From Bradyrhizobium guangdongense (GTDB lineage: Bacteria > Pseudomonadota > Alphaproteobacteria > Rhizobiales > Xanthobacteraceae), in assembly GCF_004114975.1 (NCBI RefSeq), contig NZ_CP030051.1:7343501-7407500 (forward strand): 64,000 nt of DNA. Direction: 5' to 3'. Below are positions 1 to 64,000 of this stretch, piece after piece. The notes under the pieces are model-generated. The model did no database searches and was not told the DNA's origin. It worked only from the letters and a program-made list of their open reading frames with translations. The position numbers were made by a program, and so were the translations under genes. Within the stretch, counting starts at the first letter, position 1; every line of letters begins with the position of its first letter.

Positions 1-2
1 TC

Positions 3-194
3 GCGGTCGAGACCGTGATGCATGCGATGCGCACTGCGGGCCTGTCCGGCTATCGCAACGACGGCGAGTTCACCATGGGCCGCCACCTGCGCGACGTGTT
101 GTCGTCGCCGATCATGATCAACAACGATCGTATTCTGGCCAATGCCGCCACGTCGACGCTGATGAGCGGTGTGCCGGCGAGCCTTCGTGACTAA
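3..194 (+). CDS. Acyl-CoA dehydrogenase-like protein, C-terminal end (partial)
   Basis: The reading frame is open from the window edge and ends with TAA at 192-194, giving the last 63 residues of a protein that begins outside. The segment holds an arginine/glycine-rich stretch (GRHLRDVLSSPIMINNDRIL) that resembles the C-terminal helix bundle of acyl-CoA dehydrogenases, where the substrate and FAD tail are capped. It ends 39 bp before the amino acid:[carrier protein] ligase in the same direction, so the two are probably co-transcribed. In Bradyrhizobium an acyl-CoA dehydrogenase homologue and a small carrier protein are known to lie beside such ligases, which supports this reading. The fragment alone is too short for a firm family call. 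Confidence 0.55.
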   Translation, partial: AVETVMHAMRTAGLSGYRNDGEFTMGRHLRDVLSSPIMINNDRILANAATSTLMSGVPASLRD

Positions 195-233
195 ACCAAC
201 AAAAAGCAAATTTGAGATAGCAGGACATCGACC

Positions 234-1214
234 ATGAACATTGCCGTCCTCCCGGATTCGCCCGAGACTGCCCCGCAAATCGCCGATCCGCTCGATCATC
301 TCGCCGACAAACTATTCCACCGCATGGGCTCGGACGGCGTCTACGCCCGCACCGCGCTGTATGAAGGTGTGGTGGAGAAGCTCGCCGCGCTGATCACCAG
401 CCATCGCGAATCCGGCACGGAAGCGCTGCGCTTCCCGCCGGTGATGAGCCGGGCCCAGCTGGAAAAGTCCGGCTACCTCAAGAGCTTTCCGAACCTGCTC
501 GGCTGCGTCTGCGGGCTGCACGGCACCGAACGCGAGATCAACGCCGCGGTGAGCCGCTTCGATGCCGGCGGCGACTGGACCACGTCGCTGTCGCCGGCCG
601 ACCTCGTGTTGTCGCCCGCGGCCTGCTATCCCGTCTATCCGATCGCGGCGAGCCGCGGGCCCTTGCCGAAGGGCGGCCTGCGCTTCGACGTCGCCGCCGA
701 CTGCTTCCGCCGCGAGCCGTCGAAGCATCTCGATCGCCTGCAATCGTTCCGGATGCGCGAATATGTCTGCATCGGCACGCCCGACGACGTCGCCGATTTC
801 CGCGAGCGCTGGATGGTGCGCGCGCAGGCGATCGCCCGCGATCTCGGCCTGACCTTCCGGGTCGATTATGCCAGCGATCCCTTCTTCGGCCGCGTCGGCC
901 AGATGAAGGCGGTGAGCCAGAAACAGCAGCAGCTCAAGTTCGAGCTCCTGATCCCGCTGCGCTCCGAAGAGCAGCCGACCGCCTGCATGAGCTTCAACTA
1001 TCACCGCGAGCATTTCGGCACGACCTGGGGCATCCAGGACGCCAATGGCGAGCCTGCTCACACTGGCTGCGTTGCCTTCGGCATGGATCGGCTGGCGGTC
1101 GCGATGTTCCACACCCACGGCACCGATCTCTCCGCCTGGCCCGCCAAGGTGCGGGACATCATGGGCATGCCGCCGCACGTAGCGACTGAGGCCCACGGCG
1201 AAGGCTGGCGCTAG
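234..1214 (+). CDS. Amino acid--[acyl-carrier-protein] ligase (class II aaRS-like, Bll0957 type)
   Basis: This 326-residue protein matches the family of truncated class II seryl-tRNA synthetase homologues that activate a small amino acid (glycine or alanine) with ATP and load it onto the phosphopantetheine arm of a dedicated carrier protein instead of a tRNA. The zinc ligands established for Bll0957 are present at exactly the same numbers: Cys131, Glu176 (in FRMREY) and Cys279 (in HTGCVAFG). The class II motif 2 arginine is seen in CFRREPS (about 157-163) and motif 3 in GMDRLAVAMF (283-292). There is no N-terminal tRNA-binding coiled coil, which explains the inability to charge tRNA. The length equals that of Bll0957. 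It follows an acyl-CoA dehydrogenase-like gene and precedes a GNAT-like gene. Recognition is strong; the amino acid and the product of the pathway cannot be read from sequence. Confidence 0.93.
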   Translation: MNIAVLPDSPETAPQIADPLDHLADKLFHRMGSDGVYARTALYEGVVEKLAALITSHRESGTEALRFPPVMSRAQLEKSGYLKSFPNLLGCVCGLHGTEREINAAVSRFDAGGDWTTSLSPADLVLSPAACYPVYPIAASRGPLPKGGLRFDVAADCFRREPSKHLDRLQSFRMREYVCIGTPDDVADFRERWMVRAQAIARDLGLTFRVDYASDPFFGRVGQMKAVSQKQQQLKFELLIPLRSEEQPTACMSFNYHREHFGTTWGIQDANGEPAHTGCVAFGMDRLAVAMFHTHGTDLSAWPAKVRDIMGMPPHVATEAHGEGWR

Positions 1215-1270
1215 AGCGTGATCCGGAAAGCGTGAAGCTATTTTCCGGATCGATCATGCTGAAACGATAG
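1214..1270. repeat. Rhizobiales-type short palindromic repeat
   Basis: Immediately after the ligase stop codon lies a near-palindrome: a 10-bp arm gatccggaaa at 1220-1229 pairs with tttccggatc at 1242-1251. Variants of this sequence are scattered through intergenic DNA of Rhizobiales genomes. It could form a hairpin in RNA that ends or stabilises the ligase transcript, but no T-run follows, so a terminator role is only a guess. Confidence 0.6.
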
Positions 1271-1308
1271 ACTTCAAGAGGCCGACCATTTCCACGGGCA
1301 AGACGAGC

Positions 1309-2184
1309 GTGATCCACACCAAGGTCCGATGTCGCGAGATCACCGAGTCCGATGTTGACGCCATCGCGGACTTGCTGACGCGCGGCTTCGTCGGCCGATC
1401 GCGCAATTACTGGATCCAGGGCCTGCGCCGGCAGGCCTTCCGGCCCGTGCCGGAGGGCTATCCGCGTTTCGGCTATATGCTCGACAATGACGGCGAACCG
1501 GTCGGCGTGCTGCTGCTGATCTACACCACACGCAAGGATGGGGAGGAGATCGCCATCCAGTGCAATCTGTCGAGCTGGTATGTCGAGCCGGCCTACCGCA
1601 ACTACGCGCCGCTGCTGACCAAGATCGCGCAACGGCACAAGCACGTCACCTATCTCAACATCAGCCCGGCGGTATGGACCTGGCCGATCATCGAGACGCA
1701 GGGCTTTCGCGCCTATTGCCGCGGCCTGTTCTTTTCGGTGCCGGCACTGTCCCGCGCGCCGCGCTGGAGCAAGATCGAAGTCATTTCTCCGCACGCCAAG
1801 CAGATCGAGGGCCTGTCCGAGGCCGAGACCGAGTTGCTGACGCGGCACGCACGCTACAATTGCCTCAGCCTGGTGTGCCGCACGCCGAAAGGCGTCTTCC
1901 CCTTCATCCTGCAACCGGTGCGCATCCGCCGCGGTTTCATCGCGCCGCCGGCGATGCAGCTGATCTACTGCCGCAGCGCCGCCGAATACGCCGCCTGCGC
2001 CGGCCGCATCGGCCGGCTGCTGCTGCGTCTCGGCAAGATCTCGGTGATCGTCGATTCCAACGAACCCATCCCCGGCCTTGTCGGTATTTATACCGAGCGA
2101 CGCGGGCGCAAATATTTCAAGGGCCCGCACCGTCCACGACTGGCTGATCTCACCGATACGGAACTCGTGCTGTACGGGCCATAG
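1309..2184 (+). CDS. GNAT-like acyltransferase next to aa:CP ligase
   Basis: The 291-residue product begins with a fold pattern of GNAT acetyltransferases: a starting strand-helix (REITESDVDAIADLLTRGF, residues 10-28), then a central strand (GEPVGVLLLIY, about 62-72) followed by SSWYVEPAYRNYAPLL (88-103), which sits where the acyl-CoA or acyl-pantetheine pyrophosphate loop would be. The canonical Q/RxxGxG/A loop is not clear, so activity is uncertain. The C-terminal half has no feature I recognise. The start is GTG at 1309; a Shine-Dalgarno-like sequence is weak. It lies 94 bp after the ligase in the same direction with only the repeat between. An attractive inference is that it moves the carrier-bound amino acid to an acceptor, but this is untested. 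Confidence 0.6.
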   Translation: MIHTKVRCREITESDVDAIADLLTRGFVGRSRNYWIQGLRRQAFRPVPEGYPRFGYMLDNDGEPVGVLLLIYTTRKDGEEIAIQCNLSSWYVEPAYRNYAPLLTKIAQRHKHVTYLNISPAVWTWPIIETQGFRAYCRGLFFSVPALSRAPRWSKIEVISPHAKQIEGLSEAETELLTRHARYNCLSLVCRTPKGVFPFILQPVRIRRGFIAPPAMQLIYCRSAAEYAACAGRIGRLLLRLGKISVIVDSNEPIPGLVGIYTERRGRKYFKGPHRPRLADLTDTELVLYGP

Positions 2185-2354
2185 GCGTTCGGCTTCGCTA
2201 TCGCTTTGCGGTCACGCTGTTTGCACGCTCGCTCTGCATCGCCAGTCACTCTCCGTAAACTACGGCGCTTAAGGGAATTTTCCCGCCTCTTCGCTACGCT
2301 CAGCGGCTGAATTACGTTGCGTTAAGTCTATTGCGCCGAGATCCCGCTGATCCC

Positions 2355-5222
2355 ATGACGTCGACCCGCAACAACGAGCTCGGTGCATGCCACGACCAAG
2401 GCCGGCAGGCCCTGCTGTCGCTGAGCCAGCTGGCGCTCGATGGCATGGAACAGGGCGTTTGTGTCTACGACGCCGACAACCGGATCGTGCTGGTCAACAC
2501 GCGCTACCTGACGCTGTTCGACATGTCGGCCGATATCGTCCGGCTCGGGACGAGCTATCGCGAGGTGCTCGCCCATAGCATGGCGCGCGGGAATATCCCC
2601 CGGAGCGAGCTCGATGCGCTCTATGCTTCGCGGATCGCGTTGATCGCGGCCGGCAAGCCGTTCCAGACGCGGCAGACGCTCGCAAGCGGTCTCGTCATCA
2701 CGCTGGAACTGAAGCCGCTTCCCGACGGCGGCTGGATGACGATCTGCGACGACGTCAGCCGTCTCGCCCGCCTCGAAGCCGAGCTGCAACTGCAGACGGA
2801 GCGCAGCCAGCACGCGCTCGCCCACATGTCGCACGGCCTCATCATGTATGACGCCGAGGATCGTGTGGTCGTCTGCAACGAGCGCTTCCTGCAACTCTAC
2901 GATCTCGACCCCGCCGTTTTGAAGCCAGGTATCGCGCATTGCGCGGCGATCGATCATTGGCTGTCGCGCGGCAACCGGGCAGAGATGTCCGGGGACGAGT
3001 TCCGCGATATCAGGACCAACGACATCAGGACAAGAAGCCCGAAGACCATTCTCGTGACGTGCCATGACGGCCGGAAAGTGCAGGCCGTATCGCGCTTCAT
3101 GCCCGACGGCGGCTGGGTCACGGTGCATGAGGATGTCACCGAGCGGCTGCAGCGCGAAGAGATGCTGAAGCAACAGAACCTGATGCTGGATGCCGCGCTC
3201 GAAAACATGGCACATGGCCTCGCTTTCTACGACAGCGACATGCGCCTGCGCATCTGCAATTCCACCTATCAGAAGATCTACCGGCTGTCTCCGGAGGAGA
3301 GCAAGCCCGGCACGCATCTCTCCGAGCTGATCGAGCGCTCCATGGCGAACGGCGCCTTCGCCTCCGAATACAGCCCGCAGCAGATCCTCAAGGCGGCCCG
3401 GGTCCGGATCGAGAACAACGATACCTCCCCCATGCGCCGGCGCATGAGCAACGACACGGTGATCTCGGTGCGCTATTGCGCACTGGCCGAGGGTGGCTTC
3501 GTCGCCACCTATGAAGACATCACCGAGCGCGAGCGCGCGGTCGAGGAACTGAGCGAGCAGTATCGCCGCTTCGACGCGGCGCTGAACAACATGAGCCAGG
3601 GCCTGTGCATGCTCGACACGAGCCTGCACGTGATCGTCTGCAATCGCCGCTACATCGAGATGTACGGCCTGTCACCCGATGTCGTGAAGCCCGGCGTCTC
3701 GATGCGCGAGATCATGGAGCACAGCTGCTCGCTCGGCATCCACCCGAACACGACCGGCGCCAAGCTCTATGCCGACTATGTCGAGCGGCTGCGCGAGGGC
3801 GAGCACACGCTGCACCGCCATTTGAGCGACGGCCGCATCATCAAGCTCAACCACAAGCGCATGGAGCATGGCGGCTGGGTCGTCACCTATGAGGACGTGA
3901 CCGAGCGGCACAAGGCGCAGGCGCGCGTGGCTCACATGGCGCGACACGACTCTCTTACCGACCTGCCCAACCGCACACTGTTCCGCGAGAAGATGGGCGA
4001 GGGGCTGAACCAGGTCGCGATCGCCGGCGGCGCCATGGCCGTGCTGTGCTTCGACCTCGACAATTTCAAAACCGTCAACGACCGGCTCGGCCATGCCGCC
4101 GGCGACCGGCTGCTGCGCTGGGTCGCGGCGCGGTTGAGGGAGAACGTCGGCGAGCACGACACCGTCGCCCGCCTCGGCGGCGACGAGTTCGCCGTGCTCC
4201 AGCGTGGACCACAACCGCAATCGGCGGAAAAGCTCGCGCGGCGCCTGGTCGAGATCATCGGGCATCCCCCGCCGCTGGAAAGCCAGTCCATTCACGTCGG
4301 CGTCTCCGTCGGCATCGCCATCGCGCCCGATCACGGCCTCGATGCCGACGAGCTGATGAAATGCGCCGACCTTGCGCTATACCGGGCCAAGGCCAAGGGG
4401 CGCGGCGCCTATCAGCTGTTCGAGCCGGAGATGGAAGAAGAGGCGCGCAGCCGGCACGCGCTCGAGCAGGATCTGCGCGGCGCGCTGGAATCCAACCAGT
4501 TCCATCTGGTGTTCCAGCCGCAGGTGCGGCTCGACAGCACCGAACTCACCGGCTTCGAGGCGCTGCTGCGCTGGAGACATCCCACGCGCGGCTTCGTCTC
4601 GCCGGCCGAGTTCATTCCGATCGCCGAAGAGAACGGGCTGATCGTTCCGATCGGCGAATGGGTGTTGCGCACCGCCTGCGCCACGGCCGGCTCATGGCCT
4701 GAGGTTACGGTCGCGGTGAACCTGTCGCCGGTCCAGTTCCGCTCGCGCGGACTGGTCGCGATGGTCACGAGCGCGCTGGCCGAGGCCGGCCTGCCGGCGC
4801 AGCGGCTCGAGCTCGAAGTCACCGAGACGGCGCTGCTCGACGACAGCGAAGCGACCATCGGGATCCTGCACCAGCTCCGCGCCCTCGGCGTGCGCGTCAG
4901 CTTGGATGATTTCGGCGTCGGCTATTCCTCGCTGAGCTATTTGCGCAAGTTTCCGTTCGACCGCATCAAGATCGACCGCTCCTTCGTCGGCACGCTCGGC
5001 GAAAGCCCGGAGAGCGTCGCCATCGTCCGCACCATCGCGAGCCTCGGCTCGGTGCTCGGCGTCGAGACCACGGCGGAAGGCGTCGAGACATCGGAGCAGC
5101 TCGACTTCGTGCGTGAATGCGGCTGCACGGCCGTACAGGGGTACTATTTCGGCAAGCCCTGCCCGGCGGCCGAGGTGGGACTTACCATCGCGACGCTGAA
5201 CGCGGTTCGCCGCGTGGCGTGA
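2355..5222 (+). CDS. Four-PAS GGDEF-EAL cyclic-di-GMP signalling protein
   Basis: The protein is 955 residues with no membrane segment. It opens with four tandem PAS domains of the PAS_7 type, each starting with a variant of MxxGLCMYD (first MEQGVCVYD near 31, then HMSHGLIMYD, NMAHGLAFYD, NMSQGLCMLD) and each closing with a TxxEDVTER-like segment. A GGDEF domain follows (HDSLTDLPNRTLF entry; intact GGDEF at 608-612), then an EAL domain with intact EALLRWRHP at 735 and DDFGVGYSSLSYL, KIDRSF and TTAEGVE further on. Both a diguanylate cyclase and a phosphodiesterase activity are therefore possible, gated by cytosolic ligands. ATG at 2355 is preferred to the TTG eight codons upstream. It converges on a second GGDEF/EAL gene. 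Confidence 0.9.
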   Translation: MTSTRNNELGACHDQGRQALLSLSQLALDGMEQGVCVYDADNRIVLVNTRYLTLFDMSADIVRLGTSYREVLAHSMARGNIPRSELDALYASRIALIAAGKPFQTRQTLASGLVITLELKPLPDGGWMTICDDVSRLARLEAELQLQTERSQHALAHMSHGLIMYDAEDRVVVCNERFLQLYDLDPAVLKPGIAHCAAIDHWLSRGNRAEMSGDEFRDIRTNDIRTRSPKTILVTCHDGRKVQAVSRFMPDGGWVTVHEDVTERLQREEMLKQQNLMLDAALENMAHGLAFYDSDMRLRICNSTYQKIYRLSPEESKPGTHLSELIERSMANGAFASEYSPQQILKAARVRIENNDTSPMRRRMSNDTVISVRYCALAEGGFVATYEDITERERAVEELSEQYRRFDAALNNMSQGLCMLDTSLHVIVCNRRYIEMYGLSPDVVKPGVSMREIMEHSCSLGIHPNTTGAKLYADYVERLREGEHTLHRHLSDGRIIKLNHKRMEHGGWVVTYEDVTERHKAQARVAHMARHDSLTDLPNRTLFREKMGEGLNQVAIAGGAMAVLCFDLDNFKTVNDRLGHAAGDRLLRWVAARLRENVGEHDTVARLGGDEFAVLQRGPQPQSAEKLARRLVEIIGHPPPLESQSIHVGVSVGIAIAPDHGLDADELMKCADLALYRAKAKGRGAYQLFEPEMEEEARSRHALEQDLRGALESNQFHLVFQPQVRLDSTELTGFEALLRWRHPTRGFVSPAEFIPIAEENGLIVPIGEWVLRTACATAGSWPEVTVAVNLSPVQFRSRGLVAMVTSALAEAGLPAQRLELEVTETALLDDSEATIGILHQLRALGVRVSLDDFGVGYSSLSYLRKFPFDRIKIDRSFVGTLGESPESVAIVRTIASLGSVLGVETTAEGVETSEQLDFVRECGCTAVQGYYFGKPCPAAEVGLTIATLNAVRRVA

Positions 5223-5242
5223 GCGCCCTGCTCGCGGATCGC

Positions 5243-5268
5243 CGCGAAAACAACCCCATGCACAGTAG
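5243..5268. repeat. 26-bp dispersed repeat, copy 1
   Basis: The 26 bases 5243-5268 are identical to 49304-49329. The core is gcgaaaacaaccccatgcac. Both copies lie in the same orientation, shortly after the stop codon of a plus-strand gene (21 and 16 bp). The sequence has no hairpin. Function unknown. Confidence 0.7.
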
Positions 5269-5334
5269 AAGGGGCGTTGATTTCAAAGGAGAATTTTCGT
5301 GGGCCCGCTTCGCTTTGCCCATCCTGCCCGTATC

Positions 5335-7071
5335 TCAGCTTGCGGCCGGCAGTGCGCTATCCGGCGGCGGGCACCACGGGCGGTCGGCTGACGCCAGCCC
5401 GATCAGGCGGCCCTGGATGTAATCGCAGCCCCAGTCGCGCAGCATGGTGGCGGCCTCCTCGTCCTGCACCCATTCGGCGACGGTCTTGATGTCGAGGCGG
5501 CGGGCGAGATCGATCAAGGTCTGCACAAAGGCGCGATCATCGGCGGAGTGGGTGATGTTCTGCACGAAGGCGCCATCGATCTTGACGATGTCCACGCCGA
5601 GCTTGCGCAAATTGCGGAACGAGGTGTAGCCGGCGCCGAAATCGTCGATGGCAATGCGGCTGCCGAAATTCTTGAGACGGCTGACGAAAGCGCGGACGTC
5701 GTCGATGTCCTGGATCGCGACCGTCTCGGTGATTTCCACGATCAGCCGTTCGGCGACGCCGGGATGGGCGCGCATCAGCGATTCGATTCCGGCCCACCAG
5801 TCCGGGTCCATCGTGGTGTCAGGCGAGATGTTGAGGCTGAGCCGAATGTTCGGCGCGGCTGCGAGCTCGGCGACCACCAGTTCGAGCACACGGTGATCGA
5901 CGAGGCGGATGAGGCCGAGCCGCTCGGCGACCGGCACGATGTCGGGCGCGAGCAACACCTGGCCATCGCCCTGGTCCATCCGCACCAGACATTCGTGGAA
6001 GGCCCCCTCGCGCGTGGCAGCCGACACCACCGGCTCGTAAGCAAGCCTGATGCGGCGTTCGTTGAGCGCCGTGACGATCTCGTCGGTGACGCGGATGTTG
6101 ACCCGGCGCTGGGCGTCGCGCTCGGCGTTCGGTCGCCACGCCGCGAACGAACCGGCGCGGCGGCGCTTGGCGGCATCCAGCGTCTCATGGGCGCGGTTGA
6201 TCGCCTCGTCGGTATTGCGGGCATAGCGCGGCAGGCTGACGGCGCCGATCGAGACGGTGACGGACACCGGACCGGATTTGGTCGGCACCACCTCGTTGCG
6301 GATGCCGGTGAGAAAGCGCTCGGCGGCGACGTTCATGTCGTCGACGGTGCAGTTCTTCAGGATCAGTCCGAACTTGTTGCCGGAGAAACGGCCGAGCACG
6401 TCGCCACCGCGCAGCCGCGCGCGAATGCGCCTGGCGACGTCGAGGATCACCGCGTCGGCAACGTCGAAACCGAAGGCGTCGTTGACGCGGGCGAGATGAT
6501 CGATCCCGACCAGCATGAAGGCCGCGGTCGAGCGGAAGCGGCTCGTCTCCTCGATCGCTTCGGCCAGCGCCGCGATCAGATGAGAGCGGTTGAGCTCGCC
6601 GGTCAGAGGATCGAGCCGGGCCAGCTTCGTCAGTTCCTCGTCGCGGGCATGCCGCTCGTTGTTGATGCGGACCGATCCGATCGCCCGCAACGGGCGGCCG
6701 TCGGGGCCAGCGAACCAGCGGCCGGTCTCTTCAATCCAGACCACGGGATCGGAGGCGCTCATGCGCACACCATATTCGACCCGGTAGGGCGTGCCGTCGG
6801 CGCCGTGCACGGCCGAGGTCTGCGCCAGCGCCGCGCTCCGTAGCATCTGCGCGGGCTCGATCAGCTTGGCGAACTCGGCACCGCTCGCAAGCCGCTCTGC
6901 GGGAATGCCGGGGAAGATGGCGCCGGCCTGCTCGCCCCAGACGATGGCGTCGCTGACGAGATCCCAGACGAACACGGCTTGGCCGAGGGCAGCCAGGATT
7001 TCGGAGGCTTGCGGCAATGCTGGGGTCAAAAGCGCCTCGTTTCGGGACAGCGGGGAGTCCTGAGCTGGCAC
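5335..7071 (-). CDS. GGDEF/EAL protein with degenerate GGDEF and variant EAL
   Basis: This 578-residue soluble protein has an N-terminal PAS-like sensor (about 20-140), a GGDEF-type domain and an EAL-type domain. The GGDEF signature is replaced by SGNKF (in GRFSGNKFGLIL), which lacks the acidic residues needed to make c-di-GMP. In the EAL domain the signature is ECLVR instead of EALLR, so the metal-binding Glu and the Arg survive; N (NISPD), E (EITET), DD (DDFGAGYTSF), K (KIDGAF), the Glu of VAEWV 36 residues later and the Gln of YIQG another 20 residues on are all kept. It may thus be a phosphodiesterase controlled by a dead cyclase domain. It is convergent with the four-PAS protein. Confidence 0.88.
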   Translation of the reverse strand: MPAQDSPLSRNEALLTPALPQASEILAALGQAVFVWDLVSDAIVWGEQAGAIFPGIPAERLASGAEFAKLIEPAQMLRSAALAQTSAVHGADGTPYRVEYGVRMSASDPVVWIEETGRWFAGPDGRPLRAIGSVRINNERHARDEELTKLARLDPLTGELNRSHLIAALAEAIEETSRFRSTAAFMLVGIDHLARVNDAFGFDVADAVILDVARRIRARLRGGDVLGRFSGNKFGLILKNCTVDDMNVAAERFLTGIRNEVVPTKSGPVSVTVSIGAVSLPRYARNTDEAINRAHETLDAAKRRRAGSFAAWRPNAERDAQRRVNIRVTDEIVTALNERRIRLAYEPVVSAATREGAFHECLVRMDQGDGQVLLAPDIVPVAERLGLIRLVDHRVLELVVAELAAAPNIRLSLNISPDTTMDPDWWAGIESLMRAHPGVAERLIVEITETVAIQDIDDVRAFVSRLKNFGSRIAIDDFGAGYTSFRNLRKLGVDIVKIDGAFVQNITHSADDRAFVQTLIDLARRLDIKTVAEWVQDEEAATMLRDWGCDYIQGRLIGLASADRPWCPPPDSALPAAS

Positions 7072-7249
7072 AGGATACGGCCAGATTCGCCTCCGACCCT
7101 AGGCAAAGTTCATAAACAATTTGGAAACCACGTTCCCAAGGCGTTCAGGAACGGGTTAGTCTCGGCCGGCATAGGCCTTGCGAGACCATCTCATGCACCG
7201 GCGCCGACGTCCCAAAACGCGCCAGTTCAAGCGGATCAGCGGTGTTGTG

Positions 7250-7510
7250 ATGGTGAATGCGGATCAGATCGAACAGACGACGCAGGAAGCGGGCACCGCG
7301 CTGGTCCCGCTCACGCCAGTCTTGCAGTGGGTCCGCAAGGTGCCAATGACGCGCCCCGATCCGAGCTTCGTCACCCAGCTGATCGCCAATGCCGAGCACC
7401 TGCCGCAGGCAGGCCGACTGCGCCGTGGCTCGTCCGAGGACGCGCGCATGGCCTATAGCGGCAAGCGGCCACTGCCCAGCGTCGCTACGAGGACGCGGCA
7501 GGTGGCGTAA
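7250..7510 (+). CDS. Small conserved-looking hypothetical protein
   Basis: A short 86-residue frame starting VNADQIEQTTQEAG... after ATG and ending with ATRTRQVA. It is hydrophilic, with no signal peptide or membrane helix, and has a basic C terminus. An upstream ATG at 7178 in the same frame would give 110 residues, but its first 24 codons (MRDHLMHRRRRPKTRQ) look like non-coding arginine-rich sequence. It stands alone between two minus-strand genes with only repeats behind it. I do not recognise a family; the case for a real gene rests on its position, its length and its codon pattern. Confidence 0.5.
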   Translation: MVNADQIEQTTQEAGTALVPLTPVLQWVRKVPMTRPDPSFVTQLIANAEHLPQAGRLRRGSSEDARMAYSGKRPLPSVATRTRQVA

Positions 7511-7543
7511 GGCAGCTCTAGTTTTTTGAAGCGCGACCGCGCC

Positions 7544-7681
7544 CTCAACCTCTCCCCGCTCGCGGGGAGACGTCGGATCGCTCTTGCGATCCGGGTGAGG
7601 GGGTACAGGTTTCTCGACCATCTCGCGTGTGGAGAGAGGCCCCTCAACCCAACCCTCTCCCCGTAAGAACGGGGCGAGGGA
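7544..7681. repeat. Intergenic palindromic repeat (ctctcccc family), copy 1
   Basis: About 138 bp filled with complementary arms such as cctctccccgctcgcggggag, here split as ctctccccgc/gcggggag, then ggatcgctcttgcgatcc and ctctccccgt/acggggcgag. The same family recurs at 10605-10732 and in short form at 33153-33176. It lies between convergent genes and could act as a two-way transcript end. Confidence 0.7.
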
Positions 7682-7703
7682 GCGCACCGCCGCTGCCGTA
7701 AAA

Positions 7704-8420
7704 TCACCGCGGCTCTTCGGGTGAGGGCGGCGTGCCGTTGCCCGGCTGCAAATGCGGCGAGGGAATTTCCGGCGATGGCGCGACACCCGGCTTCGGCGCG
7801 GGATGATCCATCAACACGGATTCGGCAACCGATTGCGCCGAGGGCGTCGGCGGCTCAGGCTGCGGTGCGGGCTCGGGATATTTCGGCTCGAACGTGGTCA
7901 CTGGCGTCGGCGGCTCGGCCTGCCGCTTCGTCTTGCGTGGCGACACCACGGCCTCGGCCGCAACATAGGTGATGCGGCGGCGTGCGCGTTGGGCGATGCC
8001 GCCGAGAAAATCGGCCATCGCGAGCAGCACCAACAGGAAGTAGGTGGAGTTGCCGAATTTGGGCCACATCACGAATTCGGCCGCGGCCGCGCCGAAGATG
8101 ACCAGCGACAGCAGATGATCCATCAGGAATTTCGCACCGGGCCGCGCGCCCTTGACCACTTCGAGCAGCAGCAACAGCACGCCGAGCGCGAGCAGAAGAT
8201 CGGCTAACGTGACCGGCCAGGTCTCGCCCGTGATCATCGGCACCCTGAACAGCACGTCCGTGAAGGACACGGTGGGCATCAGGAAGGCGATGATGTTGTA
8301 CACCGCGAGCGGAATCAGAAGCAGCGGGAAACCGACCATCGGCAAAGCGCCTTCTTGATCAAGATGTTCGGGCAGGACAATGCGGCGGCGAAGCTTTTGC
8401 TCCGCCGCCGCCATTGTCAT
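7704..8420 (-). CDS. Four-helix membrane protein with proline-rich cytosolic tail
   Basis: The 238-residue protein has four hydrophobic segments, near residues 28-48, 70-87, 101-119 and 124-140 (for example LADLLLALGVLLLLLEVV and YFLLVLLAMADFL). From about residue 150 it turns into a proline-, glutamate- and serine-rich tail (PAPQPEPPTPSAQ and similar) that is probably disordered. No catalytic motif is visible. It is on the same strand as rpmF, which starts 245 bp upstream, but the two are not clearly an operon. Function unknown; similar proteins are common in Bradyrhizobium. Confidence 0.75.
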   Translation of the reverse strand: MTMAAAEQKLRRRIVLPEHLDQEGALPMVGFPLLLIPLAVYNIIAFLMPTVSFTDVLFRVPMITGETWPVTLADLLLALGVLLLLLEVVKGARPGAKFLMDHLLSLVIFGAAAAEFVMWPKFGNSTYFLLVLLAMADFLGGIAQRARRRITYVAAEAVVSPRKTKRQAEPPTPVTTFEPKYPEPAPQPEPPTPSAQSVAESVLMDHPAPKPGVAPSPEIPSPHLQPGNGTPPSPEEPR

Positions 8421-8482
8421 ATCTCACGGGTTGGCCGAAATCAGGCAGGTGCAACCAACCTGCCCCAGGAAAAGTCCTGACT

Positions 8483-8665
8483 TCAGGACTCTTTCTTCTT
8501 CAGGACCTGGCGGCCCTTGTACATGCCGGTCTTCAGGTCGAGATGATGCGGACGACGGAGCTCACCGGAGTCCTTGTCTTCCACATAAGTCGGCTTCTTG
8601 ATGGCGTCTGCCGAGCGGCGCATGCCACGGCGCGACGGCGAGGTTTTTCTTCTCGGAACGGCCAT
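8483..8665 (-). CDS. rpmF: 50S ribosomal protein L32 (bL32)
   Basis: The 60-residue product begins [20 protein letters not shown], the strongly conserved N terminus of bL32, and carries the later [13 protein letters not shown] segment. It lacks the four cysteines of zinc-binding L32 variants, as usual in alphaproteobacteria. It belongs to the large ribosomal subunit. It lies 170 bp after mtgA on the same strand. Confidence 0.97.
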
Positions 8666-8835
8666 TTCAGTATCCTCTAGGGATTGGTGTTCATCCGGGC
8701 ATCGTCCGCGGGAGGACGGCTCAGCACCCGCAATACGGGGCGAGCTGAATGCCGATCAAGGCCGGGCTTATAGAGGAAGGCTGGCCGTAAAGCTAGGGTT
8801 CTGGCACGGAAAAAGCGCCCGAAAAGGGCTCGAAA

Positions 8836-9510
8836 TCAGCGATTTTCCCGCCAGCAGGTCAAAAGCGAGGCGGCCTGCCCCCTCGCCACATAGGTCCCGG
8901 CCAGCCGCCGGACACCCGGGCCCGGGGTCCTGGCGCTGCGTTTGACCGGATTCGGCAGGATGGAGGCCAGCAGGGCCGATTCCCGGGGCGAGAGGTCCTC
9001 TGCCGACTTGCCGAAAGCATAGGCGCTCCCCGCCTCCGCCCCAAATTGGCCCTGCGGACCGAGCTCGGCGATGTTGAGGTAAATTTCCAGGATCCGCTGC
9101 TTGGGCAGGACAAAATCGATCCACAGCGCCAGCGGAAACTCCAGCGCCTTGCGGATGAAATCCCGCCCCTGCCAGAGGAACAGGTTCTTCGCCACCTGCT
9201 GGGTGATGGTGGAGGCGCCGCGGAAGGCGGTGCCGTCCTCCCGGGCATCGTCGATGGCCTCGCGCAGCGCGCCCCAGTCGATACCGTGATGCTTGCAGAA
9301 ATGGGCGTCCTCGGCCGCCACCACCGAGCGCGGAAGATAAGGCGACATATCAGCCAGATCGATCCATTCCCGGTGCATCGGCGCGCCCGTCAGCGAGCGC
9401 CACGCCATCAGCGTCGAAACCGGATGACCGGTCCGGTAGAACGGCGCGACCACATAGGGCGCGAGAACCACAAGCGCGAGCGCTGCAAGCAGGACTTTAA
9501 CGATGCGCAA
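8836..9510 (-). CDS. mtgA: Monofunctional peptidoglycan glycosyltransferase
   Basis: At 224 residues this is the normal length for MtgA, which polymerises lipid II into glycan strands at the outer face of the inner membrane. An N-terminal anchor ([17 protein letters not shown], 5-21) is followed by one glycosyltransferase family 51 domain. The catalytic Glu motif is in [16 protein letters not shown] and the second block is [16 protein letters not shown], with [13 protein letters not shown] after it. No transpeptidase domain is present. It is transcribed away from the polyprenyl synthase gene, which makes part of the carbon skeleton used for lipid carriers. Confidence 0.95.
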
Positions 9511-9670
9511 ATCGACCTTTCCGGCGCGAAATGTACGTGGCCGCGGCCCCCGCCATTAAGTCTGTGATAATTCGGGCCTTTTCCAGCACTTTTTGGGCGT
9601 TCCAAACGATTGACTGGAACGGGCGCATAAAGGATTGTCCCGCCGAATTTTAGTTCTGGAGCCTTTCTTG

Positions 9671-10594
9671 ATGACCGGCACGTCACCGTCCGATTTCGCC
9701 AAGCGTCTGGACAAGACCGCTGATGACACCGAGGCCTTGCTCGGGCGCTTGTTGTCGGACGACATCCTGCACGATGAGATCGCCCGCCCCAAGCGACTGA
9801 TGGACGCAATGCGCTACTCGAGCCTGAACGGCGGCAAGCGTCTGCGGCCGTTCCTGGTGGTCGAGAGCGCCGCCGTGTTCGGTGTTCCCCGTGACGCCGC
9901 GCTGCTCGTGGGCGCCGCGCTCGAATGCATCCACTGCTATTCGTTGATTCATGACGATCTGCCTGCGATGGACAATTCGGACCTGCGCCGCGGCCGCCCC
10001 ACCCTGCACAAGCAGACCGACGACGCCACCGCGATCCTCGCCGGTGACGGCCTGCTGACTCTCGCCTTCGACATCATCACCCGCGACGAGGTCCATCGCG
10101 ACGCCAATGTGCGGCTCTTGCTGACGCGCGCGCTGGCGCGCTGTGCCGGCATCGGTGGCATGGTCGGCGGCCAGATCCTGGATCTCGCCGGCGAAGGCCG
10201 CTTTGGCGGCAACGAGCCGATCGATGTCGCGCGCATTCAGCAGATGAAGACCGGCGCCCTGCTGCGCTACGGCTGCATTGCCGGCGCGCTGCTCGGCCAG
10301 GCCTCGAGTGCGGAGTATCAGGCGCTCGACGATTACGGCCGCGCGCTCGGCGAAGCTTTCCAGATCGCCGACGACCTGCTCGACGTCGAAGGCGATGCGG
10401 CCGCGCTCGGCAAGCCGGCCGGCGCCGATGCCGTGCTCGGCAAGACCACCTTCGTCACCCAGCTCGGCATCGAAGGCGCCAAGCAGCGCGTGCGCGATCT
10501 ACTGGCGCGCGCCGACAGCGCGGTGTCGATCTTCGGCGAACGCGCCGCCGTGCTGCAGGCCGCGGCGCGGTTTGTAGCTGAGCGGAAGAACTGA
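9671..10594 (+). CDS. ispA: Polyprenyl synthetase, farnesyl/geranylgeranyl diphosphate synthase type
   Basis: The 307-residue protein is a short-chain trans-prenyl synthase that condenses isopentenyl diphosphate onto allylic diphosphates. The first aspartate-rich motif DDLPAMD is at 95-101 and the second, DDLLD, at 234-238; GGKRLRP at 54-60 binds the isopentenyl diphosphate. The two residues between the aspartates of the first motif plus the upstream CYSLIH fit bacterial farnesyl diphosphate synthases. I chose ATG at 9671 because it is preceded by a ggag at the usual distance; an in-frame ATG at 9635 would add 12 residues without family support. ispG in the same window feeds the same pathway, but is far away. 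Confidence 0.9.
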   Translation: MTGTSPSDFAKRLDKTADDTEALLGRLLSDDILHDEIARPKRLMDAMRYSSLNGGKRLRPFLVVESAAVFGVPRDAALLVGAALECIHCYSLIHDDLPAMDNSDLRRGRPTLHKQTDDATAILAGDGLLTLAFDIITRDEVHRDANVRLLLTRALARCAGIGGMVGGQILDLAGEGRFGGNEPIDVARIQQMKTGALLRYGCIAGALLGQASSAEYQALDDYGRALGEAFQIADDLLDVEGDAAALGKPAGADAVLGKTTFVTQLGIEGAKQRVRDLLARADSAVSIFGERAAVLQAAARFVAERKN

Positions 10595-10604
10595 CAGCTA
10601 CGGG

Positions 10605-10732
10605 CTCCCCACCTCTCCCGCTTGCGGGAGAGGTCGCGCCGAAGGCGCGGGCGAGGGTTCTCTCCTCTGAGGGAGTGTCCCACCGCGGAGACACCCTCTC
10701 CCCTACCCTCCCCCGCAAGCGGGGGAGGGAGC
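10605..10732. repeat. Intergenic palindromic repeat (ctctcccc family), copy 2
   Basis: Complementary arms ctctcccgcttgcgggagag and ccctcccccgcaagcggggg flank a gagacaccctctcc segment. The block fills most of the space between the prenyl synthase and the DUF1345 gene and resembles 7544-7681. Its last GGGAGGGAG may double as the ribosome-binding site of the next gene. Confidence 0.7.
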
Positions 10733-10741
10733 TCACCTGCG

Positions 10742-11449
10742 ATGCCGCTCAGGCCTCACCGGACGATCCGAATGGAAAAAGAAGATCCCGTCCTCGTCCG
10801 CTTCCGCCAGATGTCGCGGCCGATGCGGCTGATCTATTCGCGACCGCGGACCTTCATCTCGCTCGCCGTCGGCATCCTCGTCTGCCTGCTCGTTCCCGGC
10901 TCGCACCGGCTGGTGACGCGACTGTTGTTCGGCTGGGATGCGCTGATCGCAGTCTACCTCGTGCTGGTCTACACGATGATGCTCTGCAACGATCACCAGC
11001 ACATCCGCCGTGGCGCCGCGATGCAGGACGACGGCCGCTTCGTGATCCTGCTGGTGACGGCGACCGGCGCGTTTGCGAGCATCGCGGCCATCGTCTCGGA
11101 GCTCGGCACCCACCGCGGCACCGCGGAGCTGACCATCGCCATCACCACCATCGCGCTGTCCTGGGCGGCCGTGCACACGACCTTCGCGCTGCATTACGCC
11201 CATGACTATTACCGCCCGCCGCTCGGCGGGTTGCAGTTCCCGAGCGGCGACAAGGAAGATCACGCCGACTATTGGGACTTCGTCTATTTCTCGTTCGTGA
11301 TCGGCATGACCGCGCAGGTCTCCGACGTCGGCATCACCGACAAGACGATCCGCCGCACGGCCACCGCGCACGGCATCGTGTCCTTCATCTACAACACGGC
11401 CCTGCTGGCACTGACGGTGAACATCGCGGCGAGCGCGATCGCCACTTAA
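10742..11449 (+). CDS. DUF1345 integral membrane protein
   Basis: The 235-residue protein has five to six hydrophobic segments: near 30-50, 55-75 (WDALIAVYLVLVYTMML), 100-120, 130-150, 175-195 and 215-233. The pattern HYAHDYY followed by F(P) and DFVYFSFVIGMTAQVSDV is characteristic of the DUF1345 family, whose function is unknown. ATG at 10742 is favoured because of an upstream GGGAG; an ATG ten codons later (10772) is possible. It converges on the caspase-like gene across a perfect hairpin. Confidence 0.85.
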   Translation: MPLRPHRTIRMEKEDPVLVRFRQMSRPMRLIYSRPRTFISLAVGILVCLLVPGSHRLVTRLLFGWDALIAVYLVLVYTMMLCNDHQHIRRGAAMQDDGRFVILLVTATGAFASIAAIVSELGTHRGTAELTIAITTIALSWAAVHTTFALHYAHDYYRPPLGGLQFPSGDKEDHADYWDFVYFSFVIGMTAQVSDVGITDKTIRRTATAHGIVSFIYNTALLALTVNIAASAIAT

Positions 11450-11462
11450 GTCCCTCTCCGGT

Positions 11463-11488
11463 GTCGTCCTGGCGAAAGCCAGGACGAC
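11463..11488. terminator. Perfect hairpin between convergent genes
   Basis: Arms gtcgtcctggc (11463-11473) and gccaggacgac (11478-11488) pair perfectly over 11 bp around a GAAA tetraloop. It lies 13 bp after the DUF1345 stop and 8 bp before the caspase-like stop on the other strand, the right place for a two-way terminator, though without a strong T-run. Confidence 0.6.
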
Positions 11489-11496
11489 ATTAAGTC

Positions 11497-13329
11497 CTAA
11501 TGACACACCTCGACGTTGGCATCGTTGCCGGGGCCGCCGCCGCCGCGGTATTCGAGATGGCAGCCGCGGTTGACCGGGCGACAGCCGGTGCTGTTGCTGC
11601 AGTACATCTGGCCGCCGCCACCCGAGGCGCGGCCGGCGCCAGCAGCAGCGGCGATGCCGGCAGCGGCACCAATACCTCCAGAGGCTGCCTCACCGCGACG
11701 CTGCCGTGCGGGACGGTCCTCGCTGTCGTCGCGCCTGGCGGTGGCGGGCTTGGCCGCTTTCGCCGGCTTGGCGGCACGTTGCTTTTCGCACTCGTTGTCG
11801 CTGTTCAGCACATAGCCGTCGCCGCAGACGATCCTGGTGCATTTGTCGCCATCGGCCTTGAAGCCGTGGTCGCAGACCAGCGGACAGACGCGTGACTGTT
11901 TGGACTTGACCACGTCGAGCGCATCCGTGCTCGCCATCTTCACGTCGAGCCTGGTGCCGGCATAGCGGTTGAACTGCGACAGCGACCGCTGCGAGGACGT
12001 ATTCCAATTGCCGTCAGGCTGACCTGAAAAGCAGCCGACGCGGCCGAGCTCGGTCTGCACCGAGCGGTTGAGATCGGCCGGCGTGGTGGCCGGGGTCAGC
12101 GCGGCGACATTGGTGCCGGCGGGGCTCGCGGTGCTGGCCGGCACAGCGCTCGGCGCTGCTGCGGCGAGATTGACACGCTGCTGCTCGGCGGCGGCGGCCT
12201 GCTGCTGCGCCTGCTCCTTGGCCTTCTGCGCGGCAAGCTGGGCCTGCTCGGCCGCCTTGGCATCGGCCGCGGCCTTGGCCTGCGCATCCCGCTGCGCGCC
12301 GAGCGCGGCGAGACGGTCGCGCTCGGCCTCGGCCTGTTTCGCCTTCTCGATCGCGGCGGCATGAACCTGCTCGGCCTGGATCTTATCGAGCTGGAGCTTG
12401 GCAAGGTTGGCATAGAAACCGTCAGGATGCTGGGCCAGGAAGGCTTCCCACGCCGGCTTATTGCCGACCTGGAGCGCGAGCTCGTAATCGCGCCGCATGT
12501 CGGCTTGCGGATTGCTCGCGGGTGCGGCGGCCGCTGCGGCCGCGGGTGCGGCCCTGACCGGCACCAGCGGCACGTCTTCGCCGCCGAGCGATCCATAGAC
12601 GAACGGCTCCTGCTTGTTGCCGGTCGACTTCAGCACGTCGTCGCGCACGAAGCCGAAGGCGCGGCGGACGTCGAGGCCGGGCGTCGTCAGATGCTTCGAC
12701 AACGCGAGAGTGAAGGGGCTGTTGGCGCCGTCGCCATCCTGCGCCGTGAAGCCTGCCTTGGCCGAATAAGCGATCAGCGTGTTGGTGCTGGTCGGCTCGA
12801 CCTGAGCCAGACCGCGGCCGATGCCGCGCGAGGCGAGCGTGCGCTTCATGGTCCTGCCGAACGGATTGTCGCGGCAGGCGTCGAGGATCACCAGGCGAAG
12901 CTGCTTCGCCGGCTCGACCGCGACCAGAACGCGATCGAGCGAGAGCGCCTCGTCATAGACGTCGGTGTCGCGCTCGAGCTTGGCATCGACCGGGATCAGG
13001 TAGTTGGAGCCTTCGACCTCGATGCCGTGGCCGGCATAATAGACCACGGCGATGTCGGCATCGCGGGTGGCATCGGCGAAATCGCGCAGCACGCGTCGCG
13101 TATCGAGCGCAGTCAGGTCGTGGCGGGACTCGACGACGTCGAAGCCGGCATCCTTCAACGTCTTCGCCATCACCGCACCGTCGTTGACGGGATTGGCGAG
13201 CGAAGGCGCGTGCTGGTAGGCCGAGTTCGCCAGCACCAGCGCGACGCGTTTTCCGGCGAAGGCCGGCGCGGCGCCCGATATCAGCGCGAGACCAAGGAGC
13301 AACGGAAAAAGCCTGAACAAATTGCGCAT
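11497..13329 (-). CDS. Secreted caspase-like (C14) protein with coiled coil and Cys-rich tail
   Basis: 610 residues. A signal peptide (hydrophobic core LFPLLLGLALISG, cleavage near AFA-GKR at 25/26) is followed by a caspase p20-like domain to about 245. The catalytic dyad is His101 in YYAGHG and Cys152 in LDACRDNPF, as in bacterial orthocaspases. Residues about 275-320 are a repeat-like linker (YELALQVGNKPAWEAFLAQH), then an alanine/glutamine-rich coiled coil runs to about 395. The C terminus carries a cysteine-rich segment (CPLVCDHGFKADGDKC, CGDGYVLNSDNEC) and ends with another four-cysteine patch, suggesting disulfides in the periplasm. Substrate and purpose are unknown. It stands alone. 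Confidence 0.87.
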   Translation of the reverse strand: MRNLFRLFPLLLGLALISGAAPAFAGKRVALVLANSAYQHAPSLANPVNDGAVMAKTLKDAGFDVVESRHDLTALDTRRVLRDFADATRDADIAVVYYAGHGIEVEGSNYLIPVDAKLERDTDVYDEALSLDRVLVAVEPAKQLRLVILDACRDNPFGRTMKRTLASRGIGRGLAQVEPTSTNTLIAYSAKAGFTAQDGDGANSPFTLALSKHLTTPGLDVRRAFGFVRDDVLKSTGNKQEPFVYGSLGGEDVPLVPVRAAPAAAAAAAPASNPQADMRRDYELALQVGNKPAWEAFLAQHPDGFYANLAKLQLDKIQAEQVHAAAIEKAKQAEAERDRLAALGAQRDAQAKAAADAKAAEQAQLAAQKAKEQAQQQAAAAEQQRVNLAAAAPSAVPASTASPAGTNVAALTPATTPADLNRSVQTELGRVGCFSGQPDGNWNTSSQRSLSQFNRYAGTRLDVKMASTDALDVVKSKQSRVCPLVCDHGFKADGDKCTRIVCGDGYVLNSDNECEKQRAAKPAKAAKPATARRDDSEDRPARQRRGEAASGGIGAAAGIAAAAGAGRASGGGGQMYCSNSTGCRPVNRGCHLEYRGGGGPGNDANVEVCH

Positions 13330-13492
13330 GACACGACTTCCAACGTTCGGGGCAGTTCACACCCTCAAGGCCAGCCTTAGCAAGATCCGCCGCTTGCGCT
13401 TGTGATGGAGATCACGAAGCCGGCGGGCCCCCCTTTCGTTAGTCGCGCCAGTGCGTTGGCGGTTCGCCGCCAAACGCGCGAGGGCAGGTTCC

Positions 13493-13921
13493 CTAGGCAT
13501 CCCCCACATGCCCTCGATACTGAGGCAGGTCGTCCGTGATCTCATGCCATGGCGCCTTGGAGCCGACGAAGATATGAGCGGACGGGCGGATCGAGGGGGC
13601 ATCGACCAGGGTTCCCATGGCGATATGGACCCATTTTCCTTCACGGACGCGGGAATACAGCAGCGAGCCGCAGCGGCCGCAGTGCGCATCATGGGTAGTG
13701 TCGTCCCCGTAAATGGTCCGCTGGTCCTCGCCCCTGACCAGGCGGAGCTGGCTGTGCTCGATCCCGGCGAACGGCTTGAAGGCGGAACCGGTGGTGCGGC
13801 GACAGTTCGAGCAGTGGCAGTTCAGCGCGTAGGAAAATGCGTCGGCCACCTCGTAGCGGACCGCGCGGCAGCAGCATTCGCCGGCAAGGATGCGGGCGTC
13901 CTGATGTCGTGAACCCGTCAT
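13493..13921 (-). CDS. GFA-family protein (CENP-V/GFA zinc fold)
   Basis: The 142-residue protein has the zinc-binding cysteine layout of the glutathione-dependent formaldehyde-activating family: GECCCRAVRYEV at the start, LNCHCSNCRRTTGSAF in the middle and CGRCGSLLYSR (from DAHCGRCGS) later. Members are common and most have no shown activity, so formaldehyde binding should not be assumed. The start MTGSRHQDA at 13921 is preferred to an ATG 12 codons upstream, because the family begins just before the first CxC. Confidence 0.85.
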   Translation of the reverse strand: MTGSRHQDARILAGECCCRAVRYEVADAFSYALNCHCSNCRRTTGSAFKPFAGIEHSQLRLVRGEDQRTIYGDDTTHDAHCGRCGSLLYSRVREGKWVHIAMGTLVDAPSIRPSAHIFVGSKAPWHEITDDLPQYRGHVGDA

Positions 13922-14016
13922 GATGGCACCTTCGTGCAAATGGCAGAACACAGCCATAGCGCAATTCGACCTGTACGACTAAGTTTGCGGTGCGCCATCA
14001 TGCAAAAGGATGACCC

Positions 14017-14391
14017 ATGAGCTCAAATCGGTCGAGCGTCGAAGCCGTCGTGCAAACCTATTTCGACGGACTTTACGAGGGTGACGCGGACAAGCTCGGC
14101 GCCGTCTTCCACCCCACAGCCGATCTGCGCTGGGTGGAAAAGGGCGAGCTGAAGATCCTGACCGTGCCGGACTGGCTCGCCTGGGTGCGCAAGCGCCCCT
14201 CCGCCAAGGCGGAAGGCAAGCCGCGCGAGGATTTCATCGTCACCATCGACCGCTCCGACGACAAGACCGCCTTCATCAAGGTCAAATGCCAGCTGCCGCC
14301 GCGGTTCTTCACGGATTACCTCGTGGCGATGAAGCTCGCCGACGGTTGGCAGATCGTGTCGAAATCGTACAGGTATGACCTGAAGGAGTGA
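14017..14391 (+). CDS. NTF2-like (lumazine-binding type) small protein
   Basis: A 124-residue single-domain protein that starts SSVEAVVQTYFDGLYEGDADKLGAVFHPTADLRW, the helix-helix entry of NTF2/SnoaL-like folds, and ends with LADGWQIVSKSYRYDL, the usual last strands. Such cones bind small ligands; no catalytic dyad can be assigned. The ATG follows AAAAGGATGACCC, a fair ribosome-binding site. It stands alone, divergent from the GFA gene. Confidence 0.8.
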   Translation: MSSNRSSVEAVVQTYFDGLYEGDADKLGAVFHPTADLRWVEKGELKILTVPDWLAWVRKRPSAKAEGKPREDFIVTIDRSDDKTAFIKVKCQLPPRFFTDYLVAMKLADGWQIVSKSYRYDLKE

Positions 14392-14478
14392 GGACGTCTC
14401 TCAGTCGACCTTCCACGGCCCAAAATCTGACGTGCTCGTCCCCCATTTTCCGTGATTTCGAGCCCAACTCTCGCCACG

Positions 14479-14565
14479 CGTCATTGCGAGGAGCTCTTGC
14501 GACGAAGCAATCCAGACTGTCTCCGTTGAGGGATTCTGGATTGCTTCGCTGCGCTCGCAATGACG
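14479..14565. repeat. 87-bp palindromic element, copy 1
   Basis: Outer arms cgtcattgcgag and ctcgcaatgacg enclose inner arms gaagcaatccaga and tctggattgcttc. Total length is exactly 87 bp, as in the copies at 27700, 52915 and 56105. It lies between the NTF2-like gene and the beta-lactamase. The shape suggests a mobile palindromic unit (MITE or REP-like). Confidence 0.85.
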
Positions 14566-14609
14566 GGGCGGATAGTACATGCCCTCCCCACTTCCCCTGA
14601 AAGTCCCCC

Positions 14610-15467
14610 ATGCATCTCGACCGCCGCTCCCTGCTCGCTTCGCTGTGCTTTATGGCCACTGCTCCCGCGCTCGCCGCGGACACACCGCCTGAACTCGACT
14701 CCTACGAGCGCGAGAGCGGCGGAAAGATCGGGGTCTATGCGGAGAATCTGACGACCGCCAAGAAACTGGCCTGGCGGGCCGACGAGCGCTTCGTGATGTG
14801 CTCGACATTCAAGGCTTCGCTGGCGGCCTGCGTACTGGCGCGGGTCGATCGCGGTGAGGACAAGCTGGCGGCGATGATTTCCTACGACAAGGGCGACTTG
14901 CTCGAATACGCGCCCGTCGCGAAACAGAACCTCACGACCGGTGCGATGTCGGTCGCCGAGATGTGCAAGGCGATCGTCGAACTCAGCGACAACACCTGCG
15001 CCAATTTGCTGCTCGCCCGGGTCGGCGGTCCGGCCGCGCTCACCAAGTTCTGGCGCTCGATCGGCGACACGACCACGCGGCTCGACCACAACGAGCCCGA
15101 GCTCAATCGCTCGCCGCCAGGCAATCCCCATGACACCACCACGCCGGCGGCGATGGCCGGCAATCTGAAGCGGCTGGTGATCGGCGAGGTGCTGTCGCCG
15201 GCCTCAAGGGCCCAGCTCACCGCATGGATGGTCGACTGCAAGACCGGCGCGAACCGGCTGCGCGGTGGCCTGCCGGCCAGTTGGAAGATCGGCGACAAGA
15301 CCGGCAACAACGGCAAGGACGCGTCGGGCGATATCGCAGTCGCCTGGCCAAAGCCCGACACGCCGATCCTGATTGCGGTCTACACGCAGGGCGGCACGCC
15401 AAGCCCGGCGCAGCTCGAAGCAGTGTTCGCGCGCATCGGACGCATGGTGGCCGAACGACTGGCGTAA
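14610..15467 (+). CDS. Class A beta-lactamase
   Basis: 285 residues with every class A signature: active-site Ser65-Thr-Phe-Lys68 (Ambler 70-73), Ser126-Asp-Asn128 (Ambler 130-132), Glu162 in the omega loop RLDHNEPELN (Ambler 166), and Lys230-Thr-Gly232 (Ambler 234-236). Cys64 stands at Ambler 69 as in CTX-M-like enzymes, but there is no partner Cys at 238, so the carbapenemase disulfide is absent. The N terminus MHLDRRSLLASLCF has a twin-arginine look and ends with ALAA, so periplasmic export, perhaps by Tat, is likely. No ampR-like regulator or mobile element is adjacent; it looks like a resident chromosomal gene. Confidence 0.95.
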   Translation: MHLDRRSLLASLCFMATAPALAADTPPELDSYERESGGKIGVYAENLTTAKKLAWRADERFVMCSTFKASLAACVLARVDRGEDKLAAMISYDKGDLLEYAPVAKQNLTTGAMSVAEMCKAIVELSDNTCANLLLARVGGPAALTKFWRSIGDTTTRLDHNEPELNRSPPGNPHDTTTPAAMAGNLKRLVIGEVLSPASRAQLTAWMVDCKTGANRLRGGLPASWKIGDKTGNNGKDASGDIAVAWPKPDTPILIAVYTQGGTPSPAQLEAVFARIGRMVAERLA

Positions 15468-15513
15468 GCCGCGCTGCATTGACCTGCCGGCCGCTTCCGG
15501 GCCAAGACAGGTC

Positions 15514-17124
15514 ATGATCGCAGCGAAATTCCAGACCTTCCTCATCCTGCTCGCGGTGCTGGCAGGCACAGCACTGGTCGCCCGCCGCTTCAACATGGCG
15601 CCGGCCATTTTGCTGATGCTTTCGGGGGTCGGCCTCGCCTTCGTGCCCGGCATGCCGTCGGTGGAACTGCCGCCGGAACTGGTGCTGCTGATGGTGCTGC
15701 CGCCGCTGATCTACTCGGCGAGCGTCGCCATGAGCTGGCGCGAGTTCAGGAACAATTTGCGCCCGATCGTGCTGCTCGCGGTCGGCGCGGTGATCTTCAC
15801 CGCGGCGATGGTGGCGACGGCCACCCATTACGTGATCGGCCTGCCCTGGAGCATCGGCTTCCTGCTGGGCGCCATCGTCGCGCCGCCCGACGTGGTGGCG
15901 CCGCTCGCGATCGCGCGGCGGCTGAACATGCCGCGGCGGCTCGTGGTCATCCTCGAAGGCGAAGGGCTCGCCAACGATGCCACCGCGCTGATCCTCTACC
16001 GCTTCGCGCTCGCCGCGATCATGGTCGGCCACTTCTCCCTGCCCTTGGCAACAGGCGAATTTTCTCTCATCGTGGCCGGCGAGATCGCCTTCGGCATCGG
16101 TGTCGGCTGGCTCTCGCTGCGTTTCCGCAAATGGTCCGGGGATCCGCAGGTCGAGCTGACGCTGTCGCTGATCACGCCCTACGTCTCCTACTGGCTGCCC
16201 GAGCATGTCGGCGGCTCCGGCGTGATCGCCACCGTCGCCTGCGGCCTTTATGTCAGCTGGAACGGACCGCTGCTGATCTCGGCGTCGACGCGCCTGCAAG
16301 GCATCTTCTTCTGGGACCTCATCATCTATCTGATCGAGGGCTTGCTGTTCCTGCTCACCGGCTTCCAGATGCGCGCGCTCTACGAGAAATCGAAGGCGTT
16401 TCCGCTCGACGACATCATGATCGCGACCGCCGTGGTCATGGTCATCATCGTTCTGGCACGCTTCGCCTGGCTCTACCCCGCGACCTATCTGCCTCGGATG
16501 CTCAGCAAATCGCTGCGCAGGCGCGATCCGTCGCCGCCCTGGCAATGGCCGTTTGCGCTCGCCTTCACCGGCGTGCGCGGCGCAGTATCGCTGGCGGCCG
16601 CGCTGGCGCTGCCGTTCACGCTGCCTGATGGCGCGGCATTCCCGTATCGCGACCTGATCCTTTTCGTCGCCTTCGGCGTCATCTTCATCACGTTGATCGG
16701 CGTCGGCCTGACGCTGCCGCCGGTGGTGCGCTGGCTCGGCATCGCGGAAGCCGGCCACAGCGAGCATGTTGCCGAGCACGCGGCCGAGATCGCGGCACGG
16801 CGCCAGGCGCTCGATGCCGCGTTGAAATCGCTGGATGCGCTGAGCGCGGAGAAGGAAGTCTCCGAGGAGGTGATGCGGCTCCTGCGCGCCCGGCACGAGA
16901 TCCGCGTCAATCAGCTGCCCGACTCGCTCGATCCTGCCCACCACGACGTCTCCGCCGCCGGCACCGCGCTGACCCGCGAGCTGATCGTCGCGGAGCGCAA
17001 ATTCATCCACGACCTCCTGCGCGACGGGCAGATCACCGACGAGACGCGGCGAAGAATCGAGCGCGACCTCGATCTGGAGGAGGCGAGCCTGGCGAACCGG
17101 GAATATCAGCGGGCGCCGCTGTAG
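15514..17124 (+). CDS. Na+/H+ antiporter, CPA1 family
   Basis: The 536-residue protein has about twelve transmembrane segments in the first 410 residues and a hydrophilic C-terminal tail of about 125 residues rich in charged helices. Family marks are LPPLIYSASVAMSWREFR (near 57-75), GAIVAPPDVVAPLAIARRL (about 115-133), LEGEGLANDATALILYRF with the ion-binding ND pair, and FTGVRGAVSLAAALALP. It exchanges sodium or potassium for protons across the inner membrane. ATG at 15514 is chosen because the frame upstream is not membrane-like and overlaps the beta-lactamase end. It follows that gene by 46 bp and may be co-transcribed. Confidence 0.92.
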   Translation: MIAAKFQTFLILLAVLAGTALVARRFNMAPAILLMLSGVGLAFVPGMPSVELPPELVLLMVLPPLIYSASVAMSWREFRNNLRPIVLLAVGAVIFTAAMVATATHYVIGLPWSIGFLLGAIVAPPDVVAPLAIARRLNMPRRLVVILEGEGLANDATALILYRFALAAIMVGHFSLPLATGEFSLIVAGEIAFGIGVGWLSLRFRKWSGDPQVELTLSLITPYVSYWLPEHVGGSGVIATVACGLYVSWNGPLLISASTRLQGIFFWDLIIYLIEGLLFLLTGFQMRALYEKSKAFPLDDIMIATAVVMVIIVLARFAWLYPATYLPRMLSKSLRRRDPSPPWQWPFALAFTGVRGAVSLAAALALPFTLPDGAAFPYRDLILFVAFGVIFITLIGVGLTLPPVVRWLGIAEAGHSEHVAEHAAEIAARRQALDAALKSLDALSAEKEVSEEVMRLLRARHEIRVNQLPDSLDPAHHDVSAAGTALTRELIVAERKFIHDLLRDGQITDETRRRIERDLDLEEASLANREYQRAPL

Positions 17125-17154
17125 CTTTTTTCGTCATTGAAGCAGCCGCGTAAA

Positions 17155-17961
17155 CTAGCGCTTTTCGCAATAGGCCCGCATCGCGGTCGTCACGGCCGAC
17201 GCGATCAGTTCCTGCCGCTCCGGCGAGTTCATGGCCATCTCCTCGTCGCGGTTGATGATGGAGCCGGCCTCGAGCAGGACCGCGGCGCTGCGGGTCTGCG
17301 ACAGCACGACCAGCCCGTCGTAGCGGTAGACGCCGACGTCCTTGTCGAGCAGCGGATGCCGGTAACGCCCCATCAGCGGCAGCGTGTATTGGCTCGCATA
17401 GTGCAGCCCGTCTGCCTTCAGCTCCTTGCCCAGCAGGCGGGCAAAAGACAGACTGTCGGTGAAATGCGGATTGCGCTCCGACACGAACAGCGAATGGCCG
17501 CTGAAGCGGTCGCTGAACCAGCTCCTGGCGCCATCGAACTCCCACTCCTCGAGCATCTTGTCCGGCACGGAATCATGGTGGATCGACAGGACAAGATCGG
17601 CATGTGCGGCGTTGGCGGTCCCGACACGCTTGAGCAGGCTCGCTTTCGCCTTGCCGTCAGTCACGAGCACACGGGTCGCGGCAAAGCCCGCCGATTTCAA
17701 GTGCGTTCCGATCCGCCGCGTCAAATTCAGGTTGAAGCCGAATTCGACGTCGTTGCGGGCGCTGGTCGCGCCTTGCGATTCCGAGGTGTGTCCGACATCG
17801 AGGACGATCTTGAAATTGCGGGGATCGCAGGCGGTCGGAGCGGCCGGCTTCGCCCTTGCCTTCATCCCCTGCCGCGCCGGTGCGGCACGCCCCACCGCGG
17901 CGAACGGGAGCGCGACGAGGCCCAGCACAATCGCCGCGACGATGCCCCGCGCCGGTGACAC
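17155..17961 (-). CDS. N-acetylmuramoyl-L-alanine amidase (Amidase_3)
   Basis: A signal peptide (IVAAIVLGLVALPFAAVGRAA) precedes a zinc amidase domain that cuts the bond between muramic acid and L-alanine in peptidoglycan. Zinc ligands and catalytic Glu are visible: His in LDVGHTSES, Glu in NDVEFGFNL, His in LVLSIHHDSV and Glu in LLEAGSIINRDEE. The 268 residues carry no SPOR or PG-binding domain and the active site lacks an obvious inhibitory helix. Its start codon lies 3 bp after the stop of the Rieske gene, so the two share a transcript although their functions are unrelated. Confidence 0.93.
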   Translation of the reverse strand: MSPARGIVAAIVLGLVALPFAAVGRAAPARQGMKARAKPAAPTACDPRNFKIVLDVGHTSESQGATSARNDVEFGFNLNLTRRIGTHLKSAGFAATRVLVTDGKAKASLLKRVGTANAAHADLVLSIHHDSVPDKMLEEWEFDGARSWFSDRFSGHSLFVSERNPHFTDSLSFARLLGKELKADGLHYASQYTLPLMGRYRHPLLDKDVGVYRYDGLVVLSQTRSAAVLLEAGSIINRDEEMAMNSPERQELIASAVTTAMRAYCEKR

Positions 17962-17964
17962 GCG

Positions 17965-19302
17965 CTACTCCGCGGCCGCGATTCTGGGACGGCCGACGAA
18001 ACCCGCGACGTCGCCGAAGCGCTCCAGCATCACTGCGGGCAGGTCCTTGGTCTTGCTGGTGACGCAGGCACCGGAGCGCACCGCGTAGCGATCCTGATGC
18101 GCGGCCTGCGGCGGCGGCTCGCCCTGTTGCAACCCCCGCGCCAGCTCCATCACGGTTTTGCGGAAATGCATGATGCCGAGATCGGTCGGGCCGAGATGCT
18201 CACGGGTGCGATCGGCGATCGGGCCCTGGCTGTCCTGCACGGCGGCATCCTGCTCGGAAACGCCCTTGATGCCGGTGTAGCTCCTGGTCTTCTGCAGCTT
18301 GCGATCGATCAAATAGTCGTTGCCCTTGTGACGCAGCGGCACGTAGTGATCGTCGACCTCCGCGATGACGCCGTTGCCGCGGTCATAGGCCTCGCGCTCT
18401 GCTTGCGTCAGCGGACGCTCCGGATTCCAGGCGTAAGTATAGATCCAGCAGGTGGTGTCGGTGACGGGCACGAAGGTCTGGCCGAAGATGTTCTCGCCCG
18501 GCATCGCGCTCGGCGCATAGGCGTGGAACGGCATCAGGAACTGGGCGATGCGCCAGTAGATGTTGTCTCCGCCGGTGAGCCGGCCGCCGGCGATGGTCAG
18601 TCCCGCCTCGTGCGGACTGACCTTGATCACGGGGCGGGGATCCTCGGCGATCCAGCGCATGTGGTCGTTGTTCATGCGCGCGATCGGATTCACGAAATGC
18701 TTCTTGATATCGAGGATCTCGTTCTCCTCCTTGTCGAAGGAGAGATGGGCGAAGGTGAAATGCGCGGTGTCGATGGAGCCTTCCAGCGCCTGCACCCAAT
18801 TGCAGTCCTGCCATTTCTTGCTGACGTAGCGGTGCGAGGCCGGCAGCAATGCCATTTCGAGATCGGGCAGCTCGGGCATCGCGTCCGCCGGACCCATATA
18901 GGCCCAGATCATCTCGCCCCATTCGCGCACCGGATAGGATTTGATGCGGATGAGATCCTTGGCGTTGAGATCGGGATAGGAGGTCGGCATGTCGACGCAA
19001 GCGCCGTCGGTGTCGAATTTCCAGCCGTGATAGACGCAGCGGATGCCGCATTCCTCGTTTCGTCCGAGCCAGAGATTGGCGCCGCGATGCGGGCAGTATT
19101 GGTCGATGACGCCGACCACGCCTCTGCTGTCGCGGAAGGCGAGCAGCTCCTCGCCGAGCACGGTGATCTTCTTCGGCTCGCCGTCGGGCTCGGGGAGCTC
19201 TTCGGACAGCAGGACGGGAATCCAGAAGCGGCGCAACAGCTCGCCCATGCCCGTTCCGGGGCCGGACTCGGTCAGAAACGTGTTGTCCTCGGCGCGGAGC
19301 AT
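17965..19302 (-). CDS. Rieske non-haem iron oxygenase, alpha subunit type
   Basis: 445 residues. The N-terminal Rieske domain has CPHRG and CVYHGWK, the CxH...CxxH ligands of the [2Fe-2S] cluster, near residues 70-92. The C-terminal domain carries the mononuclear iron motif GSIDTAHFTFAH (about 175-186). The arrangement is that of the phenoxybenzoate dioxygenase / vanillate demethylase group, which needs a separate reductase; none is nearby. The start ATG at 19302 has a GGAGG 8 bp upstream. The substrate is likely an aromatic acid or ether, but cannot be named. Confidence 0.92.
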   Translation of the reverse strand: MLRAEDNTFLTESGPGTGMGELLRRFWIPVLLSEELPEPDGEPKKITVLGEELLAFRDSRGVVGVIDQYCPHRGANLWLGRNEECGIRCVYHGWKFDTDGACVDMPTSYPDLNAKDLIRIKSYPVREWGEMIWAYMGPADAMPELPDLEMALLPASHRYVSKKWQDCNWVQALEGSIDTAHFTFAHLSFDKEENEILDIKKHFVNPIARMNNDHMRWIAEDPRPVIKVSPHEAGLTIAGGRLTGGDNIYWRIAQFLMPFHAYAPSAMPGENIFGQTFVPVTDTTCWIYTYAWNPERPLTQAEREAYDRGNGVIAEVDDHYVPLRHKGNDYLIDRKLQKTRSYTGIKGVSEQDAAVQDSQGPIADRTREHLGPTDLGIMHFRKTVMELARGLQQGEPPPQAAHQDRYAVRSGACVTSKTKDLPAVMLERFGDVAGFVGRPRIAAAE

Positions 19303-19634
19303 GGACGGTCCTCCGGGGCCTCGTTGTGTTTTTTGGTAAGGTTGACGCAAGGCCCGGACGAGGTCAACGCGGACGGGCGGGGGTTGCCCGATGGATTTAG
19401 GTTCCCGCCTTCCCGCACTGCCAAGGGCGTCGCAACACGCTGAAATTGAAAAAGGTTTCGCTTGCAGGTCGCTCAAGAGGTGTGTTCCGGCACGGACGAC
19501 AGATCAGGCTGATCGATCTGCACGGGAGCATATTGTGTCTGACTGTTGCGCTCGGGTGACGGCATTCAATGCAATCTGCCGCTAAAGTCAGCATCAACCT
19601 GTAATTGTTCCAATCGATTCCTCGGGAGGGTTTC
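19303..19634. promoter_or_regulatory. Divergent promoter region between Rieske oxygenase and porin genes
   Basis: 332 bp without a credible gene. It must hold promoters for both the leftward oxygenase and the rightward porin. TTGACG at 19342-19347 could be a -35 element, but no matching -10 box is convincing. The stretch around 19500-19560 carries short inverted segments (gatcaggctgatc). No terminator or RNA gene is seen. Confidence 0.4.
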
Positions 19635-20411
19635 ATGAAGGCCTTGATCAAGTCGATCGTGACAGCGACCGTAGCTTCTCTTGCGTTCGCCGGCGCCGCC
19701 GCTGCGGCCGATCTTGCCGCGCGTCCTTACACCAAGGCTCCGCCGCCGGTGGCTGCCGCAATCTACGATTGGTCCGGTATTTATGTCGGCGGTGCGGCCG
19801 GCGGCATCTGGAATACGACCAACGGCGACTTCTATAACTTCCCCGGCTTCGGCTGGCGCACGGACAGCCACAGCGACTGGACCGCGGGCGGCTTTGCCGG
19901 CATCCAGAAGCAGTGGAACCACGTCGTGTTCGGCGTCGAGGGCGGCTGGAACGCAGTCGGGAACGGCTGGGGAAGCACCATCGCCAACGGCATCGCCGGT
20001 CCCTGCGGTTTCGTGGCCGGAATCCAGTCCTGTCAGGCGCGCATCCGCGACATCGGCTATATCGGTGGCCGGCTCGGCTGGGCCTGGGATCGCTGGATGG
20101 TGTACGGCCAGGGCGGCTTCGCCCGCGCCCACATCGAGAGCCAGGGCCTGATCAACGCAACCGGCCTCGCCTTCTCGCCCGCCAGCGCCGATCACAATGG
20201 CTGGTACGCCGGCGCCGGCTTCGACTATGCGGTGCTCGACTACCTGATCCTCGGCGTGGACTACAAGCACTACGAGTTCGACACCGTCCAGCATAACTGC
20301 GCCGGCTGCTTCGCCGACAACCGCAACGTCAATGCCAAGGCCGACTCCGTGATGGGCCGTATCAGCTTCAAGTTCAATCCGTGGCCGGGGGCGGTGGTCG
20401 CCAGGTACTGA
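19635..20411 (+). CDS. Outer-membrane beta-barrel protein, Omp25/31 family
   Basis: The 258-residue precursor has a clear signal peptide (MKALIKSIVTATVASLAFAG, cleavage near AAAAA-DLA). The mature start DLAARPYTKAPPPVAA and the following YDWSGIYVGGAAGGIW are diagnostic of rhizobial Omp31-like porins. Alternating strands end with KADSVMGRISFKFN and a C-terminal aromatic residue (ARY) for barrel insertion. Cysteine pairs near CGFVAGIQSC and CAGC are unusual for this family. GGGAGGGTTTC precedes the ATG. A strong terminator follows, so it is probably monocistronic and highly expressed. Confidence 0.93.
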   Translation: MKALIKSIVTATVASLAFAGAAAAADLAARPYTKAPPPVAAAIYDWSGIYVGGAAGGIWNTTNGDFYNFPGFGWRTDSHSDWTAGGFAGIQKQWNHVVFGVEGGWNAVGNGWGSTIANGIAGPCGFVAGIQSCQARIRDIGYIGGRLGWAWDRWMVYGQGGFARAHIESQGLINATGLAFSPASADHNGWYAGAGFDYAVLDYLILGVDYKHYEFDTVQHNCAGCFADNRNVNAKADSVMGRISFKFNPWPGAVVARY

Positions 20412-20436
20412 TCAAAGCTTGAGACTCTGAAAGCTC

Positions 20437-20470
20437 AAGAGCCCGGGTCCATCCCGGGCTCTTTTGTTTT
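20437..20470 (+). terminator. Rho-independent terminator of the porin gene
   Basis: Arms aagagcccggg (20437-20447) and cccgggctctt (20453-20463) form a perfect 11-bp stem with a 5-base loop, followed by ttgtttt. It is 25 bp after the porin stop codon. Confidence 0.88.
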
Positions 20471-20490
20471 GCGCCGGCGCCGTTCGGCCG

Positions 20491-21387
20491 TCACACCGGC
20501 CGCTCCCCCTTCACCGTGACGCGCGTGCCGGAGCGCGTGTGGGGCCAGTAGTCCCACATGGCGCGGTGCTGGGTGCAGCGGTTGTCCCAGAAGGCGATGG
20601 CGTTCTCGGTCCAGCGGAAGCGGCACTGGAACAGCGGATTCTCGGCGTGCTGGTAGAGATAGGCCAGCATCGCGTCGCTCTCGTCGCGCGGAATGCCGTT
20701 GATGTGGCGGGTGAAGCCGCGGTTGACGTAGAGCGCCTTCTTGCCCGTGACCGGATGCGTGCGCACAACGGGGTGCTCGGCATGCGGATAGGACGGACGA
20801 TCGGCGACGCCGTAGTTCGCGTAAAGGCCGCGATAGATCGGCTCGCCGTCATGCAGCGCGGTGAGGCCGTCGAGATAGATCTTCATGCGATCCGACAGCG
20901 CCTCATAAGCCGCGTACATGTTGGCGAACAGCGTGTCGCCGCCGCGCGGCGGGCACTGCTTGATGTAGAGGATCGAGCCCATCGGCGGCTCGAGATCGCA
21001 GGAGACGTCGGAATGCCAGCCCTCGCCGTTGGCGCGCGGCGAGTTCTTGTCGGCATAGATCTTCATCAGCGCCGGGTCTTCGTCCTCGTGCGGGGCGGCA
21101 GGATGGACATGCAGCTCGCCGAACTTGCGGCCGAAGGCGAGATGCTGTTTTGGCGTGATGTGCTGGTCGAGGAAGAAAATGACGAGATTTTCGGCAAGCG
21201 CACGGTGAATCTCGTCCATCTGCCTGTTGGACCGCGCATCGCCATCGACGAGCGCGCCGATGTCGACGCCGGAGATTTCCGCGCCGATGATCGGCGTGAG
21301 CTTCTCGACCGCGATGGTTTCGTAAGGCGCGCCGTCGTCCGCCGTGTGGCGATAGCGCGGGCCTTGCTTGCCGGCGAGTGAGCTCAT
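20491..21387 (-). CDS. TauD/TfdA-family Fe(II)/2-oxoglutarate dioxygenase
   Basis: 298 residues. The facial triad is His and Asp in GEGWHSDVSC and the distal His in WDNRCTQHRAMWDYWP; the last segment ends with RSGTRVTVKGERP, where the Arg binds 2-oxoglutarate. The N terminus ETIAVEKLTPIIGAEISGVD is typical of TauD. Members hydroxylate taurine, sulfonates, alkyl sulfates or phenoxy acids, and the exact substrate cannot be read. ATG at 21387 has GGGAGA nearby; an earlier in-frame ATG lies in repeat DNA. There is no taurine transporter beside it. Confidence 0.9.
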   Translation of the reverse strand: MSSLAGKQGPRYRHTADDGAPYETIAVEKLTPIIGAEISGVDIGALVDGDARSNRQMDEIHRALAENLVIFFLDQHITPKQHLAFGRKFGELHVHPAAPHEDEDPALMKIYADKNSPRANGEGWHSDVSCDLEPPMGSILYIKQCPPRGGDTLFANMYAAYEALSDRMKIYLDGLTALHDGEPIYRGLYANYGVADRPSYPHAEHPVVRTHPVTGKKALYVNRGFTRHINGIPRDESDAMLAYLYQHAENPLFQCRFRWTENAIAFWDNRCTQHRAMWDYWPHTRSGTRVTVKGERPV

Positions 21388-21432
21388 GGATGCGTCTCCC
21401 GATCGTTCTTGATTGGGAGCCATCGTACCAAT

Positions 21433-21515
21433 GTAGGGCGGGTTAGCGAAGCGTAACCCGCCGGTTCGCTTCCGCAAAAAATAAGGCGGATTACGCTTGC
21501 GCTAATCCGCCCTAC
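21433..21515. repeat. Palindromic repeat of the gtagggcggg family
   Basis: An 83-bp unit bounded by gtagggcgg and ccgccctac with inner arms gggttagcgaagcgtaaccc and ggattacgcttgcgctaatcc. Related fragments occur at 37362-37447 and 56069-56103. It lies between ispG and the dioxygenase gene. Confidence 0.75.
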
Positions 21516-21537
21516 GCTTCCGATATGTAAGAAACGC

Positions 21538-22821
21538 CTACTCCGCCGCGGTCACCGGCACCTTGGCGCCCTGGCCGTAGCGCTGGTCGATGTAGTCGAT
21601 CACCAGCGCCTTGAAATCGGCAGAGATGGTCGGACCGCGCAATGTGCGGAACTTCTTGCCGTCGACGAAGACGGGCGCGGCCGGCGCTTCGCCGGTGCCG
21701 GGCAAGGAGATGCCGATATTGGCGTGCTTGGATTCGCCGGGGCCGTTGACGATGCAGCCCATCACGGCGACGTTGAGCTCCTCGACGCCGGGATATTTGC
21801 TCTTCCAGTTCGGCATCTCGTCGCGGATGAAGTCCTGGATCGAGCGCGCCAGCTCCTGGAACGTGGTCGAGGTGGTGCGGCCGCAACCGGGGCACGCTGC
21901 AACCAGCGGCACGAAAGTGCGGAAACCCATGGTCTGCAACAGCTCCTGGCCGACCTGCACCTCGCGGGTGCGGTCGCCGCCGGGCTCCGGCGTCAGCGAG
22001 ATGCGGATGGTGTCGCCGATGCCCTGCTGCAAGAGGATGCCGAGCGCGGCCGAGGACGCCACGATGCCCTTCGAGCCCATGCCGGCCTCGGTGAGGCCGA
22101 GATGGATGGCGTAATCGGAACGCGAAGCGAGATCCTGATAGACCGCGATGAGGTCCTGCACCGCCGAGACCTTGGCGGAGAGGATGATGCGGTCCTTGGG
22201 CATGCCGAGCTCCTCGGCGCGCGCGGCCGAGAGCAGCGCGGACTGCACCATCGCTTCGCGCGTCACCGCGCGCACGTCGCGCGGATTGGCGGAGGCGGCG
22301 TTCTCGTCCATCAGCTTGGTCAAGAGCTCCTGGTCGAGCGAGCCCCAATTGGCACCGATTCGCACCGGCTTGTTGTTCTTGTTCGCGATCTCGATGATGT
22401 CGGCGAACTGGGTGTCGCGCTTGTCCTTGAAGCCGACATTGCCGGGATTGATGCGGTACTTGGCGAGCGCCTCGGCACAGGCCGGATAGGCCGCGAGCAG
22501 CTTGTGGCCGATATAGTGGAAGTCGCCGATCAGGGGCGTGCTGATGCCGCGCTTGGCGAGGCCGTCGCGGATATGCGGAACGGCGGCAGCGGCCTCCTCG
22601 CGGTCCACGGTAATGCGGACCATTTCGGAGCCGGCGCGCGCGAGCGCTGCAACCTGGGCGATGGTGCCGTCGATGTCGGCCGTGTCGGTGTTGGTCATCG
22701 ACTGCACGACGATCGGCGCGCCGCCACCGACGGCAACGTTGCCCACCTTCACCTGGGTGGTCTTGTGCCGGGGCGCGGGGCCCGCGAGGTCGGAATCGAT
22801 GGTGTTTTCGAGCTTGTTCAT
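21538..22821 (-). CDS. ispG: 4-hydroxy-3-methylbut-2-enyl diphosphate synthase
   Basis: 427 residues of the MEP-pathway [4Fe-4S] enzyme (GcpE) that reductively opens methylerythritol cyclodiphosphate. TIM-barrel marks include [16 protein letters not shown] near the start, [20 protein letters not shown] and [14 protein letters not shown]. The cluster cysteines are in [13 protein letters not shown] and [11 protein letters not shown], with the conserved Glu following. The start ATG at 22821 lies 12 bp after the stop of the transporter gene, so zur, transporter and ispG may be read together. Confidence 0.97.
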
Positions 22822-22833
22822 GGGGTCCAAATA

Positions 22834-23787
22834 TCAGGTTTTGGTGACGTTCAGCAATGCATCAGCTGGCGCCGCAGCACTTTGGCTCGGACGGTTAACC
22901 AGGAAAAGTCCAGCAATTACAAGGACGGCAGCCGCCCCAAAGGCCAGACTCAGGGTGTCGTGCATGATGAAATAGCTACCCACCACGCCAAACAAAGGGG
23001 TGATGAAGGTAAAAGCCGACAATTTGCTGGCCGAGTAGGCCTTCACCAGTGCGAACCAAAGCGTGAACGTGGTTCCAACCACCCAGATCGCCTGGAACGC
23101 CAGCAGGCAAATCGTGAGCGGGGACGGCGTATGAGTGATGGATTCCCCCGATAGCAGGGCGGCCGTCCCCAGGATCGGGATCGAGGTCGCGACCTGATAG
23201 CCCAGTGCCTTCTCGGGCGCGGCGAAGCGCAGCCGCGTGCCCTTGGCGACTAGCGTGGTCGCGGCCCAGAGCGATGCGCCGCCGACGATCATGAGATCGC
23301 CGAGCAGAACGTGGGAATCGACATTGGCCTGGGGAACGCCGATCGCGAGCGCGACCCCCGCAAAGCTCACAGCGAGACCCAGCCATTGCGTGCCGCCAAG
23401 GCGCTCGCCCAGCATCTGATAAGAGCCGAGCGCGACGAAGAATGGCGCGGTGTAGAGGAACACGACCGCGCGGGAGGCGGTGGTGAGCCGCAGGCCCTGG
23501 AAGATCAGCACGAACTCGATGCCGAACATCAATCCGGCGATCAGGCCGGGTTTCCATGTGCCGTCATTCTCGAAGAATTTGACGCCGCGAAACGTGCCGA
23601 TGAGGAACAGCACCGGGAGCGCGCCGATCGAACGGATCATCGCCTGGAGCATCGGGGGAACGTCCGGCAGGACCAGCTTCACCGCGATCTGGTTGAAGCC
23701 CCAGGTCAGGCACAGCATCAGCATCAGGGCGACGGCGCCGGCACTGAGAGGGCGCGCGGCGGAGGGGATGGTTTGAGGTGCGGACAT
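22834..23787 (-). CDS. EamA-type drug/metabolite transporter
   Basis: The 317-residue protein has ten hydrophobic segments in two five-helix halves. It opens with ALMLMLCLTWGFNQIAVKL and includes GVKFFENDGTWKPGLIAGLMFG and ASRAVVFLYTAPFFVALGSY, both typical of the first EamA repeat; the second repeat starts near LLGDLMIVGGASLWAATTL. It likely exports or imports a small metabolite. The zur gene upstream ends 35 bp before it. The substrate is unknown, and the pairing with a zinc regulator may be accidental. Confidence 0.9.
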   Translation of the reverse strand: MSAPQTIPSAARPLSAGAVALMLMLCLTWGFNQIAVKLVLPDVPPMLQAMIRSIGALPVLFLIGTFRGVKFFENDGTWKPGLIAGLMFGIEFVLIFQGLRLTTASRAVVFLYTAPFFVALGSYQMLGERLGGTQWLGLAVSFAGVALAIGVPQANVDSHVLLGDLMIVGGASLWAATTLVAKGTRLRFAAPEKALGYQVATSIPILGTAALLSGESITHTPSPLTICLLAFQAIWVVGTTFTLWFALVKAYSASKLSAFTFITPLFGVVGSYFIMHDTLSLAFGAAAVLVIAGLFLVNRPSQSAAAPADALLNVTKT

Positions 23788-23822
23788 GTCTTCCTGGGAC
23801 CGGCGTTAGCGCCGTTGTTGTT

Positions 23823-24317
23823 TTAAGAGACTTTCTGGCAATGGGTGCAGATGCCCGTGATCTCGACCACGGACAATTTCGGCGCGAAGCCTGACGCACG
23901 CGCCGCGGCGTTGAGATCTCCAGCAAAGGACCCGGACGGGATCTCGCCGACCAGGCCGCAGCGCTCGCAGATCAGGAACGCCACCGCCGAGGTCGCGTCG
24001 TGGTCGTGGGCGGCGCAGGCGAGATAGGCGTTGCGGCTCTCGATGCGGTGCACGAGACCGTTTGCCATCAAGAAATCGAGGGCACGGTAGACCGTGATCG
24101 GCGCCGGGCGTGGCATCGACTTGGCCAGTTCGTCGATCACCTCATAAGCCCCGAGCGGGCGATGGCTGGCGAGCAGCGCCCCCAGCACCTGGCGGCGGAT
24201 CGGCGTGAATTTCTGCGCGCGAGCCTCGCAAACCGCCTCCGCATGCGTCAGCGCGTCCGCGGTGCAGCGGCCGTGATCATGATCGGGCGTCGGAAATACC
24301 GGCTTTGCGAGGGTCAT
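23823..24317 (-). CDS. zur: Fur-family zinc uptake regulator, Zur type
   Basis: 164 residues. The winged-helix part (FTPIRRQVLGALLASHRPLGAYEVIDEL) with the recognition segment PAPITVYRALDFLMANGLV is that of the Fur family. The structural zinc CxxC pairs are CERCG and CTHCQ at the C terminus; the long hinge lacks the Fur iron site and the N terminus DHDHGRCTADALTHAEAVCEAR with extra His/Cys fits Zur. It should repress high-affinity zinc uptake under zinc sufficiency. No znuABC genes are adjacent, unlike in many relatives. Two in-frame genes follow on the same strand. Confidence 0.88.
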   Translation of the reverse strand: MTLAKPVFPTPDHDHGRCTADALTHAEAVCEARAQKFTPIRRQVLGALLASHRPLGAYEVIDELAKSMPRPAPITVYRALDFLMANGLVHRIESRNAYLACAAHDHDATSAVAFLICERCGLVGEIPSGSFAGDLNAAARASGFAPKLSVVEITGICTHCQKVS

Positions 24318-24430
24318 CCGGCCTGCCTTCTAACATTTCGGCCGGGGAACCCAAAGCGCGACCGCCGCCGCGGCGGTCAGCCATGCTTTTGCCGCGGGAC
24401 AGCGTCGCGGCGCCCCGCCATGAAAAATTC

Positions 24431-24476
24431 ATAAGCTTGCTTATTATATTCCGAGCTTATTGGAGACCAAGCTTAT
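24431..24476. promoter_or_regulatory. Candidate MarR operator: three gcttat boxes at 16-bp steps
   Basis: gcttat occurs at 24439-24444, 24455-24460 and 24471-24476, exactly 16 bp apart, and the first forms a perfect 6-bp inverted repeat with ataagc at 24431-24436. The third overlaps the start codon of the marR gene. The region is AT-rich (ttattatatt) in otherwise GC-rich DNA. Such spacing suggests a regulator bound on successive DNA turns, most simply the MarR protein itself. Confidence 0.6.
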
Positions 24477-24957
24477 GACCCGCGGGTCTGTCGACCAAAA
24501 TTTCCTCTTCACGCTCGGCGAGCTCTACCGCCTGTTGCGCGTCTATGCCGACAAGGAGGCCTCGCGCTTCGGCATCACTCGCGCCCAATGGGCGGTGCTG
24601 GCCAAGGTCGAGCGCAGCGAGGGCATGAAACAGTCGGAACTCGCCGAATTGCTGGAGATGCAGCCGATCACGCTGACGCGGCTGATCGACAAGCTCTGCC
24701 ACAACGACTGGATCGAGCGCCGCAGCGACGCCTCGGACCGCCGCGTCAAGCGTCTTTACCTCAAGAAGGCCGGCCGTGCGCTGCTCGGCAAGATGAGCGG
24801 CCTCAAATCCGAGCTGACCGCCAACGCGCTCGACGGCATCAGCCCGGCCGATGCCCACCGTCTCCTCACCCAACTCGAAACCATCAAAGAAAACGTGCGG
24901 AGCGCGATCCAGGCATCAGGCGCGGAGCAAGCACGTAAGGAGCAGCGCTATGGCTGA
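24475..24957 (+). CDS. MarR-family regulator of the adjacent efflux operon
   Basis: 160 residues with the winged-helix signature of MarR: SELAELLEMQPITLTRLIDKLCHNDWIERRSDASDRRVKRLYLKK runs from about 60, here quoted by its parts SELAELLEMQPITLTRLID and RRSDASDRRVKRLYL. MarR proteins are dimers released from DNA by phenolic or lipophilic ligands. ATG at 24475 has ttggaga just upstream. Its stop overlaps the start of the emrA-like gene by 8 bp, so the three genes form one operon and the protein very likely controls its own transcription. Confidence 0.93.
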   Translation: MTRGSVDQNFLFTLGELYRLLRVYADKEASRFGITRAQWAVLAKVERSEGMKQSELAELLEMQPITLTRLIDKLCHNDWIERRSDASDRRVKRLYLKKAGRALLGKMSGLKSELTANALDGISPADAHRLLTQLETIKENVRSAIQASGAEQARKEQRYG

Positions 24958-26119
24958 TCAGGTTCTCAAGTTCCAGCCCGAGCAGAAGCTCGACAGCGGC
25001 AAGCCGACCAAGAAGGCCGGCACCGACCCGCGCCGGCGTATCACCGCCGGCCTGCGCCGCTATCGCCGCTTCCTGCTGATGGTGGTGCTTCCCATCGTCG
25101 CCGTGATCGCCGGCCTGACCTTCTACCTGAATGGCGGCCGTTATGTCGGCACCGACGATGCCTATGTCGGCGCGCAGAAGGTGCTGGTGACGCCCGATAT
25201 CTCCGGCAAGATCCAGAAGGTGGTCGTGAAGGAAGGTCAGCTCGTCAAGCAGGGCGACGTGCTGTTCGAGATCGACCCCGTGCCGTTCCAGCTCGCCGTC
25301 GACGAGGCCAAGGCGCAGCTGATGCAGGCCAAGACGACCTATGACAATTTGCGCGCCAACATCAAGATCTACGGCGACATGCTCGATCTCGCCCAGAAGG
25401 GCGTCGACCTGAAGCAGCGCGACGTCGAACGCAAGCAGGCGCTGGTGAAGAACAGTTTCGGCTCACAACTCGACCTCGACAACGCGTCGAACGCGCTGGT
25501 CACCTCGGGCTCGATCGCGCAATATGTCAGGCAGCAGATCTCGACGGCCAAGACCCAGCTGCTCGGCGATCCCGACCTGCCGCTGGAGAAATTCCCGCCC
25601 TACGCCCAGGCCAAGTCCAAGCTCGAAAACGCCGAACGCAATCTCGACCACGCCGTGGTGCGCGCCTCGATGGGCGGCATCGCGACTCAGGTCGAGCAGA
25701 TCCAGCTCGGCCGCTATGTGGCCGCCGGCACGCCGGTGTTCACCATCATCGACGTTGCCCATCCCTGGGTCGATGCCAATCCGAAGGAGAGCGACCTCAC
25801 CTACGTGACCGAAGGGCAGCCCGTTACGTTGGAAGTCGACGCATTCCCGAACCACGTCTTCAAGGGCAAGATCGGCTCGCTCTCGCCAGGCACGGGCGCG
25901 CAATTCGCGATCCTGCCGCCGCAGAACGCCACCGGCAATTTCGTCAAGGTGGTGCAGCGCGTGCCGATCCGCATCTATTTCGACGAGACCGACAAGGACG
26001 TGAAGAAGCTGAAAGCCGGCATGAGCGTCTACGCCACCATCGACACCGGGCACAAGCGCTCGCTCGCCGGACTGTTCGGTCTGTCGGCGACCGCGAGCCA
26101 AGACAAAGATCAGGATTGA
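24950..26119 (+). CDS. emrA: HlyD/EmrA-type membrane fusion protein
   Basis: 389 residues. A cytosolic N terminus, one anchor (FLLMVVLPIVAVIAGLTFYL, about 38-57), then the biotinyl-lipoyl half DDAYVGAQKVLVTPDISGKI, an alpha-helical hairpin (about 110-215, rich in K, Q and L), the second lipoyl half (VVRASMGGIATQVEQIQLG) and a beta-barrel domain. It bridges the inner-membrane pump to an outer-membrane channel; no TolC-like gene is adjacent. Overlap with the regulator gene indicates translational coupling. Confidence 0.93.
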   Translation: MADQVLKFQPEQKLDSGKPTKKAGTDPRRRITAGLRRYRRFLLMVVLPIVAVIAGLTFYLNGGRYVGTDDAYVGAQKVLVTPDISGKIQKVVVKEGQLVKQGDVLFEIDPVPFQLAVDEAKAQLMQAKTTYDNLRANIKIYGDMLDLAQKGVDLKQRDVERKQALVKNSFGSQLDLDNASNALVTSGSIAQYVRQQISTAKTQLLGDPDLPLEKFPPYAQAKSKLENAERNLDHAVVRASMGGIATQVEQIQLGRYVAAGTPVFTIIDVAHPWVDANPKESDLTYVTEGQPVTLEVDAFPNHVFKGKIGSLSPGTGAQFAILPPQNATGNFVKVVQRVPIRIYFDETDKDVKKLKAGMSVYATIDTGHKRSLAGLFGLSATASQDKDQD

Positions 26120-26123
26120 TCCG

Positions 26124-27680
26124 ATGTCCGGCCCCAATGCCAACCTGATGGTTCCCGGCCTGCGCCGGAATATGGTGACGATCTGCGCCATGACCGCGAC
26201 CATCATGCAGGCGCTGGACACCACCATCGCCAACGTCGCCTTGCCCTACATGCAGGGCACGCTGTCGGCCTCGCAGGACCAGATCAACTGGGTGCTGACC
26301 TCCTACATCGTCGCGGCTGCGATCATGACCGCGCCGGTCGGCTGGATCGCCAATCGGTTCGGCCGCAAGCGCATCTTCATCATCTGCTCGGCGGGCTTCA
26401 CCATGGCCTCGGTGCTTTGCGGCCTTGCCCAGGACATCAACCAGATGGTGCTGTTCCGTCTGCTGCAGGGTGTGTTCGGCGCCGCGCTGGTGCCGTTATC
26501 GCAATCGGTCATGCTGGACTATTACACGCTGCAGGAACGCGCCAAGGCGATGTCGATCTGGGGCATGGGCGTGATGATGGGCCCGATCATGGGGCCATCG
26601 CTGGGCGCGTGGCTGACCGAGACCTATTCCTGGCACTGGGTGTTCTTCGTCAACCTGCCGTTCGGCGCGATCACGGTGATCGGGCTCATCATCTTCATGG
26701 ACGAGACCAGGAAGGACCTGAGCCTCAGATTCGACTGGTTCGGCTTCGCCGCGCTGGCGGTCGCGATCGGGGCGCTGCAGCTCGCGCTCGACCGCGGCGA
26801 GCAATTGGGCTGGCTCGAATCCAACGAGATCATCGCCGAGTTCGTCGTCTCGGCCGTCGCCTTCTATTTCTTCCTCGCGCACTCCTTCACGACCTCGACG
26901 CCTTTCATCCGCTTCGCGCTGTTTCGGGATCGCAACTTCGTCACCGGCTGCGTATTCATGATCGTCATGGGGCTCGTGCTGTTCTCGACCATGGCGCTGG
27001 CCTCGCCCTACATGCAGAACGTGATCGGCTATCCCATCATCACCGCCGGCCTCTTGCTGGCGAGCCGCGGCTTCGGCACCTTCTTCGCCATGATGCTGGT
27101 CGGCCGCATGATGCGTTACTTCGAGGCGCGGACCCTGATCATCTCGGGCCTGACGCTGACCGCGGGCTCGTTGTTCCAGATGACCGGCTGGACCGATTTG
27201 ACCCAGGTGCCGGAGATCGTGACCGTCAGCGTCATCCAGGGCTTCGGCTTCGGCCTGGTGTTCGTGCCGCTCTCGACCGTGGCGTTCCTAACGCTCTCCA
27301 ACGATCTTCGCACCGACGGCACCGCGATGCTGACGCTGATGCGCAACGTCGCAAGCTCGGTCGGCATCTCCGTCGTCATCGCCCAGCTGACGCAGGGGAC
27401 GCGGCGGACCTATGCGATCCTGTCCGAGCACATCAACCCGTTCAACCAGGCGCTGCAGATGCCTGATGTCAGCCGCATGATCGATCTCACCACCAACGCC
27501 GGGCGCGCCATGGCGGACAGGATGGTCAGCGTGCAGGCGCAGATCATCGCGTTTTCGCACGACTACCAGCTCGTGATGTTCTTCATCCTCTGCACCATCC
27601 CGCTGGCGCTGCTGATCGGTTCGACCAAGGCCACGCTGCGCAAACAGGCGGCGGGGCCGGAACATGCGGTGATGGAGTAG
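26124..27680 (+). CDS. emrB: DHA2-family drug:H+ antiporter, EmrB type
   Basis: 518 residues with fourteen predicted membrane helices, the DHA2 layout. Motif C-like LQALDTTIANVALPYMQG is at the end of the first helix and motif A is in GWIANRFGRKRIFI; the segment RLLQGVFGAALVPLSQS is motif B. It pumps lipophilic compounds out using the proton gradient, in complex with the membrane fusion protein encoded 4 bp upstream. The regulator and the pair suggest an inducible response to plant phenolics or drugs, but the substrate is inferred only. Confidence 0.94.
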   Translation: MSGPNANLMVPGLRRNMVTICAMTATIMQALDTTIANVALPYMQGTLSASQDQINWVLTSYIVAAAIMTAPVGWIANRFGRKRIFIICSAGFTMASVLCGLAQDINQMVLFRLLQGVFGAALVPLSQSVMLDYYTLQERAKAMSIWGMGVMMGPIMGPSLGAWLTETYSWHWVFFVNLPFGAITVIGLIIFMDETRKDLSLRFDWFGFAALAVAIGALQLALDRGEQLGWLESNEIIAEFVVSAVAFYFFLAHSFTTSTPFIRFALFRDRNFVTGCVFMIVMGLVLFSTMALASPYMQNVIGYPIITAGLLLASRGFGTFFAMMLVGRMMRYFEARTLIISGLTLTAGSLFQMTGWTDLTQVPEIVTVSVIQGFGFGLVFVPLSTVAFLTLSNDLRTDGTAMLTLMRNVASSVGISVVIAQLTQGTRRTYAILSEHINPFNQALQMPDVSRMIDLTTNAGRAMADRMVSVQAQIIAFSHDYQLVMFFILCTIPLALLIGSTKATLRKQAAGPEHAVME

Positions 27681-27699
27681 GCCAAGCTCGCACTACCTT

Positions 27700-27786
27700 C
27701 GTCATTGCGAGCGTAGCGAAGCAATCCAGAATCTTTCCGCAGTGACGGTCTGGATTGCTTCGTCGCAAGTGCTCCTCGCAATGACG
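27700..27786. repeat. 87-bp palindromic element, copy 2
   Basis: Same unit as 14479-14565 but in the opposite orientation: it begins cgtcattgcgagcgtagcg and ends ctcctcgcaatgacg. It lies between the convergent efflux operon and the phosphotransferase gene, where it could also stop transcripts. Confidence 0.85.
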
Positions 27787-27821
27787 ATGCGGATGCAGGG
27801 CGCCAGGCAATCGCAACTCCC

Positions 27822-28883
27822 CTACAACAACTCCTCGCAGCCGAGATCCTCGACCGCCATCATCACACGCTCCAGATTGTTCCACCAGATCCCCGGTGGG
27901 AGGTCGATAGCCCATTGCCAGACCGGTTTGGTGATGTGCCAGAGCACCGACCAGCGATAGTCCTGGTCGAGCGCGCCGCGCGTGTAGCCGGCGACGCCCT
28001 GGGCGAGCAGCGTCTCGTAGTAGCGATTAAGGAGCGCCCGCTCGAGCGCCTGCCGGCGCTCCGGATACCATTGGATCGCCATCATGTAGGCGAGATCGTG
28101 GGTCGGCACATTGATGCCCCACAGGTCGAAATCGAACATGCGCACGGTACCGGCGACGCCGGCGCGGGGCAGCAGGAAATTCCAGGTATGCGCATCACCG
28201 TGGACGATGCTGACGTGGCGGTGCGAATGATAGCGCTGCGACAGCCGGGCCGACTGCTCGATGAGACGGCGATAGAGAATGCGCCGTTCCTCGCTCAGGC
28301 GATCGCCGATCTCATCGGCGAAACGATCGTAATGACCGGCGAAGGTCTCCATGCGCGCGGCGCTATCCTCGATGCTCGACCAGGTGCCGACGGTCTCGCC
28401 GAGGTCGGGATGATTCCACCATGCCGCGTGCATGCGCGCCAGCGTTGTGACGATCGCCATCGACTGCTCTCGCGATGGTGGCAGCGTCGGTACAGTCGCC
28501 AGTTCATGGCTGTCAGTGAGATCTTCGAGCAGGAGATGCCAGCTCCCGCTCTCCGCGTCGAAACGTCCGTCGAAGCAGCGCGGCACGATTCCCGGCGGCA
28601 TGTTCGGCCCGAGCTGCGTGTAAAAGGCGACTTCGTGCTCGCCGCGATCTGCAAGAGTCCCCACGAAGGCGGCATGCGCCATCTTCAGAATCAGCGATTG
28701 CGGGGCGCCGGTGGACTCGCCGACATAGCGCAGGCCGAGGCGGATGATGCGCGACACGACGGTGTCGCGCTGATGCAGCACCTTCACCTCGCGCACGGCG
28801 CCGGCGTCCAGCGCGCCGGCCCTGCGCAGCGCGGCCGTCAGTCGGGAGGGCTCGACGACGTCAGGCAATTGTGGAGGTGTCAT
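27822..28883 (-). CDS. APH-like phosphotransferase family protein
   Basis: 353 residues with a protein-kinase-like fold of the aminoglycoside phosphotransferase/choline kinase type. The catalytic loop is VSIVHGDAHTWNFLL (HGDxxxxN) and the metal-binding segment is RMFDFDLWGINVPTHDLAYM. The N lobe includes SLILKMAHAAF with the ATP-binding Lys. Family members phosphorylate small molecules or act on acyl-CoA-linked metabolites; resistance should not be inferred. Start at 28883 is one of several close options (GTG 28889, ATG 28913). Confidence 0.85.
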   Translation of the reverse strand: MTPPQLPDVVEPSRLTAALRRAGALDAGAVREVKVLHQRDTVVSRIIRLGLRYVGESTGAPQSLILKMAHAAFVGTLADRGEHEVAFYTQLGPNMPPGIVPRCFDGRFDAESGSWHLLLEDLTDSHELATVPTLPPSREQSMAIVTTLARMHAAWWNHPDLGETVGTWSSIEDSAARMETFAGHYDRFADEIGDRLSEERRILYRRLIEQSARLSQRYHSHRHVSIVHGDAHTWNFLLPRAGVAGTVRMFDFDLWGINVPTHDLAYMMAIQWYPERRQALERALLNRYYETLLAQGVAGYTRGALDQDYRWSVLWHITKPVWQWAIDLPPGIWWNNLERVMMAVEDLGCEELL

Positions 28884-28962
28884 GAAATTCACGATGCCCC
28901 TGTCCCTGGCCATACTGCACGATCGCAGCCCCGCGCGCCAGCGGCCGAACTGACGCCTGATT

Positions 28963-30654
28963 TCACGCCGCGGCGGTCGAGTCGCGCACGGTGCGGACGA
29001 CGACCGATCGCAGCGATTCCAGATTGGCCGCCATGCCCGCGATGGCCTGCCTGACCTCCGCGGCACGCTCGTTCACCGAAGCGGCGTCACGGCTGACATT
29101 GGCGATCTTGGCCGAGACCTCCTTGGCAGCGGATGCCGATTCGGAGATCGACCGGGCGATCTCCCGCGTCGCGGCGTCCTGCTCTTCCATCGCGGCCGCA
29201 ACCGAGGTCGCCACGCCGTCGATCTCGGCGATATGGCCGCCCATGGTCTCGACGGCATCGACGGCGGCCTCGGTCGAGGCCTGGATCTCCGCGATCAGGC
29301 GTCCAATCTCCTCGGTCGATTTCGCGGTCTGGTCGGACAGGGATTTCACTTCGGCAGCGACGACCGCAAAACCGCGACCGGCCTCGCCGGCGCGCGCCGC
29401 CTCGATCGTGGCGTTGAGCGCGAGCAGATTGGTCTGGCCGGCGATGCCGCCGATGAGGTCGGAGACCTCCGCAATCTTCTTCACCGACCCTGCCAGCGCC
29501 TGGATGGTCGAACGCGCCTGCTCGCGGCCCGCGACCGCGGACTTGGTGACAGCAGAGGTGCGCCCGACCTGCGTTGCGATCTCCCGGATCGAGGCGCTCA
29601 GCTCTTCGGCGGCGGCCGAAACGGTCTGCGAACTGCCGAGCGCCTGGGTGGAGGCTGCGGCGACCGCCTGCGATTCCGAGGACAGGGATCGCGCGATCTC
29701 GGACAGGCTCGAGGCAGCGCGCTCGACACCTTGCGTCGCCGCACTGGCGGTGTCGACCGAGCGGCCGGTCTCGCGCTCGACGGTCTCGGCCATCTGGTGC
29801 AGCGCACCGCGCTTTGCAAGTGCCGCCTCCTGCTCTTGCCGCAACTGCTCCTCGCGCAGGCGCGAATTCTCGATCGCTCCCTGCTTGAACACCTCTAGCG
29901 CGCCAGCCATCGAGCCGACCTCGTCCTGACGATGCGCGAATGGAATATCGGCGGCGAGATCGCCTCTGGCGAGCTTCTGCATCGTGTCCGTCATGCGGAC
30001 GATCGGGCGCACCACGCCGAGCGCAACGCCGAGCAGGCCCGCGGCAATGAAGGCGAGCACGGCTGCTGAGACGCCGAGCAGAATAAGGAGCATTGCGCTG
30101 TCGCGGTCGGCGGCCAGCTTCTCCATATCGGCATTCTGCTTGTTGGCGCTGTCGACGATGCTGTCGATGACGGTGCGATGCGCAGTGTAGGCGTCCTTGA
30201 GCTGTGCATAGGCGCGTTCGGCACTGGCCATATCCTTGGCCTTGAGCGCCGGCAGGAGCTGATCGGACAATAGCTTCCAGAACTTCTGCACCTCGGCGTC
30301 GGACCTGGACACCAAAGCCGTCTTCAGGTCGGCCGAGAGGCTGGAGGCAGTCCAATAGGCCTTGCGCTCGTCGTAATCCTTGCGGAGCTGGACCAGGCGC
30401 TCGCCATGGGCCGCCAACTGGTCCGGCTCGCGCATGGCGAGGGTGGCTTCGAGATAGGCCTCGATGACATATTCCGGAGGCGGCAGGATATCGGCGATGA
30501 GGTCATTGCCGAGCTTGATATCGGAATAGAGCGGCCCGCCGACCTTCAGCTCGCGCAGGGCATAGAGGCTGGTCGAGACGACCGCCGTGAAGCCGATGGC
30601 CAGAACGATGCCAAACGCTATGATCGCCGATGTCAGCGAAAGACGAATCTTCAT
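28963..30654 (-). CDS. Methyl-accepting chemotaxis protein, membrane-bound
   Basis: 563 residues. The first transmembrane helix is at about 10-30 ([19 protein letters not shown]), followed by a periplasmic helical sensor of about 155 residues, a second helix near 188-212 ([20 protein letters not shown]), a HAMP linker ([19 protein letters not shown]) and a long signalling coiled coil. The hairpin tip [20 protein letters not shown] is the standard CheA/CheW contact. The sensor domain resembles no named ligand module. No che genes are near, so it would join a cluster elsewhere. Confidence 0.93.
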
Positions 30655-30806
30655 GAAACAATCCGATAGCCCGCGCCAAATAAGACGAAGATTATAGGAC
30701 TGTGGTAAACACGGACTTTATTCGCGCGGAAATTGCATCCCGCGCGCCCCCCCCGGGGAAATACGGGAGCACTGCCGGCGACCTGACGTCGCCGGCATGC
30801 CTTGCC

Positions 30807-31409
30807 TCACACGTCGAAGAACACCGTCTCGCCGTCGCCCTGCAGGCGCAGGTCGAGGCGATAGACCGGCTTGCCGGCCTCGCGCACCGCGATCAGCGTG
30901 GCGCGGCGGTCGGCCGGCACCAGCGACAGCACGGGATCGGCGGCATTGCCGGCCTCGTCACTGAAATAGATGCGGGTGTAGAGATGCCGGAGCATGCCGC
31001 GCGCGAACACCGCCAGAACGATGTGCGGCGCCTGCGGCTTGCCATCGGGATCGGGAACCGTGCCCGGCTTGATGGTGTCGAAGGAATAATTGCCGTCCTT
31101 GTCGGTGCCGCAGCGGGCAAAGCCACGGAAGCTCGCGTTCGGCAGCGCGCGCTTGTCCTGCGGATCGGCGTAGCGGCCCTGCGCATCCGCCTGCCAGATC
31201 TCCAGCATGGCGTCGGGCACGACTGCACCGTCGCCGTCGAGCACCCGGCCCTCGATGCGGACGCGGTCGCCGGAGACATCGGGCGTCAGCGTCGAGTTGG
31301 TGAAGGCATCATTCCAGGCGTACTCGCCTGTCGGCGTCAGGCCGTATTTGAAGAAAGGGCCGACCGTCTGCGACGGCGTGATCCCCTCGGGCTTCGCAGA
31401 ATTCTGCAC
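30807..31409 (-). CDS. pcaG: Protocatechuate 3,4-dioxygenase alpha subunit
   Basis: 200 residues. ITPSQTVGPFFKYGLTP near the N terminus and VPDAMLEIWQADAQGRY are standard for PcaG; PQAPHIVLAVFARGMLRHLYTRIYF matches the region where the beta subunit has its iron histidines, here replaced as expected for the non-catalytic chain (PHIVL). It pairs with PcaH to open protocatechuate between the hydroxyls. The start is GTG at 31409, one base after the stop of pcaH, so translation is coupled. Confidence 0.95.
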   Translation of the reverse strand: MQNSAKPEGITPSQTVGPFFKYGLTPTGEYAWNDAFTNSTLTPDVSGDRVRIEGRVLDGDGAVVPDAMLEIWQADAQGRYADPQDKRALPNASFRGFARCGTDKDGNYSFDTIKPGTVPDPDGKPQAPHIVLAVFARGMLRHLYTRIYFSDEAGNAADPVLSLVPADRRATLIAVREAGKPVYRLDLRLQGDGETVFFDV

Positions 31410-31410
31410 G

Positions 31411-32112
31411 TTAGTGGGTCTCCATGGGGGTGGCGTTCTTGCCGCGCAGCACGATGTCGAAGCGGTAGCACAGCGCCCATTCGGGCTTGGTATTCTCCAG
31501 GTCGAACGAGGAGACCATGCGCATCCGCGCCTTCTCGTCCGGCACCGAGTTGAAGATCGGATCGAACGGGAACAGCGGATCGCCCGGGAAGTACATCTGC
31601 GTCACCAGGCGCGAGACGAAGGAATGACCGAACACCGAGAGATGGATGTGGGCGGGACGCCAGGCATTGTGGTGATTGCCCCACGGATAGGCACCGGGCT
31701 TGATGCTGACGAAGCGATAATAGCCTGATGCATCGCTCACGGTGCGGCCCGCACCGGTGAAGTTCGGATCGAGCGGCGCCGGATGCTGGTCGCGGACATG
31801 GACGTAGCGGCCGCAGGCATTGGCCTGCCAGATCTCGACCAGCGTGTTGGCCACGCCACGGCCGTCCTCGTCACGGACATGGCCGTGCACGATGATGCGC
31901 TCGCCGAGCGGCTCGCCCGTGTGCTGGGTGGTGAGGTCGTTGTCGCCCTCGCGCACGGTTTCGTGGCCGTACACGGGCCCGGTGAGTTCCGACAGGGTGT
32001 GGCGCATCGGGATCAAGGGCTTGTTCGGCGCGCGCTTGATCGAGCTCTTGTACTCGGGCGACAGCGGCAGCGGATGCGCCTTGTTGCTGTCGGTGGGATA
32101 GATGAATGTCAT
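31411..32112 (-). CDS. pcaH: Protocatechuate 3,4-dioxygenase beta subunit
   Basis: 233 residues. The iron-binding Tyr, Tyr, His, His set of intradiol enzymes is visible in GAYPWGNHHNAWRPAHIHLS, with the upstream NACGRYVH. The conserved N terminus RAPNKPLIPMRHTLSELTGP is present. The beta subunit carries the ferric active site that cleaves protocatechuate to beta-carboxy-cis,cis-muconate. GGGGAGGAG lies 7 bp upstream of the ATG. The downstream pcaG follows after 1 base. A 5-bp inverted repeat about 54 bp upstream may be the control site. Confidence 0.96.
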   Translation of the reverse strand: MTFIYPTDSNKAHPLPLSPEYKSSIKRAPNKPLIPMRHTLSELTGPVYGHETVREGDNDLTTQHTGEPLGERIIVHGHVRDEDGRGVANTLVEIWQANACGRYVHVRDQHPAPLDPNFTGAGRTVSDASGYYRFVSIKPGAYPWGNHHNAWRPAHIHLSVFGHSFVSRLVTQMYFPGDPLFPFDPIFNSVPDEKARMRMVSSFDLENTKPEWALCYRFDIVLRGKNATPMETH

Positions 32113-32165
32113 TGGCGAACTCCTCCCCGGCCATTTTCGGTGGCCGGACACCTTTGCGCCAATCA

Positions 32166-32178
32166 TTATAGAATATAA
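32166..32178. promoter_or_regulatory. Candidate operator upstream of pcaHG
   Basis: ttata (32166-32170), gaa, tataa (32174-32178) is a perfect 5-bp inverted repeat inside an AT-rich patch, 54 bp upstream of the pcaH start. LysR-type and IclR-type regulators of pca genes bind sites of this general form. No regulator gene is adjacent, so the link is an inference. Confidence 0.4.
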
Positions 32179-32230
32179 CTAATTTAGGGAAGCCGCTTTC
32201 GCGCCCTCCCCTCACTGTGGCCGGTCTGTC

Positions 32231-33124
32231 CTATTTGATGGGCGCGCGCGGCAGCACGGCCTCGCCGGCCTCGAGCCGGTAGGTGTGGTCGAGCGAATAC
32301 CAGGTCGCCGAAACGTCGCGCGCGGTCGGATGCGGCGTCTCGTGGCGCACGAACTTGCCGATCAGCGCCTGCGTCACGCCGAACTGCACGTCGCTGTCGA
32401 TATGAGGATCGTTGGGATCGTAGACCTGCGAGATCAGCACCTTGAAGCCGGGCTTGCAGATCAAAGCGTGCAGATGCGCCGGACGATAGGGATGCCGGCC
32501 CTGCGCCTCGAGCAGACGGCCGACGACGCCGTCGGTCGGAATCGGATAGCCGATCATCATCACCGAGCGGAAGGAAAAGCGCCCGTCGGCATCGGTGGTG
32601 AACTTGCCGCGCAGGTTCATGTTGGCCTGCTCGGGATCCTGGTTCTCGTAAAGCCCGACCGGCGAGGCGTGCCAGACATCGACCTCCGCCCCGACCACCG
32701 GACGGCCGTCCTTGTCGACGACGCGGGCGCTGACGAACAGCGGCGCGCCGGGGGTTTCGGAGCGGACGATCGACCCATCGTTCTCCACCCGCGGCGAGTT
32801 CAAACGCCAGAACGGGCCGAGCAGCGATTGATCGGTTTCCGTATTGCCCTGGTCGCCGTTGTTGAGCAGGCAGACCAGCGACGAGACGCCGAGCGAGCCC
32901 GCCATCAGCACCACTTCGTTATGCGTGTCGGTGGTCAGCTTTCCGAGCTCGGCAATGATAGAGGTGGCGTCGCGGAATTCCTTCTCGGTCAGCCTGACGT
33001 CACGGACGAAGCCGTGCAAATGCTTGACCAGCGAGACCATGATCTGCTGCATCCGCGGATCGGACGTCCGCTCCATCACCGCCAGAGCGGCGGCCGTGAC
33101 GTCCTGCTCGCGCGCGATGATCAT
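32231..33124 (-). CDS. Intradiol dioxygenase, hydroxyquinol/catechol 1,2-dioxygenase type
   Basis: 297 residues with the N-terminal dimerisation domain of catechol-type dioxygenases (MQQIMVSLVKHLHGFVRDV, TEKEFRDATSIIAELGKL) and the iron site in VGLYENQDP, MMIGYPIP and HPYRPAHLHALICKPG. The sequence TETDQSLLGPFWR and the absence of the catechol-enzyme pattern ANSxGNYS favour hydroxyquinol 1,2-dioxygenase, which makes maleylacetate. It sits between pcaF and pcaHG on the same strand. A maleylacetate reductase, expected for a hydroxyquinol route, is not in the window. GGGAGA precedes the ATG. Confidence 0.82.
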   Translation of the reverse strand: MIIAREQDVTAAALAVMERTSDPRMQQIMVSLVKHLHGFVRDVRLTEKEFRDATSIIAELGKLTTDTHNEVVLMAGSLGVSSLVCLLNNGDQGNTETDQSLLGPFWRLNSPRVENDGSIVRSETPGAPLFVSARVVDKDGRPVVGAEVDVWHASPVGLYENQDPEQANMNLRGKFTTDADGRFSFRSVMMIGYPIPTDGVVGRLLEAQGRHPYRPAHLHALICKPGFKVLISQVYDPNDPHIDSDVQFGVTQALIGKFVRHETPHPTARDVSATWYSLDHTYRLEAGEAVLPRAPIK

Positions 33125-33152
33125 GGTGTTCTCCCAACCACCGGACTCTTCG

Positions 33153-33176
33153 CCTCTCCCCGCAAGCGGGGAGAGG
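33153..33176. repeat. Short ctctcccc hairpin between pcaF and the dioxygenase
   Basis: cctctccccgc (33153-33163) and gcggggagagg (33166-33176) form a perfect 11-bp stem. It is a minimal member of the repeat family at 7544 and 10605. Located within a probable operon, it could stabilise or attenuate the message. Confidence 0.65.
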
Positions 33177-33189
33177 GAGAGAAGAGAAC

Positions 33190-34398
<1,209 letters not shown>

Positions 34399-34613
34399 CG
34401 TTGTTCTCCCTGGCTGCCGCGGTCCGGCCCAAATTCTTCAATGTCGGCGGAGTTTTAGGAGGGCGTCACCGGCAGGTCAATTGACCGATACACGCGTGTT
34501 CCGAGGGGGTGCACGCCGGCCACGCATGCCGCAATGCGGACAACGTGGAAAACCTCGGCGATCAGGCTAAACCGATAGGAGCTGGAGGCGAAATTTTGTA
34601 GATTGCGCGGCCC

Positions 34614-37352
34614 ATGACGATGCAACAGCCGATCCCCGCGCCGCCCCCCGACGAGGTCCCCGCTCAGCCCGCGGAAGCCGCTGCGCGCGTCACGCCGATG
34701 ATGGAACAGTATCTGGAGATCAAGGCGGCACATCAGGGCCTCCTGCTGTTCTACCGGATGGGCGACTTCTACGAGCTGTTCTTCGAGGACGCCGAGATCG
34801 CGTCCAAGACGCTCGGCATCGTCCTGACCAAGCGCGGCAAGCATCAGGGTGCCGATATCCCGATGTGCGGCGTGCCGGTCGAGCGCTCCGAGGACTATCT
34901 GCACCGCCTGATCAGCGCCGGCCACCGGGTCGCGGTGTGCGAGCAGACCGAGGACCCTGCGGCCGCGAAGGCACGCGGCAACAAGAGCGTCGTGCGCCGC
35001 GGCGTGGTGCGGCTGGTCACGCCGGGCACGCTGACCGAGGACACGCTGCTGGATGCGCGCGCCAACAACTATCTGCTGGCGATCGCACGTGCCCGCTCCT
35101 CCGCCGGCGGCGACCGTTTCGGGCTTGCCTGGATCGACATCTCCACGGCTGAGTTCACCGTCACCGAAGTTTCGGGTGGCGAGCTCGCCGCAACGCTGGC
35201 GCGCATCAACCCGAACGAGGCCATCATCACCGACGCGCTCTATGGCGACAACGAACTCGCGCAGACCTTGCGCGAGCTCCCGGCGGTGACGCCGGTCACC
35301 CGCGACGTCTTCGACGGCGCCACCGCGGAGAAGCGGCTCTGCGACTATTTTGCGGTCGCGACCATGGACGGGCTGACGCAGCTGTCGCGGCTGGAGGCCA
35401 GTGCTGCAGCCGCCGCCGTCACCTATGTCGACCGCACCCAGGTCGGCAAGCATCCGCCGCTGTCACCGCCCTCGCGCGAAGCCTCCGGCGCGACCATGGC
35501 GATCGATCCCGCCACCCGCGCCAATCTGGAGCTGACGCGAACGCTCGCGGGCGAGCGTCGCGGCTCGCTGCTCGATGCGATCGATAGCACGGTAACCTCG
35601 GCCGGCTCGCGCCTGCTGGCACAACGGCTCGCCGCGCCTTTGACGGACCCAGCGGCGATCGCGCGGCGGCTCGATGCCGTCAGCGCCTTCGTGGCGGATT
35701 CGGCTACGCGCGAAGACATCCGGAGCATTTTGCGCGGCGCGCCCGACATGTCGCGGGCGCTCGCCCGTCTCTCGGTCGGCCGCGGCGGCCCGCGCGACCT
35801 CGCGGGCCTGCGCGACGGCATCCTCGCCGCCGACCAGGTGCTGGCGCGGCTCGGCGAACTCGACCAGCCGCCGCAGGAGATCGCCGCGGTGATGGCGGCG
35901 CTGAAGCGGCCATCGCGCGAGCTCGCGGCCGAATTCGCCCGCGCGCTCGACGAACAACTGCCGCTGATCAAGCGCGACGGCGGTTTCGTTCGCCAAGGCT
36001 ACGAGCCGGCGCTCGACGAGGCGCGAAACCTGCGCGACGCCTCGCGCCTGGTCGTGGCCTCAATGCAGGCGCGCTACGCCGACGACACCGGCGTCAAGGC
36101 GCTCAAGATCCGGCACAACAACGTGCTCGGCTATTTCGTCGAGGTGACCGCGCAGCACGGCGACAAGCTGATGTCCGCGCCGCTCAACGCGACCTTCATC
36201 CACCGCCAGACGCTGGCGGGCCAGGTGCGCTTCACGACTTCGGAGCTCGCCGAGATCGAAGCCAAGATCGCCAATGCCGGCGACCGCGCGCTCAACCTCG
36301 AGCTCGAGATCTTCGAGCGGCTCTGTGCCAAAGCGATCGAGATCAGCGATGATCTGCGGGCCGCTGCGCAAGGCTTTGCGCTGCTCGATGTTGCGACCTC
36401 GCTGGCCAAGCTCGCGGTCGATGAGAATTATGTCCGCCCGGAGGTCGACGGCTCGCTCGGCTTTGCAATCGAGGCCGGCCGTCATCCCGTGGTCGAGCAG
36501 GCCCTGAAGCGCAATGGCGAGCCGTTCATCGCCAATTCCTGCGACCTCTCGCCGAGCCCAGCGCAAAAATCCGGCCAGCTCTGGCTGCTGACCGGCCCGA
36601 ACATGGCGGGTAAATCGACCTTCCTGCGCCAGAACGCGCTGATTGCCCTGCTCGCGCAGATCGGCAGCTTCGTGCCCGCCGCGCGCGCGCGGATCGGCAT
36701 CATCGACCGCCTGTTCTCGCGCGTCGGCGCCGCCGACGATCTCGCCCGCGGCCGCTCCACCTTCATGGTGGAGATGGTCGAGACCGCGGCGATCCTGAAC
36801 CAGGCCGGCGAACGTTCGCTCGTCATCCTGGATGAGATCGGCCGCGGCACCGCGACCTTCGACGGCCTCTCCATTGCCTGGGCCGCGATCGAGCATCTGC
36901 ACGAGAGCAATCGCTGCCGCACGCTGTTCGCAACGCATTATCACGAGCTCACTGCGCTCTCGGCAAAACTGCCGCGCATGTTCAATGCGACGGTGCGGGT
37001 CAAGGAATGGCAGGGCAATGTCGTGTTCTTGCACGAGGTGCTGCCGGGCTCGGCGGACCGTTCCTACGGCATCCAGGTGGCAAAACTCGCCGGCCTGCCG
37101 CCGGCCGTGATCACGCGCGCGAAATCGGTGCTGGCAAAACTCGAAGCTCAGGACCGCTGCCAGACCGCGCGTGCGCTGGCCGACGATCTGCCGCTGTTCG
37201 CGGTGCCCTCACGCGCCGCCGCCGACGCTGCGCCGCCGAGCGAGGCCGAGCTGCTGATCGAGGCGGTGAAGGCGTTGCATCCCGACGAGATGTCGCCGCG
37301 CGAAGCGCTGGATGCGCTCTATGCGCTGAAGGCGAAACTGCCGAAGCAGTGA
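34614..37352 (+). CDS. mutS: DNA mismatch repair ATPase MutS
   Basis: 912 residues. Domain I holds the mismatch-probing motif [12 protein letters not shown]. The middle has the long clamp and lever helices. The ATPase domain carries Walker [17 protein letters not shown], Walker [17 protein letters not shown] and the FATHYHELT switch. A proline-rich N-terminal extension ([19 protein letters not shown]) precedes the first domain. The C terminus [19 protein letters not shown] is the tetramer-forming tail. It recognises base mismatches and recruits MutL. ATG at 34614 is followed by another at 34620 that could serve equally. Confidence 0.98.
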
Positions 37353-37361
37353 CGGGTGCTG

Positions 37362-37447
37362 CAGGGTGGGAAGGCGCAAAGCGCCGTGCCCACGATCTCT
37401 CTGTAACCGCTGAAGAACGTGGGCACGCTTCGCTTTGCCCACCCTAC
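37362..37447. repeat. Palindromic repeat of the gtgggcaaagcg family
   Basis: An 86-bp unit with outer arms gcagggtggg and cccaccctac and inner arms around gcaaagcgccgtgcccac and gtgggcacgcttcgctttgc. It lies between convergent mutS and the chemoreceptor gene and may end both transcripts. A shorter relative is at 56069-56103. Confidence 0.7.
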
Positions 37448-37463
37448 GATTCCTGCGCGCTTG

Positions 37464-39143
37464 CTACGCCCTCGCCGCCATAGCCGCTGCTTCCGCGGCA
37501 GCGCGCTGCATGCTGGTCGACATCTCGTTCGTCACCGTGCTCTGCTCTTCGATCGCGGCGGCGGTCGAGGTGACATATTCGCTGACGTTGTTGATCGCCT
37601 GCTTGATCGAGCTCAGCGCGCTGACGACATCGCCGGAAATGCCGTTGAGGCTGCCGATCTCCTGGCCGATCTTGTCGGTGGCCTGTTTCGCCTGGTTGGC
37701 GAGGCTCTTCACTTCGGACGCCACCACGGCAAAACCACGACCGGCTTCACCGGCGCGGGCGGATTCGATCGTGGCGTTCAGCGCCAGCAGGTTGATCTGG
37801 CCGGTGATGCTGTTGATCATCTCGACGATCCCGCTCATCGCCTGCGCGGCTTCGGTCAGACGTTGCGCCTGGGCATCGGCGGCGGCGACTTGATCCACGG
37901 CGCTCATCGCGGTCTCGCGCGACTTTGTCATTGCCTCGGAGATCTCGCGCACCGAAGCGTTGAGTTCCTCCGAACCGGCCGCGACGGATTCCATCATGCC
38001 GCGGACACGCTCGTTGCCCATGCGGACCAGCACCTGCTTGGTGGTGTCGGTGGCATATTTCACGACCTTGAACGGCTTGCCGTTGAGGTCGAAGATCGGA
38101 TTGTAGGAGGCCTGGATATAGACTTCCTTGCCGCCCTTGCCGATGCGCTTGTATTCCCCGGCCTGATACTGACCGCGGTTGAGCGCGGCCCAGAACTCGC
38201 GATAGGCCGCGCCGTCGCGCTCACTGGGCTCCACGAACATGCTGTGATGCTTGCCCTTGATCTCGGCCAGCGAATAGCCGAGCGCGGTCAGGAAGTTGGC
38301 ATTCGCGGTGTTGACCGTACCGTCCATGTTGAACTCGATCACGGCCTGCGCTTTGTCGATCGCCGCGATCTGACCGGCGAGATCGGCATTCTTCAGCTTC
38401 TCCGCAGTGATGTCGGTCGCGAACTTGACGACGCCGTAGGGTTTTCCGCTTTCGTCGAGCAGCGGATTGTAGGAAGCGAGGATCCAGACCTCCTTGCCGC
38501 CCTTGCCGATCCGTTTGAACTCTCCCGCCTGGTAGTCGCCGCGGTTGAGCGCGGCCCAGAATTCCCGATAGGCCGCGCCGTTGCGGTCAGCTTCTGCGAC
38601 GAACAGGCTGTGGTGCTTGCCCTCGATCTCGGCAAGCGAATAGCCGAGCGCGTTGCAGAAATTCTCGTTGGCCGTGACGATGGTGCCATCGAGCTTGAAC
38701 TCGATGACGGCCTGGGCGCGGCTGATGGCGGCGATCTTCGAAGCATCCGTCATGCTCCGGATTTTCTTCGCAGTGATGTCGGTCGCAATCTTGGCGACCA
38801 TCACCGTCTTGCCGTCGCCGTCGAGCACCGGATTGTAGGACGCTTCGATCCAGACCTCGCGGCCGCCTTTCGCGATCCGTTTGAACTCCCGCGCCTGATA
38901 CTCGCCGCGGTTCAATGCAGCCCAGAACGCCTTGTACTCGGCACTGTCGCGCTGGTCGGCCGGCACGAACATGGAATGATGCTTGCCCTGGATTTCGCCA
39001 AGCTGATAGCCGAGGGCGTCGAGAAAATTCTTGTTGGCCGTGATGATCGTGCCATCCAGATTGAATTCGATCATCGCCTGAGAGCGGCCGATAGCATCGA
39101 GCCGCGCTTGTGCATCAACCTGGGATTTGCGACCGAACATCAA
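37464..39143 (-). CDS. Soluble chemoreceptor with three near-identical PAS domains
   Basis: 559 residues without a membrane segment. Three PAS domains repeat about every 122 residues ([16 protein letters not shown] near 22, [16 protein letters not shown] near 145, [16 protein letters not shown] near 266), each with a [16 protein letters not shown] loop and a KRIxKGGxEVWI strand. Such close similarity points to recent tandem duplication. The C-terminal part (about 375-559) is a short MCP signalling domain with [19 protein letters not shown] tip, here [19 protein letters not shown]. It likely senses an internal ligand such as haem-bound oxygen or flavin state; the GKHH histidines are suggestive but unproven. 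Confidence 0.92.
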
Positions 39144-39512
39144 AGAATCTCCATCTCGAAATTAGGTGGACAGCTCGTGGGGGAAGTGAACGTCGCGGCG
39201 ACACAGCCGTACTCAAATCGACAATTCCCGCGAGTCCCCTGCACTCGGATGCAATCGGGACGGGTTCCGCGCTGACAACAGCGGAAGCGGGTACGCTCGG
39301 TTATTCGTAGATGAAAAGCGCGAAGAAAGTTCTAATGGACCTGTCGTAAACAGGCAGGAGCCGGCACCGCGGGACGCCTGCCGAGGGCGGCGCCAATCAC
39401 GGGCGCAATTTGAAATGACACATGTCATTCAATGGCTTGTTCGAACGCGACACGATCTGCCGGCATCCCGGAACGGACTTTGCGCAGCGCGTTGTCGCGC
39501 TGATCCGTAGTC
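39144..39512. promoter_or_regulatory. 369-bp gene-free region upstream of the PAS chemoreceptor
   Basis: No credible reading frame. It holds the promoter of the leftward chemoreceptor and the 3' flank of the membrane protein. A perfect inverted repeat, aatgaca (39414-39420) ca tgtcatt (39423-39429), stands out. No terminator hairpin with a T-run is seen. Confidence 0.45.
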
Positions 39513-40316
39513 TCACGGTGACCGCGGCTTCATCGCGCGCCGGCCGATCCACCACAGCGTCAGATTCCACACCACGCAGGTTGCAAGCGCAAGACAAAGG
39601 CCTACCGGCGATCCAAATTCCACGACCGCAACGTGCATCACCGCGATCGCCATGCCGAATCCGAGTAGCCCCCAGGCTGAGTTGGAGAGCACGGCGGCGG
39701 TCGGCGGTCCGCCGATACGCGGATGCAGGATCACCATCATGCTGGAGAACACCACCGGATACAGCGCGATGACGCCGCTGATCCGCGGCCCGACCCAACC
39801 CGAGGTCGAGACGACGATGGCGACGAGAGTCGCGACGAGCGAGGCTCGCATCGGAATGTCGTACCAGCGGCGCGTCACCAGCGGCATCTTCACGTGGCGA
39901 TAGCCTGACAGCAGCGGGATGCAAATACCGAACGCGACGAAATTCGCGGCGAGCCCGGCGATCAGGGTCCAGTCGAACATGCGGATGACCGAGGCCAGCG
40001 CGATCCAGAGCGCGACGGCGCTGCCGCAACTCACGACCAGACTATGCCGCTGCGCCAGCACGACATAGGTGAGAGCCATGAAGATCGTCGCGGCGTTGAC
40101 CGGAAGGCTCGACAATGCGCCCTGGGCGATGAAGGCAGCGTCATGGTCAATGGCGAGGAAGACGTAGGAAGGACCGGCGGAGACCGGCAAGGTCGCGACC
40201 AGCGCGCCGATCACGGGGCCCGCGCGCTCGGTGATGAAGGACGCCGACACGACGAACGCCGCGGCGATCGCCATGCGCAGGAGGAGGAAGAGGATGAAGT
40301 GGAGATCGAGGGGCAT
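39513..40316 (-). CDS. Integral membrane protein of unknown function
   Basis: 267 residues with eight or nine hydrophobic segments, for example LHFILFLLLRMAIAAAFVVS at the start, AATIFMALTYVVLAQ, LIAGLAANFVAFGICIPLL and GFGMAIAVMHVAVVEFG near the end. Polar loops include RRWYDIPMRAS, and VGPRISGVIALYPVVF has a GxxxG-like layout. No transporter signature is certain. ATG at 40316 is chosen since the alternative at 40328 falls in a repeat. Function unknown. Confidence 0.75.
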   Translation of the reverse strand: MPLDLHFILFLLLRMAIAAAFVVSASFITERAGPVIGALVATLPVSAGPSYVFLAIDHDAAFIAQGALSSLPVNAATIFMALTYVVLAQRHSLVVSCGSAVALWIALASVIRMFDWTLIAGLAANFVAFGICIPLLSGYRHVKMPLVTRRWYDIPMRASLVATLVAIVVSTSGWVGPRISGVIALYPVVFSSMMVILHPRIGGPPTAAVLSNSAWGLLGFGMAIAVMHVAVVEFGSPVGLCLALATCVVWNLTLWWIGRRAMKPRSP

Positions 40317-40324
40317 TCTGTCTG

Positions 40325-40467
40325 TCATTCCGGGGCGCGCAAAGCGCGAGCCCGGAATCCGTAACCCCAGGCCATAGTGGTGAAGAGCTGGAGCAACGGC
40401 CGTCGAAATCACGACAGCCTGGGGTTATGGTTCCCGGACTCGCGCCAAGCGGCGCGCACCGGGACGA
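40325..40467. repeat. Long imperfect palindrome (attccgggg family), copy 1
   Basis: Starts gtcattccggggcgcgc and ends gcgcaccgggacgac. Inside, gtaaccccaggc pairs with gcctggggttat, and gcgagcccggaatcc faces ttcccggactcgcg. The 143-bp block shares its plan with 56731-56880. It may fold as a long hairpin in RNA. Confidence 0.75.
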
Positions 40468-40495
40468 CCCCGAATATCGGGTTACGACCTTCGCC

Positions 40496-41005
40496 TCACA
40501 TCCTTTGCATGGACACCGAAACCTTCGGGCCGTTCTTGATGGTCTGGTAGACCACGCAATAGCGTTCGGTGAGCTTGAGCAGGAGGTCGAGCTTGTCCTG
40601 CGGTGCGTCGGTATCGACCTCGAAGCGGAGGCGTATCTCGGCGAAGCCGACTGGGGTTTCCTTGTCGATGCCGAGTGTGCCGCGGAAATCGAGATCGCCC
40701 TCGGCGTAGACGTTGCCGCTTCTGAGCGGCACCTCGATCGCTGTCGCGACCGATTTCAGCGTGACGCCGGCGCAGGCGACCAGCGCCTCGAGCAGCATGT
40801 CGCCGGAGCAGAGTTCGAGACCGGAGCCACCGGTCCCGGGATGCAGCCCGGCCATCGCGATGGCCCGGCCGGTCTCGACCTTGCAGGCGATGCCTTCACT
40901 GTCGGTCGAGCCCTTGGCCTTCAGCGTGATCAGCGCGGCCTTTGGATCGGTCTTGTAGCGCTCCTTGATCGGGGCCTGCATCTGGCGCAGCTCTGCGGCA
41001 TCCAT
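40496..41005 (-). CDS. OsmC-family peroxide/thiol protein
   Basis: 169 residues. The family cysteines are in GSGLELCSGDMLLEALVACAG (first Cys, Glu-rich context; second reactive Cys near the end in LTERYCVVYQTI). OsmC/Ohr proteins reduce organic hydroperoxides, but this longer branch is less studied. The gene is alone on the minus strand and divergent from glnD. Confidence 0.87.
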   Translation of the reverse strand: MDAAELRQMQAPIKERYKTDPKAALITLKAKGSTDSEGIACKVETGRAIAMAGLHPGTGGSGLELCSGDMLLEALVACAGVTLKSVATAIEVPLRSGNVYAEGDLDFRGTLGIDKETPVGFAEIRLRFEVDTDAPQDKLDLLLKLTERYCVVYQTIKNGPKVSVSMQRM

Positions 41006-41134
41006 CGTGTTTTCTCCCTGACGTCCCGATGAGCGGTATAGGAGGCGATCGGTTTCGTGTCAGCCCATGATTGGTGGAAGCTGTCATGAGCAGCCGAGGG
41101 CGCAAGAGAGAAATTCGAATATATTCAGTATGTT

Positions 41135-41148
41135 ACATCGGTCGATGT
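41135..41148. promoter_or_regulatory. Small perfect inverted repeat upstream of glnD
   Basis: acatcg (41135-41140), gt, cgatgt (41143-41148), about 100 bp before the glnD ATG and 130 bp before the osmC-like gene on the other strand. It sits in an AT-rich patch (gaatatattcagtatg) that could be a promoter. Its binder is unknown. Confidence 0.35.
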
Positions 41149-41249
41149 GATCGGCATTGGGGCCGACAGGCCTGCGCGGCCGAACTCGCCCCTCGTCCGT
41201 CCACGAATGTCTCGTGACAGCGCCTGCCACCTCTTATATCCGGTGAGAC

Positions 41250-44039
41250 ATGGACACCGTTGCGACTGAGCACAAACCAGAGGTGGATGATCGCTTCGAC
41301 ACTGCGCGGATCACCGCCGCGGTCGATGCGCTTGCCGAAAAGCATCAGGGACGCGAGGACGCGTTCCGCACCGCCATGGCGCAATTGCTCAAGACCGAGC
41401 TGATCGCGGCGCGCGCCGCGGCCCAGGCGATCCTGCTCAAGGACCGCCACGGCCGCCGCTGTGCCGAGCGGCTGTGCCACGTCCAGGACGAGATCATCCG
41501 CATCCTCTATTCGGCCGCGACCCGTCATCTCTACCGCTCCCCGATCCCGAGTGGCGCCGAGCGCATGGCGGTGGTGGCGACCGGCGGCTATGGCCGCGGC
41601 CTGATGGCCCCGGAGTCCGACATCGATCTCCTGTTCATCCTGCCCTACAAGCAGACCGCCTGGGGCGAGCAGGTCGCCGAGGCCATTCTCTACTGCCTCT
41701 GGGACATGGGCCTGAAGGTCGGCCACGCCACCCGCTCGGTCGATGAATCGATCCGCCAGGCGCGCGGCGACATGACCATCCGCACCGCCATCCTGGAGAC
41801 ACGCTTCCTCACCGGCGACAAGCCGCTCTATGACGAGCTGGTCGAGCGCTTCGACAAGGAGGTGGTGCAGGGTACCGCCTCCGAGTTCGTCACGGCCAAG
41901 CTCGCCGAACGCGAGGAACGCCACCGCCGCGGCGGGCAGTCGCGCTATCTGGTCGAGCCCAACGTCAAGGACGGCAAGGGCGCGCTGCGCGACCTGCACA
42001 CGCTGTTCTGGATCGCCAAATACGTCTATCGGGTCCGCGATACCGACGAGCTGGTCGAGCGCGGGGTGTTCGATGCGCAGGAGTACCGCAGCTTCCGGCG
42101 CTGCGCCGATTTCCTCTGGTCGGTGCGATGCAATCTGCATTTCTACTGCAATCGCGCCGAAGAGCGTCTCTCCTTCGACCTCCAGCGCGAGATCGCCGTC
42201 AGGCTCGGCTATACCTCGCATCCCGGCATGCAGGACGTCGAGCGCTTCATGAAGCACTACTTCCTGGTCGCCAAGGAAGTCGGCAATCTCACAGCGATCC
42301 TGTGCGCCAAGCTCGAGGACCAGCAGGCCAAGCCGGCGCCGGTGCTGAGCCGGGTGATGGCACGGCTGCGCCCGACCGCCGCGAAACGGCGCGTCCCCGA
42401 GAGCGACGACTTCATCGTCGACAACAACCGCATCAACGTCGCCGCGCCCGACGTCTTCAAGCACGATCCGGTCAATCTGATCCGCATCTTCCGCCTGGCG
42501 CAGAAGAACAATCTCGCCTTCCATCCGGATGCGATGCGCGACGTGACGCGCTCGCTCGGCCTGATCAACGCGCAGATGCGCGAAAATCCAGAGGCCAACC
42601 GGCTGTTCATGGAGATCCTGACCTCCGACAATGCCGAGATCGTGCTGCGGCGGATGAACGAGACCGGCGTGCTCGGCCATTTCATCCGCGCTTTCGGCAA
42701 GATCGTCTCGATGATGCAGTTCAACATGTATCATCACTACACCGTCGACGAGCACCTGATCCGCTGCGTCGGCTTCCTCCAGGACATCGAGCGCGGCGGC
42801 ATCGAGGAGTTCGCGCTCGCCAGCGACCTGATGCGCAAGATCCGGCCCGAACATCGCGCGGTGATCTACATCACGACGCTGCTGCACGACATCGCCAAGG
42901 GGCGGCCGGAGGATCACTCGATCGCAGGCGCCAAGGTCGCGCGACGGCTCTGTCCGCGGCTCGGCTTCAGCGCGGCGGATACCGAGCTCGTGGCCTGGCT
43001 GATCGAGGAGCATCTGACGATGTCGACGGTCGCGCAATCGCGCGATCTCTCGGACCGCAAGACCATCGAGAATTTTGCCGCCGTAGTGCAGTCGGTCGAG
43101 CAGATGAAGCTGCTGACAATCCTGACCACCGCCGACATCCGCGGCGTCGGCCCGGGCGTGTGGAACGGCTGGAAAGCGCAGCTCCTGCGCTCGCTCTATT
43201 ATGAGACCGAGCCGGTGCTGACCGGCGGCTTCTCGGAGGTCGACCGGGGAAAACGTCTCACCGCCGCCTACGCCGAATTCCGCAATGCTTTCGCCGAGTG
43301 GCCGCCGGACGAGCTCGATGCCTATATCGGCCGGCACTACCCGGCCTACTGGCTCAAGGTCGAGCTGCCGCGAAAGATCCGCCACGCCCGCTTCGTGCGG
43401 TCGAGCGAACAGGCCGGCCACAAGCTCGCGATCAATGTCGGATTCGACGAGGTGCGCGGCGTCACCGAGCTGACGATCTTCGCCGCCGACCATCCCTGGC
43501 TGCTGTCGATCATCGCGGGTGCCTGCGCTTCGGCGGGCGCCAACATCGTCGACGCCCAGATCTACACCACGACCGACGGGCGCGCGCTGGATACGATCTC
43601 GATCTCGCGAGAATACGACCGCGACGAGGACGAGGGAAGGCGCGCCACCCGCATCGGCGAGATGATCGAGGACGTGCTGGAAGGCAAGCTGCGCCTGCCC
43701 GAAGTGGTGGCGCGTCGCACGGTGCGCAGCAAGGCAAAGCCGTTCGTGATCGAGCCGGAAGTGACCATCAACAACCAATGGTCCGATCGCTACACCGTGA
43801 TCGAGGTCTCCGGCCTCGACCGCCCCGGCCTGCTCTACGAGCTGACCACGGCGATCTCCAAGCTCAACCTCAACATCGCTTCGGCCCATGTCGCGACCTT
43901 CGGCGAGCGCGCCCGCGACGTGTTCTACGTCACCGATTTGCTCGGCGCGCAGATCAACGCCCCGACCCGTCAGGCTGCGATCAAGAGCGCGCTGACGCAT
44001 GTGATGGCCGGCGACAAGGCGGTCCAGCCGGCGGCGTAG
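41250..44039 (+). CDS. glnD: [Protein-PII] uridylyltransferase / UMP-removing enzyme
   Basis: 929 residues, the normal length. The nucleotidyltransferase domain has GGYGRGLMAPESDIDLLFI (about 110-128). The HD domain carries TTLLHDIAKGRPEDHS (about 545-560). Two ACT domains follow, the first near ELTIFAADHPWLLSIIAGAC and the second near VIEVSGLDRPGLLYELTTAI, which sense glutamine. It uridylylates GlnB and GlnK under nitrogen shortage and reverses this when glutamine is high, so it sits at the top of nitrogen control. No other ntr gene is near. Confidence 0.97.
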   Translation: MDTVATEHKPEVDDRFDTARITAAVDALAEKHQGREDAFRTAMAQLLKTELIAARAAAQAILLKDRHGRRCAERLCHVQDEIIRILYSAATRHLYRSPIPSGAERMAVVATGGYGRGLMAPESDIDLLFILPYKQTAWGEQVAEAILYCLWDMGLKVGHATRSVDESIRQARGDMTIRTAILETRFLTGDKPLYDELVERFDKEVVQGTASEFVTAKLAEREERHRRGGQSRYLVEPNVKDGKGALRDLHTLFWIAKYVYRVRDTDELVERGVFDAQEYRSFRRCADFLWSVRCNLHFYCNRAEERLSFDLQREIAVRLGYTSHPGMQDVERFMKHYFLVAKEVGNLTAILCAKLEDQQAKPAPVLSRVMARLRPTAAKRRVPESDDFIVDNNRINVAAPDVFKHDPVNLIRIFRLAQKNNLAFHPDAMRDVTRSLGLINAQMRENPEANRLFMEILTSDNAEIVLRRMNETGVLGHFIRAFGKIVSMMQFNMYHHYTVDEHLIRCVGFLQDIERGGIEEFALASDLMRKIRPEHRAVIYITTLLHDIAKGRPEDHSIAGAKVARRLCPRLGFSAADTELVAWLIEEHLTMSTVAQSRDLSDRKTIENFAAVVQSVEQMKLLTILTTADIRGVGPGVWNGWKAQLLRSLYYETEPVLTGGFSEVDRGKRLTAAYAEFRNAFAEWPPDELDAYIGRHYPAYWLKVELPRKIRHARFVRSSEQAGHKLAINVGFDEVRGVTELTIFAADHPWLLSIIAGACASAGANIVDAQIYTTTDGRALDTISISREYDRDEDEGRRATRIGEMIEDVLEGKLRLPEVVARRTVRSKAKPFVIEPEVTINNQWSDRYTVIEVSGLDRPGLLYELTTAISKLNLNIASAHVATFGERARDVFYVTDLLGAQINAPTRQAAIKSALTHVMAGDKAVQPAA

Positions 44040-44044
44040 AGATC

Positions 44045-44575
44045 CTAAACCTCCACGCCCTCGTGCCTGAGCAGCCAGCGCTTGCGCTCCAGCCCACCAC
44101 CGTACTTCACCAGCGAGCCATCCGCGCCGATCAGGCGATGGCACGGCAACACCACGCTGATCGGGTTCGAGCCGTTGGCGTGGCCGACCGCCCTGATAGC
44201 CTTGGGCATCCCGATCTTTGCGGCGAGCGCGCCGTAGCTCATCGTGGTGCCGGCCGGAATCTTCGCCAGCGCCATCCAGACCTTTTGCTGGAACGGCGTT
44301 CCGGCAACGCGCCATTCGATACGCGCGAGCTGGCCGAGATCGCCCTCGAAGTAAGCCGACAGCGCAGCCTTCATCGCCGTCGGCGCAGCCTGATCGATCA
44401 GATCCACCGCGCCGTGATGCAGGCGCAGGAGCTCGCGCATGCGGTGCTCGTAGTCGTCCCAATCGAGCGCGCGCAGCGCACCGTCGACATCGGTGACGAG
44501 CAGCGCGATCCCGATCGGCGTCGACAGCCGATCGAGGCCGAAGCGTTCAGGCATCCTGGTTGATCGGGCGGGCAT
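44045..44575 (-). CDS. ogt: Methylated-DNA--protein-cysteine methyltransferase
   Basis: 176 residues. The acceptor cysteine is in NPISVVLPCHRLIGADG, and the helix-turn-helix helix AKIGMPKAIRAVGHANG precedes it with the conserved Arg finger. GTPFQQKVWMALAKIPAGTTMSYGAL is the standard start of the domain. It repairs O6-alkylguanine by suicide transfer. The end of the gene is 5 bp from the glnD stop, convergent. An ATG at 44554 would remove seven residues of weak sequence. Confidence 0.95.
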   Translation of the reverse strand: MPARSTRMPERFGLDRLSTPIGIALLVTDVDGALRALDWDDYEHRMRELLRLHHGAVDLIDQAAPTAMKAALSAYFEGDLGQLARIEWRVAGTPFQQKVWMALAKIPAGTTMSYGALAAKIGMPKAIRAVGHANGSNPISVVLPCHRLIGADGSLVKYGGGLERKRWLLRHEGVEV

Positions 44576-44667
44576 TGCGGCACCATCACCTTGAAACACG
44601 CCATCGCACTTGCCATGCAGGCCATGCTAACGTCCACCCGAAAGCTGACGCTTTTGGGGGGCTCAAC

Positions 44668-45030
44668 TTGATTCTCATCGCCAATGTCCTGGTGGCGCTG
44701 GTCGCCGCGCTGCACACCTATTTCCTGATCCTGGAAATGTTTCTCTGGGACAAGCCGTTGGGCTTGAAGACATTTCGCAATACGCCTGAAAAGGCCGAGA
44801 TCACCAAGGTGCTTGCCGGCAATCAGGGTCTCTACAATGGCTTCCTCGCCGCCGGCCTCATCTGGGGTCTGGTGCATGGCAATCCGGCCGTCGCGTTTCA
44901 GATCAAGGTGTTCTTCCTGCTCTGCGTGGTCGTGGCCGGTGCGTATGGTGCGGCGACCGTCAGCACGCGCATCCTGATCGTGCAGGCGCTGCCGGCCGCG
45001 GTCGCACTGGCCGCCTTGTTCCTGGCCTGA
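44668..45030 (+). CDS. DUF1304 small membrane protein
   Basis: 120 residues with four hydrophobic helices. The pattern ALHTYFLILEMFLW followed by AGNQGLYNGFLAAGLIWGL is characteristic of the DUF1304 family, which has no known role. The start is a TTG at 44668, behind GGGGGGCTCAAC. A longer frame begins upstream, but its first 36 codons overlap ogt and look non-coding. Confidence 0.87.
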   Translation: MILIANVLVALVAALHTYFLILEMFLWDKPLGLKTFRNTPEKAEITKVLAGNQGLYNGFLAAGLIWGLVHGNPAVAFQIKVFFLLCVVVAGAYGAATVSTRILIVQALPAAVALAALFLA

Positions 45031-45177
45031 GACCTTGGTCTGAAACGCCACGGCGCCGCGCCGCGATCCTTGCGCGGCGGCGGACGTTCCTCCACAATCT
45101 TCGACAGCGATGGCGACCGTTGCAATCAACGGAAAAAGACCATCGACTGATAATTCCGTCAGGAGGAACAACCCAAT

Positions 45178-46404
45178 ATGACCAATCGCAGAGCCTTCCT
45201 AGCTGCCACGACGGCGCTCGCCGTCACCTTCTCCGCCGGCCAGGCCCTCGCACAGAAGAAATACGACACAGGTGCGAGCGACACCGAGATCAAGATCGGC
45301 CAGACCGTGCCGTTCTCCGGCCCCTATTCGGTCTACGCCAACATCGGCAAGACCCAGGCCGCCTATTTCAAGATGATCAACGACCAGGGCGGCATCAACG
45401 GCCGCAAGATCAACCTGATCCAGTATGACGACGCGTATTCGCCGCCGAAGACGGTCGAGCAGGTGCGCAAGCTGGTCGAAGGCGATGAGGTCCTCTTCAC
45501 CTTCCAGCTGATCGGCACGGCCGCGAACGCCGCCGTGCAAAAATATCTCAACGGCAAGAAGGTGCCGCAGCTGCTCGCCTCGACCGGTGCCGAGCGCTTC
45601 AACGATCCGAAGAACTATCCCTGGAGCATGGCGTACAATCCCAACTACGTATCCGAGGGACGGATCTACGCGAAGTACATTCTCAAGGAGCATCCGAACG
45701 CCAAGATCGGCGTGCTCTACCAGAACGACGACATGGGCCGCGACTATCTCGCCGGCCTCAAGAGCGGCCTCGGCGACAAGGCCGCCAACATGATCGTCGG
45801 CGAGGTGTCCTACGAGGTCACCGATCCGACAGTGGATTCACAGGTGGTCAAGCTGAAGTCGATGGGTGTCGACGTGTTCTTCGATGCCTCGACGCCGAAA
45901 TTCGCGGCACAGGCGATCAAGAAGCTCGCCGACCTCGGCTGGACGCCGGTGCACATCCTCGACATCAATGCGAGCCCGATCTCGGCCACGCTGAAGCCGG
46001 CCGGCCTCGACATTTCCAAGGGCATCATCTCGACCCAGTATGGCAAGGAGCCCGGCGACCCGCAGTGGAAGGACGATCCCGGCGTAAAGGCATTCTTCGC
46101 GTTCATGGACAAATATTTCCCCGAAGGCGACAAGCTCAACACCGTCAACACCTACGCGTATTCGGTGGCGGAGTTGCTGGTTCAGGTGCTGAAACAGTGC
46201 GGCGACGACCTGACGCGCGAGAACGTCATGAAGCAGGCCGCCAGCATCAAGAACTTCACTCCCAGCCTGGCGCTGCCTGGCATCAAGATCAACACCGGCG
46301 CCGACGACTACCGCGTCAACAAGCAGATGCAGATGATGAAGTTCAACGGCGAGCGCTGGGAACTGTTCGGCCCCATCATCGAGGGCTCGAGCCCGGCGGG
46401 TTAG
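45178..46404 (+). CDS. Branched-chain amino-acid type ABC substrate-binding protein (orphan)
   Basis: 408 residues. A signal peptide (RRAFLAATTALAVTFSAGQALA) leads into a two-lobe periplasmic binding fold: DTEIKIGQTVPFSGPYSVYA at the mature start, FKMINDQGGINGRKINLIQYDD, and LIGTAANAAVQKYLNGKKVPQ. This is the LivJ/LivK-like class that in rhizobia often binds aromatic acids or other small acids as well as amino acids. No permease or ATPase genes are adjacent, so it must share a transporter encoded elsewhere. CAGGAGGAACAACCC is a strong ribosome-binding site. Confidence 0.93.
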   Translation: MTNRRAFLAATTALAVTFSAGQALAQKKYDTGASDTEIKIGQTVPFSGPYSVYANIGKTQAAYFKMINDQGGINGRKINLIQYDDAYSPPKTVEQVRKLVEGDEVLFTFQLIGTAANAAVQKYLNGKKVPQLLASTGAERFNDPKNYPWSMAYNPNYVSEGRIYAKYILKEHPNAKIGVLYQNDDMGRDYLAGLKSGLGDKAANMIVGEVSYEVTDPTVDSQVVKLKSMGVDVFFDASTPKFAAQAIKKLADLGWTPVHILDINASPISATLKPAGLDISKGIISTQYGKEPGDPQWKDDPGVKAFFAFMDKYFPEGDKLNTVNTYAYSVAELLVQVLKQCGDDLTRENVMKQAASIKNFTPSLALPGIKINTGADDYRVNKQMQMMKFNGERWELFGPIIEGSSPAG

Positions 46405-46424
46405 TCGAACAGCTCTGAAATGCC

Positions 46425-46453
46425 ATCGGCGGCCTGCGGGCCGCCGATTTGTC
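46425..46453 (+). terminator. Terminator-like hairpin after the binding-protein gene
   Basis: atcggcggcc (46425-46434) and ggccgccgat (46439-46448) pair perfectly over 10 bp with a 4-base loop, then ttgtc. It is 21 bp past the stop codon and also lies close to the end of the convergent DUF1330 gene. Confidence 0.7.
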
Positions 46454-46461
46454 TGAGACGT

Positions 46462-46887
46462 CTATTTCGGCACCTCGCCGAAATTCTTGCCCACCGGCAG
46501 CACCGCGTGGCGGATCAGGCGGGAATCCTCCACCGCGGCCTGGCGATGCTTCACCGCCTCGCGATAGACGGGATCGCGGATCATCTCGACGAAGGCGGCG
46601 ACATCAGGATATTCGGCGATGAAGCAGTGGTCCCAGCGCTCGTCCTGCGGACCGATCAGCATCAGCTCGAACCGGCCCTGCCAGATGATGCGGCCGCCGA
46701 GGCGCTCGAACACCGGCCCGCTCTCGCGACCGTAGGCCGCATAGGCTTCGGCGCCGCTGGCCTTGCGGCCGTCGGGATAGGCCGCCTCCTTTCGCAAGCG
46801 CACCAGATTGAGCATGTGAATCGGACCCGGGCGATCGTTCTCCCGGAATTGCGCGAAGATCTCCTTGGTCGGATCGATGTGGCCCAT
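46462..46887 (-). CDS. DUF1330 family protein
   Basis: 141 residues with the ferredoxin-like small-domain pattern of DUF1330: PIHMLNLVRLRKEAAYPDG at the start, a middle strand GRFELMLIGPQDERWDHCF and the closing FVEMIRDPVYREAVKHRQAA. The activity is unknown. It stands between a convergent binding-protein gene and a divergent penicillin-binding protein. Confidence 0.85.
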   Translation of the reverse strand: MGHIDPTKEIFAQFRENDRPGPIHMLNLVRLRKEAAYPDGRKASGAEAYAAYGRESGPVFERLGGRIIWQGRFELMLIGPQDERWDHCFIAEYPDVAAFVEMIRDPVYREAVKHRQAAVEDSRLIRHAVLPVGKNFGEVPK

Positions 46888-47053
46888 GCGAACTCCCTTT
46901 GTTTTATGGCCGCGATCCTAGCGCTGCCGCCCCATGAGCGGAACTGCGGCCTCGGAATGCCGCATCTCCTAATCAGACGTTAAGCACGGGGTAACCGGGC
47001 CTTAAACAGCGACCGCTAGCGTGCGGCGGGGCGGGTGACCGGGCGTTTTGCGT

Positions 47054-49288
47054 ATGGGGTCGGCAAAGAAAAAGGGTGGGCGGAAGGAGCCGCTGTTCGG
47101 CTTGCCCGCGGCGCTCGCCGATCTGCGCCTGACAGCGGCAGACCGCATTCCCGGCGGCGGCGACGACAAGCCGAAAAAGTCCTCCGGTAAGCGCAAGAGC
47201 GATCCGCCCGACGACGAGCCGCCGCGCGAGCGCAAGGCGCCGGCAAGCCGCAGCGGTGCCAAGCGCCGGTCGAAATCATCCATCGGCGCCGGCCTCGGCC
47301 GCCTCGTCTATTGGGGCGCGGTGCTGAGCTTGTGGGGCGTCATCGCCGTGATCGGCGTCGTGATCTGGGTCGGCGCCCATCTGCCGCCGATCCAGTCGCT
47401 GGAGATTCCCAAACGCCCGCCGACGATCCAGATCGTCGGCATCGACGGCACCCTGCTGGCGCAGCGCGGCGAGATGGCCGGCGCCAACGTGTCACTGAAG
47501 GATTTGCCGCCCTATCTGCCCAAGGCCTTCATTGCGATCGAAGACCGCCGCTTCTATTCGCATTTCGGCATCGACCCGGTCGGCATCCTGCGCGCCCTCG
47601 TCACCAACGTGCTTCACCGCGGCGTCTCGCAGGGCGGCTCGACCTTGACGCAGCAGCTTGCGAAAAACCTGTTCCTGACCCAGGAGCGCACCATGCAGCG
47701 CAAGCTGCAGGAGGCGGAGCTCGCGATCTGGCTCGAACGCAAGCACTCCAAGAACGAGATCCTGGAGCTCTATCTCAACCGCGTCTATTTCGGCTCCGGC
47801 GCCTACGGCGTGGAAGCGGCTGCGCAGAAATATTTTGGCAAGTCGGCGAAGAACGTAACCATCGCGGAAGCCGCGATGCTGGCCGGCCTCGTCAAATCGC
47901 CCTCGCGGCTCGCGCCGAACCGCAATCCGGAAGGCGCGGAGGCGCGGGCGCAGGTCGTGCTCGCGGCGATGGCGGACGCCAAATTCATCACCGAGGCACA
48001 GGCGCAGGCCTCGATCGGCCATCCATCCTATGTCGTGAAGCCGGTCGGCGCCGGCACCGTCAACTACGTCGCCGACTGGATCGGCGAGGTGCTGGACGAT
48101 CTGGTGGGACAGATCGACGACAGCATCAAGGTCGAGACCACGATCGATCCGAAACTCCAGGCCGTGGCGGAAACCGCCGTGATCGACGAGCTCGCGGCCA
48201 AGAGCGTGAAGTTCAATGTCAGCCAGGGCGCGCTGGTGGCGATGACGCCCGACGGCGCCGTGCGCGCCATGGTGGGCGGGCGGAACTATTCCGAGAGCCA
48301 GTACAACCGCGCGGTCACGGCCAAGCGCCAGCCGGGCTCCTCGTTCAAGCCGTTCGTCTATCTGACGGCGATGGAGCAAGGCCTCACCCCCGACACCGTC
48401 CGGCAGGACGCGCCGATCGAGGTCAAGGGCTGGAAGCCTGAGAACTACACGCATGAATATTTCGGCCCCGTGACGCTGACGCAGGCGCTGGCGATGTCGC
48501 TCAACACCGTCGCCATCCGCCTCGGCCTCGAGGTCGGACCGAAGAACGTGGTTCGCACCGCGCACAGGCTCGGCATCTCCTCGAAGCTCGAGCCCAACGC
48601 CTCGATCGCGCTCGGCACCTCGGAAGTCTCGGTGGTCGAGCTGGTCGGTGCCTATGCGCCGTTCGCCAATGGCGGCTTCGCAGCGACCCCGCATGTGGTG
48701 ACGCGGATCAAGACGCTCGACGGCAAGCTGCTCTACATGCGTCAACCGGACGAGCATAATCAGGTGGTCGAACCGCGCTATGTCGGCATGATGAACACGA
48801 TGATGCGCGAGACGCTGATCTCGGGCACCGCCAAGAAGGCCGAGATTCCCGGCTGGCAGGCGGCCGGCAAGACCGGCACCAGCCAGGATTATCGCGACGC
48901 CTGGTTCATCGGCTACACCTCCAACCTCGTCACCGGCGTCTGGCTCGGCAATGACGACAACTCGCCGACCAGGAAGGCGACCGGCGGCGGCCTGCCGGTG
49001 GAGGTCTGGACCCGCTTCATGCGCGCGGCGCACGAAGGCGTGCAGGTCGCCGCCTTGCCGAACCTGCAGAGCAATTGGGGACCATCGAACCTGGCGCAGA
49101 TCTCATCGCAGATCTCGCCGCCGACGCAGCTGGCGCCCACGCCTGGCTATGCGCCCGGCCCCGCTCCTGCGCCGGTCAGCAATGGCGGCTATCGTGCGCC
49201 ACCGCCGACACGCGCCAATGTACGGCCGGAAGCAGCTGCGGGACTTGATGGCTGGCTGATGGACCGGTTGTTCGGCGGGAATCGTTAG
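47054..49288 (+). CDS. Class A penicillin-binding protein (bifunctional)
   Basis: 744 residues. A basic cytosolic tail of about 80 residues (GSAKKKGGRKEPLFG, KKSSGKRKSDPPDDEP) precedes one membrane helix (about 92-115). The glycosyltransferase 51 domain has IAIEDRRFYSHFGIDP and GGSTLTQQLAKNLFLTQER, and the transpeptidase has SxxK in PGSSFKPFVYL, SLN in ALAMSLNTVA, and KTGTSQDYRDAWFIGY. The C terminus is proline-rich. It makes and cross-links peptidoglycan. ATG at 47054 is chosen over a TTG two codons upstream. The layout matches alphaproteobacterial PBP1a/PBP1c-like proteins with a long N tail. Confidence 0.93.
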   Translation: MGSAKKKGGRKEPLFGLPAALADLRLTAADRIPGGGDDKPKKSSGKRKSDPPDDEPPRERKAPASRSGAKRRSKSSIGAGLGRLVYWGAVLSLWGVIAVIGVVIWVGAHLPPIQSLEIPKRPPTIQIVGIDGTLLAQRGEMAGANVSLKDLPPYLPKAFIAIEDRRFYSHFGIDPVGILRALVTNVLHRGVSQGGSTLTQQLAKNLFLTQERTMQRKLQEAELAIWLERKHSKNEILELYLNRVYFGSGAYGVEAAAQKYFGKSAKNVTIAEAAMLAGLVKSPSRLAPNRNPEGAEARAQVVLAAMADAKFITEAQAQASIGHPSYVVKPVGAGTVNYVADWIGEVLDDLVGQIDDSIKVETTIDPKLQAVAETAVIDELAAKSVKFNVSQGALVAMTPDGAVRAMVGGRNYSESQYNRAVTAKRQPGSSFKPFVYLTAMEQGLTPDTVRQDAPIEVKGWKPENYTHEYFGPVTLTQALAMSLNTVAIRLGLEVGPKNVVRTAHRLGISSKLEPNASIALGTSEVSVVELVGAYAPFANGGFAATPHVVTRIKTLDGKLLYMRQPDEHNQVVEPRYVGMMNTMMRETLISGTAKKAEIPGWQAAGKTGTSQDYRDAWFIGYTSNLVTGVWLGNDDNSPTRKATGGGLPVEVWTRFMRAAHEGVQVAALPNLQSNWGPSNLAQISSQISPPTQLAPTPGYAPGPAPAPVSNGGYRAPPPTRANVRPEAAAGLDGWLMDRLFGGNR

Positions 49289-49303
49289 GCGTCAGAATAA
49301 GAA

Positions 49304-49329
49304 CGCGAAAACAACCCCATGCACAGTAG
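49304..49329. repeat. 26-bp dispersed repeat, copy 2
   Basis: Identical over 26 bases to 5243-5268 and also placed just after a plus-strand stop codon. It is followed by ccggaggttgcgg rather than the aaggggcg of the first copy, so only the 26-base core is shared. Confidence 0.7.
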
Positions 49330-49438
49330 CCGGAGGTTGCGGCGGGATGCGCGGTGGACGTTTGGAGGTCGTTGATCTGGCTGACGGATCGGCGGCCGTG
49401 ACGCAAAGCGCGCCATGCTTGCCTCAAACTCCGCTGTC

Positions 49439-49534
49439 ATTGCCCGCGAAAGCGGGCAATTCAGTACGCCGCGGCGTCTCGGATTAACGACAACTGTCTC
49501 TGGAATACCGGGTCGCCCGGTCAAGCCGGGCGAC
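49439..49534. repeat. Two hairpins in the gap after the PBP gene
   Basis: attgcccgc (49439-49447) gaaa gcgggcaat (49452-49460) is a perfect 9-bp stem with a GAAA loop. A second stem, gtcgcccgg (49512-49520) and ccgggcgac (49526-49534), has a 5-base loop. They lie between convergent genes. The rest of 49289-49563 shows no gene. Confidence 0.65.
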
Positions 49535-49563
49535 GACACTGTGTGTTGGGCGAGCAGCGCGCC

Positions 49564-50319
49564 CTAATCCTCGACCCCATAGCGGTGCAGATCATTGCCG
49601 CAGGTGTCGAGCCACTTCTTGGCGCGCTCCATCGAGGGGCAGATCTTGCCGCAGACGCGCCAGAACCGGGCCGAGTGGTTCATCTCGACCAGATGCGCCA
49701 CTTCATGCGCGGCGAGATAGTCGAGCACGAAGGGCGGCGCGAGGATCAGGCGCCAGGAGAACGACAGCGAGCCGGCCGAGGTGCACGAGCCCCAGCGGCT
49801 GGACTGATCGCGGATCGAGAGCCGCTTCACCTTGACGCCGAGCTCGGCGGCATGGGTCTCCGCCGAACGCTGCAGGTCGCGGCGCGCTTCGCGCTTGAGG
49901 AAGTCGCCGACGCGGCGATCGACATGCTCGAGCCCGCCGGCGACGCAGAGAATTTTCTCGCCGCTATCGCGCGTCTCGGTCCACACCGTGCCGCGCTGTC
50001 CGGCGCGATGCACGATGCGATGAGGGACGCCGCGCAGCGGTATCACTGTGCCAGGCTGGAACGGCGCGGCCTTCGGCAAACGACCAAGACGCGCGGCAAT
50101 CCACGCGCCGTGACGCTGCGCGAAGTCCTTGGCGTCGGCGAGCGTGCCGCGCGGCGGCATGGTGAGGATGGCTTCGCGGTCGCTTGGATGAATTCTGAGC
50201 GTGTATCGGCGCGCGCGTCTGTGCCGGCGCAATCGGATGGCAAAAAACTGCGATCCGTGGGTGATGACGAGGGTCTTCGGTTCGTGGGGCCGACGATAAA
50301 GGAGTGCGCGAGTGGCCAT
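49564..50319 (-). CDS. YgjP/SprT-like metallopeptidase (DUF45)
   Basis: 251 residues. The zinc site is HEVAHLVEMNHSARFW, the HExxH plus downstream His of the YgjP-like (WLM-type) family, preceded by QSSRWGSCTSAGSLSFSWRL, the family's fixed WGSC motif. ATG at 50319 starts MATRALLYRR. Family members are cytosolic and of unknown substrate; they are often near restriction genes, though not here. Confidence 0.87.
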   Translation of the reverse strand: MATRALLYRRPHEPKTLVITHGSQFFAIRLRRHRRARRYTLRIHPSDREAILTMPPRGTLADAKDFAQRHGAWIAARLGRLPKAAPFQPGTVIPLRGVPHRIVHRAGQRGTVWTETRDSGEKILCVAGGLEHVDRRVGDFLKREARRDLQRSAETHAAELGVKVKRLSIRDQSSRWGSCTSAGSLSFSWRLILAPPFVLDYLAAHEVAHLVEMNHSARFWRVCGKICPSMERAKKWLDTCGNDLHRYGVED

Positions 50320-50621
50320 GTCTGTCAGTCCGGGGGGCAGGAGAGCGCCCGGATTCTGCCATAACCGCCGCCATGGAAAGCGCTCGGCGCAAAAACAAAT
50401 CATTTGCCCAATATACAGCGGTCAGGCGTCCGGGAGACCCTACAGACTGGGGTTGGAACCGGCTTTTTTCGCCCCCGCTGGACGCATGCGACACCCCCAA
50501 GGGGTGAGGATAGACTCACTCCTAGAGAGCTACCTAAATACCGCGAATCTGGAGGGAACTCCCCCTGCCGAAGGCTCCGCCCGGGGGCGAAATCTTCGAC
50601 GGGAAAGCCGAAATGCGAGCA
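50320..50621. other. 302-bp unexplained gap
   Basis: It lies between two minus-strand genes. A plus-strand frame at 50373-50507 would encode 44 residues (start ATG, starting MESARRKNKSFAQYTAVRRP), but its codons are less GC-rich at third positions than the neighbours. The right half is rich in complementary G/C blocks (acacccccaaggggtgagga; ggagggaactcccc; ccgcccgggggcg), so a structured RNA on either strand is possible. I recognise no RNA family. Confidence 0.35.
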
Positions 50622-51950
50622 CTATTCAGCCGCGCGCGCCTGCAGTGAGCTCGGATTGGCCGCCGAAACCATGAAGTCATGGATGCGTGGCACGATCTCC
50701 GACTTGAAGCGCGAGCCGTTGAACACGCCGTAATGTCCAACGCCCTTCTGCACGTAATGAACGCGGCGATGATCGGGGATTGCACTGCATAGCGCGTGCG
50801 TCGCTTCGGTCTGACCGAGCCCCGAGATGTCGTCGTTCTCGCCTTCCACCGTCATCAAGGCAACGCGCGTCACCTTGCTGGGATCGACGCGTGTTCCGCG
50901 ATGGGTCATCTCGCCCTTCGGAAGCGAGTGCTTCACGAATACCGTATCGACCGTCTGCAGGTAATATTCGGCCGAGAGATCCATCACCGCGAGATATTCA
51001 TCGTAGAATTCGCGATGCTTGTCGACGAGGTCACCGTCGCCCTTCACCAGATTGGCGAACAGCTGCTTGTGAGCATCCATGTGCCGGTCCAGGTTCATGC
51101 TGATGAACCCGTTGAGCTGCAGGAAGCCCGGATAGACGTCGCGCATCATGCCCGGATGCGGGAAGGGCACCTTGGTAATGACGTGATTGCGGAACCAGTC
51201 GATGCCGCGCTCCTGCGCGAGGTTGTTCACCGCAGTCGGATTGCGGCGCGTGTCGATCGGACCGCCCATCAGCGTCATCGAGGTCGGCACGAAGGGATCG
51301 CGCCGCGCTTCCATGACCGAGACGGCCGCGACGACGGGCACGGAGGGTTGGCACACCGCCATCACGTGGGTGTTGCCGCCGAGGACATGCAGCATCTCGA
51401 TGACGTAATCGATGTAATCGTCGAGATCGAAGCGGCCTTCGCTCAAAGGCACCATCCGGGCATCGGCCCAATCGGTGATGTAGACCTCGTGCGCCGGCAG
51501 GAACGCTTCGACCGTGCCGCGCAGCAGCGTCGCGTAGTGGCCGGACATCGGCGCGACGATCAGCACACGCGGCTGCGGGCTGCGCAACGGGCGCGCGAAC
51601 TTGCGATCGAAATAGAGCAGCCGGCAGAACGGCTTTTCCCACACCGAACGAACCTCGACGGGAACCCGGATGCCGTTGACCTCGGTATCGTCGAGGCCCC
51701 ATTCCGGCTTGCCGTAGCGGCGCGTGGTGCGCTCGAACAATTCGCAGGCCGCGGCGACCGACTTGCCGACCTCGGTGCGCGCCCAGGGATTGAGGGGATT
51801 CTGAAACAGGAGCTTGGTCGCGTCGGTGACCGCGCGTGCCGGATTGAGAGAGGCGTGCGCCATCTCGTACATCCAGTACATCGGCGTGGTCAGAACCGGG
51901 CTGCCTTCTGCTGCCAGGGGCGGTGCGCCGCCAAACTCACCAATAGGCAT
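50622..51950 (-). CDS. phaZ: Intracellular polyhydroxybutyrate depolymerase
   Basis: 442 residues of the i-PHB depolymerase family, which mobilises storage granules inside the cell. The nucleophile position is Cys200 in HVMAVCQPSVPV, as in Ralstonia PhaZ1, instead of a lipase Ser. MYEMAHASLNPARAVTDATKLLFQNPLNPW near the start and TVEGENDDISGLGQTEATHALC with the acid residue, and VGHYGVFNGSRFK with the His, complete the triad. There is no signal peptide. A second PHB-depolymerase-fold esterase lies at 62.0-63.2 kb, but is a different family. Confidence 0.94.
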   Translation of the reverse strand: MPIGEFGGAPPLAAEGSPVLTTPMYWMYEMAHASLNPARAVTDATKLLFQNPLNPWARTEVGKSVAAACELFERTTRRYGKPEWGLDDTEVNGIRVPVEVRSVWEKPFCRLLYFDRKFARPLRSPQPRVLIVAPMSGHYATLLRGTVEAFLPAHEVYITDWADARMVPLSEGRFDLDDYIDYVIEMLHVLGGNTHVMAVCQPSVPVVAAVSVMEARRDPFVPTSMTLMGGPIDTRRNPTAVNNLAQERGIDWFRNHVITKVPFPHPGMMRDVYPGFLQLNGFISMNLDRHMDAHKQLFANLVKGDGDLVDKHREFYDEYLAVMDLSAEYYLQTVDTVFVKHSLPKGEMTHRGTRVDPSKVTRVALMTVEGENDDISGLGQTEATHALCSAIPDHRRVHYVQKGVGHYGVFNGSRFKSEIVPRIHDFMVSAANPSSLQARAAE

Positions 51951-52071
51951 CGCTATATTCCTCTTCGCATCGCAGCATACTGCCGAATGCGTAATATTGC
52001 GTCAATGCATGGTTCCGTACATCTACGTAGCCAGGACGGCCAAATCAGCGGGAATCCACGAGAAAGTGACG

Positions 52072-52890
52072 TTATTCGCCGCTCGACAGCAGCGAGCCGT
52101 GCATCTTGGCGCTGCGCAACAGGGCAAGGAATGCCCAAAACGAAGCAGCCAGGAGGCAGGCGTTGATCGCCAACGCCTCCAGCATGAGATCGGTCCTGAA
52201 GCTGTTCTCGATCAGCAGCGCGCGCATCCCCTCGAACACGTAAGTCGGCGGCAGCGCCCAGGCGACGTATTGCAGCCAGCCCGGCAGCACGCTGACCGGA
52301 TAGTAGATGCAGGCAAGCGGCATGATCGCGAACATCAACGTCCAGACGATGCTCTCGGCGCCAAGGCCGTTTCGCAACACCAGGCCCGAGACGAAGATGC
52401 CGACCGACCAGCTGGTGAAGATCAGGTTGCAGAAGAACGCGATCAGCGGCAGGCCGAGGCTGTAGACATTGAAATGAAAGAAGATCAGCGCAAGCAGCGT
52501 CATCGGGATGATACCGATCGCGAGCCGGATCAGGCTCATGACGGTCAGCGAGAGCAGAAACTCGATCGGCTTCAACGGGCTCATCATGAGGTTGCCGAGA
52601 TTGCGCGCCCACATCTCCTCCAGGAAGGAGATGGAGAAGCCGAGCTGGCCGCGAAACAGGATGTCCCAGAGGATGACGGCGCCGATCAACGTGCCGCCGG
52701 CGCGCGCAAAGAAGCTGGCGTTTTGCGCGATGTAGTACTGGATGAAGCCCCAGGTGATGACCTGGAGCGCCGGCCAGTACAACAGCTCGAGCAGCCGCGG
52801 CCAGGACGACAACAGCAGGTACCAGTAGCGCAGGATCATCGCGCCAATGCGGTGGCCGGAGATGCCGCCAGTTAAAGAGATCTCAGTCAT
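52072..52890 (-). CDS. ABC-2 type transporter permease
   Basis: 272 residues with six or seven hydrophobic segments, such as RYWYLLLSSWPRLLELLYWP, TLIGAVILWDILFRGQLGF, SLIRLAIGIIPMTLLALIFF and LVLRNGLGAESIVWTLMFAIMPLACIYYP. The layout fits ABC-2 exporters of polysaccharides, antibiotics or lipids. The ATPase gene is 132 bp upstream on the same strand with an 87-bp repeat between. Substrate unknown. Confidence 0.9.
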   Translation of the reverse strand: MTEISLTGGISGHRIGAMILRYWYLLLSSWPRLLELLYWPALQVITWGFIQYYIAQNASFFARAGGTLIGAVILWDILFRGQLGFSISFLEEMWARNLGNLMMSPLKPIEFLLSLTVMSLIRLAIGIIPMTLLALIFFHFNVYSLGLPLIAFFCNLIFTSWSVGIFVSGLVLRNGLGAESIVWTLMFAIMPLACIYYPVSVLPGWLQYVAWALPPTYVFEGMRALLIENSFRTDLMLEALAINACLLAASFWAFLALLRSAKMHGSLLSSGE

Positions 52891-52914
52891 GATCGCTCCG
52901 CTGGCTGCCCAAGC

Positions 52915-53001
52915 CGTCATTGCGAAGAGCTCTTGCGACGAAGCAATCCAGAATCTTTCCGCGGGCAGACTCTGAATTGCTTCGCTGCGCTCGCAATGAC
53001 G
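52915..53001. repeat. 87-bp palindromic element, copy 3
   Basis: Same orientation as the copy at 14479: begins cgtcattgcgaagagctct and ends gcgctcgcaatgacg, again exactly 87 bp. It sits between an ABC ATPase gene and its permease gene, inside a likely operon. Confidence 0.85.
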
Positions 53002-53022
53002 AGGGAAGCATCACGAGTCCTC

Positions 53023-53826
53023 TCATCTTGCCCCCTCCTTCGCCCCATTGCTCCGCCCGCGCGCGACATCGAGGAACACTTCTTCCAGCGTGGTGCGGTT
53101 GTAGCGGGCCATGATGGCGTCGGGCGTGTCGTCGTCCTCGACGCGGCCACGCTTCATGATGATGACGCGGTCGCACAGACGTTCGACCTCGAGCATGTTG
53201 TGCGAGGCCAGGAGGATGGTGGCGTTGTTGTCCTTGCGGTAGCGCTCCAGATGCGCCCGCACCCAGTCGGCCGTATCGGGATCGAGCGAGGCGGTCGGCT
53301 CGTCCAGCAAGAGCAGCTCGGGTTGGTTGATCAGCGCCTTCGCCAGCGCGACGCGGGTCTTCTGGCCGGCGGAGAGCTTGCCGTTGGCACGGTCGATGAA
53401 ATCGTTCAGATCAAGCTCGGCAGCCAGTTTTGAGATGCGGTCGGCAAGGTCCTTCACGGCGTAGAGCTTGCCGAAAATGGTGAGGTTCTGCCGCACCGTG
53501 AGCCGCATCGGCATGTCGACATAGGGGCTCTCGAAATTCATCCGCCCCAGCACCTCGGCGCTTTGCTCCGGCATGGCGTGGCCGAGCACGCGGACGCGGC
53601 CGGAGGTCGGCAGCACCAAGCCCATGATCATCGCGATGGTGGTGGTCTTGCCAGCGCCGTTGCCGCCCAAGAGTCCGGTGATGCTGCCGCGCGGAAGCGA
53701 AAAGGAGATGCCGTCCACCGCACGGGTCTGCTTGTAGACCTTGACGAGGCGATCGACCGCGATGGCCGCGGACGAAATGCCATCCGCGACAGTCGGCCGG
53801 CTTGAAGCATTGTCATTCCCGGTCAT
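53023..53826 (-). CDS. ABC transporter ATP-binding protein
   Basis: 267 residues. Walker A is GGNGAGKTTT, the Q-loop lies near NFESPYVDMP, the signature is KLSAGQKTRVALAKAL and Walker B is LLLLDEPTASLDPDTAD, with the H-loop in LLASHNMLEVERL. It is a single half-ATPase that pairs with the ABC-2 permease downstream. It is divergent from regS with 133 bp between. Confidence 0.93.
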   Translation of the reverse strand: MTGNDNASSRPTVADGISSAAIAVDRLVKVYKQTRAVDGISFSLPRGSITGLLGGNGAGKTTTIAMIMGLVLPTSGRVRVLGHAMPEQSAEVLGRMNFESPYVDMPMRLTVRQNLTIFGKLYAVKDLADRISKLAAELDLNDFIDRANGKLSAGQKTRVALAKALINQPELLLLDEPTASLDPDTADWVRAHLERYRKDNNATILLASHNMLEVERLCDRVIIMKRGRVEDDDTPDAIMARYNRTTLEEVFLDVARGRSNGAKEGAR

Positions 53827-53959
53827 GCTAGAGGCGTTCTTCTGCCATTGCGCGGTGGAGCGCAAGACTTGATTGACTTGAAGCCGACAGCTCGCAACCA
53901 GACCGGATGCGGGCCCGCGTGTTTGTGATCGGACACGCGCACCGCTAGATTGGCCTGCC

Positions 53960-55270
53960 ATGACCGAGACCTCAGCCTCCGACTTCCGCCCGTCGCAACG
54001 ACACATCCGCCTGGATACGATCCTGCGGCTGCGCTGGCTCGCGGTGCTGGGCCAGTTAGCTGCGATCTTCGTCGTGGCGCAGGGGCTCGAATTCGACGTC
54101 GAGATCGTGCCTTGCGTCAGCATCATCGGCCTATCGGCCGTGCTCAACCTTGTGCTCCAGACCGCGGTGAACCCGATGCGGCGGCTGGAGCCGATCCAGG
54201 CGGCCGGACTGCTGGCGCTGAACATCGTGGAACTGGCCGCGCTGCTGTTCTTCACTGGCGGATTGCAGAACCCGTTCTCGTTCCTGTTCCTGGCGCCGGT
54301 CCTGATCGCCGCGACCGCGTTGCCGGCGCGGCTGACCTTCGGCCTCGGCATCCTGGCCGTGGCCTGCGCCTCGATCCTGTTCTTCGTTCATTTCCCGCTG
54401 CCGTGGGATGCGGAAGATCCCGTCGTGCTGCCGCCGATCTATCTGGTCGGCGTCTGGCTTTCGATCGTGCTCGCGATCGGCGTCACCAGCCTCTATTCGT
54501 TCCAGGTGACCGAGGAGGCGCGCAAGCTTGCCGACGCGCTCGCGGCCACCGAGCTGGTGCTGACGCGCGAGCAGCACCTGACCCAGATCGACGGCCTCGC
54601 CGCGGCCGCCGCGCACGAGCTCGGCACGCCGCTCGCCACCATCTTCCTGATCGCGCGCGAGCTGGAGAAGACGGTGAAGGACCCGAGTTTCGCCGGCGAC
54701 CTCAAGACCTTGCGCGAACAGACGCAGCGTTGCCGCGACATATTGAGCAAGATCACCCAGCTCTCCTCGACGGGCGCGCCATTCGACCGCATGAAGCTGT
54801 CCGAGCTGATCGAGGAGGTGGTGGCGCCGCACCGCGATTTCGGCGTCGAGATCAAGGTGCGGATCGCGGTGACCGCCGCAGCCGAGCCGGTCGGCTCGCG
54901 CAATCCGGCGGTGCTCTACGGGGTCGGCAACATCGTCGAGAATGCCGTCGACTTCGCGCGCACTACCGTGGAAGTGAATGCATGGTGGAACAACGACACC
55001 ATCGAGATCGTGATCTCCGACGACGGCCCCGGCATACCGCCCGACCTCATGAAACGGATCGGCGAGCCTTATCTGTCGCGGCGACGAACCCAGGATTCCG
55101 GCGGAGGCCTGGGGCTCGGGGTGTTCATCGCCCGAACGCTTCTCGAACGCACCGGCGCCAAGGTCTCGTTTACCAACAGGACGTTTCCGGAACACGGCGC
55201 CGTGGTGCAGATCGCGTGGCCGCGCGAGCGATTTGAGGCTATCGAGAGCCTCGAGGAAACAATAGGATAG
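53960..55270 (+). CDS. regS: Redox-sensing histidine kinase RegS (RegB/PrrB/ActS type)
   Basis: 436 residues. Six membrane helices fill residues 25-180 and include the ubiquinone-binding heptapeptide GGLQNPF at 100-106. The H box is AAAAAHELGTPLAT with the phosphorylated His219. Cys258 in QTQRCRDIL matches the redox-active cysteine of RegB. The ATPase core has NIVENAVDFA, DDGPGIPP and GGGLGLGVFI. It senses the quinone pool and phosphorylates RegR, encoded 103 bp downstream, and in Bradyrhizobium this pair activates fixR-nifA under low oxygen. Confidence 0.96.
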   Translation: MTETSASDFRPSQRHIRLDTILRLRWLAVLGQLAAIFVVAQGLEFDVEIVPCVSIIGLSAVLNLVLQTAVNPMRRLEPIQAAGLLALNIVELAALLFFTGGLQNPFSFLFLAPVLIAATALPARLTFGLGILAVACASILFFVHFPLPWDAEDPVVLPPIYLVGVWLSIVLAIGVTSLYSFQVTEEARKLADALAATELVLTREQHLTQIDGLAAAAAHELGTPLATIFLIARELEKTVKDPSFAGDLKTLREQTQRCRDILSKITQLSSTGAPFDRMKLSELIEEVVAPHRDFGVEIKVRIAVTAAAEPVGSRNPAVLYGVGNIVENAVDFARTTVEVNAWWNNDTIEIVISDDGPGIPPDLMKRIGEPYLSRRRTQDSGGGLGLGVFIARTLLERTGAKVSFTNRTFPEHGAVVQIAWPRERFEAIESLEETIG

Positions 55271-55372
55271 GCGCGACCTTGCGTCGCACGTGAGGCCCGA
55301 TCGACTATTGGCGGCCTTGGCACCGCCGGATTGCGACGCCATATATAGATGTGCTGGAGAGAGGACAAAACC

Positions 55373-55927
55373 TTGAACGCCATCGCTGAGCTGAACGAAC
55401 AGACCGACCGCTCGCTTCTCATCGTGGAAGACGACAAGCCGTTTCTGGAGCGCCTGTCGCGCGCGATGGAGACACGCGGCTTTGCGGTGACGTCCTGTGA
55501 CACGGTTTCGGATGGCCTTGCGCAAATCGGCAAGTCAGCGCCTGCTTTCGCCGTGGTCGATCTCAGGCTCGGTGACGGCAACGGTCTCGACGTCGTCTCC
55601 GCGCTGAAGAAGAAGCGCCCCGAAGCGCGCGCGATCGTGCTCACTGGCTATGGCAACATCGCCACCGCCGTCACGGCGGTGAAGATGGGCGCGGTCGATT
55701 ATCTCTCGAAGCCCGCGGATGCCGACGACGTCGTCGCCGCGCTGCTGTCGACCAATGCTGAAAAATCCGAGTTGCCGGCGAACCCGATGTCCGCCGACCG
55801 CGTGCGCTGGGAACACATCCAGCGAATCTACGAAATGTGCAACCGCAACGTCTCGGAAACGGCGCGAAGGCTCAACATGCACCGCCGCACGCTGCAGCGG
55901 ATTCTCGCCAAGCGCGCGCCGCGGTAG
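55373..55927 (+). CDS. regR: Response regulator RegR (RegA/PrrA/ActR type)
   Basis: 184 residues. The receiver has LLIVEDDKPFLERL, the phosphoacceptor Asp63 (VVDLRLGDGNG), the switch Thr (IVLTGYGNIATA) and LSKPADADDV. The C terminus NVSETARRLNMHRRTLQRIL is the Fis-like helix-turn-helix of the family. With the TTG start at 55373, Asp is number 63, as known for RegR; this, and GAGAGGA 8 bp upstream, decides the start over an ATG eight codons earlier. It controls nitrogen fixation, respiration and oxidative metabolism genes. Confidence 0.96.
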   Translation: MNAIAELNEQTDRSLLIVEDDKPFLERLSRAMETRGFAVTSCDTVSDGLAQIGKSAPAFAVVDLRLGDGNGLDVVSALKKKRPEARAIVLTGYGNIATAVTAVKMGAVDYLSKPADADDVVAALLSTNAEKSELPANPMSADRVRWEHIQRIYEMCNRNVSETARRLNMHRRTLQRILAKRAPR

Positions 55928-56068
55928 TTTCGGCAATCCACTATTTCTCACCGTTACAGTGGCCGCTTCTTCAGCGGCCCTCGACGGGCGACGGCCCGGC
56001 TGCATCGCGGCCGTGCATCCTTCGCGGCTCGTTGCGCGAGCACCTCAGATGACATGATACAGATCACG

Positions 56069-56103
56069 TAGGGCGGGCAAAGGCGCGCAGCGCCGTGCCC
56101 ACC
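56069..56103. repeat. Fragment of the gtagggcggg repeat beside copy 4 of the 87-bp element
   Basis: gtagggcgggcaaaggcgc with the later gcgccgtgcccac is a partial form of the unit at 37362-37447. It directly abuts the 87-bp element at 56105, so two repeat families have collected at one place. Confidence 0.6.
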
Positions 56104-56104
56104 T

Positions 56105-56191
56105 CGTCATTGCGAGCGTAGCGAAGCAATCCAGAATCTCTCCGCGGAGGCAGTCTGGATTGCTTCGTCGCAAGGGCTCCTCGCAATGACG
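56105..56191. repeat. 87-bp palindromic element, copy 4
   Basis: Same orientation as the copy at 27700: begins cgtcattgcgagcgtagcg and ends ctcctcgcaatgacg, exactly 87 bp. It lies between convergent regR and mmcB. Confidence 0.85.
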
Positions 56192-56211
56192 GTTGAGCAA
56201 AGCGACCGCCG

Positions 56212-56700
56212 CTAATCCCAAAAATCCGCGTGCCCTTGCGGGTCGACCAGGCGGTTGATGCGCAGCGCTGCGGCCATCGCAAACCGCACCGTCATCTGCT
56301 TGCGCGTCGCCGCAGCGATCTTGTGCTCGGGCGCTTCGCAATGCATGTGCGCACCATAGGCGTCTGCGATGATCAGGCCGGTATCTTCAGGAAAGATCTC
56401 GCAGGGCAGGTCCTGTGTGAAGGCGAAGAACAGCCGGTCGCAATGGGCGCGGTATTCGTGCCATTTCTGGTCGGCGCGCAGATCTTCCACCGATGATTTG
56501 ATCTCGACGATCCAGATTTCGCCGCGCTCGTTCAACGCCACGAGATCGGCACGCCGGCCCGACGGCAGCGGCAATTCGCTGAGGCAGGAAAAGCCGAGCG
56601 AACGCAACAGCCGCGCCGTACCGCGCGCGACCGCGAGCGCCGTTTCGGATTGGCGGCGGTCGGGTGGTGGAACGAGGGTGATGCGGGCGGTGTTGTCCAT
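56212..56700 (-). CDS. mmcB: MmcB-family DNA repair protein (PD-(D/E)XK nuclease-like)
   Basis: 162 residues. The core GRRADLVALNERGEIWIVEIK shows the D...ExK arrangement (Asp in RADLVAL, Glu and Lys in IVEIKSS) of the restriction-endonuclease fold. In Caulobacter, MmcB is needed for resistance to mitomycin C and belongs to the SOS response. The MDNTARITLVPPPDRRQSET start is well conserved in this family. It converges on regR. Confidence 0.85.
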   Translation of the reverse strand: MDNTARITLVPPPDRRQSETALAVARGTARLLRSLGFSCLSELPLPSGRRADLVALNERGEIWIVEIKSSVEDLRADQKWHEYRAHCDRLFFAFTQDLPCEIFPEDTGLIIADAYGAHMHCEAPEHKIAAATRKQMTVRFAMAAALRINRLVDPQGHADFWD

Positions 56701-56730
56701 GACGGGAGATTAGCCGATTCCATCCACTCC

Positions 56731-56880
56731 GTCATTCCGGGGCACGCCACTTGGCGCGAGCCCGGAATCCATAGCCACAGGGAGGGGTGTGGGACGAAGC
56801 GGGTAACTCCGAGTCATCGTCAAACCTGATCCTGTGGTTATGGGTCCGGGGCTCGCGACTTCGTCGCGCCCCGGGACGAC
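56731..56880. repeat. Long imperfect palindrome (attccgggg family), copy 2
   Basis: 150 bp from gtcattccggggcacgcc to gcgccccgggacgac, built like 40325-40467: gcgcgagcccggaatccat faces ggtccggggctcgcg and the middle pairs agccacagg with cctgtggtt. It lies upstream of the GH13 gene, on whose leader RNA it would form a hairpin. Confidence 0.75.
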
Positions 56881-56965
56881 AGCCAGGAGGCGGAACCTCC
56901 CCTTCCCCAATCACTTATCACGCAGCCGCCGCACCCCTCGGCGGGAGCATCGAGGCTGCGCGCGC

Positions 56966-58666
56966 ATGATCGACGATCTCTGGTACAAGAACGCCATCAT
57001 CTATTGCCTGTCGGTCGGCACCTATATGGATGCCAACGGCGACGGAATCGGCGATTTCAAGGGGCTGCAACGTCGGCTCGACTATCTGCACGGTCTCGGC
57101 ATCACCACGATCTGGCTGATGCCGTTCCAGACCTCGCCGGGCCGCGACGACGGTTACGACGTCGCCGATTACTACAGCGTCGACCCCCGTTACGGCACGC
57201 TCGGCGATTTCGTCGAGTTCACCCATGGCTGCAAGCAGCGCGGCATCCGCGTCATCATCGACCTCGTCGTCAACCACACCTCCGACCAGCATCCCTGGTT
57301 CAAGGAGGCTCGCCGCGACAAGAACTCACCCTATCGCGACTGGTATGTCTGGTCGGACAAGAAGCCTGCCAACGCCAACAAGGGCATGGTGTTTCCCGGC
57401 GTGCAGAAATCGACCTGGACGCGCGACAAGGAAGCCGGCGCCTACTACTTCCACCGCTTTTACGATTTCCAGCCCGACCTCAACACGTCCAATCCGCGCG
57501 TGCAGGCCGAGATCCTGAAGATCATGGGCTTCTGGATCCAGCTCGGCGTCTCCGGCTTCCGCATGGACGCTGTACCCTTCGTGATTGCGACCAAGGGCGC
57601 GAAGGTGAAAAAGCCGGTCGAGCAGTACGACATGCTGCGCACCTTCCGCGAATTCCTGCAATGGCGGGAAGGCGATGCCATCATCCTTGCCGAAGCCAAT
57701 GTGCTGCCCGACACCGACATGGAATATTTCGGCAAGGACGCCGACCGCATGCACATGATGTTCAACTTCCAGGCCAACCAGCATCTGTTCTATGCGCTGG
57801 CGTCGAGCGACTCGCGCCCGCTGGCGAAGGCGCTGAAGGCAACCAAGCCGCGCCCGGCCTCGGCGCAATGGGGCCTGTTCCTGCGCAATCATGACGAGCT
57901 GGACCTCGGACGACTCACCAAGGCGCAGCGCGACACCGTGTTCAAATGCTTCGGTCCCGACAAGGACATGCAGCTCTACGATCGTGGCATCCGCCGCCGC
58001 CTTGCACCGATGCTCGGTGGCGACCGCCGGCGGCTCGAGCTCGCCTACAGCCTGATGTGCACGCTGCCGGGGACGCCTGTGATCCGCTATGGTGACGAGA
58101 TCGCGATGGGCGACGATCTCTCGCTGCCCGAACGCAACTGCGCACGGACGCCGATGCAATGGTCGACCGAGCCGCATGGCGGCTTCACCAAGAGCGACAG
58201 GCCGGCGATCCCCGTGATTGACGAGGGGCCCTACGGCTATCCGCACGTCAACGTCGCCAAGCAGCGGCGCGATCCCAACTCCATGCTGAACTGGACCGAA
58301 CGCATCATCCGCATGCGCAAGGAGGTGCCGGAAGTCGGCTGGGGCGACTTCACCGTGATCCCGACGCGCGATCCCGCCGTGTTCATCATCCGCTATGACT
58401 GGCGCAACAATTCGGTGCTGTTCGTGCATAATCTCGACGAGAAGCCGCGCGAGATCGCGTTCTCGGCGGGCCTGCCGGGCGACGCCGGCGCGCATCTGAT
58501 CAATCTGCTCGCGGAAGACCACAGCCACGCCGACAAACGCGGTCAGCACCGCGTGGTGATGGAGCCGTACGGGTACCGGTGGTACCGGGTGGGAGGGCTG
58601 GATTATCTGCTGAAGCGGAGTGATGTGGATGGGGCGAGGGTGAAGGGAAAGAAGCATCCGGGATGA
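56966..58666 (+). CDS. GH13 alpha-glucan enzyme, trehalose-synthase-like
   Basis: 566 residues. Catalytic residues are Asp201 (GFRMDAVPF), Glu243 (ILAEANV) and Asp310 (LRNHDELD), with the first conserved region IDLVVNHTSDQH at about 98-109. The start DLWYKNAIIYCLSVGTYMD and LAEANVLPD and CARTPMQW resemble TreS, which converts maltose to trehalose, although TreS is usually fused or longer. An oligo-1,6-glucosidase-like function is less likely. It converges on another GH13 gene, and ATG at 56966 is the first one inside the conserved start. Confidence 0.85.
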   Translation: MIDDLWYKNAIIYCLSVGTYMDANGDGIGDFKGLQRRLDYLHGLGITTIWLMPFQTSPGRDDGYDVADYYSVDPRYGTLGDFVEFTHGCKQRGIRVIIDLVVNHTSDQHPWFKEARRDKNSPYRDWYVWSDKKPANANKGMVFPGVQKSTWTRDKEAGAYYFHRFYDFQPDLNTSNPRVQAEILKIMGFWIQLGVSGFRMDAVPFVIATKGAKVKKPVEQYDMLRTFREFLQWREGDAIILAEANVLPDTDMEYFGKDADRMHMMFNFQANQHLFYALASSDSRPLAKALKATKPRPASAQWGLFLRNHDELDLGRLTKAQRDTVFKCFGPDKDMQLYDRGIRRRLAPMLGGDRRRLELAYSLMCTLPGTPVIRYGDEIAMGDDLSLPERNCARTPMQWSTEPHGGFTKSDRPAIPVIDEGPYGYPHVNVAKQRRDPNSMLNWTERIIRMRKEVPEVGWGDFTVIPTRDPAVFIIRYDWRNNSVLFVHNLDEKPREIAFSAGLPGDAGAHLINLLAEDHSHADKRGQHRVVMEPYGYRWYRVGGLDYLLKRSDVDGARVKGKKHPG

Positions 58667-58705
58667 CTGCCGAGACGCTCTCCTTCACTCCGCTGCTTCA
58701 GCGAT

Positions 58706-58767
58706 CGTCATTGCGAGCGCAGCCAAGTGGCGGCAGTCTGGATTGCTTCGCTGCGCTCGCAATGACG
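58706..58767. repeat. Shortened copy of the 87-bp element
   Basis: It begins cgtcattgcgagcgcagcc and ends gcgctcgcaatgacg, but is only 62 bp, so 25 bp of the middle, with one inner arm, is missing. It sits between the convergent GH13 genes. Confidence 0.8.
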
Positions 58768-58811
58768 GGGGAACAGTGTCGGCCACCTCTTCGCCCTTGC
58801 AGGGAGGGCGG

Positions 58812-60410
58812 CTAGGCAGGCACCACCACCACGCCCTCGTTGCCGCGCAGATCCAGCACGCCCTCCAGCCGCTCGCCCTCGCGATCCAGAAAGGTCGACA
58901 GCAGGATCTCGCTGCCGAAACGGATCGCGCTGGTGGTCACCGCAATCGGCTCGGGACCGAGATTGAGTACGATGACGACCGCCCTGCCCTGGGCTTCGCG
59001 GCGATAGACCAGCAGATCGCCCTGCGCGGCGACCGGATGATAGTCGCCTGACACCAGCGGCGGACAGGTCTTGCGCAACGCGATCAGGCGCTTGTAGAGG
59101 CTCAGGATCGAGCGCATGTCGGCGTTGAGATTGACGACGTTCTCGCGGACATGATCTTCCGGCAGCGGCAACCACGGCTTGGCCTCCGAGAAGCCGGCGA
59201 ACCGCGAGCCGTCCCACTGCATCGGCGTGCGGCAGCCGTCACGCCCGACGCCGATGCCGGGCACGTTCTTCTCGAAGGGATCGCGGACATCGTCCGGCGC
59301 GATCGCGAGCTGATGCATGCCGATCTCGTCGCCGTAATAGAGCGTCGGCGTGCCGCGCAAGGTCAGCAGCAGCATGGCGGCGACTCGGGCCTGCTCGGGC
59401 CCGACGCGGCTCGCCACGCGCGGGCGATCGTGATTGCCGAGCACCCAGTTCGGCCAGGCGCCCCTGGGGAGCGCCTTTTCGTAGTCCTCGATGATCTTCT
59501 CGATCGAACGCGCGCTCCAGAATGTCGAGAGCAGCGCGAAATTGAACGGCATCTGCGCGCCGGTGAGATCGTTGCCGTAATAGGCCATCAGGCGATGCAG
59601 CGGCAGATAGATCTCCCCGATCAGCACGCGCGCATCGTAGGAATCCGTGACGCGCCGCATCTCGGCGATGACATCGTGCACTTCGGGTTGGTCGGTGGAA
59701 TATTGAGTGAGGATCTTTTCGTTCGGCGGCCGGCCCTCGACGTAATGCGGATTGGGCGGGTTGTCGCGGAATTCGGCATCCTTGATCAGGTGCCAGATCA
59801 CGTCGACGCGAAAGCCGTCGACGCCCTTCTCCAGCCAGAACCGCATCACGTCGTAGATCGCGGCGCGCACCTGCGGATTGCGCCAGTTGAGGTCCGGCTG
59901 CTGGGTGAGAAAGGCGTGATAATAATACTGCCCGGTGGCCTCGTCGAAAGCCCACGCGCTGCCGCCAAATTCGGACAGCCAGTTGTTCGGCACACCGCCG
60001 CCGGGCGCGGGATCGCGCCAGATGTACCAGTCGCGTTTGGCATTGTCGCGCGAGGAGCGGCTCTCGATGAACCAGGGGTGCTGGTCGGAGGTGTGGTTGG
60101 GCACCAGATCGAGGATCAGCTTCAATCCGTTTTCATGCGCCGCCGCCAGCAGCGCATCGAAATCCGCCATGGTGCCGAACAGCGGCTCGATGCCTGTATA
60201 GTCGGAGATGTCGTAGCCGAAATCGGCCATCGGCGAAGGGAAGATGGGTGACAGCCAGATCGCATCGACGCCGAGCGATTTCACATAAGGCAGCCGTCTA
60301 AGGATGCCGGCGAGATCGCCGACGCCGTCGCCGTTCGAGTCCTGAAAGGAGCGTGGATAGATCTGGTAGAAGATTCCGTCGCGCCACCAGTTTTCGCCGC
60401 TCTGAGCCAT
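58812..60410 (-). CDS. GH13 alpha-glucosidase (family 23-like)
   Basis: 532 residues. Catalytic Asp203 (GFRVDVIWH), Glu266 (LIGEIYLP) and Asp328 (LGNHDRPR); the first region LILDLVPNHTSDQHPW and GNHDRPRVASR are typical of alpha-glucosidases acting on maltose or sucrose-like sugars, as are CRTPMQWDGS and the C-terminal beta domain. No signal peptide, so it is cytosolic. GGAAGGTG precedes the ATG. Together with the convergent TreS-like enzyme it suggests turnover of maltose and trehalose, for example under osmotic or desiccation stress. Confidence 0.92.
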   Translation of the reverse strand: MAQSGENWWRDGIFYQIYPRSFQDSNGDGVGDLAGILRRLPYVKSLGVDAIWLSPIFPSPMADFGYDISDYTGIEPLFGTMADFDALLAAAHENGLKLILDLVPNHTSDQHPWFIESRSSRDNAKRDWYIWRDPAPGGGVPNNWLSEFGGSAWAFDEATGQYYYHAFLTQQPDLNWRNPQVRAAIYDVMRFWLEKGVDGFRVDVIWHLIKDAEFRDNPPNPHYVEGRPPNEKILTQYSTDQPEVHDVIAEMRRVTDSYDARVLIGEIYLPLHRLMAYYGNDLTGAQMPFNFALLSTFWSARSIEKIIEDYEKALPRGAWPNWVLGNHDRPRVASRVGPEQARVAAMLLLTLRGTPTLYYGDEIGMHQLAIAPDDVRDPFEKNVPGIGVGRDGCRTPMQWDGSRFAGFSEAKPWLPLPEDHVRENVVNLNADMRSILSLYKRLIALRKTCPPLVSGDYHPVAAQGDLLVYRREAQGRAVVIVLNLGPEPIAVTTSAIRFGSEILLSTFLDREGERLEGVLDLRGNEGVVVVPA

Positions 60411-60571
60411 GCCGGACACCTTCCAAAGACTGCCTCTCGCGCGGGAGAACGCAGAAGCACCGCCCCGGTTCAGATTGGCGAGCCAATTGGGACGGCCGTG
60501 TGACCTGTTCCCCGGCCTCTCGCGCGAATCTTTTGCTTGGCGACATGGCAAAAATCGGCATTGTGGCGCCC

Positions 60572-61240
60572 ATGACCGAGCAAAATGAAACTCAAGCCAA
60601 GGCCGGCGCGATCATCGTCCCGGTGACGCTGTTCGAGCAGAACTGCACCATCATCTGGGACGAGCCTTCGAAGAAGGCCGTGGTGATCGATCCCGGCGGG
60701 GACGTGCCGAAAATCCTGGAGGCCATCAAGCAGACCGGCGTCACCGTGGAGAAGATCTGGCTGACCCACGGCCACATCGACCACGTCGGTGGCGCGGCCG
60801 ATCTGCGCGACGCGCTGAAGGTGCCGATCGAGGGCCCGCACCTCGCCGACAAATTCCTGCTCGACGCCGTCGTGGAGAGCGGCGCGCGCTTCGGCATGAC
60901 GGGGTTGCGCAATTTCGCGCCCGACCGCTGGCTCGAGGAAGGCGACAGCGTGTCGATCGGCGGATTGACCTTCGACATCCTGCATTGCCCCGGTCACTCG
61001 CCGGGCAGCGTGGTGTTCTTCAACGGCGATTTGCGCTTTGCCCATGTCGGCGACGTGCTGTTCGCGGGCTCGGTCGGGCGCACCGACCTGCCCGGCGGCA
61101 GTCACGCCACGCTGATCAACTCGATCAAGACCAAGCTGCTGCCGCTCGGCGACGATGTCGGCTTCATCTGCGGCCACGGCGCCGGCTCGAGCATCGGCCA
61201 GGAGCGGATGACCAACCCGTTCATCACCGGCGAGATGTGA
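60572..61240 (+). CDS. Metallo-beta-lactamase-fold hydrolase, glyoxalase II-like
   Basis: 222 residues. Metal motif IWLTHGHIDHVGGAADL (HxHxDH), the later His in CPGHSPGSVVF, Asp in VGDVLFAGSVGR and the final His in FICGHGAGSS. This is the YcbL-like branch, which may hydrolyse S-lactoylglutathione or other thioesters. An ATG at 60545 would add nine residues; 60572 fits the family start better (TEQNETQAKAGAIIVPVT). It is divergent from the alpha-glucosidase and converges on hxlR. Confidence 0.87.
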   Translation: MTEQNETQAKAGAIIVPVTLFEQNCTIIWDEPSKKAVVIDPGGDVPKILEAIKQTGVTVEKIWLTHGHIDHVGGAADLRDALKVPIEGPHLADKFLLDAVVESGARFGMTGLRNFAPDRWLEEGDSVSIGGLTFDILHCPGHSPGSVVFFNGDLRFAHVGDVLFAGSVGRTDLPGGSHATLINSIKTKLLPLGDDVGFICGHGAGSSIGQERMTNPFITGEM

Positions 61241-61244
61241 GGGT

Positions 61245-61610
61245 TTATTCGGCGGCGTCTGCCAGCGCCGCCGTCTCGCTCAGGTTACGCTCGCCCCATT
61301 CGCGGATGGCCGCCACCACAGGCACGAAACTCTTGCCCTTGCGGGTGAGGCGATATTCGACCTTGGGCGGGACCTCGCCGAAATCCTTGCGATCGATCAG
61401 ACCGCTCGCGGTCAGCGCCTTCAACTCGCGGCTGAGCACGCGCGGGGTGATCTCGGCGCTGCCGGTCGCGCCGCGCAATAGGCCGCTGCGGATCTCGCCA
61501 TAGCGGCGCGGGCCGTCCTTCAAGTCCCAGACGATGCGCAGCTTGTACTTGCCGCTGATCATCTTCTGGAACGCTGCGACCGGGCAGGCACGTGCGGAAG
61601 CTCTTGCCAT
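61245..61610 (-). CDS. HxlR-family transcription regulator
   Basis: 121 residues of the winged-helix HxlR family: CPVAAFQKMISGKYKLRIVWDL, then RYGEIRSGLLRG, ITPRVLSRELKALTASGLI and VPPKVEYRLTRKGKSF. Many members sense electrophiles or redox through a cysteine; the N terminus ASARACPVAA has one at the expected place. It is divergent from a small monooxygenase-like gene, the usual partner. Confidence 0.93.
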   Translation of the reverse strand: MARASARACPVAAFQKMISGKYKLRIVWDLKDGPRRYGEIRSGLLRGATGSAEITPRVLSRELKALTASGLIDRKDFGEVPPKVEYRLTRKGKSFVPVVAAIREWGERNLSETAALADAAE

Positions 61611-61654
61611 GTCGTCTCCTCCCGGGAAGGAAGGATAGGAGCAGCGTTGAAAAA

Positions 61655-61681
61655 GTCCATACTATCAATTTTGTCCGTACT
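61655..61681. promoter_or_regulatory. Candidate HxlR operator, two direct repeats
   Basis: gtccatact (61655-61663) and gtccgtact (61673-61681) are 18 bp apart, with the AT-rich atcaattttg between. The pair lies in the 128-bp gap shared by the divergent regulator and its neighbour. Confidence 0.5.
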
Positions 61682-61738
61682 TGCAGGACGGCGCACAGGC
61701 CGCAGATGATGGTGCACATGACGAACAGGGAGCGTCAC

Positions 61739-62041
61739 ATGAAGCACTTCATGATCAAGTACCAGTTCAAGAACGGCGCGGCGGAAGAGTGGCACCGCGA
61801 GATCGGCCGCTTCATCAAGGCGATCGACGCCGATCCGGAATTGAAGGGGCGGATCGGCTATCGCGTCCTGAAGAACCGCGACGACAAAAACTATTTCCAC
61901 CTCGCCAGCGTCGCCGACGAGGACGCGCAGAAGACGCTGCAATCCCGCGACTTCTTCAAGCACTATTCCGCGATGACCCGGCAAGTCTCCGGCGGCGAAG
62001 TCACGGCGACGCCGATCGAGATGATCGACACGACGGCTTGA
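61739..62041 (+). CDS. Antibiotic-biosynthesis-monooxygenase-like small protein
   Basis: 100 residues with a dimeric ferredoxin-like pattern: MKHFMIKYQFKNGAAEEW opens the first strand, RIGYRVLKNRDDKNYFHLAS the central sheet and QSRDFFKHYSAMTRQVSGG the last helix. The family includes quinone and haem-modifying enzymes, and this member has no decisive residues. CAGGGAGCG is 5 bp before the chosen ATG (61739); ATGs further upstream lie in the operator region. It is paired with hxlR, so induction by that regulator is likely. Confidence 0.8.
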   Translation: MKHFMIKYQFKNGAAEEWHREIGRFIKAIDADPELKGRIGYRVLKNRDDKNYFHLASVADEDAQKTLQSRDFFKHYSAMTRQVSGGEVTATPIEMIDTTA

Positions 62042-62043
62042 AC

Positions 62044-63192
62044 CTACTTCATCAAGCCGGCGGCGGTCAGCGCGCGGGTGATGATCTGGCCGAGATCGAA
62101 GCCGCGAGGCTCGCGGTTCGGCTCGGCCTTGTCTTCTGCGACCTTCGTCCGGATCGTGCGGGCGAGATGCGGCGCGGGCGTCGGCTTTGCCTCCGCCTTC
62201 TTCGCATCCTGGATCCACCCCGTGAGGCCGAAGAACTTCGCGATGTGGTAGGACGACGAAATGCCGGCCTCGATCAGAAACGCGCCTTCGACGCCGTAGC
62301 GCTGGTCATTGTCGGCAAGTCCAAGCGGCGTGCCATGGGCCATGCCTGTGATGGCGTAGGACTCGACCAGCGTCTCGCCGTCCTTGTTCCACCAGGCCTG
62401 GCGCGGATAGCCGTCGACATTGGTCTCGGCCATCGGCGTCGCCGGCAGATCATGCAGATCGAGCCACTGCTTGACGATCTCGTTAGCGTTGCCGGGGTTG
62501 ACGGTGCGATCGGCGCTGCCGTGCCACACCGAAATCTTCGGCCAGGGCCCGCGATGGTTCGAGGCCCGCCGCACGAAATCGCCGAGCTCGCGCTCGGGCC
62601 TCTCAGGGGAATGGAACATGCCGTCCAGCGCTTCACGCAGGTTCGAGGCGATGCCGTAGGGCAATCCGGCAATCACCGCACCGGCCGCGAACACTTCGGG
62701 ATAGGTCGCGAGCATCACCGAGGTCATGCCGCCGCCGGCGGAGAGGCCGGTGATGAAGATGCGCCTGGGATCGATGCGATGCGCCTCGACCATATGCGTG
62801 ATCATCTCGCGGATCGATCGCGCCTCGCCGCTGTCGCGCGCGGTGTCCTCGGGGTTGAACCAGTTGAAGCAGGTGTTGGCGTTGTTGATGCGCTGCTGCT
62901 CGGGCATGAGAAGCGCAAAACCGTAGTGGCGTGCCAGCGTCGACCAGCCCGCGCCGAGATCGTACGTCGCGGCGGTCTGGCCGCAGCCATGCAGCACGAC
63001 CACGAGCGCGTGCGGCTTCTGCATTTGCGCCGGCACGAACGCGAACATGCGCAAGGCTCCTGGATTGTCGCCGAAGCCGGTGACCTCCTGCAGCGGGCTG
63101 GAGGCACCGGCGCTCGCGCCGAAGTCGGGCAGGCGCAGGCCATCCAGCTTTGGCAAGCGTCTCAAGAGATCGACATTACGGGCAAGCGACAC
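62044..63192 (-). CDS. PHB-depolymerase-family esterase
   Basis: 382 residues of the poly(3-hydroxybutyrate) depolymerase/feruloyl-esterase type. The oxyanion motif is VVLHGCGQTAATYD and the nucleophile Ser is in FITGLSAGGGMTSVM; the His is in YAITGMAHGTPLG. The N terminus lacks a clear signal peptide, so it may be cytosolic or periplasmic. The C terminus is a basic, proline-rich tail of about 45 residues. The start is GTG at 63192. It may act on short oligomers or on plant esters. Confidence 0.87.
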   Translation of the reverse strand: MSLARNVDLLRRLPKLDGLRLPDFGASAGASSPLQEVTGFGDNPGALRMFAFVPAQMQKPHALVVVLHGCGQTAATYDLGAGWSTLARHYGFALLMPEQQRINNANTCFNWFNPEDTARDSGEARSIREMITHMVEAHRIDPRRIFITGLSAGGGMTSVMLATYPEVFAAGAVIAGLPYGIASNLREALDGMFHSPERPERELGDFVRRASNHRGPWPKISVWHGSADRTVNPGNANEIVKQWLDLHDLPATPMAETNVDGYPRQAWWNKDGETLVESYAITGMAHGTPLGLADNDQRYGVEGAFLIEAGISSSYHIAKFFGLTGWIQDAKKAEAKPTPAPHLARTIRTKVAEDKAEPNREPRGFDLGQIITRALTAAGLMK

Positions 63193-63334
63193 GGCAAATT
63201 CCTGGGTGGGCGGCTTTCAACGTTTACCCAGACCAGATAGTTGCTGCAGTGCAAAATGAAAAGACCGTGTGCTGCCGATCAGCTCGAAAGCGCGCAGGAT
63301 CCCGCAGGAATCCGCACGTATTAACCGCACTGCC

Positions 63335-64000
63335 TCAACTTCGCGCAGATACGCGACGCATCCATGACAGGAATGCGGCGCAGATCATGATTAACGCCGC
63401 AAACAGCGCGAGCGAGACGAGGAATCCTGCGCGCGCTGATTGCAGCGATTCGACAGCGAAGAACACCGCGCCGATTGCGGCCACTCCGGCCGCATTTCCG
63501 ATCTGCGCAATGGTGCCATACATGCCGGAGGCCGAACCGGCCGCGACCGGCTTCACGGTCGAGAGCACCGCCGCCGACAGCGGCGCCATCACGAGGCCCT
63601 GGCCGTAGCCGAAGATGATCATGACAAGGGCGAGCATGAGCGGCGTCGGCGCATCGACGTCAATTGCAGCAACCGCAAGCGCGGCGAGGCCCGCGATCTG
63701 CAGCGCGCAGCCTTCGATCAACACCTTGGTGCCGCGATGCTTCGCGCGCGCGGCGCTGTGGCGCGAGGCCACGACGAAAGCGAGCGCGAGCGGAACGAAG
63801 GCGAGTCCCGCGGCGAGCGGCGCAATCTTCAAGCCGCGCTGCATGAACAGCGTCATCACCAGGTAGAACGAGAGATTGGCGACGAAGAAAAAGAAGGCGG
63901 CGCCGAGCCCGCGCAGGAACGCGGCATCCGAGAGCAGCGTCAGATCGATCAGCGGCATGCCGCCGATGCGCGCCACGGCGCGTTCGAGCCGCAGGAATGC
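63335..64000 (-). CDS. MFS transporter (DHA2-like), C-terminal part, partial
   Basis: The frame is open to the window edge, so the N-terminal part lies beyond 64000. The visible 221 residues hold five or six helices, such as DAAFLRGLGAAFFFFVANLS and GLAALAVAAIDVDAPTPLM, and the motif IFGYGQGLVMAPLSAAVLSTV, which matches the second half of 14-helix drug exporters. The charged C terminus LSWMRRVSARS is short. Its regulator or partner is not visible. Confidence 0.85.
   Translation of the reverse strand, partial: AFLRLERAVARIGGMPLIDLTLLSDAAFLRGLGAAFFFFVANLSFYLVMTLFMQRGLKIAPLAAGLAFVPLALAFVVASRHSAARAKHRGTKVLIEGCALQIAGLAALAVAAIDVDAPTPLMLALVMIIFGYGQGLVMAPLSAAVLSTVKPVAAGSASGMYGTIAQIGNAAGVAAIGAVFFAVESLQSARAGFLVSLALFAALIMICAAFLSWMRRVSARS

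Follow-up and report, generated by a model that had tools for sequence, protein, structure and literature searches.

A tandem-GNAT-fold protein encoded beside a Bradyrhizobium amino acid:[carrier protein] ligase and its association with a second carrier module

The locus described here raises the question of what happens to an amino acid after a dedicated ligase has loaded it onto a carrier protein. The role of carriers charged by such ligases is called unknown in passages of a 2022 review (PMC9437257), and a preliminary description of this DNA had proposed a small nonribosomal pathway in which a downstream acyltransferase-like gene, lying in the same direction as the ligase gene, might supply the missing step. 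The genes lie at the start of the 64-kb stretch of Bradyrhizobium guangdongense DNA that was analysed (G000:C1:7343501-7407500; hereafter the window), and partly upstream of it; window positions equal positions in the overlapping locus L002 minus 10000. Their order in L002 is carrier protein (minus strand), then flavoprotein, ligase and GNAT-like protein (all plus strand).

The ligase gene (window 234-1214, L002 10234-11214, plus strand) encodes a 326-residue protein which, judged by its sequence, is an orthologue of the amino acid:[carrier protein] ligase Bll0957. Its score with the NCBIfam model NF005479 ('amino acid--[acyl-carrier-protein] ligase') is 485 bits (cut-off 357), and it matches the solved structure of Bll0957 (PDB code 3mey) over residues 1-326 with 735.7 bits; its length and these matches identify it as a seryl-tRNA-synthetase-like catalytic core without the tRNA-binding domain. 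The zinc ligands of Bll0957, noted as retained in the preliminary description, were confirmed in sequence and alignment as Cys131, Glu176 and Cys279, each invariant across 11 aligned rows including the window ligase. Glycine and alanine are given as substrates of the family in the relevant sections of PMC5370406. A carrier-protein gene had been expected in the flanking DNA and is indeed present, beyond the flavoprotein gene, divergent from it and outside the window (L002 8347-8619, minus strand); its product matches PF00550 with 28.4 bits against a cut-off of 20.8. Carrier-protein matches occur in all 80 named loci which, like those behind the 52- and 106-locus counts given below, were collected by using the ligase as bait or by retrieving the surroundings of hits and are not an unbiased sample.

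The acyl-CoA-dehydrogenase-like flavoprotein gene (L002 8977-10194, plus strand) lies mostly outside the window, which holds its 3' end (window 3-194). Acyl-CoA dehydrogenases have a conserved catalytic glutamate in the C-terminal half. By fold and domains the flavoprotein is ACAD-like, being tied between dehydrogenases, the carrier-acting ColB1 and the monooxygenase DszC, and the catalytic glutamate expected of acyl-CoA dehydrogenases was not found: the best-kept glutamate from residue 225 onwards, Glu341, is present in 8 of the 12 aligned rows, while His252, His370, Asp373 and Asp384 are kept in all 12. Since glycine lacks a beta carbon at which desaturation could occur, and no well-kept glutamate was seen, a plain alpha,beta-dehydrogenase role was rejected; if glycyl-carrier protein is the substrate, imine formation or oxygenation would be more plausible than desaturation. 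In CaeB1/ColB1 (PDB code 7xp7), by contrast, the accessible text describes a dehydrogenation of carrier-bound cysteine by CaeB1 that needs Glu372, thought to be the base (PMC8149447), whereas the flavoprotein has no well-kept glutamate from residue 225 on. In a phaR mutant of B. diazoefficiens in microaerobic culture, bll0957 and bll0958, the latter annotated as an acyl-CoA dehydrogenase, are both raised at transcript and protein level according to excerpts of PMC10888616, which do not list the GNAT gene.

The gap between flavoprotein and ligase genes is 39 bp and that between ligase and GNAT-like genes 94 bp, compared with less than 60 bp in most close relatives (bins of 20-59 bp hold 38 of 52 loci, those of 80-119 bp 13). 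A palindromic element occupies window 1218-1251 in the latter gap. No further copy of it was found in the 64-kb window by a pattern search allowing up to 3 mismatches, nor a second copy in the genome by one with exact ends. After the carrier gene, on its strand and outside the window, follow genes that we take from their sequences to be mtnP- and mtnA-like (the run covering L002 6225-8619, with gaps of 106 and 30 bp); 58 of 106 ligase loci have an mtnP match in their vicinity. These neighbours prompted the idea that the GNAT protein is LuxI-like, which was dropped, having no sequence support and a single syntenic context. On the other side, window 2331-7071 holds two long open reading frames of 963 (plus strand) and 578 (minus strand) amino acids, presumably PAS/GGDEF/EAL signalling proteins to judge by eye, with no link to the pathway seen.

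The downstream gene (window 1309-2184, L002 11309-12184, plus strand, GTG start) encodes 291 amino acids. At E<=10 neither Pfam nor NCBIfam offered a family for its product, and a PDB sequence search gave nothing better than E 1.4. The predicted structure is confident (pLDDT 90, pTM 0.86), and in fold searches it resolves into two GNAT-like halves, making the product, on the strength of the model, a tandem-GNAT-fold protein and a candidate condensing acyltransferase. The two-domain GNAT folds of N-myristoyltransferase (NMT), Eis and MAB_4324 align over nearly the whole model at about 9-15% identity with no common motif shown, so that the likeness to NMT is one of fold, not of function. These three proteins use CoA thioesters, as some entry titles also state. 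The usual CoA pyrophosphate motif of GNATs is Q/R-x-x-G-x-G/A; the corresponding position here, placed by hand, reads R97-N-Y-A-P-L, and the motif therefore looks degenerate; other GNAT-fold families are known to lack it too. Of 8 comparisons, 6 yielded a dN/dS value, between 0.03 and 0.06, indicating purifying selection and hence a real gene. The acyltransferase-like character first ascribed to this gene is thus borne out as a GNAT-fold protein, confidently modelled and under purifying selection.

Conservation of the GNAT gene next to the ligase gene in relatives had been set beforehand as a test, and the genus upholds it: among 195 genomes, at least 132 of 144 ligase places are followed within 6 kb, in the same orientation, by a GNAT gene, with none seen near the other 12 among the matches listed (G508 and G529, counted as GNAT-positive genomes, contribute no GNAT places to these counts). 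The 144 places fall in 126 of the 195 genomes, some Bradyrhizobium having second cluster copies (L106-L118); of these copies L113, L116 and L117 have no GNAT match and L109 a GNAT fragment only. Among the 80 named loci 71 have a GNAT match, one of them a fragment, and 9 have none; L035, with stops in the translated stretch, was left out of set A2. One locus, L065, comes from a record titled Frankia sp. RB7, and its ligase is 94% identical to that of the present Bradyrhizobium locus; the assembly is probably mislabelled or contaminated.

In the family, represented by 149 genomes, the ligase is matched over its full length in 19 (weakly and partially in 3 more) and GNAT in 18. Both are found in 12, in every case within about 4 kb of each other; of the two genes, only the ligase is found in 7 genomes and only GNAT in 6, three of these last GNATs being distant (24-28% identity). 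By genome, the p value of a Fisher test is 4e-9; by genus it is 0.06 when both genes must be in one genome or 0.006 when any genome of the genus may supply them. Gene order varies: the ligase and GNAT genes are adjacent in g1, separated by SDR, AMPL and ACP2 genes (see below) in g28, and on opposite strands in g3. The linkage extends to other families (L127, L130).

A second module, which the preliminary description had not mentioned, is likewise associated with the GNAT gene. It consists of the carrier ACP2, with a DSL site, an AMP-forming ligase (AMPL), a FabG-like reductase (SDR) and FadD6L, which matches an acyl-CoA-synthetase model above its cut-off. The window genome carries this module at L140 (near 6.806 Mb of G000:C1), some 0.53 Mb from the ligase and GNAT genes. 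It was present at the fetched AMPL locus in all 11 other genomes looked at, with an extra GNAT gene in L144, these 12 loci having been chosen from AMPL hits away from the ligase. Across the genus, AMPL is within 8 kb of 25 of the 144 ligase places, and at least 115 of the 132 GNAT-flanked places have no AMPL within that distance. In Bradyrhizobium second copies and in other genera the second module is clustered with ligase and GNAT, often with O-acetylhomoserine-sulfhydrylase-like, homoserine-O-acyltransferase-like, class IV aminotransferase and TPP enzyme genes; no sulfhydrylase, aminotransferase or TPP gene lies within the 64-kb window. Methionine synthesis as the main purpose was rejected, since a sulfhydrylase is near only 30 and a homoserine acyltransferase near only 27 of 106 ligase loci.

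Some loci hold only part of the set. L120 and L122 have both carrier modules and no recognised GNAT, while in G115, G394 and G335 GNAT lies beside the second module with no ligase found at the cut-off used. Among 337 genomes of the class, the GNAT profile finds a match in 13 and the ligase profile in 18; 8 of the latter are strong, with 378 bits or more, and 10 weak. At L130 (G288) the ligase, flavoprotein, carrier, GNAT and second module are joined by TPP, sulfhydrylase and homoserine acyltransferase genes, but an aminotransferase match is absent. GNAT is accompanied by ACP2 and AMPL, without a ligase nearby, at L132, L136 and L137, and the G218 ligase is on a separate contig with sulfhydrylase and homoserine acyltransferase genes. 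No ligase, ACP2 or AMPL was found at 7 further class-level loci of distant GNATs (one only 3 kb long) or at L138. The close GNATs of G114 and G045 have no ligase or ACP2 gene near them, and no AMPL orthologue was found in G045 at the cut-off used.

Co-occurrence was assessed quantitatively over the same 195 genus genomes, in which E-value cut-offs find the ligase in 126, GNAT in 128 and AMPL in 129. All three markers occur together in 123 genomes and none in 64; the 8 mixed genomes comprise six with two markers (ligase and GNAT in G529; ligase and AMPL in G627; GNAT and AMPL in G508, G554, G670 and G676) and two with one (a ligase of 50% identity in G517, AMPL in G596). GNAT is slightly more tightly tied to the AMPL module (both in 127 genomes, GNAT only in 1, AMPL only in 2) than to the ligase (both in 124, ligase only in 2, GNAT only in 4). 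Fisher p values are 1e-42 to 1e-48 and take no account of relatedness. When mapped on an rpoB tree of 29 genomes (30 were picked by hand; G547, with no rpoB match, was left out), a two-state label, placing G517 with 'none' and G554, G627 and G676 with 'present', needs 8 changes, not far below the mean of 10 for shuffled labels, of which the least was 5. Several mixed groups on this tree are well supported, many other nodes being weak, and repeated joint gain or loss of the markers in the genus is likely. In the family, AMPL is found in 14 of 15 close-GNAT genomes and in none of the 134 others, hence in none of the 7 with ligase and no GNAT; G114 and G115 also have GNAT and AMPL without a ligase at the cut-offs used.

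Because linkage and co-occurrence point the same way, we consider it highly probable that ligase, GNAT and second module serve one pathway; against this, GNAT was not seen at 9 of the 29 ligase representatives of the same clade. The suggestion that the genes form a small nonribosomal pathway is supported to the extent of ligase, carrier and conserved GNAT neighbour. The fuller picture we put forward tentatively, giving it slightly less than even credence: the window locus would make up half of a nonribosomal pathway that is dissociated and uses two carriers, with GNAT joining the halves. In the first half the class-II-synthetase-like ligase would activate an amino acid and load it onto the carrier protein, where the ACAD-like flavoprotein probably oxidises it. 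In the other, encoded at L140 here and adjacent in other lineages, the AMP-forming ligase would probably load ACP2, with the SDR and the acyl-CoA-synthetase-like protein also belonging. The tandem GNAT would then do the work of a condensation domain, acylating the aminoacyl unit at its amino group with the acyl group carried by ACP2. This assignment of ACP2-borne acyl as donor and aminoacyl unit as acceptor stops just short of being probable; the direction is favoured because GNAT tracks AMPL slightly more closely than it does the ligase, a modest difference resting on few genomes, and because GNAT and AMPL co-occur in a few genomes where no ligase is found. That a free-standing tandem GNAT acts as an inter-carrier amide synthase, uniting acyl-carrier and aminoacyl-carrier, is in itself rather doubtful. 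If it does join two carrier-bound units, this would be a new amide-bond route in nonribosomal synthesis, and the pathway would be made wholly of separate small proteins from two unlinked loci.

Three other accounts of the GNAT gene were weighed. Like the GNAT-fold Fem and MprF-type ligases, which use aminoacyl donors, the protein could take the amino acid from the charged carrier to an acceptor such as an amino sugar, a lipid or a small molecule. The presence of GNAT beside the ligase with no AMPL nearby at no fewer than 115 of the 144 genus ligase places would suit such a transfer, as would a 2010 prediction, in the portion of PMC2922099 available, that a cell-surface sugar is aminoacylated by another neighbour of the ligase family. 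We nonetheless think it fairly unlikely: GNAT and AMPL occur without a ligase at the cut-offs used in G508, G554, G670, G676, G114 and G115, which suggests that the charged carrier may be dispensable for the GNAT step in some genomes. No Fem-type chain is among the best 50 matches listed of either fold search, a result that a Fem-like transfer could still accommodate.

Similarly unlikely, in our estimation, is a tailoring enzyme of the same pathway that uses acyl- or acetyl-CoA on the released product rather than working between carriers. The closest solved folds do include the CoA-using tandem GNATs Eis and MAB_4324, and NMT, and an acyl-CoA-synthetase-like gene belongs to the second module, but the tight co-occurrence of GNAT with a dedicated ACP and its AMP-ligase counts against this reading, as does the degenerate appearance of the CoA pyrophosphate motif. 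Finally, GNAT might be a mere syntenic neighbour without functional tie to the ligase; the genus loci are for the most part close relatives with further flanking genes in common, the mtnP- and mtnA-like genes among them, and here the palindromic element separates the two genes. Three gene orders within the family, linkage in other families and joint presence or absence with an unlinked module make this very improbable. The gene set names likely partners of the charged carriers, half of them at a distant locus in the window genome and most genus relatives, and the carriers' role thereby becomes testable by reconstitution and gene-deletion comparison.

No description of the GNAT-linked neighbourhood or clade was found in the literature searched, although Mocibob 2010 and 2013 may mention it. 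The Bll0957-type ligases and carriers of those papers, as reported in parts of PMC9437257 and PMC5370406, resemble the present set in the orthologous ligase, its zinc ligands and the adjacent carrier gene, and differ in that the descriptions cover loading only, without a GNAT gene or second carrier module. Another parallel in gene content, from the relevant section of PMC2922099, is provided by operons of class-I synthetase-like MtRS paralogues, in which such a paralogue accompanies ACP, acyl-CoA ligase, acyl-CoA dehydrogenase and GNAT, and for which the authors suggest an acyl substrate for GNAT; that synthetase is of the other class, and the proposal is a prediction only.

A tree of 38 ligases representing 106 loci divides into two clades with support 100/100. 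Clade 1 has 29 rows, 20 with GNAT and 9 with neither GNAT nor DUF1839; clade 2 has 9, 5 with DUF1839 and 4 with neither. GNAT and DUF1839 were found together within 9 kb at none of the 106 ligase loci, and no GNAT gene was found near the 7 loci of the DUF1839 clade L036-L039, L128, L129 and L134, which usually have a GH2-like glycosidase gene and an exosortase-type alpha/beta hydrolase. DUF1839 is placed in the papain-like fold in the consulted part of PMC10318531. The context of this clade resembles the Atu2574 neighbourhood in the corresponding part of PMC2922099, where a note added in proof (2010) predicts that Atu2574 forms an amide bond with the amino acid and transfers the amino acid to a cell-surface sugar; we infer from context, not sequence, that Atu2574 is the DUF1839 protein. 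The Atu2574-linked neighbourhoods share with ours the ligase family, a carrier, a redox gene and a neighbour proposed as amide-bond former, whereas the matching set here (DUF1839, glycosidase-like protein and alpha/beta hydrolase) goes with a different clade of ligases. Elsewhere in the family search, distant GNAT relatives at L045, L046 and L047 have as neighbours a PLP decarboxylase and an AMP-ligase-like gene; the decarboxylase of L046, the one tested, matches the exosortase-A-associated model TIGR03099 above its cut-off.
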